Shown one piece after another: positions 1 to 41,048 of a stretch of 41,048 nt of DNA. Under the pieces are notes generated by a model. It was given only the letters and a program-made list of their open reading frames with translations. It was not told the origin of the DNA and ran no database searches. The translations under genes were made by a program, and so were the position numbers. The stretch is from Candidatus Nitrosopelagicus sp. (lineage in GTDB: Archaea > Thermoproteota > Nitrososphaeria > Nitrososphaerales > Nitrosopumilaceae): assembly GCA_022450565.1 (NCBI GenBank), contig JAKUOP010000009.1, positions 35,432-76,479 on the forward strand, given 5' to 3'. The stretch's first letter is position 1. Each line of letters starts with the position of its first letter.

Positions 1-261
1 AATCCATTTATTTTTGAACAGATTAACGACTATCTGAAATATGGGGTCTACAAAAATTATAACTTCTCTGACAGACTGGAAGCATTTCTGGATTATGTTG
101 ATGCAACATCAAGATACAAAATAAAATTTGTAAACATAAAGGAACAGGCAATTCGATTCACAAAAGGGACTGTCGGTGGCAGTGTGTTACGAAAACGACT
201 TACAATAACCAAAGATATAGATGAATTGAAAGAAATTCTGATACAAACAGTTTCAGTCTAG
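1..261 (+). CDS. tRNA-dihydrouridine synthase, C-terminal fragment (5' end outside window)
   Basis: The open frame runs from base 1 to a TAG stop at 259-261 (86 residues) with no start in the window, so only the C-terminus is seen. It opens with NPFIFEQINDYLKYG, which matches the Dus-family segment G-N-P-x-I-F-x-x-I-x-x-Y-L-x-x-G. Later FTKGTVGGSVLRKRL matches the helical-domain segment ending in a conserved LR. Dus enzymes are FMN proteins that reduce uridine to dihydrouridine in the tRNA D-loop. The catalytic TIM barrel with its Cys would lie upstream of the window. The last 9 bases overlap the 3' end of the convergent mqnD. The family call rests on this short tail only. Confidence 0.72.
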   Translation, partial: NPFIFEQINDYLKYGVYKNYNFSDRLEAFLDYVDATSRYKIKFVNIKEQAIRFTKGTVGGSVLRKRLTITKDIDELKEILIQTVSV

Positions 262-1086
262 CGGTTCTGAAATTTTAATCTCAAATTCAGGCACCAGATC
301 TTTTTCACGTGCCATTTCAAACATTTTTCGGATTGATTTCTCTCCACCATCTCCCATGTTAACTGTAACAGGGTTAACATACATTTTGACAAATTTTTCT
401 ATCAGTTCTTCTGATTTTCCTCTACTATACTGCATTGCATATTCCAATGCATCTTTATCATGGTCCAATGCAAATTCAATTGAATTTTTCAGATACGTAT
501 CAAATTTTTTGATTGTATCCTTGTCAAATTTGTTGCTCATAACGTTAATTCCAAGAGGAACAGGTAATCCATCTGTTTCTTTATCCCACCATTCACCAAC
601 ATCAAGTATTTTCATAATCCCTTCCTGTTCAAATGATAACTGCGTCTCATGAATAACCAAACCGACATCAACCTGACCTGTTTTAACTGCATTTGGTATT
701 TCACTGAAATTCATTTCTACATAATCAAATTTTCCAATCATCAACTGCAATAGCAAAAATGCAGATGTCATTTTTCCAGGTATGGCAATCTTGGATTTTT
801 TTATTTCATCTATTGTCATATGTTTTGTTGCAGTGACAATTGGGCCGTAACCTATTCCAAAACTTCCCCCACTTCTAAGGATTGTGTAGTTCGGAATGTA
901 TGCACATGCATGAACCGAAACAGCAGTGACGTCAAGTTCTGGATTCTTTGCTCTGGAATTAAGATCTTCTATATCACCTATTACATGTTTTACAGTAAAA
1001 TCATCAGATTTTATCTTGCCAGTGAGCATGGCATAAAACATGAACGCATCATCTGAATCAGGGGTATGCCCAACAGAAATTTCCAC
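253..1086 (-). CDS. mqnD: 1,4-dihydroxy-6-naphthoate synthase-like protein (MqnD, futalosine menaquinone pathway)
   Basis: A 277-residue protein with the MqnA/MqnD periplasmic-binding-protein fold. The N-terminus VGHTPDSDDAFMFYAMLTGK fits the MqnD S-P-C/D-x-N-D-x-F-x-F-x-A-L region, and IAIPGKMTSAFLLL near residue 100 matches the family signature. MqnD converts cyclic dehypoxanthine futalosine to 1,4-dihydroxy-6-naphthoate in menaquinone synthesis in the cytoplasm. Thaumarchaea contain menaquinones, so the role is plausible. The start is GTG at 1084-1086, with a TATA-like TTTTTATTA (minus strand, 1108-1116) about 27 bases upstream, suggesting a leaderless transcript. The gene stands alone, and its stop lies inside the convergent upstream gene. 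No other mqn gene is here, though ubiX is in the window. MqnA is the main alternative. Confidence 0.8.
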   Translation of the reverse strand: MEISVGHTPDSDDAFMFYAMLTGKIKSDDFTVKHVIGDIEDLNSRAKNPELDVTAVSVHACAYIPNYTILRSGGSFGIGYGPIVTATKHMTIDEIKKSKIAIPGKMTSAFLLLQLMIGKFDYVEMNFSEIPNAVKTGQVDVGLVIHETQLSFEQEGIMKILDVGEWWDKETDGLPVPLGINVMSNKFDKDTIKKFDTYLKNSIEFALDHDKDALEYAMQYSRGKSEELIEKFVKMYVNPVTVNMGDGGEKSIRKMFEMAREKDLVPEFEIKISEPLD

Positions 1087-1186
1087 AATTTATCATCAAA
1101 ATTTGGTAATAAAAAACATTAGAATTAACAAAATCAACGGTGGTTTAGTGCAAAAAGCTTTTCAAACTGTTCATATGTAATAAGTT

Positions 1187-1309
1187 ATGATATGTGGTAA
1201 CTGTGAGAAGCGCAAACATTACGAATGTATAGATTGTCAGAACAATCATACAACTGAGTTATGTGATTGCGATTGTCATAAAACCGCGCAGCATAATCAC
1301 GAACAATAA
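1187..1309 (+). CDS. Cys-rich zinc-binding microprotein (40 aa)
   Basis: A short ORF starting ATG at 1187 and ending TAA at 1307-1309. The 40-residue product has C3-x2-C6, C14-x2-C17 and a C26-x-C28-x-C30-H31 cluster: seven Cys and several His in 40 residues. This is typical of a small zinc (or other metal) binding protein of the kind abundant in thaumarchaea. The dense, regularly spaced Cys pattern is strong evidence of coding. It lies in the gap between mqnD and the CoA-binding gene and is transcribed toward the latter. Function is unknown; a protein-protein or nucleic-acid adaptor is possible. Confidence 0.62.
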   Translation: MICGNCEKRKHYECIDCQNNHTTELCDCDCHKTAQHNHEQ

Positions 1310-1342
1310 CTATAATTATAAAAATACTCATTTTGATTTTGT

Positions 1343-1753
1343 ATGAACATTGATTCACACACCGATGATGAGATAAGGGATATTCTAAATATGAAAAAAG
1401 TTGCAGTAATTGGAATGTCAAAATATAATGAAAAAGCTGCACATTTTGTTCCAAAGTATTTACTTCAGAACGGATATGATGTTACCCCTGTCAATCCTAC
1501 AGCTGAGGAAATCCTTGATAAAAAATGTTACACAGAGGTAACTGAAATTCCATATGATGTAGACATTGTAGACATATTCAGACCATCTGAAGACATACCT
1601 TCTGTAATTAACGGCGTGTTAAAGAAAAAACCCAAAGTGATGTGGTTACAAGAAGGAATTCATAATCCCGATGCAGAACAGTTAGCAAGAGATTCAGGAA
1701 TAGATGTCATATTCAACAGATGTATGCTTGCAGAGCACCAACGATTGATGTGA
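1343..1753 (+). CDS. CoA-binding domain protein (YccU-like)
   Basis: A 136-residue single-domain Rossmann protein. KKVAVIGMSKYNEKAAHFVP (from residue 18) is the nucleotide-binding beta-alpha-beta of the CoA_binding_2 family. DVTPVNPTAEEILDKKCY and the later KVMWLQEGIHNPDAEQLA are further family segments, with the usual Cys (RCML) near the C-terminus. The length matches stand-alone YccU-type proteins, which bind CoA but have no established reaction. The next gene starts one base after its stop, so the two are probably co-transcribed. This family assignment is strong; the physiological role is not known. Confidence 0.85.
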   Translation: MNIDSHTDDEIRDILNMKKVAVIGMSKYNEKAAHFVPKYLLQNGYDVTPVNPTAEEILDKKCYTEVTEIPYDVDIVDIFRPSEDIPSVINGVLKKKPKVMWLQEGIHNPDAEQLARDSGIDVIFNRCMLAEHQRLM

Positions 1754-1754
1754 T

Positions 1755-2111
1755 ATGTCCTCGTTCAAGTTATTTTTTGAGGAATTACTAATTCTAGTAG
1801 AGAAATATGAGAAAAAACAAGTTATGATCAAAGTTGAGAGTGAGCCGGATTATGAATTTATAAAAATTTTTGGTGAAAAAATTGACTCGATACTAAGAGC
1901 CAAGACTGGTCTTAATGATGTATCAGAATTGGCATACACCACTGCTGAACATCATCCATACTGGGCATTACTTTACAATTGTTCAGAAATATCAAAAACC
2001 CTTCTTGAAAAATGGAATGATAAAATTACATCTGAAGAAATGAACGAGATTAAGTGGCATATCAAAGAGATTGAAAATAGTTGTAAAAAATTAGAAGACA
2101 CGTCACAATAA
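1755..2111 (+). CDS. Hypothetical alpha-helical protein (118 aa)
   Basis: I do not recognise the family. The ATG at 1755 follows the stop of the CoA-binding gene by one base, which argues for translational coupling and an operon. The product is acidic and rich in Lys/Glu with predicted helices throughout. It has no signal peptide or membrane segment. A distinctive central stretch is TTAEHHPYWALLYNCSEI, with a His-His-Pro-Tyr-Trp motif and a Cys. It could be a small cytosolic helper of the upstream CoA-binding protein, but that rests on gene order only. Confidence 0.75.
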   Translation: MSSFKLFFEELLILVEKYEKKQVMIKVESEPDYEFIKIFGEKIDSILRAKTGLNDVSELAYTTAEHHPYWALLYNCSEISKTLLEKWNDKITSEEMNEIKWHIKEIENSCKKLEDTSQ

Positions 2112-2160
2112 TTCTATCAACTGAAGTCAGAGATAAATAACATATCATTAGAATTCATTC

Positions 2161-3381
2161 ATGGTAATCAAGATAGGAATAATAGGAAAAACCAATACTG
2201 GAAAAACCACTTTTTTTAATTCGGCAACACTATCTTCATCTGAAATTTCTACATATCCATTTACAACTAAAACACCCGAATCATCTGTTGCTAACGCAAT
2301 TACTTTGTGTGTTCATATGGAATTTAATGTTCAAGACGAACCAAATAATTCCAAATGTACAGATGGTTGGAGATATGTACCAGTTGAATTAATTGATCTG
2401 CCTGGATTGATCAAGGATGCATGGAAAGGGAAAGGTCTTGGTAACCAATTTTTATCAATCGCAGCACAATCTGATGCATTGTTACACGTAGTTGATTGTT
2501 CGGGAAGTATTGATGCATCTGGAAAAATCTCCGAGGCAGGTACTGGTGATCCAGTATCTGATTTTGCAGACATTGAAGAGGAATTAATAATGTGGTATCA
2601 AAAAATTTTAGAGGGTAATAGGGATAAGGTATCAAAAAATATTAACTCTGGAACTGAGTTAGTTGATGCATTTACTGAGCTCTATATGGGAATTGGAGTT
2701 AAAAAGAATCATGTCATTACCGCATTGAAAACATCTGAATTAGAGGAAAAAAAGTTTGATGATTATGATTCACAAGATACGAAGCAGTTTGCAAAGATAC
2801 TCAGAAAGATTTCCAAACCAACACTGATTGTTGCAAATAAAATTGATGTCCCAGGTGCTGATAAGAATTTCAACCGGCTTCGTGAAAGATACAACGAAGT
2901 AATTACTGTTCCAGCAAGTGCAGACAGTGAATTGACACTTAGACGTGCTGAACAACAGAATCTAATCAAGTATTCACCTGGTTCTGAACAATTTGAAATT
3001 GTTAATCCTGAAAAACTAAATGATAAACAAAAAAAGGCACTTGATTTCATCAAAAAAGATATCATGGGTGAATACATGAGAACCGGTGTTCAGTTTGCAA
3101 TCAATGTCACTGTATTCAAATTATTAAAAATGAACTCTATCTATCCTGTTGCTAATGAAGATACTCTTTCTGATAAAAAAGGCAGAGTACTACCAGATCT
3201 AATTTTAGTTAAGGAAGGCGCAACCATAAAAGATCTTGCAAATGAAATTCACACAGGTTTATCAAAGGGGCTATTATACGGAAAGGACCTGCGTTACAAT
3301 CTTAGATTACCAACGCACTATCAATTACGAGATAGAGATGTGATATCTTTAGTTAGTGCAACAAAGAAATCTACTGGGTAA
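2161..3381 (+). CDS. Obg/YchF-family GTP-binding protein with TGS domain
   Basis: A 406-residue P-loop GTPase. G1 is GKTNTGKT at residues 9-16, G3 is DLPG at 79-82 and G4 is NKID at 226-229. Because G4 is the canonical NKxD, GTP rather than ATP is expected, unlike bacterial YchF/OLA1, which carry NxxE. The long helical insert between G3 and G4 and the C-terminal TGS-like segment (about 330-406, ending RLPTHYQLRDRDVISLVSAT) fit the archaeal YchF/MJ1332 branch of the Obg superfamily. These proteins act with ribosomes or translation factors. The next gene, a SelB/EF1A-like protein, begins 16 bases downstream, so a translation-linked operon is likely. Confidence 0.88.
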   Translation: MVIKIGIIGKTNTGKTTFFNSATLSSSEISTYPFTTKTPESSVANAITLCVHMEFNVQDEPNNSKCTDGWRYVPVELIDLPGLIKDAWKGKGLGNQFLSIAAQSDALLHVVDCSGSIDASGKISEAGTGDPVSDFADIEEELIMWYQKILEGNRDKVSKNINSGTELVDAFTELYMGIGVKKNHVITALKTSELEEKKFDDYDSQDTKQFAKILRKISKPTLIVANKIDVPGADKNFNRLRERYNEVITVPASADSELTLRRAEQQNLIKYSPGSEQFEIVNPEKLNDKQKKALDFIKKDIMGEYMRTGVQFAINVTVFKLLKMNSIYPVANEDTLSDKKGRVLPDLILVKEGATIKDLANEIHTGLSKGLLYGKDLRYNLRLPTHYQLRDRDVISLVSATKKSTG

Positions 3382-3397
3382 AATTAATGATGTACTA

Positions 3398-4315
3398 ATG
3401 GAATCTGTAAATTTTGTAATCTTGGGTGATCAGTCAATTGCAACTGAATTCGGAAAAAAAGGTACCTCCACTGATCTAACATTGTTTGACAGAAAGGAAT
3501 CAGAAAAAATATACACATTTGTTACTCCAAATGGATTTCCAGAAAAAATTCAGCCTTTATTTCAGGCAATCGCATTAGCTGAATATGTAATATTTCATGT
3601 AACTGCGCTTGACAAATTTATTGGCGAGCAGATTCTTGCATTGGATGCACTTGGAAAAAAAGATGGTGTGTTAAGTCATTCATATGATGTTGATGAATCA
3701 AGACTTGATTTGATGATAAAAGGGACTGTGATTGAGGGATACAAAAAAATTGAAAAAGACAAAATCAGAGAAGATCTTGCAAACTTTGCTGTAATAAAAA
3801 AAGATGGCAAAACAAGTATTGTAATTGATCACACGTTTGATGTAAAAGGAGTAGGTACTGTTGCATTAGGGAAGGTTTTATCTGGAAAGGTCACACAGTA
3901 TGACAAGATTTTACATCATCCCTCTAAAACTGAGGCAATGATAAAGTCAATTCAGATGCATGATGATGATGTAAAAGATTCTGTTTGCCCTGCAAGAGTA
4001 GGATTATCCTTGAAAAACATAAAGCATGATGAGATTACACGTGGTGATATACTATCAAATGATTCTGAAATTAACGTTGCCACGGAAATTACAATTAATT
4101 TTAAGCAAAATCAGTTTTTCAAAGAAACTATTTCTGAAAACCAAATGTGTCTTGTGAATATCGGGCTTCAAATAAAGGCTGCAAAATTTGCATCTATTTC
4201 CCCTGTAAAACTAATCTTTGAAAAACCAGTTGTAATAATGCCTGACGATGTGTGTGTACTATTAAAACCAGAATCAAATTCAGTTCGTATTATTGGAAGT
4301 GGTGCTCCACAATGA
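3398..4315 (+). CDS. SelB/EF1A-like protein lacking GTPase motifs
   Basis: A 305-residue protein if the ATG at 3398 is used. A GTG at 3356 in the same frame would overlap the previous gene, and the residues it adds look non-family-like. The middle (about residues 145-230) is a clear EF-Tu domain 2: FDVKGVGTVALGKVLSGKV, then SIQMHDDDV and ARVGLSLKNI..ITRGDIL, as in SelB and EF1A. A domain-3-like barrel follows. The N-terminal about 120 residues occupy the place of the G domain but show no GxxxxGK[ST], DxxG or NKxD, so it is probably a pseudo-GTPase. It may bind tRNA or the ribosome. It sits directly behind a real GTPase and overlaps a zinc-ribbon gene by ATGA. Confidence 0.82.
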   Translation: MESVNFVILGDQSIATEFGKKGTSTDLTLFDRKESEKIYTFVTPNGFPEKIQPLFQAIALAEYVIFHVTALDKFIGEQILALDALGKKDGVLSHSYDVDESRLDLMIKGTVIEGYKKIEKDKIREDLANFAVIKKDGKTSIVIDHTFDVKGVGTVALGKVLSGKVTQYDKILHHPSKTEAMIKSIQMHDDDVKDSVCPARVGLSLKNIKHDEITRGDILSNDSEINVATEITINFKQNQFFKETISENQMCLVNIGLQIKAAKFASISPVKLIFEKPVVIMPDDVCVLLKPESNSVRIIGSGAPQ

Positions 4316-4431
4316 AACCTGTAAGAGCATGCCCAATATGTCCTGAATGTGGCTCCAAAAAATTTGAGAGACTAAAAGTTGACTCGATAAAGGTTCAGTG
4401 TTCAAATTGCAAAAAAATCATTCCACTTTAG
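4312..4431 (+). CDS. Zinc-ribbon microprotein (39 aa)
   Basis: The ATG at 4312 overlaps the TGA of the EF-like gene (ATGA), the classic sign of translational coupling. The product is 39 residues with C7-x2-C10-x2-C13 and C30-x2-C33, a two-knuckle zinc ribbon (CPECGS then CSNCKK). The fold resembles the ribbons found in ribosomal and transcription-associated small proteins. Its co-expression with a YchF-like GTPase and a pseudo-EF suggests a ribosome-related role, but this is inference from position. Confidence 0.72.
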   Translation: MKPVRACPICPECGSKKFERLKVDSIKVQCSNCKKIIPL

Positions 4432-4486
4432 ATCCTAGAAAACCACTATACTATTATCTCTTAAACTTCTAATTGATTTATGCCGT

Positions 4487-4603
4487 ATGGCTATGATAAA
4501 ACCAGAACAGAGAGACGATGTTAAAAATTGTCAGAAATTATTGTATGTTTTTGAGGTAGGTAAACTTTGTATCGAATGTGCCAGAAAAGAGCCAAAAAAA
4601 TAG
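4487..4603 (+). CDS. Small CxxC protein (38 aa)
   Basis: An ORF from ATG 4487 to TAG 4601-4603, with an alternative start at the third codon (4493). The 38-residue product has C15 and a C28-x2-C31 pair (LCIECARK) and a lysine-rich tail. The coding case is moderate: the pattern resembles half of a zinc ribbon, but three Cys leave an incomplete metal site unless it dimerises. It lies between the zinc-ribbon gene and the convergent fen gene. Confidence 0.5.
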   Translation: MAMIKPEQRDDVKNCQKLLYVFEVGKLCIECARKEPKK

Positions 4604-4619
4604 ATTAAAAATATTTTTT
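4604..4619. terminator. A/T-rich bidirectional terminator candidate
   Basis: Between the convergent 38-aa gene and fen there are only 14 bases, containing an A run followed by a run of T. Archaeal termination uses T-runs on the non-template strand, and this stretch offers one in both directions. Weak, composition-based call. Confidence 0.3.
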
Positions 4620-5640
4620 AAAACCATTTTTCTAGAGTTTGACTTTTTTTCTCTAAATTCTTTTTTAGTCTGTTTAGCGACGAGTCTATTCTATCACGTG
4701 AGAAACTTCTTTCGTTAGATAAATAGTCTGCTATTCCATCATAATCAATTTTACCAAACTCAATTTTATCAACTTTGGCAATTTCAGGTTCTAGAAAGAT
4801 CTTGCGTATTGCGTTAAAATCAATCTGTTCTAACTGTTCTTGAATCTGGGCAACATCCTCCAATCTTCCATTTTCTTTTATCATTTTGATTGCAGTTTTA
4901 GGACCAATTCTTTCGAATCCGTCTGGATTAAAATCAGTACCAATCAAAATTCCAATATCAATAAGCTGTTCGCGTGTAACTCCAAGTGCATCTAGATTTT
5001 TTTTATAGTTAATAATTTCTGGTTCAATATCGATGTACGTATTTCTGTTGGGAAGTTTTCTTCTCCCACTATTTGTAAAATTTCTAACTAGATTTTTTGC
5101 TCCAAATAGTATGGAATCAAAGTCTTGGCTTGCAGCAACGTCAGCCATTCCATTTTTTGTTAGAAGTGCAGCTGTTGCTTCACCTTCAGATGGTGCTTGG
5201 ATATGTGGAATTCCAAATAAATCCAAAAGATGTTTTGAATCGTCAACCATCCCATCTCTCATTGACGTTGTCTGCTGTGCATATTTTCTGGCGTCCTCCA
5301 TTTTTCCTTCAGACAATGCTTTTTCATATTTTACAGTGGCATCTTTTTTGATTCGTTTTCTATGTTCAATCTCTGCTGATTTCAGTGATGGTGGTTTTCC
5401 ATCAAAAATGTATACTGGTTTTATCCCTAACGACAAAAAATTGATATTTCTATAAAATAACCCTGTCATGTGACTAGTAACTCTACCCTGTGAATCTGTT
5501 AACTGCATTCCATCTGGACCACGAATTATTGCTAGAAATTGATAAATTGCATTATAAGCGTCGATTGCTACAATTTTGTTTGTAAATGACTCGAGTTTTG
5601 TTTTCTCACGAATTAGTAGTGGTTTTAGATCTAATCCCAT
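4618..5640 (-). CDS. fen: Flap endonuclease 1 (FEN1)
   Basis: A 340-residue structure-specific nuclease that cuts 5' flaps in Okazaki-fragment maturation and base-excision repair. The N region shows [10 protein letters not shown] and YIFDGKPP. The I region shows [10 protein letters not shown] and [12 protein letters not shown], which carry the metal-binding acidic residues, followed by the helix-hairpin-helix-type [19 protein letters not shown]. The extreme C-terminus QTLEKWF is a PIP box for binding the sliding clamp PCNA. Length and order match archaeal FEN1. The ATG at 5640 is preceded by A/T-rich sequence before the divergently oriented tRNA. Confidence 0.96.
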
Positions 5641-5720
5641 ATCTATACTAAAATTTGCATGTTTTTTTTGTTTACTATTTTAATCGATTCACTATTTTAG
5701 GGCTAATTACAAAATATTTC

Positions 5721-5820
5721 GTCGGGATAGCCAAGCTCGGTCCAAGGCGGACGCCTCGAAATCTCAAAACAGGATAGCGTCTGTGCATTGCACACGGGGG
5801 TTCAAATCCCTCTCCCGGCG
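5721..5820 (+). tRNA. tRNA-Ser(CGA) with a short intron in the anticodon loop
   Basis: The acceptor stem GTCGGGA (5721-5727) pairs with TCCCGGC (5813-5819), with one U-G pair. The D stem is GCC/GGC. The anticodon stem GACGC (5750-5754) pairs with GCGTC (5777-5781). The class II variable arm TGTGC-ATT-GCACA is a perfect stem. The T arm is GGGGG-TTCAAAT-CCCTC. G73 at 5820 is the discriminator expected for archaeal tRNA-Ser (Leu would have A). The region between the anticodon stems is 22 nt instead of 7, so about 15 nt (5761-5775) is an intron at the canonical 37/38 position, leaving the loop CTCGAAA with anticodon CGA at 5757-5759. CCA is not encoded. Confidence 0.93.
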
Positions 5821-5828
5821 ATAATCAT

Positions 5829-7229
5829 TTAGGTATCTGCTTTAATTTCTTCTTTTTTCATCCACAGTGTTTTTTCTTTGTGGTCAATGAGATGAATTCC
5901 CATATCTGAAATTTTATCTCTTATTGTGTCAGCCTCTTCAAACTGTTTATTTTTTCTACATTCTTCTCTTTTTCCAATTAATTCAAAGACAGACTTTATT
6001 TCGTCATCTGTTGCTTTAATCAATTTTAGACCTAAGACATCTAACATGTATTCTAATATCGGCATTGCCATGCCTGTAATATCTTTTGTAATTTTTTCTT
6101 CTGCAGCAAGTCCGTTAATAATTTTTATCATGTTGAAGAATTCAGTTAGTGCCAGTGGTGTATTAAAATCATTTTCTATTGCGGCGTCAAACTTTTGTTT
6201 TGAATTTAAAATATCTGATGAAATACTATCCAAACCACCTATTCCATCAGCTAATCGTAATTCATAGTAGCATGTTTCTAACTGCCTCCATTTCACAAGA
6301 TTTTCCTTTAGAAGTTCTTCAGTGTAATCAATCGGTTTTGAATAATGTCCAGAAAGAGAAAAAAGCCTGATTATGTTTGGACCCCAATTCTCTAACACAT
6401 GTCGAACAGTTTTCACATTTCCTAATGACTTGGACATTTTTTCCCCGTTAATTGTAATCATGCCAGCATGCATCCAAATTTTTGCAAAAGGTTTTCCAGT
6501 AAATGATTCCGATTGTGCAATCTCATTTTCATGATGAGGAAATATTAGATCACGACCACCACCATGGATATCAAAATTTTCACCCAGATATTTGATACTC
6601 ATTGCCGAACATTCAATATGCCAGCCTGGTCTGCCTGAACCCCATGGACTATCCCAAACTGGTGAGGAATCAGAAAATTTCCAAAGAGCAAAATCTAGTG
6701 GGTTATTTTTTGATTCATCAACTTCAATCCTAGACCCACTTTCTAACTCCTCAATGTTCTTTTTTGATAATTTTCCATATTCAGAAAACTTTGAGACACT
6801 GAAATACACACCATTCTTAGCGGTGTAGGCAATTTTTTTTGTAATTAAATCTGAAATGAGGCTTATCATATCTGGTATGTGTTCAGTTGCTTTTGGATAC
6901 TCTACAGCTCTTTTGATATTTAGTGCATCAAATTCTTCGAAATAATTTTCAATGTATTTTTTACTAACTGAATCTGTTGAGGTAGCAGTATCAGATGCTT
7001 TTTTAATTATTTTATCATCTACATCAGTAAAATTTTGAATTAGATCAACGTCATTACCATTTGCTTCGAGAAACCTGCGTAATGTATCAAAAATGACAAT
7101 TGTCCTTGCATGACCAATATGTGCATCGTCATATACCGTGACCCCACACAAGTAAATTCTAATTTTCTCATCAATTAGTAACTGTTTTCTACTGTTGCTT
7201 AATGTATCGTGAATTACTAATCCAGTCAT
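5829..7229 (-). CDS. cysS: Cysteinyl-tRNA synthetase
   Basis: A 466-residue class I aminoacyl-tRNA synthetase that charges tRNA-Cys. The zinc ligand C28 lies in LCGVTVYDDAHIGHARTI, with the HIGH motif at residues 37-40. GRPGWHIECSAM supplies the second zinc Cys and the catalytic core. GEKMSKSLGN, around residue 262, is the KMSKS loop. The helical anticodon-binding region follows, with a C-terminus of normal length. nadE lies 8 bases upstream on the same strand, so they are probably co-transcribed. The 3' end is 8 bases from the tRNA-Ser gene, which is on the other strand. Confidence 0.97.
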   Translation of the reverse strand: MTGLVIHDTLSNSRKQLLIDEKIRIYLCGVTVYDDAHIGHARTIVIFDTLRRFLEANGNDVDLIQNFTDVDDKIIKKASDTATSTDSVSKKYIENYFEEFDALNIKRAVEYPKATEHIPDMISLISDLITKKIAYTAKNGVYFSVSKFSEYGKLSKKNIEELESGSRIEVDESKNNPLDFALWKFSDSSPVWDSPWGSGRPGWHIECSAMSIKYLGENFDIHGGGRDLIFPHHENEIAQSESFTGKPFAKIWMHAGMITINGEKMSKSLGNVKTVRHVLENWGPNIIRLFSLSGHYSKPIDYTEELLKENLVKWRQLETCYYELRLADGIGGLDSISSDILNSKQKFDAAIENDFNTPLALTEFFNMIKIINGLAAEEKITKDITGMAMPILEYMLDVLGLKLIKATDDEIKSVFELIGKREECRKNKQFEEADTIRDKISDMGIHLIDHKEKTLWMKKEEIKADT

Positions 7230-7237
7230 ATGTTTGC

Positions 7238-8020
7238 TTAAAGATGTTCAGGTGTTATTCGTTTATGTTCGCTTTTTTTGTATAATTGGTAGATTTTCTC
7301 TACAGTCTCACTTTCGATTTTAGTTTGGCTGACAGTTTCATCAACGGATAATTTTTTGTCAATAATGCAGTATAATATACAGTCAATTTCATCATATGTG
7401 GCACCTATTTCTGATTCAGCAACATGGTTTGGCCACAAATTTGGGCTGCTTTTCTTTGTAATTATATTATTTGGCAATCCAAGTTCTTTTGCAATTTGTC
7501 TTATTTGGGTTTTGTATAGTGATACAATTGGCAGTAGATCAGCCGCACCATCACCAAATTTTGTGAAATACCCTATGTTGAATTCGCTTTTGTCACTTGA
7601 ACCTAGGACTAAAAGATTTTTCGAGTTTGCATAATAATACAAAAGATTTTTTCTAATTCGAGCTCTAAGATTCCCTAATGCAAGATCATTAGGTTCCAAG
7701 ACATTGTAGTATTCTCTGTGAATTGAATTAATGTCAATTAATTTGTAATTAATTCCAAGCGTATCTACAATTTTAATCGCATCTTCAGTTTCTTCTTTTG
7801 GGGAAATTTTTGAATCTGGCATTATTAGTGCAAGTGTTTTTTCTTTCATTGATTTAGCACAAAGATATGCTATAACTCCAGAATCAATTCCACCACTCAA
7901 ACCAAAAATAACTCCATCTTTATTATAATTATTACATTTTTGAATTATTCCAGTTTGAATGCTCTTGCTTAATTCGGCATAATTTAGATTTTTTATTTCG
8001 TTTAGAATATCTTCATTCAT
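7238..8020 (-). CDS. nadE: NH3-dependent NAD+ synthetase
   Basis: A 260-residue adenine-nucleotide alpha-hydrolase family enzyme that amidates deamido-NAD+ to NAD+ using ATP and ammonia. The PP-loop SGGIDS lies at residues 42-47 (IFGLSGGIDSGVIAYL). LVLGSSDKSEFNIGYFTKFGDGAADLLPI is the substrate- and ATP-binding segment, of which GYFTKFGDGAADLLPI is highly conserved. The N-terminal nitrilase/glutaminase domain of long NadE forms is absent, hence the ammonia-dependent type. It starts at ATG 8018-8020 and leads into cysS. Confidence 0.96.
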   Translation of the reverse strand: MNEDILNEIKNLNYAELSKSIQTGIIQKCNNYNKDGVIFGLSGGIDSGVIAYLCAKSMKEKTLALIMPDSKISPKEETEDAIKIVDTLGINYKLIDINSIHREYYNVLEPNDLALGNLRARIRKNLLYYYANSKNLLVLGSSDKSEFNIGYFTKFGDGAADLLPIVSLYKTQIRQIAKELGLPNNIITKKSSPNLWPNHVAESEIGATYDEIDCILYCIIDKKLSVDETVSQTKIESETVEKIYQLYKKSEHKRITPEHL

Positions 8021-8076
8021 AACTGTAATTTATGATAATCTCATTAAAAGTATACTAAATTTTTAGAACTTTATTC

Positions 8077-8391
8077 TTAAATGTCGATATAAATCCCATC
8101 ATCTTTTATATCAATTTCATATTTTTGTAATTTAACACCTTTCAAATAATCCAGTAATTCACCAGTCTTAATATTATAATGCCAGAAATGTAGTGGGCAT
8201 TCTACAATATCGCCCTCAATTTTTCCTTCAGGTGCAATTGAACCATCTTGATGAACACAAACTGAATCTAGTGCATGATATCCATCCTGATTAAAAATAG
8301 CAATTTTTTTCCCACCAATTTCAAACTCCTTACTTTTTCCAGATTGAATTGTACCTTTCTCAGCTATTTTTTTCCATGCCAACTTGATCAC
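8077..8391 (-). CDS. Rieske [2Fe-2S] ferredoxin-type protein
   Basis: A 104-residue single Rieske domain. The cluster ligands are C45-x-H47 (SVCVHQDGS) and C65-x2-H68 (ECPLHFWHYNI), spaced like the small Rieske ferredoxins of dioxygenase systems or NirD. There is no signal peptide or membrane helix, so it is cytosolic and soluble. It probably donates electrons to an oxygenase or reductase, but no partner is adjacent; nadE follows after a 56-base gap. A 2OG oxygenase lies 6 kb away, but that class does not need a Rieske donor. Confidence 0.9.
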   Translation of the reverse strand: MIKLAWKKIAEKGTIQSGKSKEFEIGGKKIAIFNQDGYHALDSVCVHQDGSIAPEGKIEGDIVECPLHFWHYNIKTGELLDYLKGVKLQKYEIDIKDDGIYIDI

Positions 8392-8435
8392 ATGTTTTAT
8401 ACTTGATTATTTAATATTATATTTTACAAAATAAT

Positions 8436-8534
8436 GTGGGTGGAATCAAGAAAAATTGCACCCCCGTAGATCATTCATGTAGAATTAGACAAAGACAAGC
8501 ATTACTGGAATGGGCATATGATCCCTTTATCTAA
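8436..8534 (+). CDS. Candidate microprotein with C-x4-H-x-C motif (32 aa)
   Basis: In the 181-base gap between the Rieske gene and the 8573 gene, a GTG at 8436 opens a 32-codon frame ending TAA 8532-8534. The product has C8-x4-H13-x-C15 followed by an amphipathic segment RIRQRQALLEWAYDPFI. The composition (Trp, Tyr, Cys, charged residues) looks like a real protein rather than A/T-rich random translation. A TATA-like TTTAATATTA lies at 8410-8419, a little closer to the start than is usual for a leaderless gene. There are no homology data; conservation would be decisive. Confidence 0.42.
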   Translation: MGGIKKNCTPVDHSCRIRQRQALLEWAYDPFI

Positions 8535-8572
8535 AAAATGATTATATTGATATCCAAAAATCAACTCATTAA

Positions 8573-8950
8573 ATGGATAAAAATAAAAAATTCAAAACTA
8601 TCATACCTGAAATTTTTAAGATAAGTACTAAAATTAGATTTGTGGCAATAATTGATTTGAATGGAAAAATTGTTATTTCTGAAATGAAGCCTGATTTACA
8701 GTCTCTTTTAAAGAAATCAAACGAAGAAAAGTTCTGTGAACATGTTGCAGTTAGGCGTGATATGAGACATGAATTTGACGGCAAATTAGGCAAAGTCAGT
8801 TATGTTCATGTTGAGCGTGAGAATATAACGCAATTTGTGACCTATTCAAAATCACACTCATTTTTTATCACTTTAGAACCTGAGATTAAAAGTAATGTTA
8901 AAGCATCTATTATCATGAAAACCAAAAAAATTATTTTAACATTAAAATAA
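8573..8950 (+). CDS. Thaumarchaeal hypothetical protein, roadblock-like (125 aa)
   Basis: A 125-residue soluble protein. The sequence RFVAIIDLNGKIVISEMKP, then a helical part, then FVTYSKSHSFFITLEP and KASIIMKTKKIILTLK, reads as alternating strands and helices like a profilin/roadblock-type sensor domain. I associate it with a family restricted to Nitrososphaerota (possibly labelled DUF6659), but I cannot confirm this without a search. It has no catalytic motif and no membrane segment. The gene downstream is on the same strand 20 bases away. Confidence 0.75.
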   Translation: MDKNKKFKTIIPEIFKISTKIRFVAIIDLNGKIVISEMKPDLQSLLKKSNEEKFCEHVAVRRDMRHEFDGKLGKVSYVHVERENITQFVTYSKSHSFFITLEPEIKSNVKASIIMKTKKIILTLK

Positions 8951-8970
8951 TTAATTTTTAACAAAAAATC

Positions 8971-9252
8971 ATGCCTACAAAAAAAATTCTAATTGACGAG
9001 ATGGACGATGGAATGGATGAAAAATTATCTGAATTAGGTTTTGATGCATTTAGTGTTAAAAAACTACGTCTTGATGGAAAAAAGCTTCATACTGATTACT
9101 CAATAATTAATTATGCTAAAGATCATGATATGATTCTCATAACAAGAGACACTGAAAGTGGTCAAGCATGCGAAGAAAACGATTTACCTTGTATCTTACT
9201 TGATAATAATGAAATATTTAAAATTGTTCTAGCAAAGCTAAAAGAATTATAG
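8971..9252 (+). CDS. DUF5615 / PIN-like domain protein (93 aa)
   Basis: A short protein with the PIN-like Mut7-C/DUF5615 pattern: an acidic N-terminal strand (ILIDEMDDGMDEKLSELGF), a middle Asp (TDYSIINYAKDHDMILITRD) with the conserved D-x(n)-ITRDT segment, and ending CILLDNNE. Such proteins are predicted nucleases and are often toxin-like. Here no obvious antitoxin partner is present, although the preceding 125-aa gene is co-directional with a 20-base gap. Function is uncertain. Confidence 0.78.
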   Translation: MPTKKILIDEMDDGMDEKLSELGFDAFSVKKLRLDGKKLHTDYSIINYAKDHDMILITRDTESGQACEENDLPCILLDNNEIFKIVLAKLKEL

Positions 9253-9270
9253 TATTACGTTTTACAGGCA

Positions 9271-9726
9271 CTAGATCTTTTTAGAATTATTGTGATGTTT
9301 TCTAATCTTATGAAATAAGTTATGGGATGAAAAAATAGCTAATCCTGCTAATGCTAAACCAGCAAAATTTCTAACTGTCATTGCAAAACTAGGTTCTTGG
9401 GCTATAAGTGACATATCAAATACTACATAGAAGTTATCAATCAGCCAGAATGACATTGTTACCCAGGAAAATATTCCAGCAATCATATAACCAAGTCTAG
9501 TTTTTTTCGATACAAACATCATTGCAAAGAGAATTGTTACATACCATACAGATGATGCAACTAACCATGAAATTTCATAAACTTCTTGCCTATCATCCAT
9601 CCAATAATACGTACTTCCAAGAAATGCCATTGTCATTAAGGTTATAATGAGAATTTTTTGATTTATTGAAAAAGTTGTTCGTTCATGAAATTCAGTTGGG
9701 ATATTTTTCTTTTCAATTTCTTTCAT
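9271..9726 (-). CDS. Predicted four-helix membrane protein (151 aa)
   Basis: About four hydrophobic segments (near residues 26-44, 52-73, 81-103 and 118-135) with short loops and basic ends (KKNIPTEFHERTT at the N-terminus, HKIRKHHNNSKK at the C-terminus). I do not recognise a family. A TATA-like element (minus strand, about 9750-9763) lies 25-35 bases before the ATG. The gene diverges from the B12-sensor gene across a 112-base spacer that holds a GTTAGCACTA site. Confidence 0.72.
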   Translation of the reverse strand: MKEIEKKNIPTEFHERTTFSINQKILIITLMTMAFLGSTYYWMDDRQEVYEISWLVASSVWYVTILFAMMFVSKKTRLGYMIAGIFSWVTMSFWLIDNFYVVFDMSLIAQEPSFAMTVRNFAGLALAGLAIFSSHNLFHKIRKHHNNSKKI

Positions 9727-9790
9727 GTCTTTTATTATTCCATTTTATAATTAATATTTTATCTATGAAATTTTTAGAATTTTACTAGAA

Positions 9791-9800
9791 GTTAGCACTA
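9791..9800 (+). promoter_or_regulatory. GTTAGCACTA operator-like site 1
   Basis: Exact copy of the recurring decamer, 48 to 39 bases before the TTG start of the CarH-like gene and about 6 bases upstream of its probable TATA box (TTTATTA, 9807-9813). Its core TAGCACTA is an imperfect palindrome (reverse complement TAGTGCTA), as expected for a dimeric regulator. Confidence 0.5.
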
Positions 9801-9838
9801 GAAATGTTTATTAGGCATTACGTATCTTATAAACCACA

Positions 9839-10696
9839 TTGGTTTACATTAGAAAAAAAAATGTTAAGAACGTTGATTATTTGTATTTAGTAAAAAGCAC
9901 ATGGGATAAAATTCACAAGACATCAAGACAGGAAACAATCAAGTATTTAGGCGCAATTAATAATGTAACACAAGAAGATATACCAGAAGAATACAGAAAC
10001 GATCCAAAAATCCAGGCGTTTCTATTACAAAACACGCCAAAAGACAGAGAAAAAAGAGAAAAAATAATTGAAAAATTACAGCTACAGATCTTTACATCTT
10101 TAACGGAAGGTGATCTAGATGGTGCAAAAAAAATCTACAGAGCATTTTTGGGAGATAATTCGTTAGATCAGTTTTATGAAAAAATTCTAAATCCTGTAAT
10201 GGATAGAATCGGTACAATGTGGTCAAATGGAATTCTTTCTGTTGCAACTGAACATGTATCAAGTAACATTGCACATAGTCTTGTAAAGATAATTGCAGAG
10301 GAGAAAAAAGGGAGATCGCTTTATGGGAAAGTAGTTCTAACAACACCAGTAGGGGAAGAGCATAACTTAGGATGTAGTGTCATGGAGTCATTTTTACTCA
10401 CTAAGGGCTTCACCACATTTAATCTGTCACCGTCTACACCCGCTGAGTCTGTTTTGAATTTCATGAAGAGTGTAACTCCTGACGCAATAATTATTTCAAT
10501 TACATTGTCTGATAGCATTCCTTCTGGTCAAAGGTTGACTAAAAAGATTCGAGAAATTTACAAGAGAATTCCAATATTTGTTGGTGGGCAAGCCTTCAAA
10601 AATGGCTCTAAATCTAAATTTGATGCAAGTGTGATTAAAGATAATGATGCATTGGGTCAATTACCTAAAATATTAAAAGCAAAAAAGAAAAATTAG
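9839..10696 (+). CDS. CarH-like B12-binding sensor protein with transposase-type N-terminal domain
   Basis: A 285-residue protein. Residues about 75-150 form the four-helix B12-binding cap and carry W128-x9-E138-H139, the Wx9EH motif of CarH/LitR photoreceptors that holds adenosylcobalamin. Residues about 160-280 form the Rossmann B12 domain with E173-x-H175-x2-G178, where H175 would be the lower cobalt ligand. The residue after the Trp, a His in Thermus CarH that forms the light-state adduct, is Ser129 here. The N-terminus is not MerR: YLYLVKSTWDKIHKTSRQ..IKYLG resembles the small domain preceding some transposases. No corrinoid methyltransferase is adjacent, favouring a sensory role. The start is TTG, with TATA about 27 bases upstream. 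Confidence 0.85.
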   Translation: MVYIRKKNVKNVDYLYLVKSTWDKIHKTSRQETIKYLGAINNVTQEDIPEEYRNDPKIQAFLLQNTPKDREKREKIIEKLQLQIFTSLTEGDLDGAKKIYRAFLGDNSLDQFYEKILNPVMDRIGTMWSNGILSVATEHVSSNIAHSLVKIIAEEKKGRSLYGKVVLTTPVGEEHNLGCSVMESFLLTKGFTTFNLSPSTPAESVLNFMKSVTPDAIIISITLSDSIPSGQRLTKKIREIYKRIPIFVGGQAFKNGSKSKFDASVIKDNDALGQLPKILKAKKKN

Positions 10697-10779
10697 TCGC
10701 TGCCCTTTCCACCTTCAGCATATTCTGATTTATTAAAATCAAATTATTGGTTCTCCAAGTGCTGCATATTACTAAACAT
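10693..10779 (-). pseudogene. Possible broken microprotein gene with in-frame TAA
   Basis: On the minus strand an ATG at 10779 (or a second ATG at 10767) opens a frame that meets TAA after 11 codons and then continues in the same frame for 16 codons (FDFNKSEYAEGGKGSD) to a TAA that shares bases with the stop of the CarH-like gene. The downstream part has non-random composition and no start of its own. A TATA-like ATATAAATC (10792-10800) sits at the right distance for the 10767 ATG. A Tyr codon mutated to TAA would explain it. Speculative; a chance frame remains possible. Confidence 0.2.
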
Positions 10780-10821
10780 GTTTTTTTAATTGATTTATAT
10801 CCACATCACTGATCTAAAAAA

Positions 10822-10831
10822 GTTAGCACTA
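10822..10831 (+). promoter_or_regulatory. GTTAGCACTA operator-like site 2
   Basis: Exact decamer, again 48 to 39 bases before a start codon (ATG 10870). A degenerate second copy ATTAACACTA follows at 10841-10850, 19 bases downstream, which is near two helical turns. Confidence 0.5.
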
Positions 10832-10869
10832 TATGATAAAATTAACACTATAATTATATATGATGTACG

Positions 10870-11118
10870 ATGAATATGGTTATGGGAGCATCATGCAAAG
10901 GAATCTGCATTCAAATGAAGCACAGTCCAGTTCCAAACGCAAAAAAATATGAGTTTGGATTAAAGAGATGCAGTTGGTGTGAAGTTTTCTTAGCTACTGA
11001 TGAAATCAGATGTCCATGCTGCAAAATGATCTTAAGGACAAAATCTAGAAATAAGAAAAAATTACTCTCAGAAAGTACTCCAAGAACAGATAACGATACA
11101 AGTTTTAGTTTGGCATAA
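10870..11118 (+). CDS. Small zinc-ribbon protein (82 aa)
   Basis: An 82-residue protein with C9-x3-C13, C34-x2-C37 (RCSWCEVF) and C48-x-C50-C51 (RCPCCKMIL), followed by a basic stretch KSRNKKK and a polar tail. The last two Cys groups form a clear zinc ribbon of the type common among thaumarchaeal small proteins, possibly nucleic-acid binding. It starts 48 bases after a GTTAGCACTA site, and the desaturase-like gene starts 19 bases after its stop, so the two probably form an operon. It is a candidate small transcription regulator of the cluster, by position only. Confidence 0.82.
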   Translation: MNMVMGASCKGICIQMKHSPVPNAKKYEFGLKRCSWCEVFLATDEIRCPCCKMILRTKSRNKKKLLSESTPRTDNDTSFSLA

Positions 11119-11137
11119 AATAAATTTAGAGTGACGG

Positions 11138-12487
11138 ATGATTAAGCTTATGAAAAGTAAACCGGTAGTGATAATTGGTGCTGGTATTGGAGGTCTTACA
11201 ACAGGCACACTATTAGCAAAAAAAGGTGTATCTGTGGAAATATTCGAGAAGAGTAAACAAATTGGTGGCAGAACAGCTGCAGTAACATATAGAAATCATA
11301 TTTTAGATAATGGATTTCACATCATGCCGTTCTATAAAAAATCAGCAATATACGAAGTAATGAAAGAAGCCAACATCGAATCTAGATTAAAATTAGCAAT
11401 AGTAAGTGATATTGCATTTTACGATGGCTCAGGTTTTCACAAATACCCAAAAGGTATCACAGATATTCTCCAGATGTCATTAATTCCATTTAAAAGTAGA
11501 TTATCATTACTCAAAATTTTATTACCTATGGCATTTACCAGTATCGATAAAACAGAAGAACTTGATAAGATACCATTAACTGAAGTTACAAAAAAATTAG
11601 ACGATCATTCAAAACGTTTCTTTGATGCAGTTTGCATGCTAGCATTTGCTGACACTCCAGATCACATTTCACTTGGTGAATTTGCAAGAACAATAATTCG
11701 AGCAAATCCATTTAAAGGTGGAACAAGCGAATTTGCCTACCCTGATATGGGTGGTTATGATAGAATTTCACATGTAATGGCAGATTACATAAGGGAAGCC
11801 AAGTCTGACATTCATCTTGGAAAATCAATTAAGAAAATTTCGATTTCAGATGGCAAAGTCAATGGCGTAATACTGAATGATGAATCATTCATGGAAACTG
11901 ACTGTGTAATTGTGTCCTACCCTGCATATCACGCAATAAATCAATTATTTGATGATGGAATTTTTGATAATGAATTCATTCAGAAAATTAACAGGCTTGA
12001 TAAAACAACGTCTGTTGTGGAGGTTCATTTTGCATTATCGAAACAAATTGATTCTAGGCAAGTTGTTTTTCCAGTGGGAAAGGATTATGCATCAAAAGGA
12101 ATATTCTTTATTTCTAACATAACTCCATCAGTATCTCCATCTGGGGAGCACCTGTTAATTGTTGGTACACCAGTGAAACCAGAAGAAACTGATAACCCAT
12201 TACGTATTAAAGAAATTGTAACACAGATGAAACAAGAGCTCTCTGAAATATACCCCGAGTTTAATTCATCTTTACTTTGGGAACGTGCAATGGCATGGAA
12301 ACTCGTTGAGGCAATAGTCAAAGAACCTGGCTTAGTTTGGAAAAATAAAATGCCACATTCAGTTGAGAACATAGATGGATTATTTTTTGTCGGCGATTCA
12401 ACTATTAGCTATGGTATAGGAACTGATTCTGCCGCACATAGTTCAATTTTAGCCCATCCAAAGATTATGAAACACCTAGCAAAGTAA
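11138..12487 (+). CDS. Phytoene desaturase-like FAD-dependent oxidoreductase
   Basis: A 449-residue flavoprotein. The N-terminal dinucleotide fold PVVIIGAGIGGLTTGTLLAK with the trailing acidic residue IFEKSKQIGGRTA is the FAD-binding signature of the carotenoid desaturase/amine oxidase superfamily. The C-terminal VENIDGLFFVGDSTISYGIG is the second FAD contact. CrtI-type enzymes desaturate or isomerise isoprenoid chains, but no phytoene synthase is nearby, so the substrate is unknown; retinol saturase-like or polyprenyl-lipid activity are alternatives. A short GTGA before the ATG at 11138 could be a ribosome-binding site. An in-frame Met at 11150 is another possible start. It is likely co-transcribed with the zinc-ribbon gene. 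Confidence 0.85.
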   Translation: MIKLMKSKPVVIIGAGIGGLTTGTLLAKKGVSVEIFEKSKQIGGRTAAVTYRNHILDNGFHIMPFYKKSAIYEVMKEANIESRLKLAIVSDIAFYDGSGFHKYPKGITDILQMSLIPFKSRLSLLKILLPMAFTSIDKTEELDKIPLTEVTKKLDDHSKRFFDAVCMLAFADTPDHISLGEFARTIIRANPFKGGTSEFAYPDMGGYDRISHVMADYIREAKSDIHLGKSIKKISISDGKVNGVILNDESFMETDCVIVSYPAYHAINQLFDDGIFDNEFIQKINRLDKTTSVVEVHFALSKQIDSRQVVFPVGKDYASKGIFFISNITPSVSPSGEHLLIVGTPVKPEETDNPLRIKEIVTQMKQELSEIYPEFNSSLLWERAMAWKLVEAIVKEPGLVWKNKMPHSVENIDGLFFVGDSTISYGIGTDSAAHSSILAHPKIMKHLAK

Positions 12488-12925
12488 TTAATTTGAATTA
12501 CTTTTGGCGTAATCAACAAATTCATTCATTACATTATTCATTTGTGTTTTAATTTTTCCTTTTGCAAATATTCCAAGTAATTTTAAACTACCGTGCAGTA
12601 TGAAATCAACTTTTATTGTAATTTTAGTTTTAATGCCTATCTTCTCATACGTTTCATCAAAACTACTTCCTTTGGCAGGTCCATCAAGCATTGTTACTAT
12701 GTGTCGATCTGGTTTTATTACAACATGTTCGGTCAGAACAGTTGCAGTTCTACCCAAGAAATTTATCGTCTCGTAAATTTTTGTATTTTTCTCACTCTTT
12801 TCTACTATCTCTAGTTTTTCAAAGTAATTTGGAAGTATTTTTGTAAAATTTTCATAGTTTGTACTGATTTCAAAAATCAAGTCTCTATCGACATTTACAA
12901 TTTTTACAAATTCAAATTTTGGCAT
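12488..12925 (-). CDS. SRPBCC/COQ10-like START-domain protein (145 aa)
   Basis: I take the ATG at 12925 (MPKFEFVKIVNVDRDLIFEI): it starts the family domain, while the frame open to 13000 adds an unrelated 25 residues. FEISTNYENFTKILPNYFEK is typical of the polyketide cyclase/COQ10 group, whose cavity binds hydrophobic ligands such as quinones or polyprenyl lipids. A paralogue lies at 19796-20218. The stop directly abuts that of the desaturase-like gene on the other strand. The promoter region contains GTTGGCACTA at 12974-12983, 49-58 bases upstream. Confidence 0.82.
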   Translation of the reverse strand: MPKFEFVKIVNVDRDLIFEISTNYENFTKILPNYFEKLEIVEKSEKNTKIYETINFLGRTATVLTEHVVIKPDRHIVTMLDGPAKGSSFDETYEKIGIKTKITIKVDFILHGSLKLLGIFAKGKIKTQMNNVMNEFVDYAKSNSN

Positions 12926-12973
12926 ACAGATATTTTTTTTCGTGGCAATTAAAATTGTTAAGGTATCATAATA

Positions 12974-12983
12974 GTTGGCACTA
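12974..12983 (+). promoter_or_regulatory. GTTGGCACTA operator-like site 3
   Basis: One mismatch to the decamer. It lies in the divergent spacer between the SRPBCC gene (start 12925, minus) and the secreted-protein gene (start about 13036, plus), so it could act on both. Confidence 0.45.
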
Positions 12984-13002
12984 GTGGAAAAAATAGGCAC
13001 GT

Positions 13003-13012
13003 GCTTTATATA
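13003..13012 (+). promoter_or_regulatory. TATA box for the 13036 gene
   Basis: GCTTTATATAT-type element at about 13003-13012. It is the best TATA in the spacer and lies 24-33 bases before the TTG at 13036, which is the main reason to prefer that codon over the ATG at 13012 inside the box. Confidence 0.55.
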
Positions 13013-13035
13013 TGATTTTAAGGGCAGAATTTCTA

Positions 13036-14010
13036 TTGAAACAAATCTTTGGTTTAATGGCAGGGATATTTCTTATCACTGCATTTGTTGGATACGCTGA
13101 TGCGGCCAATGTTCCAGCTTGGGTTAAAAACAATGCTGGATGGTGGTCAAGTGGTCAGATAGACGATCAAGCATTTGTTTCTGGAATACAGTTTCTAATT
13201 GAAGAAGGTTTAATCACGGTTCCATCTACAACAAGGAGTGCATCAACTTCTGATAGTATACCAGACTGGGTGAAAAATACAGCTGGTTGGTGGTCAAACG
13301 ATGAAATATCAGAGAATGACTTTATCAATGCAATACAATATTTGATAAAAACTGGAATTATGAGTGTTAGTGCAAGTTCAGTGGGTGACGATATGAAACA
13401 GCCATCACAATATCAAGAACCAAAAACACAATCCTCAAGCACAGTTAACAAAACTGGCGATGATTCATTAGATCAAATGCTTGTAGTATGTCAAAGTGAG
13501 GAAAATCCAAGATTAGTCAGAGATTGTGAAAAGGCAATAAAGGAGGAATACAATCTTAAGCAATACAAAGCTAACAGCACATCATACCAAGTAGGACCAA
13601 TTACATATTATTATGCACCAGATTGGCAGGAAGAAACTAAAGGTGTTCTAAAGCAGTACAATAATATTTCTTATACTGCCACTGGACAAGCTCTACTTAA
13701 TCTCAAACTTTTAGCTGAAAATACAGGTTCATCTAGTAATGTAACAATGACATGTACCAGTCCATCTCTCTGTAACTATAACGTATGGGATGGTGGACAC
13801 AAATGGGTAAACTCTGGTTCAGACTTTACATCAGGAAATGTCGTTCTCAAAGAAGGGCAAAACAGATTCCTCAATATTCTATGGGGACCAGCTATAGGTT
13901 ATGGCAGTTATGAGGACTTTATCTATGATTCTGGGAAAGATTATTCATTAAAAATACAAGAACCATTTGGTAGTCTAGACTTACCATTGAATCTAGTTGT
14001 AGTTCCATAG
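13036..14010 (+). CDS. Secreted protein with two WVKN..GWW repeats
   Basis: From TTG 13036 the protein is 324 residues and begins with a normal signal peptide, MKQIFGLMAGIFLITAFVGY then ADA-A. The frame also has an ATG at 13012 and one at 13057. Two copies of the thaumarchaeal repeat P-x-WVKN-x-AGWWS-x(4)-I-x(4)-F-x(2)-xIQ-x-LI follow: the first at VPAWVKNNAGWWSSGQIDDQ and the second at IPDWVKNTAGWWSNDEISEN. A Ser/Thr/Gln-rich linker precedes a C-terminal domain of about 180 residues that I do not recognise, with a likely disulphide in TCTSPSLC. It is probably exported to the pseudo-periplasm. It is divergent from the SRPBCC gene across an operator-like site. Confidence 0.82.
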   Translation: MKQIFGLMAGIFLITAFVGYADAANVPAWVKNNAGWWSSGQIDDQAFVSGIQFLIEEGLITVPSTTRSASTSDSIPDWVKNTAGWWSNDEISENDFINAIQYLIKTGIMSVSASSVGDDMKQPSQYQEPKTQSSSTVNKTGDDSLDQMLVVCQSEENPRLVRDCEKAIKEEYNLKQYKANSTSYQVGPITYYYAPDWQEETKGVLKQYNNISYTATGQALLNLKLLAENTGSSSNVTMTCTSPSLCNYNVWDGGHKWVNSGSDFTSGNVVLKEGQNRFLNILWGPAIGYGSYEDFIYDSGKDYSLKIQEPFGSLDLPLNLVVVP

Positions 14011-14031
14011 TATTAACATTCAAGTAATATA

Positions 14032-14319
14032 ATGACTGATATAATCTGGGGAACCGTAACAAATGTTATTGCAAATAATAAATTCGAAATTAATGTAACT
14101 CATAGAAAAGATGAGAATACGAATAGATATGATGACAATGAGACAGTTATTTTTACTGAAATTGATATAATGAGTTTACCAGCTGACCCTAGTTTACGAA
14201 CAATTCAACAAATTGAAGATGCAATAAAAGGCAAATTCATCAAGTGTGAGGTTGTAACGCGATGTGATGATAAAACGTTGAATTGTAAGGTCTTTCATTC
14301 AGGCGCAGGTGGCTATTAA
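14032..14319 (+). CDS. Small beta-rich protein, SNase/OB-like (95 aa)
   Basis: A 95-residue protein that starts WGTVTNVIANNKFEINVTHR and contains GKFIKCEVVTRCDDKTLNCK. The run of strands resembles the beta-barrel of staphylococcal-nuclease-like or OB proteins, but the catalytic Arg/Glu residues of SNase are not evident. No signal peptide. The following oxygenase gene starts on the very next base after the TAA, so the two are translationally linked. Function unknown. Confidence 0.72.
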   Translation: MTDIIWGTVTNVIANNKFEINVTHRKDENTNRYDDNETVIFTEIDIMSLPADPSLRTIQQIEDAIKGKFIKCEVVTRCDDKTLNCKVFHSGAGGY

Positions 14320-15093
14320 TTGGTTAATCATTGGACACCAATCTATCTAAAGAAGAATCAAAAATTTGAATTTATTGACGAATTGGCTAGTGGGTCAATC
14401 CCAGCATTAATTCTTAAAAAAGCGTTTTCACTGAAAACTTGTAAGAAGATTATTGAAAAAATTTTAGATTTTAATTATGTTTCCAATGGTCCAGGGATTG
14501 AAAAGAAAATTGGTGTATCTTTAAATTCATTTATTAATCAAAAAGGCACATATTTTGAAAAAACTCGATTCATAGAAAAAAAACTTGAGCGATATTTTCC
14601 TTATAATGAAGATCCAAGAACCTTGATGCAAAATATATTGTCAACTGTGTTTTCAATGGAAACTAGAATTGCAAAAGAAAATAACTCAAATTATTCAAAG
14701 GGTGTTTTTAGATTTCATGGAACTAATGAATCATTCAAAATTCATAGAGATTCTGCACATTATGAAGCAGTTGGTTACCAAGTATCAAAGATTCCATTAC
14801 AATTTTCTGCGGTGTTACATTTACAGCCAGCTGAATATGGAGGTGAATTAGTTATATACAGAAAAATTTGGAAACACAGCGATGAAAAGTATAGAACTCC
14901 ATATTTTGGTTATTCAGAAAAAGTTGTTCATGATATAGAATCTATAAAAATTAAACCTGAAACAGGTGATATAGTAATCATAAATCCAATTCACTATCAT
15001 GCAATTTCTAAAATCAAAGGAAAGCACTATAGGATAAGTACAGGATTCTTTTTTGCCCCAACTGATGAACAAACACTGACATGTTGGGCCTAA
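14320..15093 (+). CDS. 2-oxoglutarate/Fe(II)-dependent oxygenase
   Basis: A 257-residue jelly-roll oxygenase of the prolyl-4-hydroxylase/PKHD type. The iron facial triad is H142-x-D144 (KIHRDSAHYEA) and H227 (NPIHYHAISK; H225 is nearby), and R238 would bind the 2-oxoglutarate carboxylate. LHLQPAEYGGELVIY and KPETGDIVIINP are family strands. These enzymes hydroxylate proteins or small molecules; the substrate here is unknown. The start is TTG at 14320, directly after the TAA of the preceding gene. The 3' end nearly touches the convergent 15095 gene. Confidence 0.85.
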   Translation: MVNHWTPIYLKKNQKFEFIDELASGSIPALILKKAFSLKTCKKIIEKILDFNYVSNGPGIEKKIGVSLNSFINQKGTYFEKTRFIEKKLERYFPYNEDPRTLMQNILSTVFSMETRIAKENNSNYSKGVFRFHGTNESFKIHRDSAHYEAVGYQVSKIPLQFSAVLHLQPAEYGGELVIYRKIWKHSDEKYRTPYFGYSEKVVHDIESIKIKPETGDIVIINPIHYHAISKIKGKHYRISTGFFFAPTDEQTLTCWA

Positions 15094-15094
15094 G

Positions 15095-15430
15095 TCAATT
15101 AACAAATATCTCTATTGTATCATATTTCTTTTTTGATTTAGACAAATCTCTTAGGATTTCGTCTGATTCAATTTCTATGCCTTTTAATGAATCTTGAACC
15201 ATGGGTCTATATTCTGTATATGCGCCAGTCACACCTGAAAAACGTACTAAATGAATTTCATCCATAATTCCAAGTATTTTGAATGGTATTTTCATAACTT
15301 CTACATCTCCTTCTGGTTTAATTGAAATCTTGAATTCTTTTTCATGAAAAATTGCAGTTCCATGGATATTTTTTTTCCTAATAGAAGTAAGTTTTATATC
15401 AAATTTTATTGGAGGTTTAGGTTTTTCCAT
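15095..15430 (-). CDS. Hypothetical protein (111 aa)
   Basis: The frame is open to 15487, but the ATG at 15430 is preferred. A TATA box (AATTATATATTC on the minus strand, about 15450-15461) sits 20-31 bases upstream of it, and the extra upstream residues look random. The product is a soluble beta-rich protein with many Lys/Glu, e.g. KFDIKLTSIRKKN and ISIKPEGDVEVMKIPFK. I do not recognise a family. Its promoter shares the divergent spacer and the GTTAGCACTA site with the 15532 gene. Confidence 0.7.
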   Translation of the reverse strand: MEKPKPPIKFDIKLTSIRKKNIHGTAIFHEKEFKISIKPEGDVEVMKIPFKILGIMDEIHLVRFSGVTGAYTEYRPMVQDSLKGIEIESDEILRDLSKSKKKYDTIEIFVN

Positions 15431-15479
15431 GGCACAATTCATTTTTTTGAATATATAATTAAAAAACTGTCGAGTCAAA

Positions 15480-15489
15480 GTTAGCACTA
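15480..15489 (+). promoter_or_regulatory. GTTAGCACTA operator-like site 4
   Basis: Exact decamer in the divergent spacer, 50-59 bases upstream of the minus-strand gene (15430) and 52-43 bases upstream of the plus-strand gene (15532, TATA GTTATATTAT at 15501-15510). It is flanked by an inverted AAAGT..ACTTT. Confidence 0.5.
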
Positions 15490-15531
15490 TGACTTTCTAC
15501 GTTATATTATCGAACAGGCTAAATTGTTGTA

Positions 15532-16251
15532 ATGAATAAAAAAATTCCAGTATTGATTATGGTAATTGGTGTATTATTATTAATCCCATCAACAGCATTT
15601 GGTCATAAACTTATTCCTACAAATGGTTCAAATGATTCATTAGAAAATGGATTAATGATCAGTGATCATATGATATCATGGGCTGTATATGAAGAGCTTA
15701 ATGGCAATGAATTGTATTATACGTTTGATGGAAAGAAAGGGGATATGTTTTTTGCAAGTATTGTAATTCCAAAAATTGAAACACTCAAAAATTTTTCTCC
15801 GTCACTTGCATTCATTGGTTACGAATCACATTTGGAATTAATTCAGGGTTATGAAATTGATAATTCAAACAGAAATTTCCCATATGCTTTACCTGAAGGA
15901 TTTAATGCATATGTTTTTGATTATTCTGGGTCTTTTCCATCAAAGGAATTCTATGAACCATTTGGGCAGATAACATATTGGGAAAGACAAGAAATCACAT
16001 TTGATTTACCTGCTGATGGAACTTATTATTTATCAGTTTTTGACAGAAACTCAAATCCAGGAAAATATGCATTAGCTATAGGAACAATTGAAGATTTTTC
16101 TGCATATGATTTTTTTACACTTTTACCTTATGCGTGGTTAGCAACAAAACTATTTGTTAATGATTACTTTTCTGCTATAATTGCAATTGGAATTTTTATT
16201 GGGATTTTGGGATTGATTATATTCGGCATATATCGTAAATTACGAAAATGA
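15532..16251 (+). CDS. Exported membrane-anchored protein (239 aa)
   Basis: The N-terminal signal peptide is KKIPVLIMVIGVLLLIPSTA followed by FG-H. The ectodomain is about 165 residues with two strands like pre-peptidase-C/emp24-type modules (ELYYTFDGKKGDMFFASIVI; LPADGTYYLSVFDRN..PGKYALAIG). A C-terminal membrane helix (YFSAIIAIGIFIGILGLIIF) ends in a basic IYRKLRK tail, giving an outside-facing anchored topology. The thaumarchaeal role is unknown; the fold suggests carbohydrate or ligand binding at the surface. TATA and a GTTAGCACTA site precede the ATG. Confidence 0.8.
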   Translation: MNKKIPVLIMVIGVLLLIPSTAFGHKLIPTNGSNDSLENGLMISDHMISWAVYEELNGNELYYTFDGKKGDMFFASIVIPKIETLKNFSPSLAFIGYESHLELIQGYEIDNSNRNFPYALPEGFNAYVFDYSGSFPSKEFYEPFGQITYWERQEITFDLPADGTYYLSVFDRNSNPGKYALAIGTIEDFSAYDFFTLLPYAWLATKLFVNDYFSAIIAIGIFIGILGLIIFGIYRKLRK

Positions 16252-16294
16252 CTAGTAGAGAATTACTTTTATCTATGATTTTTTCATAATTTTT

Positions 16295-16549
16295 ATGAAG
16301 ATATGCTCTGGTAGAAAAACATCATATCTTAATGGTAACTCATATGAGGATTGTAAGAAAATCGCAGAAACAATCAATAAAAATTTAAAAAATAAAATTA
16401 TTCAAAAAGGAAAATTTGGATGGTCAGAATTACTCATAGAAGTTGACCATGACGAGTTAATTTACAAGCTAGTTCTCAAGTATTTGCGTCGTGATGGATT
16501 TGATATAGGAAATTTTCAGAATCCACAAATTACACCAAAATCTTCCTAG
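16295..16549 (+). CDS. Hypothetical protein (84 aa)
   Basis: A small soluble protein with one Cys pair, KICSGRKTSYLNGNSYEDCK, and a helical middle. No family recognised. Its TAG shares the palindrome CTAG (16546-16549) with the stop of the convergent membrane-protein gene. The coding case rests on length, sensible composition and the lack of any alternative gene here. Confidence 0.65.
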   Translation: MKICSGRKTSYLNGNSYEDCKKIAETINKNLKNKIIQKGKFGWSELLIEVDHDELIYKLVLKYLRRDGFDIGNFQNPQITPKSS

Positions 16550-17355
16550 TTTTTATTCTGGGATCTTATTACCTTCCTTGATATTATAAACGGAGTTAAG
16601 ATCAGAATTGGAATCGTAATCGCAATGAATAGTGTTTGTAATTCAGTCACTGCAATTGTAAAAGCTACAACACTTGTTGCACCTACAAATAATGAAAGAA
16701 ATGAGCCAATGCATGTTGGGCATGCAATAAATAATCCTGTAGCGGCACCAATACTTCCTAAACCACCACTTTTTTTTGTAATAGAAATTGCATTTACAGC
16801 TAGAGCTGTATTTGTTGCAACAAGATATGATACGGTCACTTGTAATACCAAATTTATTGGAATAATTTGTAATCCAACATGCTCTGTTACATATCCGATA
16901 ATCTTTGGCATGTATCCTACAGGTCCACAGCATGGGGCAATATGTGCAGATGGAATTTCCGCACCATAATGATACGAAAATATAACTTCTGGTTGGTAAA
17001 CCAAAATTCCTGACGTCATAGAAAAGAAGAATCCATAGAGTACAAATGTGATTATGAATACTTTCAATGAATTCTTGCTAATTGTTGAACTACAGATCAT
17101 TGAGATAGCAGTTCGATTACCAGTAGCGGCTGCTTTCCTTTGATACTTTCTTAATCCTATACCAATTATTCCAAATGATAATGTGAGTAAAATGTAAAAT
17201 GAAATACTAAGTCTTTCAATAGAGCTTACTGCGTCGGGTGTAATGCCAGGATTTTCAAATCTTGCATATATGATAAATAAAACTACAATTGAAATAAAAC
17301 CTAAAACTATCAATTTTTTTTCATTTTGACTACCTGAGGCAGTCTTTGTTTTCAT
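16546..17355 (-). CDS. Polytopic membrane protein with paired Cys motifs (269 aa)
   Basis: About six hydrophobic segments. Two motifs stand out: HIAPCCGPVGYMP in an extracytoplasmic-type loop, and LFIACPTCIGSFLSLFVGAT in a membrane segment. The CxxC within a helix and the Cys-Cys pair suggest metal (for example copper) handling or a disulphide-exchange function. I do not recognise a characterised family. The ATG at 17355 lies within ten bases of an upstream start-like codon of the plus-strand frame, so its promoter overlaps that of the divergent BFN-family gene. Confidence 0.8.
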   Translation of the reverse strand: MKTKTASGSQNEKKLIVLGFISIVVLFIIYARFENPGITPDAVSSIERLSISFYILLTLSFGIIGIGLRKYQRKAAATGNRTAISMICSSTISKNSLKVFIITFVLYGFFFSMTSGILVYQPEVIFSYHYGAEIPSAHIAPCCGPVGYMPKIIGYVTEHVGLQIIPINLVLQVTVSYLVATNTALAVNAISITKKSGGLGSIGAATGLFIACPTCIGSFLSLFVGATSVVAFTIAVTELQTLFIAITIPILILTPFIISRKVIRSQNKN

Positions 17356-17414
17356 ATGGGATCATTCTTTCTGTTCAATATATTTTTAAGAAATCAATTA
17401 TCAATTTGATTAGA

Positions 17415-17849
17415 ATGAAAATTGATGAGAGTCAAGACTTAGATTATGATGTGGTAAGAATTACAAATCTTGGATTTGTTGATCCGTATGGCAATGAAGG
17501 TTTAGTCGTCTTGAAGTCTGATAATAACAAAGAGTTTCATATGCGGGCGTTCTCAGGCGAAGTTTCACGGCATATTGCAAGTTTTATGGATGGTGATCAT
17601 GATTCTGTTCCAACAATATACAAAATGTTAGAAGATATCTGTGAACAGAATGAACAAGTTCTTGTTAAAGTAAAACTCTATGATAGTGGTGATGCACTGC
17701 GTGCAAATCTTTACCTTTCTGGAAAAAAAGATTTAGTTTTGAGAAATTATAGGGCATCAGATGCAGTTGCATTGGCTGTTTACTATAACATTCCAATCTT
17801 AGTGAGAAAAACACTCCTACAGGATCCTATAGAAAATTTATCTAAGTAA
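17415..17849 (+). CDS. Bifunctional nuclease family protein (BFN/DUF151)
   Basis: I take the ATG at 17415, giving 144 residues. The frame extends to 17346, but those residues are hydrophobic and unrelated and would overlap the divergent gene. The domain runs throughout and ends with the conserved RASDAVALAVYYNIPILVRK segment of the DUF151 family, for which DNase/RNase activity was described in plants. The archaeal role is unknown. The last 8 bases overlap the 3' end of the convergent purP gene. Confidence 0.82.
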   Translation: MKIDESQDLDYDVVRITNLGFVDPYGNEGLVVLKSDNNKEFHMRAFSGEVSRHIASFMDGDHDSVPTIYKMLEDICEQNEQVLVKVKLYDSGDALRANLYLSGKKDLVLRNYRASDAVALAVYYNIPILVRKTLLQDPIENLSK

Positions 17850-18933
17850 CTACTTCGCTAAGTCTATCTTCTTCAATTGCTTTGTTAATTTCCATGGCAA
17901 TACGTCTCCCAATACCAAATGTTGTGCCATATTGGTATTTTGTATAAGGACTTGTTGTCGCAACAATTGGATTACCTGGAACTCGTAGTGAGACATCATA
18001 TACTATTAGTTCAAGATCTTTTGTGATTACACTTTGTAACGAAAATGGACCTATAATTCCAGGTGAATATTCTTTTTTAACTGCTTTAACAAATTTATCT
18101 CCCATTTTCAGAACTTTATCCAATAATGATTCACGAATGCTAGCTGGGGTATGCCCAACTTCTATATTCTGAAGTCCTATATCCATCTCAAGTTGTTGTT
18201 TTGCAGGAAGTGCATTATAATCGTGAATGTTTGTTTGTAGCCTACGTTCAATTCCAATGAAATCAACATTTTCAGAAATTGGTGTGTAAAAATAATTGAA
18301 GTTCAAGTATGTACCTATAGCAAGTTCTTCTATACTTGACTCATTCAAATCTTTTCTTGAAATTATTCCATTCTTTATTTTCTCCTCCGATTTTTTCTTA
18401 AAATCAGAATATGAAGAGACTGTAAAGAATGCACGTTCTAATTTTCTATTTTTCTCTTGAACCTTAACAATTGCTGGTTTGTTAATGGTTTTTGGGTTTT
18501 TGAATATTTTTGGATATTTTATTCCAGCTTTCTTAAGTAAGTAATACTGATTTTTTTTATTATATCGTTCCTCTGCTTGAAATAGTGCTCTATTACCAAA
18601 AATTGGAACTTTTAGTTTATTTTCTAATATATCATATCCTAGATATGCGGTAAGCGAGCGGTGTGGTATAATCAGTGTACCAGTATCTCTAAGTTTTTTT
18701 TGGTTTGATGCAGAGGCAATATCTTTGAATTTTTTTAAAATCATTATTTCATCAGCAATTCTTCCAAAGCGCTGGTATGGTGTTTCTCTTCCTTTTTGGC
18801 AGAATACAATTGTATTTAGATTTTCATCTTTTGCGCCATCCATCACTTCAAGTGCTGAGTGACTTCCAAGTACACCTATACGAATATCAGAATAACTCTT
18901 AACGATTTTTTGCATTTCTGATCTTTTTATCAT
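17842..18933 (-). CDS. purP: Formate-dependent FAICAR synthetase (PurP)
   Basis: A 363-residue ATP-grasp enzyme that converts AICAR and formate to FAICAR with ATP, the archaeal folate-independent step 9 of IMP synthesis. The N-terminal IRIGVLGSHSALEVMDGAKD binds AICAR, and GRETPYQRF is also conserved. The ATP-grasp core contains PAIVKVQEKNRKLERAFF and IGPFSLQSVITKDLELIVYD, and the end is VPGNPIVATTSPYTKYQYG. Length is normal. A TATA-like TTTAAAATA (minus strand) lies about 27 bases before the start. PurSQLF of the same pathway are 4 kb downstream. Confidence 0.93.
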   Translation of the reverse strand: MIKRSEMQKIVKSYSDIRIGVLGSHSALEVMDGAKDENLNTIVFCQKGRETPYQRFGRIADEIMILKKFKDIASASNQKKLRDTGTLIIPHRSLTAYLGYDILENKLKVPIFGNRALFQAEERYNKKNQYYLLKKAGIKYPKIFKNPKTINKPAIVKVQEKNRKLERAFFTVSSYSDFKKKSEEKIKNGIISRKDLNESSIEELAIGTYLNFNYFYTPISENVDFIGIERRLQTNIHDYNALPAKQQLEMDIGLQNIEVGHTPASIRESLLDKVLKMGDKFVKAVKKEYSPGIIGPFSLQSVITKDLELIVYDVSLRVPGNPIVATTSPYTKYQYGTTFGIGRRIAMEINKAIEEDRLSEVVT

Positions 18934-19025
18934 ATATTGATAAAATTAATACCGTATTTTAAATGATTGAGATTATTTTACACGCAAGGACAGTGTTTTT
19001 TAGATGATGTATCTAATAAATTACG

Positions 19026-19154
19026 ATGAACACAGAAATGGTGTTAGTTGGAATTATTTTATTTTCAGGAATGACTGCAGGTGCAGTAAAAATATGGCTG
19101 AATAAAAGAAAAGAAAAGGAAAATAACGATGTAGTAGATAACTCCCATGCGTAA
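19026..19154 (+). CDS. Single-helix membrane microprotein (42 aa)
   Basis: ATG 19026 to TAA 19152-19154. The product has one hydrophobic helix, MVLVGIILFSGMTAGAVKIW, followed by a strongly charged tail (NKRKEKENNDVV). This inside-tailed single-pass layout and non-random composition support coding. It precedes ubiX by 46 bases on the same strand. Function unknown. Confidence 0.5.
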   Translation: MNTEMVLVGIILFSGMTAGAVKIWLNKRKEKENNDVVDNSHA

Positions 19155-19200
19155 TTTCTGATCTTCATTATTATATTGTAAAATTTAATTCAAATATTAC

Positions 19201-19758
19201 ATGAGATTGATAATTGCAATAACTGGAAGTACTGGAGTAATCTATGGCATAAAGATGCTAGAAATACTGAAAGAAAAAGGAATTGAAACACATTTGATAA
19301 TGTCAGAATGGGCGCAAAAGTGTATATCAATGGAAACAGAACATGATGTTGAATATGTGAAATCTCTTGCGACAAGTATGTCGGATGAAAAAAATATGGC
19401 TGCAAGTGTTTCTAGTGGGACTCATAAAACTGATGGTATGATTGTAATTCCATGCAGTATGAAATCATTATCAAGTATTGCAAATGGATATGATGAGACT
19501 CTAGTTGCACGTGCCGCAGGTGTAACATTGAAAGAGTCAAGAAAGTTAATCTTAGTTGCTAGGGAAACACCATTAACTGCAATAAATCTAGAGAACATGC
19601 TTAAACTTGCACGTTTAGGAGTTGTTATAATGCCCCCAGTTACAGAATTTTATACAAATCCTACATCAATTAATGCAATGATTGATCATATTGTAGGAAA
19701 ATGTTTAGACCAATTTGATATTGAACATGATTTATTCACAAGATGGGGTTCCCAATAA
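19201..19758 (+). CDS. ubiX: Flavin prenyltransferase UbiX
   Basis: A 185-residue flavoprotein of the UbiX/Pad1 family. The N-terminal IIAITGSTGVIYGIKMLEIL is the FMN phosphate-binding loop, VIPCSMKSLSSIANG is the second FMN contact, and LILVARETPLTAINLENMLKL is the prenyl-phosphate-binding segment. It makes prenylated FMN, the cofactor of UbiD-type decarboxylases in quinone synthesis. A SRPBCC/COQ10-like gene follows 37 bases downstream on the same strand, suggesting a common quinone context. UbiD is not in the window. Confidence 0.94.
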   Translation: MRLIIAITGSTGVIYGIKMLEILKEKGIETHLIMSEWAQKCISMETEHDVEYVKSLATSMSDEKNMAASVSSGTHKTDGMIVIPCSMKSLSSIANGYDETLVARAAGVTLKESRKLILVARETPLTAINLENMLKLARLGVVIMPPVTEFYTNPTSINAMIDHIVGKCLDQFDIEHDLFTRWGSQ

Positions 19759-19795
19759 GTAAAAAAATTTACATTACAACCCATTAATTTTGATC

Positions 19796-20218
19796 ATGTC
19801 AACAATATCTTTTGAGAAAACTGTCAATGCAGATATACAGAAAACATTTGACATTCTAACGGATTTTGAAAACTTTGAGAAAATACTACCAGAATATTAT
19901 ACGTCAATTACTACTAAATCAGTTAGAGATGAGAGCTCATTAGTTGTCGAGCACCTACATTTGGCTGGGAATGAATTTATCATAATGGCCAAGCATTTTA
20001 TGAAATCACCAAACATACATGAAATGCGTGTTGTAGGCGGTGATATCAAAGGAAGTCATATTATAGAAAAAATAAATGATCTTGATGGAAAGACCAAAAT
20101 CACTGTTGATGCAAATATCAATATTTCAAAACGAACAAAAATTTCTTTTCAAAAACCTGACTATGAAAATGAAATAAAAAAATTATACCAAAAATTTATT
20201 GTTGTAATAGAAAAATAG
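19796..20218 (+). CDS. SRPBCC/COQ10-like START-domain protein (140 aa)
   Basis: I use the ATG at 19796; a TTG two codons upstream is also possible. The N-terminus TISFEKTVNADIQKTFDILT and DFENFEKILPEYYTSI match the ligand-binding SRPBCC fold and closely parallel the protein at 12488-12925. COQ10-type proteins bind and shuttle quinones, which fits its position behind ubiX, but ligand specificity cannot be read from the sequence. Its TAG abuts the TAA of the convergent tatA. Confidence 0.8.
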   Translation: MSTISFEKTVNADIQKTFDILTDFENFEKILPEYYTSITTKSVRDESSLVVEHLHLAGNEFIIMAKHFMKSPNIHEMRVVGGDIKGSHIIEKINDLDGKTKITVDANINISKRTKISFQKPDYENEIKKLYQKFIVVIEK

Positions 20219-20413
20219 TTATTCTTTACTATCTTTGAATTTTTTCAATTCTTCATCAGCTTCTATCTCGCCTTTTTTGTATTCACCTTTAGCTTTTCCA
20301 AAGGTTTTGGCTAATTCAGGAATTTTTTTTGCACCAAAAATGAATACTGCGGCAATTATAATTATAAAAATCCACTCTTGACCTGCAATGAAATTTGTTA
20401 AATTGAATAACAT
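20219..20413 (-). CDS. tatA: Twin-arginine translocase subunit TatA
   Basis: 64 residues: one N-terminal membrane helix (WIFIIIIAAVFIFGAKKIPE) with the conserved F-G-x-K-K-x-P-E hinge, then the amphipathic helix LAKTFGKAKGEYKKG and an acidic/basic tail. This is the TatA/E layout. TatA oligomers form the passage for folded proteins exported with TatC. It lies 26 bases downstream of tatC on the same strand. Confidence 0.93.
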   Translation of the reverse strand: MLFNLTNFIAGQEWIFIIIIAAVFIFGAKKIPELAKTFGKAKGEYKKGEIEADEELKKFKDSKE

Positions 20414-20439
20414 TTGTTTCTAAACCATCTTTTTCAAAT

Positions 20440-21231
20440 TTAAGTCTTGATGATCTGACGTTCCTTACGTTCTACTATAAACATGCCTGCTAGGTAAAGT
20501 GCTATCATAGGACCTGCTATAAACCACATTGTAACTCCACTTCCATCAGGTGTAATAATTGCACCAAAAATAACAATAGCAACAATTGCATATCTGATAT
20601 TCTTTCTCCAGAATTTTGCATCAATCATTCCTGATTGGCTAATTGCATACATGATTAACGGTAATTGAAATGAAATTCCAAATGCAAGTAAAAATTGTAA
20701 GATGAAACTAACAAAATCCATAATATTAAGAAATGTTACAAGTCCTGCAGATTCACCATACTTGTATAAGAAATCTAAGATATATGGAATTACTAACGTG
20801 TAAGAAAAGATACATCCTGTAATGAATAATCCTATAGCTGGTAATGTAATTGTTCGACCAACTTTGATTTCAGCTTCCCTTAATGCAGGTTTTAAGAATG
20901 AAACAAATTCTTTTATGATTAATGGCACACTTGCAACAATTCCCACAAGTGCTGCTATGTAAACTTGTGAAAAAAATGCTTGACCCGGGGCAGTTTGTAT
21001 CAATTGAACCTTTTCAGGTACCAATTCGGCTCTCATGACATTTGTTAACTGAGCTGCAATGTTATCCAGTGGTTCTGGGTATGGATAGTATAGAGTTAAT
21101 CCTAGTACTTCAAATGGCGTTGCGTGAAATGTAAGTAGAAATATTGTAATACCACCTATGGCAATTACAATTTTGATAACTCTACGTCTTAGTTCTTCTA
21201 GATGTGAATTTATCTGGCTAAGTTCTGACAT
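20440..21231 (-). CDS. tatC: Twin-arginine translocase subunit TatC
   Basis: 263 residues with six membrane helices. The N-terminus SQINSHLEELRRRVIK is the signature HLEELRxR that contacts the twin-arginine signal. FVSFLKPALREAEIKVGR contains the conserved F-x-x-P-x-L-x-x-x-E segment. It is followed by tatA, forming a tatCA pair that exports folded cofactor proteins such as Rieske or copper proteins. Confidence 0.96.
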   Translation of the reverse strand: MSELSQINSHLEELRRRVIKIVIAIGGITIFLLTFHATPFEVLGLTLYYPYPEPLDNIAAQLTNVMRAELVPEKVQLIQTAPGQAFFSQVYIAALVGIVASVPLIIKEFVSFLKPALREAEIKVGRTITLPAIGLFITGCIFSYTLVIPYILDFLYKYGESAGLVTFLNIMDFVSFILQFLLAFGISFQLPLIMYAISQSGMIDAKFWRKNIRYAIVAIVIFGAIITPDGSGVTMWFIAGPMIALYLAGMFIVERKERQIIKT

Positions 21232-21267
21232 TTACAAATCCTATTTGAATTACTCTAGAAAAATGTT

Positions 21268-21729
21268 TCATGTTGGTATAGGTAGTAATTTTGCTTCTGG
21301 AAATCCCCAGTCTTTTAGCTGTTCTTGTGTTGTATCATGAATTTCCATTGTGATAATTGTAGATACTTTCATGGATTCTTCTAATTCTTTTGCTAGTTTA
21401 GCAATATCAACACTAGTATAGATCTCTTTTGAACCTTCAAGGAATATTCTTTCACCTTTTTCTTTACTTTCTCCACCAAATCGTTTCTTTAAAAATTGTG
21501 TAATTGGTGGAAGTTCTTCTCTTTCAATATTATTGTAATAATATACCAAACCTTTTTTTGATTCATAGTCATGAGGCGTACCATTTCTATACAAAAATAC
21601 GCCAAAAAATATGGCATCTTCTTCTGGTTCCTTGATACATTTTATATCCCAATTTAGTATTTTTTCTGGATCATACGTTAATTTACTTACTTCATCACTT
21701 GTTAATTTCCAATATCTGAATCTAGTCAT
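21268..21729 (-). CDS. Hypothetical soluble protein (153 aa)
   Basis: Family not recognised. A charged, soluble protein with no signal or membrane segment. The N-terminal half is beta-rich (DAIFFGVFLYRNGTPHDY) and the C-terminal half helical (YTSVDIAKLAKELEESMKV). It precedes tatC by 36 bases on the same strand, so it may be in that transcript. A good TATA (minus strand, 21751-21758) lies 22-29 bases before the ATG. Confidence 0.75.
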   Translation of the reverse strand: MTRFRYWKLTSDEVSKLTYDPEKILNWDIKCIKEPEEDAIFFGVFLYRNGTPHDYESKKGLVYYYNNIEREELPPITQFLKKRFGGESKEKGERIFLEGSKEIYTSVDIAKLAKELEESMKVSTIITMEIHDTTQEQLKDWGFPEAKLLPIPT

Positions 21730-21804
21730 AATCTGGATTTCAACTCACCGTTATAAAATCAATTCTATAGATATAATCAATTTGATCCCATATATCGTCA
21801 AACC

Positions 21805-21814
21805 GGTTATAAAA
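21805..21814 (+). promoter_or_regulatory. Strong TATA box upstream of purS
   Basis: GGTTATAAAAT at about 21805-21814 predicts a transcription start near 21838-21840. That gives purS (start 21878) a leader of about 40 bases. A second weaker TATA (CTTTAAATTATT, about 21849-21860) could give a leaderless purS. Confidence 0.45.
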
Positions 21815-21877
21815 TTATCAAATATTAATTCATAAGCATGATTTTTAACTTTAAATTATTACTTCTTTACAAATTAT

Positions 21878-22141
21878 TTGTTGGTAAATTACATTGTAAG
21901 TATTATAATTGAAAATAAAGATGGGATTAGTGATCCAGAAGGTGACACAATCCTAAATGATCTTGTTTTGAAAGGAAAATATAAAAATATTAGAAAAATC
22001 CGCTCTGGAACAATTCTTAAGTTTTCAATTACTGAAAAGAGCCAAAAAATTGCAAAAGACAAAGTTATGAAAATTTGTGATGAATTACGAATTTACAATC
22101 CATTAGTAAGTCAGGTCACTGCAACCGTTGAAAAAGATTAA
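21878..22141 (+). CDS. purS: Phosphoribosylformylglycinamidine synthase subunit PurS
   Basis: An 87-residue PurS that bridges PurL and PurQ in the FGAM synthase complex (FGAR + Gln + ATP). The fold is beta-alpha-beta: VSIIIENKDGISDPEGDTIL with the conserved DPxG, then IRKIRSGTILKFSI and a C-terminal VSQVTATV. Starts: TTG 21878 or TTG 21881; there is no ATG in frame. Its TAA shares TTAA (22138-22141) with the convergent CBS-protein stop. purQ and purL follow beyond that convergent gene. Confidence 0.9.
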   Translation: MLVNYIVSIIIENKDGISDPEGDTILNDLVLKGKYKNIRKIRSGTILKFSITEKSQKIAKDKVMKICDELRIYNPLVSQVTATVEKD

Positions 22142-22554
22142 TCGTTATTAATGCTCTTAATTGTACCATCAACTAGAAGCTGATCTCTTAGGTGGCTTGC
22201 AAGATCCGTTTGGGTTATGACTCCAACTAGTTTATCGTCTTCTATAATTAGTAATCTTCGAATATTGTTGTTTAACATTTTTTGTACTGCATCTTCTATT
22301 GTAGTAGTTGGGCCTACTGACCGAAATTTGTAAGACATTATTTCTGAAATTGGAACATCACTAGATTTTCTATCTTCAGCCGCAATTTTCCGAACAAAAT
22401 CACTTTCACTTAATACACCTTCCGGAAGGTCATCATTCATTACTACAAGAAAACTAATGTCTTTTTCAGCAATTATTTTAGCTGCATCTTGTGCAGTCCT
22501 ATTTTTTTCTATTGTAATGACATTTTTTTCCATTATATCACGAATTTGCCCCAT
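22138..22554 (-). CDS. Two-CBS-domain protein
   Basis: 138 residues made of two CBS motifs: the first around MEKNVITIEKNRTAQDAAKI with LPEGVLSESDFVRKI, the second around MSYKFRSVGPTTTIEDAVQK with KLVGVITQTDLASHL. Tandem CBS pairs bind adenine nucleotides and act as energy sensors. No catalytic domain is attached. The gene interrupts purS and purQL on the opposite strand, so it might sense nucleotide levels, but only position suggests this. Confidence 0.92.
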   Translation of the reverse strand: MGQIRDIMEKNVITIEKNRTAQDAAKIIAEKDISFLVVMNDDLPEGVLSESDFVRKIAAEDRKSSDVPISEIMSYKFRSVGPTTTIEDAVQKMLNNNIRRLLIIEDDKLVGVITQTDLASHLRDQLLVDGTIKSINND

Positions 22555-22628
22555 AACTATAACACTAAATTTCTAAAATAAAAAGATGTCATCTGAGCAA
22601 TTTTATACCTCCACTGTGTAGATTAATT

Positions 22629-23309
22629 GTGAAAGTCGGGGTTATTGTTTTTCCTGGCAGTAATTGTGATCGTGACATGTATCACGTATTAACTGATGTA
22701 TTTAATCTAAATGCAGAATTTTTTTGGCATGAAAGGAATCTACCAAAAAACATAGATGCTGTAGTTCTTCCAGGTGGTTTTTCTTATGGTGATAGATTAC
22801 GTGCAGGGGTAATTGCGGCAAACAGTCCAATAATTTCTGATGTAAAAAAATTAGCTTCAAAAGGGGTTCCAATTTTGGGTGTCTGTAATGGCTTTCAAAT
22901 CTTAGTAGAATCTGGATTACTACCTGGTGTATTACTCAAAAATGAATCTTTGAATTTTATGTGTGAGTGGACTAACTTGATTGTAAAAAATAACAAAACA
23001 CCATTTACTAACAAACTGAAGTTAAATCAAAAAATCCCAATTCCTATCGCAAATGGAGAAGGAAGGTATTTTGTGGATGAAAAAACTTTGAACAAATTAA
23101 GAAAGAATAACCAAATTGTATTTTCATATGAAAATAAGGTAAATGGTTCTGTATCACAAATCGCTGGAGTATGTAATCGTGATGGAAATGTTGTTGGAAT
23201 GATGCCACATCCTGAAAGAGCAGCTGAGCGAGAGATTAATCAGGTTGATCACAAACCCTCATCACTAATTTTTGAATCATTAATTGAAACAATGGGTGTA
23301 AAAAATTGA
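22629..23309 (+). CDS. purQ: Phosphoribosylformylglycinamidine synthase glutaminase PurQ
   Basis: A 226-residue class I glutamine amidotransferase. The nucleophile C86 lies in LGVCNGFQIL; the His/Glu of the triad lie in MMPHPERAAE near the C-terminus. It delivers ammonia to PurL. GTG start at 22629. purL begins inside its stop (TTGA at 23306-23309), so the two are translationally coupled. Confidence 0.96.
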   Translation: MKVGVIVFPGSNCDRDMYHVLTDVFNLNAEFFWHERNLPKNIDAVVLPGGFSYGDRLRAGVIAANSPIISDVKKLASKGVPILGVCNGFQILVESGLLPGVLLKNESLNFMCEWTNLIVKNNKTPFTNKLKLNQKIPIPIANGEGRYFVDEKTLNKLRKNNQIVFSYENKVNGSVSQIAGVCNRDGNVVGMMPHPERAAEREINQVDHKPSSLIFESLIETMGVKN

Positions 23310-25465
23310 GTTTTCAAGAACACGAAAAGATACACATAAAACAAAACGTCAAACGTGATTTGACTAAAACAGAGTTACAAGTATTAGCAGCAGAATGGTC
23401 TGAACATTGCTCATACAAGTCATCGAAAAGACATCTGAGGATGCTTCCCACTACTGGTTCAAATGTAATTGTTGAGAAGGGTTATGATTCAGGTGTGTTG
23501 GATGTAGGAGGTGGGTATGTTGTAACCGTTCATATTGAAAGTCATAACCATCCTTCTGCGGTAGAACCATTTGGTGGTGCAGCAACAGGTGTAGGTGGTG
23601 TAATTCGTGATATATTGTCGGCGGGAACAAGACCAATTGCATTGTTTGATGGCTTAAGATTTGGTGATATTGAAAATGATTTACAAGCGAGGTGGCTTTT
23701 CAAAAATGCTGTTGCAGGAATTGCAGATTATGGAAACTGCCTTGGAATCCCAACAATTGGGGGTGAAGTTGAATTTGACACATGTTATAAAAATTATGCA
23801 TTAGTTGATGTCGCATCTGTTGGTTTTGGAAAAAAATCCAAATTAATTAAAAATCATGCTAACGTCGGAGATTTTGTTTTATTGATTGGTGGTTCAACAG
23901 GGCGTGATGGTGTTGGTGGATCACAATTTGCATCAGATGCATTAGAAGGTGAGGATCGTTCTGCTGTTCAAATTCCAGATCCATTCATTGAGAAATTAAT
24001 CATAGAGGCAATTCTGGAAGCACGTGATGAAAAGTGTATTAATGCAATGAAAGATTTGGGCGGCGGAGGTCTTTCATGTGCAATTTCTGAAACTGCTGAA
24101 AGCTTGGGTGTTGGAATAGAGCTTGATGTACAAAAGGTACACCTTCGTGAGGCAGATTTGTCACCAGACGAGATTATGGTATCTGAATCACAGGAACGTA
24201 TGCTAATTATTACAAGTCCAAAAAAACTTCCAAAGATAAAACAAATCTGTAAAAAATTCAGAATTCAATGTTCTATGATTGGTATTGTAAAAAAAGATAA
24301 AATAATGCATGTCAAAAATGGTAAAAAAACATTAATGCACCTACCTGCAGATTTTGTTGCACGTGGTCCACTAGTTAATAGACCAAAATCAAAGCCAGTA
24401 TATCTATCAAAAATACCACTCAGTCCAAAAAAGAAAATCAAAGAATCGTTTACTGATATTCTATTACGTTTATTATCATCTCCAAATATTTCAAGTAAGC
24501 ATTGGGTGTTTCGTCAGTATGATCATGAAGTTGGAATTCGTACTGTGGTAAAACCTGGGTTTGATAGTTCTGTTTTACGTTTAGATAATGGTAAGTCTCT
24601 TTCTGTTAAAATTGACGGTAACCCCAAACATTGCTATCTTAATCCTAGGCAAGGTGCAATAGGTTGTTTTGAAGAAGCATGTAGGAATGTTGTGTGTACA
24701 GGTGCAAAACCAATAGGAATGGTTGATCATCTACAATTTGGTAATCCAGAGGATCCTGAAATTTTTTGGACATTCATGGAATCAATCGAGGGCATAACCG
24801 ATTATGCAAAATCAATGAATATTCCATGTGTGGGTGGTAAAGTCAGCTTTTACAATGAAACCAACGCGGGTCCAATAAAACCAACTCCATTGATTGGGGT
24901 ATTGGGATTAATTGACAAGTCACCGTTACAACCAACCCCATCAACAAAAAATAATGTGGTTTTACTTGTAGGTGAAACCAAAGATGAGCTTGGTGGCTCT
25001 GAGTATTATGAATACATTCATAATTTTATTGGTGGTACCGCACCTCAAGTTGATATTACCGCATCAAAGAGAAATATGAAATCTGTTCTTTCATTGATTT
25101 CAAAAAATTTAGTAAGAAATGTACATGATTGTTCAAAAGGTGGTCTATCAATTGCGATATCTGAAATGTGTATCTCTGGTAAAATTGGGTGTGATGTTAA
25201 TTTAGAAAATGTATCAATTTTATCATCTGAAATATCCATGTTCTCAGAAAGTCATTCAAGATATATTGTTGAAATTGAGGAAAAAAATCTAAATAGTGTT
25301 AAAAAAATATTATCAAAAAGTAAATGCGTCTTTGCACAAATTGGAATATTTTCTGGCGATCACATAATTTTCAAATCTGGTTCAGAATCAATATTGAAAC
25401 TAAGAGTTGATAAGGCAGAAAACTTCTATCTAAATTCGTTGGAGAAGATAATTCAAAATGGTTAA
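23306..25465 (+). CDS. purL: Phosphoribosylformylglycinamidine synthase subunit PurL
   Basis: A 719-residue small-type PurL that makes FGAM from FGAR with ATP. AAEWSEHCSYKSSKRHL, then ESHNHPSAVEPFGGAATGVG and RDGVGGSQFAS are standard AIR-synthase-fold signatures. The second half repeats the fold, with NVHDCSKGGLSIAISEMC. It starts with TTG 23306 overlapping the purQ stop, and the last 8 bases overlap purF. Length is typical of small PurL that needs PurS and PurQ. Confidence 0.97.
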   Translation: MSFQEHEKIHIKQNVKRDLTKTELQVLAAEWSEHCSYKSSKRHLRMLPTTGSNVIVEKGYDSGVLDVGGGYVVTVHIESHNHPSAVEPFGGAATGVGGVIRDILSAGTRPIALFDGLRFGDIENDLQARWLFKNAVAGIADYGNCLGIPTIGGEVEFDTCYKNYALVDVASVGFGKKSKLIKNHANVGDFVLLIGGSTGRDGVGGSQFASDALEGEDRSAVQIPDPFIEKLIIEAILEARDEKCINAMKDLGGGGLSCAISETAESLGVGIELDVQKVHLREADLSPDEIMVSESQERMLIITSPKKLPKIKQICKKFRIQCSMIGIVKKDKIMHVKNGKKTLMHLPADFVARGPLVNRPKSKPVYLSKIPLSPKKKIKESFTDILLRLLSSPNISSKHWVFRQYDHEVGIRTVVKPGFDSSVLRLDNGKSLSVKIDGNPKHCYLNPRQGAIGCFEEACRNVVCTGAKPIGMVDHLQFGNPEDPEIFWTFMESIEGITDYAKSMNIPCVGGKVSFYNETNAGPIKPTPLIGVLGLIDKSPLQPTPSTKNNVVLLVGETKDELGGSEYYEYIHNFIGGTAPQVDITASKRNMKSVLSLISKNLVRNVHDCSKGGLSIAISEMCISGKIGCDVNLENVSILSSEISMFSESHSRYIVEIEEKNLNSVKKILSKSKCVFAQIGIFSGDHIIFKSGSESILKLRVDKAENFYLNSLEKIIQNG

Positions 25466-26891
25466 GGAAAACTGTGGTGTTGTAGGTGTTTTTTCCAATG
25501 ACGATGTTAATGTTATTCCAATGGTAATTGATTCATTGCGTGCATTACAGCATCGTGGCCAGGAAGCATGGGGAATTGCAATACCAAATAAGGCACCATT
25601 AAAAAAAATTGGTCTAGTTTCAGCATCTTCAAGCGAATTTAAAAAAATAACTGAGGAGTATTCTTCACACTCTGCGATTGGTCATGTTAGATATTCTACT
25701 GTTGGAAAAAGTGAACTTGAAAACGCACAGCCATTAAAAGTGAAGGATCTCTGTGTTGCCCATAATGGAACAATTGCTAATGTTGAAGAACTATCTAATT
25801 TGGTGGGTGGGTGCACATTTACACCACAAAATGCAAGTGATACGTTGGTTGCAGCACAAAGACTTGTTTCATTAATCAGTGAGAATGGTAAGTTAGGTAG
25901 TGCATTATCAATACTAAAAAATGAGATGGTAGGGTCATACTGTTTCACATTTTTATCAGATGATGATGCGGTTTATGCCGCACGTGATCCAAAAGGATTT
26001 AGGCCCATGGTTTTAGGACATAAAGAAAGTCAATCTCTGCATATAGTTGCATCTGAATCTTCTGCGCTTTCGGCAATAGGTGCAAAATTAGTTCGAGATG
26101 TAAATCCTGGTGAATTAATTAAATTGAGTAATGCTGGATTAGAAACAGAAATGTTTTCAGAAGAAAAGCAACGTGCGCATTGCTCATTTGAGTTTACTTA
26201 TTTTGCACAACCATCAAGTAAGATGGAAGGAACAAATATCTACTTAGCAAGAAAAAGAATTGGTCAGTTTCTAGCAAAAAAATATCCATTAAAAAATGCA
26301 GATCTTGTAATTCCAGTTCCAGATTCTGCAAGACCTGCTGCATTAGGCTATGCACAAGAACTTGGCATTCAATTTGATGAGGGGTTGTTAAAAGATCGTT
26401 ATAGCAAGAAAGGACCACTGAGAAGTTTTATTGAGCCGCACCAAAGTGACCGCGTTGAAATTAATCGATGGATTATTCCTATACCTGAAGTGATAGAAGG
26501 AAAACATGTTGTAGTAATAGACGATAGTCTTGTTAGAGGTACAAGTTCTAAAGCTATTATCAAAGCATTACGTCGTTCAGGTGCAAAAAAAATTAGTATG
26601 ATGATTACATATCCACCAATAAAATATCCATGTTACGCAGGAATAGATTTTCCATCACAAGAAGAATTAGCAACATTTACAGATAATAGAGAATGTACTG
26701 AGCAGGAAATAATTGAAAAAGTTAGGAATGACATAGGTGCTGACTTTCTTGCATATAATGATGCAGAAAATCTTGCAAATGCTGTAGGAATTCCTCTCGA
26801 TTCAATGTGTTTCACCTGCTCAACAGGAAATTATGAACCATTAGGAATTACACCCACCTTCAAAACAAGAAAAGAAATGAAGGGTGACTAG
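25458..26891 (+). CDS. purF: Amidophosphoribosyltransferase PurF (Fe-S type)
   Basis: 477 residues. The MVKEN propeptide precedes the catalytic Cys6 (ENCGVVGVF), which must be freed by cleavage to become the N-terminal nucleophile. HRGQEAWGIA and the glutaminase core follow, then the PRTase loop VVVIDDSLVRGTSSKAI. Cysteines equivalent to the [4Fe-4S] ligands of the Bacillus-type enzyme are seen in AHCSFEF, KYPCYAGID and CFTCSTG. It catalyses the first committed step of purine synthesis. The gene overlaps purL by 8 bases and abuts the RAM-domain gene. Confidence 0.97.
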   Translation: MVKENCGVVGVFSNDDVNVIPMVIDSLRALQHRGQEAWGIAIPNKAPLKKIGLVSASSSEFKKITEEYSSHSAIGHVRYSTVGKSELENAQPLKVKDLCVAHNGTIANVEELSNLVGGCTFTPQNASDTLVAAQRLVSLISENGKLGSALSILKNEMVGSYCFTFLSDDDAVYAARDPKGFRPMVLGHKESQSLHIVASESSALSAIGAKLVRDVNPGELIKLSNAGLETEMFSEEKQRAHCSFEFTYFAQPSSKMEGTNIYLARKRIGQFLAKKYPLKNADLVIPVPDSARPAALGYAQELGIQFDEGLLKDRYSKKGPLRSFIEPHQSDRVEINRWIIPIPEVIEGKHVVVIDDSLVRGTSSKAIIKALRRSGAKKISMMITYPPIKYPCYAGIDFPSQEELATFTDNRECTEQEIIEKVRNDIGADFLAYNDAENLANAVGIPLDSMCFTCSTGNYEPLGITPTFKTRKEMKGD

Positions 26892-27137
26892 ATGGAAATC
26901 GCTTATGTTTTGGTTCAATGTAAAATGGCGCATGAAATGGAAGTTTTAAAACAATTATTAGAAATTGATTTAGTTAAGGAGGCTAAAGGTACATTTGGCT
27001 ATTATGACATTTTGGTAAAAATTGAGGCAGAAAATACCCCCGTGATTGAGCAAGCCATTACAAAAAAGATTAGAACCATACCAAATGTTACAACGACTAC
27101 TACAATTTCTATTATACCAGAACAGGGAAAAGAGTAG
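26892..27137 (+). CDS. Stand-alone Lrp/AsnC ligand-binding (RAM) domain protein (81 aa)
   Basis: The ATG is the base right after the purF stop. The product contains only the RAM fold: IAYVLVQCKMAHEMEVLKQL, GTFGYYDILVKIEAENTPVI, and IPNVTTTTTISII. There is no helix-turn-helix, so it cannot bind DNA alone. Such proteins may sense amino acids and modulate partner Lrp regulators or enzymes. Co-transcription with purF suggests a link to glutamine or nucleotide status, by position only. Confidence 0.88.
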   Translation: MEIAYVLVQCKMAHEMEVLKQLLEIDLVKEAKGTFGYYDILVKIEAENTPVIEQAITKKIRTIPNVTTTTTISIIPEQGKE

Positions 27138-27284
27138 TTGGCAAAAGAAACCCGTTCAATTGACAAAAAAGGATTTTCAAATAAATTTTTTGAAGAATTA
27201 GATAAAGAGCATGATAATGCAGAGAATTTTGCTAAACGTCAGAAAGAATTAAAACAGAAGCATCGAAAAAAGAGGTCTGATTAA
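27138..27284 (+). CDS. Charged microprotein behind purF (48 aa)
   Basis: TTG 27138 follows the TAG of the RAM gene directly. The 48 residues are helical and very basic/acidic (FSNKFFEELDKEHDNAENFA, then KRQKELKQKHRKKRS), likely a nucleic-acid or ribosome-associated helix. Tight spacing in the purQLF-RAM transcript supports coding. Its TAA overlaps the stop of convergent pyrG in TTAA (27281-27284). Confidence 0.55.
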   Translation: MAKETRSIDKKGFSNKFFEELDKEHDNAENFAKRQKELKQKHRKKRSD

Positions 27285-28882
27285 TTAGTACCTGCGGCAC
27301 TGATGAATGCCTTAAAGGATTCTTCTGGGAATCCCGGTCTACTATTAAATTCTGGATGAAATTGCACTCCTAGAAAAAATTTATGTGATGGGATCTCTAA
27401 AACTTCCATTCGTCTACCATCATCGCTTTCCCCTGAAAAAATCATTCCATTTTTATCAAATGATTCAAGGTATTTTTTATTAAATTCGTATCTATGTCGA
27501 TGCCTTTTTGAAATTATATTTGAATTGTAAATTTTATGCGCCATAGAATTTTCTTGAATTTCAATTTGATTTGCACCCAATCGTAAGGAGCCACCCAAAT
27601 CTGTTACATTATCTTGTTCTGGTAGTAAATCAATGATTGGGTTCTTAGTTTCATTTTCTATTTCTGTAGAGTTTGAGTCAGTTAGATTACAGACATTTCT
27701 TGCAAATGAAACTGCAGCTAATTGGAACCCAAAACATATTCCTAGATATGGTATGTTTCTCTCTCTAGCAAAATTGGCTGTCTCAATTATTCCTTCTGAA
27801 CCACGAGTTCCAAACCCACCAGGAACTAAAATTCCATTATATTTTTTCAGTGTTTCAATATTACCATTTAGTGTTTCAGAATCAATCCAGTCTATTTTTA
27901 CAGGTCGATTTATTGATGCACCTGCATGTTTTAGTGCATGATTAACGCTAACATAACTATCTGCAAGTGTAACATATTTTCCAACCATTGCAATATTTAT
28001 TGGGTCACCACTTGATTCCATTGAATTTACTATATTGTTCCATTTGTCCCAATTTTCTGATGCGTCAACATAACCAACTTTGCTAAATTTTTTAAAGATT
28101 AAATCTACTAATCCTTGCTCAAATAAAATTTGTGGTACCATAAAAATTGATTGAACATCATGACATGAGAAAACATCCTTCTCTGTTACATTTGTAAACA
28201 TTGAAATTTTCTTTCTTGTTTTTTCTTGGAGTGTACTTGAACATCTAACGCAAAGTACATCAGGTTGAATTCCAATCCTTCTTAATTCTTGAACACTGTG
28301 TTGCGTAGGTTTTGTTTTTTGTTCGCCGACAACATCTAGTGATGGTGCTAATGTTACATGAACAAATATAACGTTTTCAGAACCTTCTTCAACTCTAATT
28401 TGTCTTAGCGCTTCTAAAAATGGCAAGCTTTCAATATCACCAACGGTTCCTCCACATTCAACTATTAAGATATCAAGTGATTCTTCTTCTGCAATTATCC
28501 TAATTCTATTTTTTATTTCATCAGTTACATGAGGAATGATTTGGACACATGCGCCAAGATATTCACCTTTCCTTTCAGCATCAATTACACTAGAATAGAT
28601 TTGTGCAGTGGTGATATTATGAGATTTTGGAATATTCTGGTTAAGAAATCTTTCATAGTTACCCATATCCATGTCACATTCGCCACCATCTTCGGTAACA
28701 AAGACTTCACCATGTGCAATTGGGTTCATTGTACCAGCATCATAATTTAGGTATGGATCAATTTTTACACAAGAGACTTTTTGATTTGAAAGTTGTAATA
28801 ATTTAGAGATTGATGATGAGACTACTCCCTTTCCAAGCCCGGACATCACTCCACCAGTTACAAAAATAAACTTCGTCTGCAC
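27281..28882 (-). CDS. pyrG: CTP synthase
   Basis: 533 residues. The N-terminal amidoligase domain starts KFIFVTGGVMSGLGKGVVSS (P-loop), with DPYLNYDAGTMNP. The C-terminal class I glutaminase has its nucleophile in LGICFGFQLAA and the His-Glu in VQFHPEFNSRPG. It aminates UTP to CTP. The GTG start at 28882 lies 38 bases below trpA on the same strand, with a TATA-like A/T stretch between, so it may have its own promoter or be read through from the trp operon. Confidence 0.97.
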   Translation of the reverse strand: MQTKFIFVTGGVMSGLGKGVVSSSISKLLQLSNQKVSCVKIDPYLNYDAGTMNPIAHGEVFVTEDGGECDMDMGNYERFLNQNIPKSHNITTAQIYSSVIDAERKGEYLGACVQIIPHVTDEIKNRIRIIAEEESLDILIVECGGTVGDIESLPFLEALRQIRVEEGSENVIFVHVTLAPSLDVVGEQKTKPTQHSVQELRRIGIQPDVLCVRCSSTLQEKTRKKISMFTNVTEKDVFSCHDVQSIFMVPQILFEQGLVDLIFKKFSKVGYVDASENWDKWNNIVNSMESSGDPINIAMVGKYVTLADSYVSVNHALKHAGASINRPVKIDWIDSETLNGNIETLKKYNGILVPGGFGTRGSEGIIETANFARERNIPYLGICFGFQLAAVSFARNVCNLTDSNSTEIENETKNPIIDLLPEQDNVTDLGGSLRLGANQIEIQENSMAHKIYNSNIISKRHRHRYEFNKKYLESFDKNGMIFSGESDDGRRMEVLEIPSHKFFLGVQFHPEFNSRPGFPEESFKAFISAAGTN

Positions 28883-28920
28883 ATAATTGAAAGAATTATC
28901 CTATTTTTATTTTATTCGTT

Positions 28921-29718
28921 TTATTTGGTCTGTCGTTTCAATTTTTTTGTGAATCTAAAAACCGTTCCTTCTAATTTTGATTTAGGCGTGTTTTCCATGA
29001 TTTTGATATTTGCACTACCAACAATTACTGCATCAGCCCCAACAGATACGTATTTTTTTACATCTTTTTCATTAGATATTCCAAATCCAACACCAACTGG
29101 AACATTCTTCACTGTTCTTTTTGTCGATTTTAGTGCATCAATAGTGTATTGATGGATTTTAGTTTGAATGCCAGTTGTGCCAAAAACTGCAACCATGTAT
29201 AGAAAGCCAGATGTTGCTTTAGCAATTTTTGACAGTCTATTTTTTTGTGTGTTAGGTGAAACAAGAAATATTGTATCCATTTTCTGCTTTTTTGCTGCTA
29301 AGAGATATCCCTTTGATTCTTCTATCGCCATGTCAGGTAAAATTAATCCATCAATACCAGCATTTTTTGCAGTTTTAATAAATTTTTGATATCCTTGTTT
29401 ATAGAGAATATTTGTATAAGTCATTAGTATGAGAGGAATATTAGTTTCACTTCTAATTTTTTTTACAAGTTTGAAAAATTTTTCAATTTTAATTCCATTG
29501 TTTAGTGAGCCTGTACTTGCTTTTTGTATTACCGGACCATCAGCAATAGGATCAGAAAATGGGAATCCAAGTTCAATAATATCAGCCCCACCTTTTACTA
29601 ATCCTCTTATAGCTGATAACGTTGCACTCTCAGATGGATATCCTACCATAATGTAAGACACTAAGGCTTTTTCCTTTTTGGATTTTAATTCATTAAATTT
29701 TTCTTTTATTCTTGACAT
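28921..29718 (-). CDS. trpA: Tryptophan synthase alpha subunit
   Basis: 265 residues, TIM barrel. [12 protein letters not shown] with the catalytic Glu in [34 protein letters not shown], and [16 protein letters not shown] at the phosphate site. It cleaves indole-glycerol phosphate to indole for TrpB. Last gene of the trp operon; the ATG lies inside trpB (26-base overlap). Confidence 0.97.
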
Positions 29719-30889
29719 TTTTTTTCATATACTCCTGTACAATTCCAATATCTTTGTCACCACGTCCTGATAATGTAACAACAATTGATTGCGTTCTTTT
29801 CATTTTTTTTGCAATTTTCATTGCATATGCAATTGCATGTGCAGATTCTAGTGCTGGTATAATTCCTTCTGTTCTTGTTAGAATTAAAAATGCATCTATT
29901 ACCTCATCATCAGTAATTGCTTTGTATTTTACACGTTTTTCATCTTTAAGATACGAGTGTTCTGGTCCAACACCTGGATAATCTAAACCAGCTGAGATGC
30001 TATGTGTTTCTTGAATTTGACCTTGTGCATCTTGCATCAAATATGTCATCATACCGTGTAAAACACCCTTGGTTCCTACGGCAAGTGGAGCTGAATGGTA
30101 TAGTGTGTTTAATCCTTTACCTCCAGCCTCAATTCCTATTATTTCTGCCTTGGAATCAATCAGTGGATAAAATGTTCCAATTGCATTAGATCCACCACCA
30201 ACACATGCAATTACAGTGTCAGGAATTTTTTTCATTTGTTTTTTAATTTCATTGCCTATAACTGATTGAAAGTCTCTTACCATTAAGGGGTAGGGATGTG
30301 GTCCAACCGCAGAGCCTAGAAGATAATATGTCGAGTCCACATTTGTAATCCAATCTCTCATTGCCTCATTTATTGCATCTTTCAGAGTTTGTGAACCAGA
30401 TTTAACTGAATGAACTTTTGCCCCTAGTAGTTCCATACGAAACACGTTTTGTTTTTGTCTTTCTGTATCTATATATCCCATGTAAATTTCAGCTTTCAAA
30501 TCAAGGCACGCACATGCCATTGCTGTAGCTACTCCATGCTGCCCTGCACCAGTTTCTGCAATTATTCTTTTTTTACCCATTCTTTTTGCAAGTAATGCTT
30601 GTCCAAGCGTATTGTTTATTTTATGCGCTCCACCATGTAGAAGATCCTCTCTTTTTAGATATATTTTTGCTCCACCAATTTTTTTGGTCAGATTTTTAGC
30701 TAAGTATAATGGGGTTGGGCGTCCTGCATACTCTGCAAGAAATTTGCTCAATTCTTTTTTGAATGTAGGATCATTTCTAATTTTCAAATAATTCTTTTCA
30801 AGATCTTCAATTGCCGGTGCTAGAGTTTCTGGTATATATTTTCCACCAAAATCACCAAATCTACCATCTTTTGGAATACCTATTTTCAT
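29693..30889 (-). CDS. trpB: Tryptophan synthase beta subunit
   Basis: 398 residues. The PLP lysine is K90 in [20 protein letters not shown], the phosphate loop is VGGGSNAIG, and [13 protein letters not shown] is the active-site loop. This is the short TrpB1 form that pairs with TrpA. It overlaps trpC by 4 bases and trpA by 26. Confidence 0.97.
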
Positions 30890-31659
30890 ATTGCATTCAC
30901 CAAATTTTGCACAGTTTTCTGTATGTCATCTGTTTTCATAATACTACTACCTACTAAATATGCGTCAGCCCCACATTTATGAAGAAATCGAATGTCATCA
31001 GAAGTTGAGATTCCGCTTTCTGATATGACTAATTTTGTTTTTTTTGCATTATGAAGGATCTCTTTTGTTGTGTTTAGATCAATTTCCATTGTATCAAGAT
31101 TTCTGTTGTTTATTCCTATAATGTCTGCACTAGTATTACATGAATTTTCAAATTCTTGTTTTGTATGTGCCTCAATTAGCACTTTAAGACCCAAATTATG
31201 CCCATAATCTATCATATCATCAATATCATTTACCAAACCATTATCAAATATTGATTGAATTAATAGAAAATAATCAGCCCCAATTTTTTTGGCAGCATCA
31301 ATCTGAATTCTATCTACTGTTATGTCTTTCATTAGCATTGGGACTTTAACCATTTTTCTTACTTTCATAAAAAATTCTGGTGAACCATCAAACATGTATG
31401 GTTGTGTTAATACTGAAAGTGCAGATGCACCTCCATTAACCATCTTTAATGCAATTTCTACAGGATCTGTTATCTTTCTGATATTGCCTAATGCAGGAGA
31501 TGAGAATTTTATTTCAGTGATTAACGTCGCATGTTCTGATTTTGTTATTATATTTTCTAAATCTGTTTCAGAATTTGGTAATGATTCATTAATGTCATAA
31601 ATTCCATCTTCAATTGCTTTTTTTGAATTATTGACTAATTTTTCTAAAATATTTTCCAT
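30886..31659 (-). CDS. trpC: Indole-3-glycerol phosphate synthase
   Basis: 257 residues. [15 protein letters not shown] carries the catalytic Lys (EIKxxSP), [20 protein letters not shown] the second, and [15 protein letters not shown] and VISESGIS the phosphate-binding loops. It converts CdRP to indole-glycerol phosphate. It is not fused to TrpF, and no trpF lies beside it. It starts at 31659, one base below trpD. Confidence 0.96.
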
Positions 31660-32679
31660 TTATTTTATCACCTCTAATTTTTCTTGTGCATTATTTTCTT
31701 TGGCAAATTGTTTTAGCTTTTCAAATGCTTTTCCACTGTTGATTGTTTCTGTCGCTAGTTCAACTCCATCCTTAAATTCATCACAAAGTCCACCAACCAT
31801 CATTCCTCCTGCAGCATTCAATATTGTAATCTCTTTCATTGTCTTATTTGATGTATTATTTAGTACATTCACAAATGCATCTATTGCATCTTGTTTTGTT
31901 GAAATTTGTATGTCTGATAGATTTCCTTTTTCCATATTGTAGTTTTCTGGATTGATAATGAATTCTGAAATCTCATTATTTTTTAGCATGCATACTTTAT
32001 TTTTTGATGTAGTTGATAATTCATCCATGCCATCTTCTGATCTTACAGCTAAAATTGTTTCAGAATGATTCTTTTGCATAATCATAACAATTCTTTTGAT
32101 GTAATCATCTGCAAAAACTCCTATCAATTGGTGTTTTACATTTGCTGGATTACATAATGGACCTAAAAGATTGAAAGCAGTTCTCTTTCCCAGAATCTTT
32201 CTTGCTGGTGCAACATTTTTCATGGCTGGATGAAACTTTGGTGCAAACATGAATCCAATTCCCAATTTTTCTATCATTTCTTCGACTACACATATTTCGG
32301 ACTGCAGATCGAAGCCAAAATATTCAAAAATATCTGCACTTCCTGAAATTCCTGATACTGAGCGATTTCCATGTTTTGCAACATTTCCGCCTGCCCCGGC
32401 AATAACAAATGATGCAGCAGTTGAAATATTGAATGTTTGTAAATTGTCCCCACCTGTTCCACAGACATCAATTAAACTTCCATGACAACGTGGTGAAATT
32501 CTAACTGAATGTTCGTTCATTTTAGTAAGCATTGCTCGTAATTCATCATCTGTTTCCCCTTTTTCTGATAAACATCTAAGAAATTCTGCAATCTCATCAT
32601 CATTGTTTTTTCCATTTAGAATGTCACTCATTTCAGATGACATTTCATCAAATGTTAAATTACCGTTAATTTTTTTCAT
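31660..32679 (-). CDS. trpD: Anthranilate phosphoribosyltransferase
   Basis: 339 residues. LIDVCGTGGDNLQTFNIST is the PRPP-binding glycine loop, AKHGNRSVSGISGSADIFE the conserved KHGNR segment, and FMFAPKFHPAMKNVAPAR the anthranilate-site segment. It transfers phosphoribose to anthranilate. It overlaps trpG by 14 bases. Confidence 0.97.
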   Translation of the reverse strand: MKKINGNLTFDEMSSEMSDILNGKNNDDEIAEFLRCLSEKGETDDELRAMLTKMNEHSVRISPRCHGSLIDVCGTGGDNLQTFNISTAASFVIAGAGGNVAKHGNRSVSGISGSADIFEYFGFDLQSEICVVEEMIEKLGIGFMFAPKFHPAMKNVAPARKILGKRTAFNLLGPLCNPANVKHQLIGVFADDYIKRIVMIMQKNHSETILAVRSEDGMDELSTTSKNKVCMLKNNEISEFIINPENYNMEKGNLSDIQISTKQDAIDAFVNVLNNTSNKTMKEITILNAAGGMMVGGLCDEFKDGVELATETINSGKAFEKLKQFAKENNAQEKLEVIK

Positions 32680-33265
32680 TATTTTTAACCTTCTCTATGA
32701 AATTTCCTAGAATTTTTGTACCTTCATCTGTTAGTATTGATTCTGGATGAAATTGTACACCGTCAATCAAATATTTTTTATGGCTTACACCCATCACTTC
32801 CCCATCATCTTCTGCAACAGCGGTAATTTTGAGTGAATCTGGAATTATAGTTTTATCACCTACCAAAGAATGGTATCTAGTCGCTCTAAATGGATTTTTT
32901 ATTCCAGTAAATATTGAATCATCATAATGTTTGACCTGACTTGTTTTTCCATGTCGAACATTTCCTGCATTAACAACTTTTCCACCAAAACATGATATTA
33001 TTCCTTGATGACCAAGACAAACTCCTAATATTGGAGTTGTAGGTCCAAGTTTCTCTATTACTTCTTTACACACACCAAAGTATCTTTTATCATCAGGTGT
33101 TCCAGGACCAGGTGAGATAATTATTGCATTATAATTTGCATTTTTAACCTGTTCTATAGTAAGTTGATCATTTCGAATTACATCTGATGTGATACCAAGT
33201 TCGCCAAGTCTTTGTGCTAAATTATATACAAATGAATCATAATTATCTATAATTAGAAATTTCAT
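32666..33265 (-). CDS. trpG: Anthranilate synthase component II (glutaminase)
   Basis: 199-residue class I glutamine amidotransferase with C83 in LGVCLGHQGI, SPGPGTPDD near residue 51, and the His-Glu in VQFHPESILT. It provides ammonia to TrpE. It overlaps trpE by 4 bases, giving coupled, equimolar synthesis. Confidence 0.96.
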   Translation of the reverse strand: MKFLIIDNYDSFVYNLAQRLGELGITSDVIRNDQLTIEQVKNANYNAIIISPGPGTPDDKRYFGVCKEVIEKLGPTTPILGVCLGHQGIISCFGGKVVNAGNVRHGKTSQVKHYDDSIFTGIKNPFRATRYHSLVGDKTIIPDSLKITAVAEDDGEVMGVSHKKYLIDGVQFHPESILTDEGTKILGNFIEKVKNNEKN

Positions 33266-34620
33266 TTTGATGCCTCCTTTAGTGCAGTAATCATTGCATT
33301 TGCTTTATGTTCTGTTTCATTAAGCTCGTTTTTTGCAATAGAATCAAAAACAATTCCAGCACCAGCTTGTACAAACCCTGATTTACCATCAGCAAAAATA
33401 CTTCTAATTGCAATGGCAAAATCGCAGCAACCATTGAATGAGAAGTAACCGACTGCACCAGCATATGGGCCTCTAGATTCAGGTTCTAGTTCATCTATTA
33501 TTTCCATGGCTCTCACTTTTGGTGCACCAGATACTGTTCCTGCAGGAAATACTGCCTTGAATGCGTCATACATGTCAAATTTCTTACTTAATTTACCAAC
33601 TACATGTGTAACCATATGTTGAACATGACTGAATCTTTTTACTTCCATTAATGATTTTACATGTACAGTTCCATAATCACAAACCCTACCAATATCATTT
33701 CTGCCTAAATCAACAAGCATCGTATGCTCTGCTAGTTCTTTTTCATCATTAATTAGTTCTTTTTGCATTTCATCATTTTTTTCTTCGTTTTCCGTAATTT
33801 TTCTTGTTCCTGCAATTGGAAATGTTTCAACTTGATCACCTGTAACACGGATCAACATTTCTGGGCTAGCACCAATTATTGTTTTTTGCCTCATTTTCAT
33901 ATGATACAAATATGGTGATGGGTTCAGTGCACGTAATTTTTCATATACTTTCAAATAATCACCACCTGCATCAAACGAAAATTTTCTAGATAGAACAACT
34001 TGAAATATATCACCGTCATAGATGTATTTTTTTGCTTTTTCTACAATACTTGTAAATTTCTCTTCATCTAAGTTACTAGTAATTTCAGACATAGTGAATT
34101 CATCAAATTTTGACTCTGAACTTTTGATTTCATCAACTCTATTTCTTTCATAGTAAAAGTAGAATAACTTTTTTTGTTTATTATCAAACAAGATACCATC
34201 TGTATATATTCCGAATTCCATTATCGGTTCATTGATTGGTTGATTTTTTGGAATTTTCTCCCACAACCTAATTGCATCATAATTGATATGACCAACTGCA
34301 CCACCAAGGTATCTATATGTCTGATCAGATGTTTTTAGAACGAGTTCTTTGATCTTGTTTAATGGGTCTGATGTTTCGATTGTTTCTACTGAACCATCTC
34401 TAGTTTCAATAGTGACCCTGTCATAGTAGCCTTTAACAATTAATTCCGGGTCAAATCCCATAATTGAGGTTTCTGCTAATTCTTCTGGACCAGTTAATGA
34501 TTCAAAGAGAAATGAATGTGAATAGTTTCTAGAAATTTTGTTGTATATCTCAAATTGGTTTCCATCTAACGATAGAGAAATTATCTTAGGAGTGCTTGGT
34601 TGTCCAAAGACGGTCACCAT
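33262..34620 (-). CDS. trpE: Anthranilate synthase component I
   Basis: 452 residues converting chorismate to anthranilate. LFES at residues 38-41 corresponds to the LLES motif of the tryptophan feedback site, so allosteric inhibition is likely. The chorismate core includes IIGASPEMLIRV, AGTRKITENEEK, VDLGRNDIGRV and the C-terminal VQAGAGIVFDS. It heads trpEGDCBA. A TATA-like CTTAAATA (minus strand, about 34645-34656) sits 25-36 bases before the ATG, suggesting a leaderless operon promoter. Confidence 0.97.
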   Translation of the reverse strand: MVTVFGQPSTPKIISLSLDGNQFEIYNKISRNYSHSFLFESLTGPEELAETSIMGFDPELIVKGYYDRVTIETRDGSVETIETSDPLNKIKELVLKTSDQTYRYLGGAVGHINYDAIRLWEKIPKNQPINEPIMEFGIYTDGILFDNKQKKLFYFYYERNRVDEIKSSESKFDEFTMSEITSNLDEEKFTSIVEKAKKYIYDGDIFQVVLSRKFSFDAGGDYLKVYEKLRALNPSPYLYHMKMRQKTIIGASPEMLIRVTGDQVETFPIAGTRKITENEEKNDEMQKELINDEKELAEHTMLVDLGRNDIGRVCDYGTVHVKSLMEVKRFSHVQHMVTHVVGKLSKKFDMYDAFKAVFPAGTVSGAPKVRAMEIIDELEPESRGPYAGAVGYFSFNGCCDFAIAIRSIFADGKSGFVQAGAGIVFDSIAKNELNETEHKANAMITALKEASK

Positions 34621-34855
34621 TCATAGAAGGTTTGAAAATTTATCGGTATTTAAGTTATGATTTACTCGTTAATCAAGTAATTTTAAGCGATCTACTATTA
34701 GATCCATGATTAGTACCAAAATACATGAATGTATTTACTAACAAAGTGCAGAAAATTGCGATTCATTCGCAGTTAATTGGTCTGAAAACTATGCTCAAAA
34801 TCACAAATACACTAAACAGAGAGTAGTAAAGACCAATCTTCCACTTTTATTATTA

Positions 34856-34872
34856 TACCGTATGGTACCGTA
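34856..34872 (+). promoter_or_regulatory. TACCGTA direct repeat upstream of zinc microprotein gene
   Basis: TACCGTA occurs twice (34856-34862 and 34866-34872), one helical turn apart, immediately upstream of a strong TATA (34874-34886) and 48-32 bases before the ATG. The arrangement looks like a tandem activator or repressor site. Confidence 0.4.
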
Positions 34873-34873
34873 C

Positions 34874-34886
34874 TTTTATATATAAT
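34874..34886 (+). promoter_or_regulatory. TATA box of the 34904 gene
   Basis: TTTTATATATAAT, 30-18 bases before the ATG at 34904, as expected for a leaderless archaeal transcript. Confidence 0.6.
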
Positions 34887-34903
34887 AGGTATTACTAATT
34901 TTT

Positions 34904-35020
34904 ATGAGCAAAAACACATGCTACAAGTGTGGTACATCTGATTTAGGTTGGAGTCAAGAATTTCACAGACAAACTGGTAAATGGAGACTTGAAAATCATA
35001 AAGGCTGTGCTTTGTCTTAA
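34904..35020 (+). CDS. Zinc-finger microprotein (38 aa)
   Basis: ATG 34904 to TAA 35018-35020. The 38 residues have C6-x2-C9 (CYKCG) and H32-x2-C35 (HKGC), a compact CxxC...HxxC zinc site. A strong TATA and a repeat element in front support expression. It is the only plus-strand gene in the long minus-strand stretch between pyrG and the TFB gene. It lies in the 406-base gap between trpE and ilvD; the rest of that gap (34621-34855) shows only the trpE promoter and no further convincing gene. Function unknown. Confidence 0.68.
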   Translation: MSKNTCYKCGTSDLGWSQEFHRQTGKWRLENHKGCALS

Positions 35021-35026
35021 TTTTGT

Positions 35027-36706
35027 CTAATAATTAGCAGGGATTGTAATTGCACCATCTGCTGCAGAACCAACTAAAGAGGCATATTTAGCTAATGCAC
35101 CGGACTGGTAATTTGGAGTTGGCTTTTTCCATTCCTGCTTTCTTTTCTGTAATTCGTCCTCTGAGACATGAAGATTTATCGAATTATTATCTGTGCTAAT
35201 ACTTATTTTATCACCATTTTTTACCAATGCGATAGGTCCCCCAACAAATGCTTCTGGAGCAACATGACCAACCATAAACCCACGAGTTCCTCCTGAGAAT
35301 CTACCATCTGTAACCATCGCAACTTTTTTTCCTAACCCTTGACCAACAAGAGCAGCTGTTGTAGAAAGCATTTCTCTCATACCTGGACCACCTTTGGGCC
35401 CCTCATAACGAATAACTACAACGTCGCCCTCATCAATTTTTCCTTTTGCAACTGCATCAAATGCTAATTCTTCCCTATCAAATACTTTGGCAGTTCCTGT
35501 AAATTCAGTCATCTCAACACCTGCAGTTTTAATTACTGCACCATCAGGTGCTAATGTTCCTTTTAGTATTACTGCTGTCCCAACATTATGAATTGGGGTC
35601 TCTGTGGATTTAACTATCTGTTGTTCTGGTGTATCAGGAATTGAAAATTCATTTATGTTTTCTTGTATAGTTTTTCCAGTAATTGTTAATGTATCACCAT
35701 GAATCAATTTTTTATCTAGAAGTTTTTTTAGGACGAATGGTATTCCACCAATCTTATCCAAACTGTTCATCACATAACTTCCTCCAGGTTTCATATCTGC
35801 AAGATGGGGAGTTTTTTTCCTTATTCGTTCAAAATCATCATATGATAATTGTATTCCAGCTTCATGTGATAATGCAAGTAAATGTAAAATTCCATTTGTG
35901 GAACCACCAACCGCATTTAACATTGTAATTGCATTCTCAAATGCCTCAAACGTAAGAATTTCTTGTGGTGTTATTCCTAATTTTAGTAAGTTGGCACATG
36001 CAATACCGCTGTCATATACAATTTTACCTCGTCTATCATCTTCAGCTGGTGGGCTTGCACTACCTGGCAATGCTAAGCCTATAGCTTCAGAAATAGATGC
36101 CATTGTGTTTGCTGTAAACATACCACCACAGGAACCTGCATTTGGGCATGCAACATCCTCAATATTTTTGAGTTCTTCAAGGGAAATTTTTCCAGCGTCA
36201 TATGATCCAACAGCTTCATAAACGTCAACTACAGTTAGTTCTTCGCCATTAAGCATTCCAGGCATTATTGTTCCGCCGTAAACAAATACTGATGGAAGAT
36301 TAAGTCTAGCCATAGCCATCATTGTACCAGGCAAACTTTTGTCACAACCAGCAATTCCAACTATTGCATCATATTGATGCGCACGAACCATTAGTTCAAT
36401 AGAATCTGCAATAACTTCTCTACTGACGAGAGAAGATTTCATTCCTTCATGACCCATTGCAATACCATCACTTACAGCAATCGTGCTAAATTCTCTTGGT
36501 GTTGCTCCACCATCTGTCACTCCTTGTTTTGCATTTTTTGCCAGTTCTGGAAGATGTATGTTACATGGGGTTGCTTCATTTCCAGTATGACAAACACCTA
36601 TGAAGGATTTACTCAAATCTTCATCTGTTAATCCCATAGCCTTGTACATTGCTCTGTGTGGTGCTCGAGCAGTTCCTTCGACTACGTTTCTACTTGTTAT
36701 AGTCAT
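35027..36706 (-). CDS. ilvD: Dihydroxy-acid dehydratase
   Basis: 559 residues. Iron-sulphur Cys are in [17 protein letters not shown] and [35 protein letters not shown] is the third conserved segment. The phosphate/Mg site is [16 protein letters not shown]. It dehydrates dihydroxy acids in Ile/Val synthesis. It begins one base after the stop of the 36708 gene on the same strand, implying one transcript. Confidence 0.97.
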
Positions 36707-36707
36707 T

Positions 36708-37307
36708 TTATTTTTTATTTATTATCTGTGAGTCTAGTTCTTTAAGTTGTTCTTCAATCTCATCTTCTGTTTCAGCACCATATGAAATTAAGATTCTATC
36801 ATCTTCTTGAACTACATATCCACGAATGTCACTAACTTCTTCATGGTTGATAAAGTATTTCAATGAATAGTCATCATTGGTACAGAACTGTCGTCCATCT
36901 GCAAATATGAAGCATCTTTCGCTTAGACCAATATTCAACGAATTAAACAAGAACTCTAGCTCAACTCCAGATGAGTGTCTATGAATTGTGTCACCGTCTT
37001 GATCCTCAAAGTGTATCCAGCTTGATTTTATTTGGTAATTTGGTAATGAAAAGTCAAATTTATCTCCAAAAATTCTTACTAATAATGATGCATGTTCATG
37101 CTCATCACCCAATCTACCTGCATCCTTTGGAGCGCCCATATCACTTCCTTCCATTGTAACAAATTGATATCCTGCGAATCCGCCTATTGATGCAATTATT
37201 GCTAATACACCTATAGCCTTAAGATTACTACTTCTTTTTTGCGATGTACGCTTTGCGGCAAAACTTTCTCGTTTTTCCTCACGTTCTTTTCTTGCTTTTT
37301 TGCCCAA
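36708..37307 (-). CDS. Membrane-anchored hypothetical protein (199 aa)
   Basis: TTG start at 37307; the nearby ATG is out of frame. The very basic N-terminus ([20 protein letters not shown]) precedes one membrane helix ([19 protein letters not shown]), then an external domain with a His-rich part ([20 protein letters not shown]) and one Cys pair ([12 protein letters not shown]). This inside-positive layout puts the C-terminal domain outside. The His and Cys residues could bind metal or form a disulphide. Thaumarchaeal-type protein, no function known. It precedes ilvD by one base. Confidence 0.8.
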
Positions 37308-37385
37308 TTCATATTAAATCTGAAAATGGGACTATTAAATTGATTGAGAACACAGAAAATTGATTTGTAATGCTAATTTTTTAAT

Positions 37386-37395
37386 TTTAGCACTA
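37386..37395 (+). promoter_or_regulatory. TTTAGCACTA operator-like site 5
   Basis: One mismatch to the decamer. It lies 50-41 bases before the ATG at 37436 of the TFB gene, the same spacing as the sites at 9791 and 10822. This supports both the site and the later start. Confidence 0.4.
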
Positions 37396-37435
37396 GATGA
37401 CATTCCTAATTAATTCAAAACAACATATGTTATGT

Positions 37436-38365
37436 ATGGAAGATGTTTCTAGTGAATTTGCCCATGAATGTACAAGTAAAAAATCAACAAAAATCTCTTT
37501 GATTACAGACACTAATACTGGTGAAATAATGTGCGCTAATTGCGGATACGTTATTACGGAAAAATTAGAAGAAACTGGCCCCGAATACTCATTACATTCG
37601 GGCGAAGACTATCTTGGCAAATCAAGGGTTGGCAGAAAATCTACACTCGCATTTAATGACATGGGGCTTTCAACGATGATTCAACAATCAGATAGAGACT
37701 CTACTGGAAAGGGGCTGTCAGGAGAAATGAAAAGAACTTTTTATCGACTAAGAATGTGGGATAAGAACAGTAAAGCACGTCCCGGTCAAAGAAACATGCA
37801 AAAGGCATTTACCATTCTAGAGGGTTTGAAATCAAAATTGTCGTTATCAGAAGCTTCTGTAGAAAAATCCGCATACATCTACAGAAAAGCACTTGGAAAA
37901 AAAATTGGTCGCGGTAGAAGTATTCCAGTGATAATCAGTGCATCAATTTATGCAGGATGTAGATTTACTAATACACCAAGAACAATTCAAGACATTTCAA
38001 ATGCTACAAACATCAAAAGAACAACAATTCATAGAATGTACCGAATTCTTGTTAAAGAGTTAGATCTTACAATTGAAACGTATAATCCAATTGAGTTTAT
38101 TTCAAGAATTTCTAGTACCTTAAATGTGACAGAAAAAACACAGAGAGATGCAACCAAGATTCTCATAAAAGCAGAATCTCATATGATGACTAGTGGAAAG
38201 AATCCAGTGGCTGTTGCTGCAACAGTTGTATATCTAGCAGCAATAGCAAATAATCAAAAAATTACTCAGACACAAGTTGCAAATGCATCTGAAATCAGCA
38301 GTGTGACAATCAGGAATTTATGTAGATTATTTAAAAAATCAAAGGAAATGGTAATAGAAAACTAA
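37436..38365 (+). CDS. tfb: Transcription initiation factor B (TFB/TFIIB)
   Basis: 309 residues from ATG 37436; in-frame ATGs at 37397 and 37427 are alternatives. The N-terminal zinc ribbon is odd: only FAHEC where a C-x2-C is usual, then MCANCGYVI. The B-reader/linker region is SRVGRKSTLAFNDMGL. Two cyclin-like repeats follow, with IPVIISASIYAGCRFTNTPR in the first and NPVAVAATVVYLAA in the second, each ending in a recognition helix (TNIKRTTIHRMYRI; SEISSVTIRNLCR). TFB bridges TBP-DNA and RNA polymerase. Thaumarchaea have several TFBs; this may be a specialised one. Confidence 0.93.
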   Translation: MEDVSSEFAHECTSKKSTKISLITDTNTGEIMCANCGYVITEKLEETGPEYSLHSGEDYLGKSRVGRKSTLAFNDMGLSTMIQQSDRDSTGKGLSGEMKRTFYRLRMWDKNSKARPGQRNMQKAFTILEGLKSKLSLSEASVEKSAYIYRKALGKKIGRGRSIPVIISASIYAGCRFTNTPRTIQDISNATNIKRTTIHRMYRILVKELDLTIETYNPIEFISRISSTLNVTEKTQRDATKILIKAESHMMTSGKNPVAVAATVVYLAAIANNQKITQTQVANASEISSVTIRNLCRLFKKSKEMVIEN

Positions 38366-38406
38366 AATTCAAAATAGTTAATATCCTAACAAGAATAAAA
38401 TAAAAA

Positions 38407-39681
38407 ATGGATAAAAACTCGGTAAAGCCTGATTCTGTAAAATTATACAAGATTCGCAAGACTTTGAACGATCTTTCACAACAAACTGGCCATGGGACAG
38501 AATTGATTACTGTTTACATTCCAAAAGCAAAGCAATTGCATGAAGTAATAACTAATTTGCGAGAAGAGCAGGGAACCGCTGATAATATAAAATCTGATTT
38601 AACCAGAACACACGTAGTAGACTCCTTATCAAAGGTTGTTCAGAGATTAAAACTTTACAAAAAAACGCCTGAGCGAGGACTGGTTATTTTTTGTGGTGCA
38701 TTACCAAGGGAAGGTGGTGGACCACCTGGAAGTGAGGTTGTTAAAATTTTTGAAATTGACCCACCGAAGGATCTAACCACATTTCTTTATCGGTGTGATG
38801 ATCATTTCCACGTTGATATTCTCAAAGACATGTTAAAAGACGATAATATGATTGGAATCTTGGCAATCGATGCAAAAGATGCTGGGTGGGGAATACTACA
38901 CGGGGATAAATTAGAGGTGCTTAAAGAAACAGGTTCTGGTGTTGCTGGTAAACATAGACAGGGTGGCCAGTCAGCAAAAAGATTTCAAAAACTACGTGAA
39001 ATGGAACTTACGTATTATTTTAATCGTGTTGCAGCTATAACACGAGAATACTTTATCGATATTTACAAAATTAAAGGATTAATTATTTCAGGACCTGGCC
39101 CCACCAAAGAGGATTTCATTAATAATAATTATCTTGAGTACCGATTGCAGGAAATGATACTTGCAACTATTGACGCATCATATTCTGGCTCAGAGGGTAT
39201 TAGAGAGGCATTTGCAAAATCAGGTGATATACTCTCTGATTTTAGAATGGTTGAAGAAAAAAAGATCATTGAAAAACTATTCCAACAAATTAATTCCAAT
39301 TCAGGTCTTGGTAGTTATGGGTTAAAGGAAGTAATTGAAATGCTAAAAAACAATATTGCTGAAACAGTAATTATAACTGATGACACTGATTTGTATAGAA
39401 TTGAATTAAAATGTAAAAGATGCCAGAATATTCGTGAAGAGATACTAGAAAGACCACAAATTATTCCAAAGAAAACTCAACTTCTTGGGGAACCATGCCC
39501 TGGATGTAAAAGTATGGATATGGAATTATCCGAACAAGACATTGTAGATTATCTGGCACTTATTGCTGGACAAACTGGTACTAAAATTGAAGTTATTGCT
39601 GGAAAAGCAGAACATGGTGCAATGCTAACAAGTCTTGGCAAAATTGCAGCAATTTTACGTTATAATCCAAACTTCAACTAG
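38407..39681 (+). CDS. prf1: Archaeal peptide chain release factor 1 (aRF1)
   Basis: 424 residues, eRF1 family. NIKS at residues 60-63 (GTADNIKSDL) reads the stop codon, and GGQ at 186-188 (GKHRQGGQSAKRFQKLRE) triggers peptide release. The C-terminal domain has zinc-type CKRC and CPGC pairs. It recognises all three stops. It lies 41 bases after tfb and is probably transcribed with it; the stop nearly touches the convergent HIT gene. Confidence 0.97.
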   Translation: MDKNSVKPDSVKLYKIRKTLNDLSQQTGHGTELITVYIPKAKQLHEVITNLREEQGTADNIKSDLTRTHVVDSLSKVVQRLKLYKKTPERGLVIFCGALPREGGGPPGSEVVKIFEIDPPKDLTTFLYRCDDHFHVDILKDMLKDDNMIGILAIDAKDAGWGILHGDKLEVLKETGSGVAGKHRQGGQSAKRFQKLREMELTYYFNRVAAITREYFIDIYKIKGLIISGPGPTKEDFINNNYLEYRLQEMILATIDASYSGSEGIREAFAKSGDILSDFRMVEEKKIIEKLFQQINSNSGLGSYGLKEVIEMLKNNIAETVIITDDTDLYRIELKCKRCQNIREEILERPQIIPKKTQLLGEPCPGCKSMDMELSEQDIVDYLALIAGQTGTKIEVIAGKAEHGAMLTSLGKIAAILRYNPNFN

Positions 39682-39682
39682 C

Positions 39683-40087
39683 CTAGAATTGTTTTTTAAT
39701 ATTTTCTGATAATTCCTTTAATTCTGAATCTGATGGCATGCTTCGTTTTGTCCAAACAGTGCCTTTGTTGGAGTAACGTGGGATAATATGTACATGTACG
39801 TGTGGGATAATCTGTTTTGCAGCTTTGCCATTATTTTGTGCAATACTAAATGCATCAGAGCCAGTCCCTTTTTTTACCGCATTTGCTATAATTGGGACTA
39901 GGGAAAATAATTCTGCAACTTCATTTACTGGCATTTCGGTAAGTAACTCGTATGGTTTTTTTGGTATTACTAACGTATGGCCATGATCAATTGGATATTT
40001 GTCTAAAATTGCAACGTGGTTTTTGTCTTCATATATGAAAAATCCAGGAATTTTCCTTTCTATAATCTCTGTGAATATTGTTGTCAT
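39683..40087 (-). CDS. HIT-family nucleotide hydrolase
   Basis: 134 residues. QIIPHVHVHIIPRYS holds the histidine triad (H-x-H-x-H), preceded by YPIDHGHTLVIPKKP and AFSIAQNNGKAAKQ. HIT proteins hydrolyse adenosine phosphoramidates or dinucleoside polyphosphates. TATA (ATTTATAT, minus strand, 40110-40117) lies 23-30 bases before the ATG, with an ATAGGCACTA site further up. Confidence 0.94.
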   Translation of the reverse strand: MTTIFTEIIERKIPGFFIYEDKNHVAILDKYPIDHGHTLVIPKKPYELLTEMPVNEVAELFSLVPIIANAVKKGTGSDAFSIAQNNGKAAKQIIPHVHVHIIPRYSNKGTVWTKRSMPSDSELKELSENIKKQF

Positions 40088-40131
40088 ATCAAAACATGTT
40101 TAAATTTTGATATAAATTGTTTGAATTATAC

Positions 40132-40141
40132 ATAGGCACTA
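40132..40141 (+). promoter_or_regulatory. ATAGGCACTA weak operator-like site 6
   Basis: Three mismatches to GTTAGCACTA but keeps the core GCACTA. It lies 45-54 bases upstream of the HIT gene start, as sites 3 and 4 do for their minus-strand genes (49-58 and 50-59). Confidence 0.25.
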
Positions 40142-40148
40142 TTAGGAA

Positions 40149-40799
40149 TTAATTTATCTGCTTAATTGCATCGACAAATTTTTCAATTGGCTGTGCACCA
40201 ATCACCCTAACTAATTTTTCATCATTAAAAATTAAAAATGATGGGGTCGCGTTAATTCCTATACTCTCTGCAAAATTTTGGTTTTCTATCACTTTCTGAG
40301 TGTATTTATGGCTATTAACACATTCAGTGAATTCATTCAAATCTAAATTGTTCTGTTCAGCAAAATCAAGAAGTGAGTTATTGGTGATCCATCCCGTCCT
40401 TTCACCAGCCCAATTGTTAAAGATCGTATTATGATACTCCCAGTATTTACCTTGGTCATCCGCACAGAATGATGCTTCAGCTGCTAATATCGAATCTAAA
40501 CCATTTAGAGGAAAATCCTTGTAAGTGTAGTTTACTTTCCCAGTATCTATGTATGATTCTTTGATTTTTTCTAACGTTTGCTGATGAAATTTATAGCAGA
40601 ATGTACATTGATAATCACCAAATTCAAGTATTGTAATTTTTGCATCTATATCTCCAATTATCGGAGGGGTATTTTCCAATAATTTTTCTTTGCTGAAGAG
40701 ATTTGACTTTTGATCGCTGTTATCTCCATTGCTTATAACAATTAATCCAATAATTAGTCCGATAACTATTGGGATCGCCAAAAAATATACATTTTTCAA
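40149..40799 (-). CDS. Exported DsbA-like thioredoxin-fold protein
   Basis: 216 residues. The N-terminal membrane helix (FLAIPIVIGLIIGLIVIS) is followed by the thioredoxin fold. The active site C65-T-F-C68 lies in LEFGDYQCTFCYKFHQ, and the cis-Pro loop is INATPSFLIF. A second Cys pair is possible (C112-type FCADD and ECVNS). It resembles bacterial DSBA-like Thioredoxin_4 proteins that oxidise or isomerise disulphides outside the membrane, likely for the many secreted Cys proteins. It precedes the HIT gene. Confidence 0.92.
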   Translation of the reverse strand: MKNVYFLAIPIVIGLIIGLIVISNGDNSDQKSNLFSKEKLLENTPPIIGDIDAKITILEFGDYQCTFCYKFHQQTLEKIKESYIDTGKVNYTYKDFPLNGLDSILAAEASFCADDQGKYWEYHNTIFNNWAGERTGWITNNSLLDFAEQNNLDLNEFTECVNSHKYTQKVIENQNFAESIGINATPSFLIFNDEKLVRVIGAQPIEKFVDAIKQIN

Positions 40800-40863
40800 A
40801 TCTATAATGTGTTTTTTACTTTGATAACTTTAATGCTTTTAATCTCCTAGAAAAAACTAACCG

Positions 40864-40873
40864 TTTAAATATA
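40864..40873 (+). promoter_or_regulatory. TATA box of the cbtB-like gene
   Basis: TTTAAATATA, 30-21 bases before the TTG at 40894. Supports that start. Confidence 0.5.
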
Positions 40874-40893
40874 TTGAATCATTCAAAAAATCG

Positions 40894-41048
40894 TTGAAAC
40901 AAAATCAATCCACAATTACAAAATCTGGAATACCAAAAATTGGTGTTGTTGCCTTGGCAATTGTATTTACACTTGGATTGTTTGTAGTAGGTTTTGATCA
41001 AGGCCATATTTTCAGCTTAGTGGTTGGAGAAGAGGCATTTGATAACAT
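40894..41048 (+). CDS. CbtB-like cobalt transporter subunit, N-terminal part (continues beyond window)
   Basis: TTG 40894 opens a frame that runs off the right edge (51 full codons visible). It has one membrane helix, KIGVVALAIVFTLGLFVV, directly followed by GFDQGHIFSLVVGEEAFDN. This resembles thaumarchaeal CbtB, a small one-helix protein with a C-terminal His motif that works with CbtA in cobalt uptake for B12. The His motif lies outside the window, so the call is by resemblance of the visible half. A TATA at 40864-40873 supports the start. Confidence 0.6.
   Translation, partial: MKQNQSTITKSGIPKIGVVALAIVFTLGLFVVGFDQGHIFSLVVGEEAFDN

Follow-up and report, generated by a model that had tools for sequence, protein, structure and literature searches.

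A CarH-like switch probably turns on sunlight protection in ocean ammonia-oxidising archaea. The candidate regulator is a 285-residue protein encoded in a 41,048-nucleotide stretch of Candidatus Nitrosopelagicus sp. DNA, referred to here as the window. We consider it likely that ammonia-oxidising archaea have in this protein a CarH-like, AdoCbl-dependent transcription regulator that carries a transposase-type head where CarH has MerR and represses a photoprotection regulon in the dark. In bacteria, CarH uses a MerR head to repress carotenoid genes in the dark. Ammonia-oxidising archaea are abundant nitrifiers inhibited by light; by what means they sense it is, to our knowledge, not known, and we know of no earlier AdoCbl-dependent, light-responsive regulator of photoprotection in Archaea. 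The features on which this reading draws are listed in Table 1.

Table 1. Features of the window that bear on the CarH-like regulator and its putative regulon
Feature	Position	Strand	Basis
CarH-type cobalamin-binding regulator, 285 aa, TTG start	9839..10696	+	Pfam, NCBIfam, PDB sequence matches, ortholog conservation
Transposase/Fic-type head, ~65 aa; proposed DNA-binding	9839..10033	+	Profile matches, DDE ORFs, Fic, AF2 pLDDT 84
B12-binding_2 helical cap, residues 83–151, bearing W128-x9-E138-H139	10085..10291	+	Pfam, conservation
B12-binding Rossmann domain, residues 163–254 (E173-x-H175-x2-G178, S220xT222, G249G250)	10325..10600	+	Pfam, conservation
Small Cys-rich (Zn-ribbon-like) protein, conserved in cluster	10870..11118	+	ORF, cluster conservation
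FAD-dependent oxidoreductase (amine-oxidase/phytoene-desaturase-like)	11138..12487	+	Pfam, NCBIfam; orthologs in 42 gene-positive genomes and 1 gene-negative genome
SRPBCC-like protein, conserved in cluster	12488..13000	-	Below Pfam cut-off
Secreted-type protein family, preceded by the element in most relatives	13012..14010	+	Cluster conservation
2OG-Fe(II) oxygenase (WelO5-like oxygenase/halogenase family, E 1e-23)	14320..15093	+	Pfam; in cluster in 8 loci
Membrane protein conserved in cluster, element upstream	15532..16251	+	Cluster conservation
TFB (TFIIB) paralog, counterpart of relatives' cluster TFB	37397..38365	+	Sequence comparison
Operator-like element of CarH-like gene, GTTAGCACTA + second copy TAGGCATTA (9812–9820)	9791..9820	+	20-bp period in genus
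Element GTTAGCACTA + ATTAACACTA, 19-bp direct repeat, upstream of Zn-ribbon/FAD-oxidoreductase operon	10822..10850	+	
Variant element GTTGGCACTA + ATAGGCACGT, upstream of 13012	12974..13002	+	
GTTAGCACTA upstream of 15532	15480..15489	+	
TTTAGCACTA, with internal Met codons of the TFB ORF 40–50 nt further on	37386..37395	+	

A CarH-type cobalamin-binding domain

A preliminary description of this DNA had called the open reading frame CarH-like, giving its position and length and the residues W128-x9-E138-H139 and E173-x-H175-x2-G178. Coordinates, length and residue numbering all hold, the residues are conserved in orthologs, and CarH provides both the best NCBIfam model and the best PDB sequence matches. 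Pfam recognises B12-binding_2 and B12-binding, each with an E-value of 1.1e-10 and above its cut-off. The CarH model of NCBIfam scores 73.5 bits and matches residues 77–274 only, with pyl_corrinoid at 37.9; since 73.5 bits is far under the 400-bit equivalog cut-off of the CarH model, the archaeal protein is no CarH equivalog. Among PDB sequences the chains of Thermus thermophilus CarH (TtCarH) come first, followed by photocobilins and CtMerR.

The pair of Wx9EH and ExHx2G is the defining signature of CarH (PMC8156234). By phmmer alignment W128, E138/H139 and H175 correspond to W131, E141/H142 and H177 of TtCarH, and S129 to H132. The archaeal protein also has the B12-binding motif E/DxHx2G/P...SxT/V...GG. 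W128, E138, H139, E173, H175, P201, S220, T222, G249 and G250 are invariant in all 33 orthologs compared, so the motif match is no chance event; G178 is kept in 32 of the 33, and Wx9EH is present in 16/16 orthologs sampled across three families. Two positions differ: G197 of the GxxxP motif varies among the 33 orthologs, the window protein reading SxxxP, and the residue following the Trp, at the position of TtCarH His132, is Ser129 in the window and Ser, Ala, Glu or Lys, never His, in the 33 orthologs.

A transposase-type N-terminal head

Pfam and NCBIfam find no MerR-type winged-helix domain at the N-terminus, in agreement with the preliminary description, which had likened this part to the small domain before some transposases and proposed a profile search. 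That search gives transposase kin for the head and CarH for the cobalamin part. A profile of the head matches two transposase heads (E 7e-8 and 3e-5), both of them ORFs that come from a different family of the phylum and precede a DDE_Tnp_1 ORF, and the head of a Fic protein (E 4e-4). The window head and the IS4-type and Fic heads have the pattern Y-x-YL-x-x-S-x-WD ... K/Q-YLG in common, and across residues 1–65, which are basic, 21 of the 65 columns are invariant in a diverse set of orthologs. Judged on these matches, the head is homologous to the N-terminal domain of IS4-type transposases. From its place, its charge and its transposase kin we infer that it binds DNA, one of the two roles (output or DNA binding) suggested in the preliminary description. 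Searches for it found no family in Pfam, NCBIfam or PHROGs, no PDB match by sequence or fold (hence no solved structural relative), and no homolog on plasmids or in viruses. Because the full-length AF2 model has pLDDT < 50 for residues 1–43, we used, with caution, a separate 71-residue model, which predicts a three-stranded antiparallel sheet and a helix (best pLDDT 84, three of the five models below 50).

Distribution and neighbouring genes

On present sequence sampling the family is widespread among ammonia-oxidising archaea of the Nitrososphaerales, with orthologs in 68 of 151 sampled Nitrosopumilaceae genomes, nearly half, and in two other families of that order; the rest of the phylum sample yielded no full-length match. 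Across genera the gene has conserved neighbours (DNA photolyase, DUF1722, an NmrA-type SDR and an FAD oxidoreductase), together with an SRPBCC protein, the Cys-rich small protein, a TFB paralog and several families without known function, family sizes and gene starts in these neighbourhoods being those of a simple ORF caller. With p-values stratified by genus at most and uncorrected for the species tree, the CarH-like gene is found in 30 of 32 genomes with photolyase versus 38 of 119 without (p 1e-10) and in 41 of the 44 with RudS-type DUF1722 (p 2e-15); it also accompanies the FAD oxidoreductase ortholog in 42 of 43 genomes and the cluster TFB clade in 24 of 26. Photolyase lies at most 10 kb from the CarH-like gene in 21 of the 30 genomes, in five genera. 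In the window's own genome neither photolyase nor DUF1722 was found, and the regulon there would therefore shrink to the FAD oxidoreductase, Zn-ribbon and 2OG-oxygenase set. Families resembling the DUF6659-like ORF at window positions 8573–8950, and a 184-residue family, recur in the cluster, often as tandem pairs beside photolyase.

The neighbours of carH in T. thermophilus are phr, a 480-residue SDR (33–37% identical to the archaeal SDR) and uvsE. LitR regions of Pseudomonas contain phrB, an SDR and an FAD oxidoreductase (PMC9758184), and RudS operons contain DUF1722 with LitR and phrB (PMC11417400). We regard this overlap in gene content with bacterial CarH/LitR regulons as the strongest argument in favour of a role in light. 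Two further observations concern the same families. In four genomes (G192, G323, G348, G339) second DUF1722 matches fall in ORFs of ~325 residues, a length that would suit a TudS-DUF1722 (RudS) fusion such as bacterial light operons have, and one archaeal cluster (L132, G339:C53) encodes a UvsE-like UV endonuclease 37% identical to the uvsE product of the T. thermophilus carH region.

The same genes could instead be governed by a metabolic sensor of AdoCbl level (or of redox state) that does not respond to light, a reading we think unlikely although several observations are in keeping with it: the cobalamin-binding domain (CBD) is conserved but lacks the His132 equivalent, the gene is present in the 38 genomes without photolyase noted above, and orthologs occur in other families of the order (L062–L064). 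Against this, Wx9EH, which caps the adenosyl group, accompanies photosensing in known proteins, and photolyase, RudS-type and UvsE genes as cluster partners fit light rather than B12 supply.

A repeated element at the promoters of the cluster

The promoter word GTTAGCACTA of the preliminary description is indeed present: the 1.1-Mb assembly has four exact copies, three of them in the window, where each precedes a start codon by 48–52 nt. The count of this exact 10-mer genome-wide, four versus two for a control, is not high, and it is the position and clustering of the copies, rather than their number, that are informative. The fourth copy, before an SMC-like ORF (L079), is without a second repeat and looks like chance. 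The word is one half of a conserved element, TTAGCACTAG-N9-TTAnCACTA (TTAGCACTAG-N9-TTAGCATTA), whose repeat unit is TTAGCACTA. Half-sites number 188 in 582 kb, versus 11 for the reversed control word. The distance from element to start codon peaks at 57–59 nt (61 sites), and in the logo a TATA-like box follows at +29 to +34, so that the downstream repeat abuts it in the position of a BRE.

The element lies upstream of nearly all CarH-like orthologs, those in other families of the order included; just upstream of two (L194, L195) it is absent. Sites distant from the main cluster precede the same families, namely the SDR (L121, L122) and the 184-residue family (L114). Among the 151 genomes the two-repeat pattern occurs in 65 of 68 with the gene versus 28 of 83 without (p 3e-16), and the association holds within genera (CMH p 2e-10), although part of it is automatic, since a genome that loses the gene loses the regulator's own site too. 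At least two sites are found in 11/12 gene-positive versus 0/5 gene-negative genomes of g2, 8/9 versus 0/9 of g4 and 14/16 versus 0/5 of g7. Six matches of the repeat pattern on viral contigs are about what chance could give. At four loci (L180, L184, L188, L189) from other genomes of the Nitrosopelagicus group, the repeats of the operon site, which precedes the FAD oxidoreductase by about 333–348 nt, are inverted, TTAGCACTAG...GCTAGTGC, rather than direct. Before the TFB ORF of the window, TTTAGCACTA ends 1 nt ahead of the called ATG, and the usual distance fits internal Met codons; the start has probably been called too far upstream, an internal Met being the likelier one.

Four archaeal paralogs of the CarH-like protein, one of them adjoining photolyase, have lost the W, E and H of Wx9EH. 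In all three of their flanks that were read (L191, L192, L193) TTAGCACTA is absent upstream; these flanks share a short palindrome-like sequence (ACTCACCTAGGTGAG, ACTCACCAAGGAGAG, ACTCCCTTTGGGGAG), perhaps the paralogs' own operator.

That the TFB paralog of the cluster reads TTAGCACTA as a BRE-like site, with the CarH-like protein acting by another route, would account for the BRE place of the downstream repeat and for this TFB being a member of the cluster that is largely confined to gene-positive genomes. We disfavour this reading of the element and judge it quite improbable: gene-positive genomes without that TFB clade (for example G003, G045 and G120) keep the element before the CarH-like gene, the element stands at this gene in other families too, and two repeats suggest an oligomeric regulator.

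Separation from methyltransferase corrinoid proteins

Clustering with methyltransferase corrinoid proteins, named in the preliminary description as an outcome that would speak against CarH, is not what the CBD tree gives: archaeal and corrinoid proteins form separate groups (support 98/97 and 100/99), with the bacterial photoreceptor CBDs placed between them on long branches. A methyltransferase-type corrinoid protein, or the partner of another B12 enzyme, carrying its head by chance would have both Pfam domains in common with the archaeal protein, which the MtgC, MtbC and MtaC models also match, more weakly, but we consider it very improbable, as Wx9EH occurs in 0 of 14 sampled corrinoid-type B12 proteins (from other Thermoproteota and ammonia-oxidising archaea), which make up the 100/99 group, and the neighbourhoods examined hold no recognised methyltransferase gene. 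A methyltransferase role was accordingly rejected: the protein has Wx9EH, and it does not group with the DxHDxG corrinoid proteins.

Proposed mechanism

For the CarH-like protein as a light-dependent repressor we propose the following scheme, in which a small transposase-type beta-sheet head would replace the bacterial MerR head. In the dark an AdoCbl-bound oligomer would occupy the repeated TTAGCACTA element, so that TBP/TFB would be blocked. On illumination the Co–C bond would break and the protein come off, switching on a photoprotection regulon made up of the CarH-like gene itself, photolyase, the DUF1722/RudS-type gene, the NmrA SDR, the FAD oxidoreductase, the small Zn-ribbon protein and the TFB paralog. 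Holding in the dark and release in the light are modelled on bacterial CarH; the downstream repeat lies directly against the TATA box, a place that fits repression, though the protein may instead activate. We infer a protein that binds AdoCbl, responds to light, recognises the element and represses rather than activates; the best reading is a regulator that is probably light-responsive and autoregulated.

Since the upper-ligand His of TtCarH is absent, the photocycle must differ from that of TtCarH, and the residue at the His132 position cannot give a bis-His light state of the TtCarH kind. The H132A variant of TtCarH mostly stays tetrameric after light and disassembles poorly (PMC10442372). 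CtMerR and photocobilins without a His132 equivalent are nevertheless light-responsive, and other light states exist (PMC11796333). The missing His counts against the proposed scheme, and so do the SxxxP of the window protein, the absence of photolyase and DUF1722 from the window's genome, a head with no solved structural relative and the two orthologs that have no element just upstream.

With less assurance, we lean towards the fuller reading of a first archaeal B12-dependent light switch, in which a CarH CBD and a transposase-type DNA-binding head would control the photolyase/RudS/SDR/FAD/TFB regulon through a new kind of direct-repeat operator at the TATA/BRE of the archaeal promoters, the second-tier TFB acting like an alternative sigma factor.

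Comparison with known systems

Literature searches, which covered papers outside subscription journals, returned no paper on an archaeal CarH. What we describe is a named candidate photoreceptor of ammonia-oxidising archaea with a probable operator and regulon, testable in cultured Nitrosopumilus. The protein shows the CarH chromophore domain coupled, in a domain of life other than Bacteria, to a head of another type, and may be of use in archaeal gene regulation and green-light optogenetics.

The archaeal protein has Wx9EH and ExHx2G...SxT...GG in common with bacterial CarH and class I–II LitR (Thermus, Myxococcus, Bacillus, Pseudomonas). The repeat element beside the TATA box, with a site at the regulator's own gene, may correspond to their repeat-type operator overlapping the promoter, and photolyase, SDR, FAD oxidoreductase, RudS and UvsE neighbours are common to both. 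Unlike them, it has no MerR head, no upper-ligand His, an archaeal promoter, no clear carotenoid operon and a TFB paralog in the putative regulon. The paralogs without Wx9EH have a parallel in CarA of Myxococcus, a B12-independent paralog of CarH (PMC9304148). CarA differs from them in its head and in retaining EH, its losses being the Trp and the residues that flank it, whereas in the archaeal paralogs W, E and H are all gone. The head of the archaeal protein is like those of IS4-type (DDE_Tnp_1) transposases and Fic proteins; here, in contrast, it is fused to a cobalamin domain and goes without a transposase or Fic catalytic domain. With the photocobilins and the other photoreceptors found by SignatureFinder (SasPcob, AbDPcob, CtMerR) the archaeal protein has in common GxxW, EH, GxxH and the invariant Pro of GxxxP, the window protein differing in its Ser for the Gly of GxxxP; several of these photoreceptors sense light without a His132 equivalent, and their head types (HTH, DGC, BBD, GAF, MEDS and others) do not include the archaeal head (PMC11796333).
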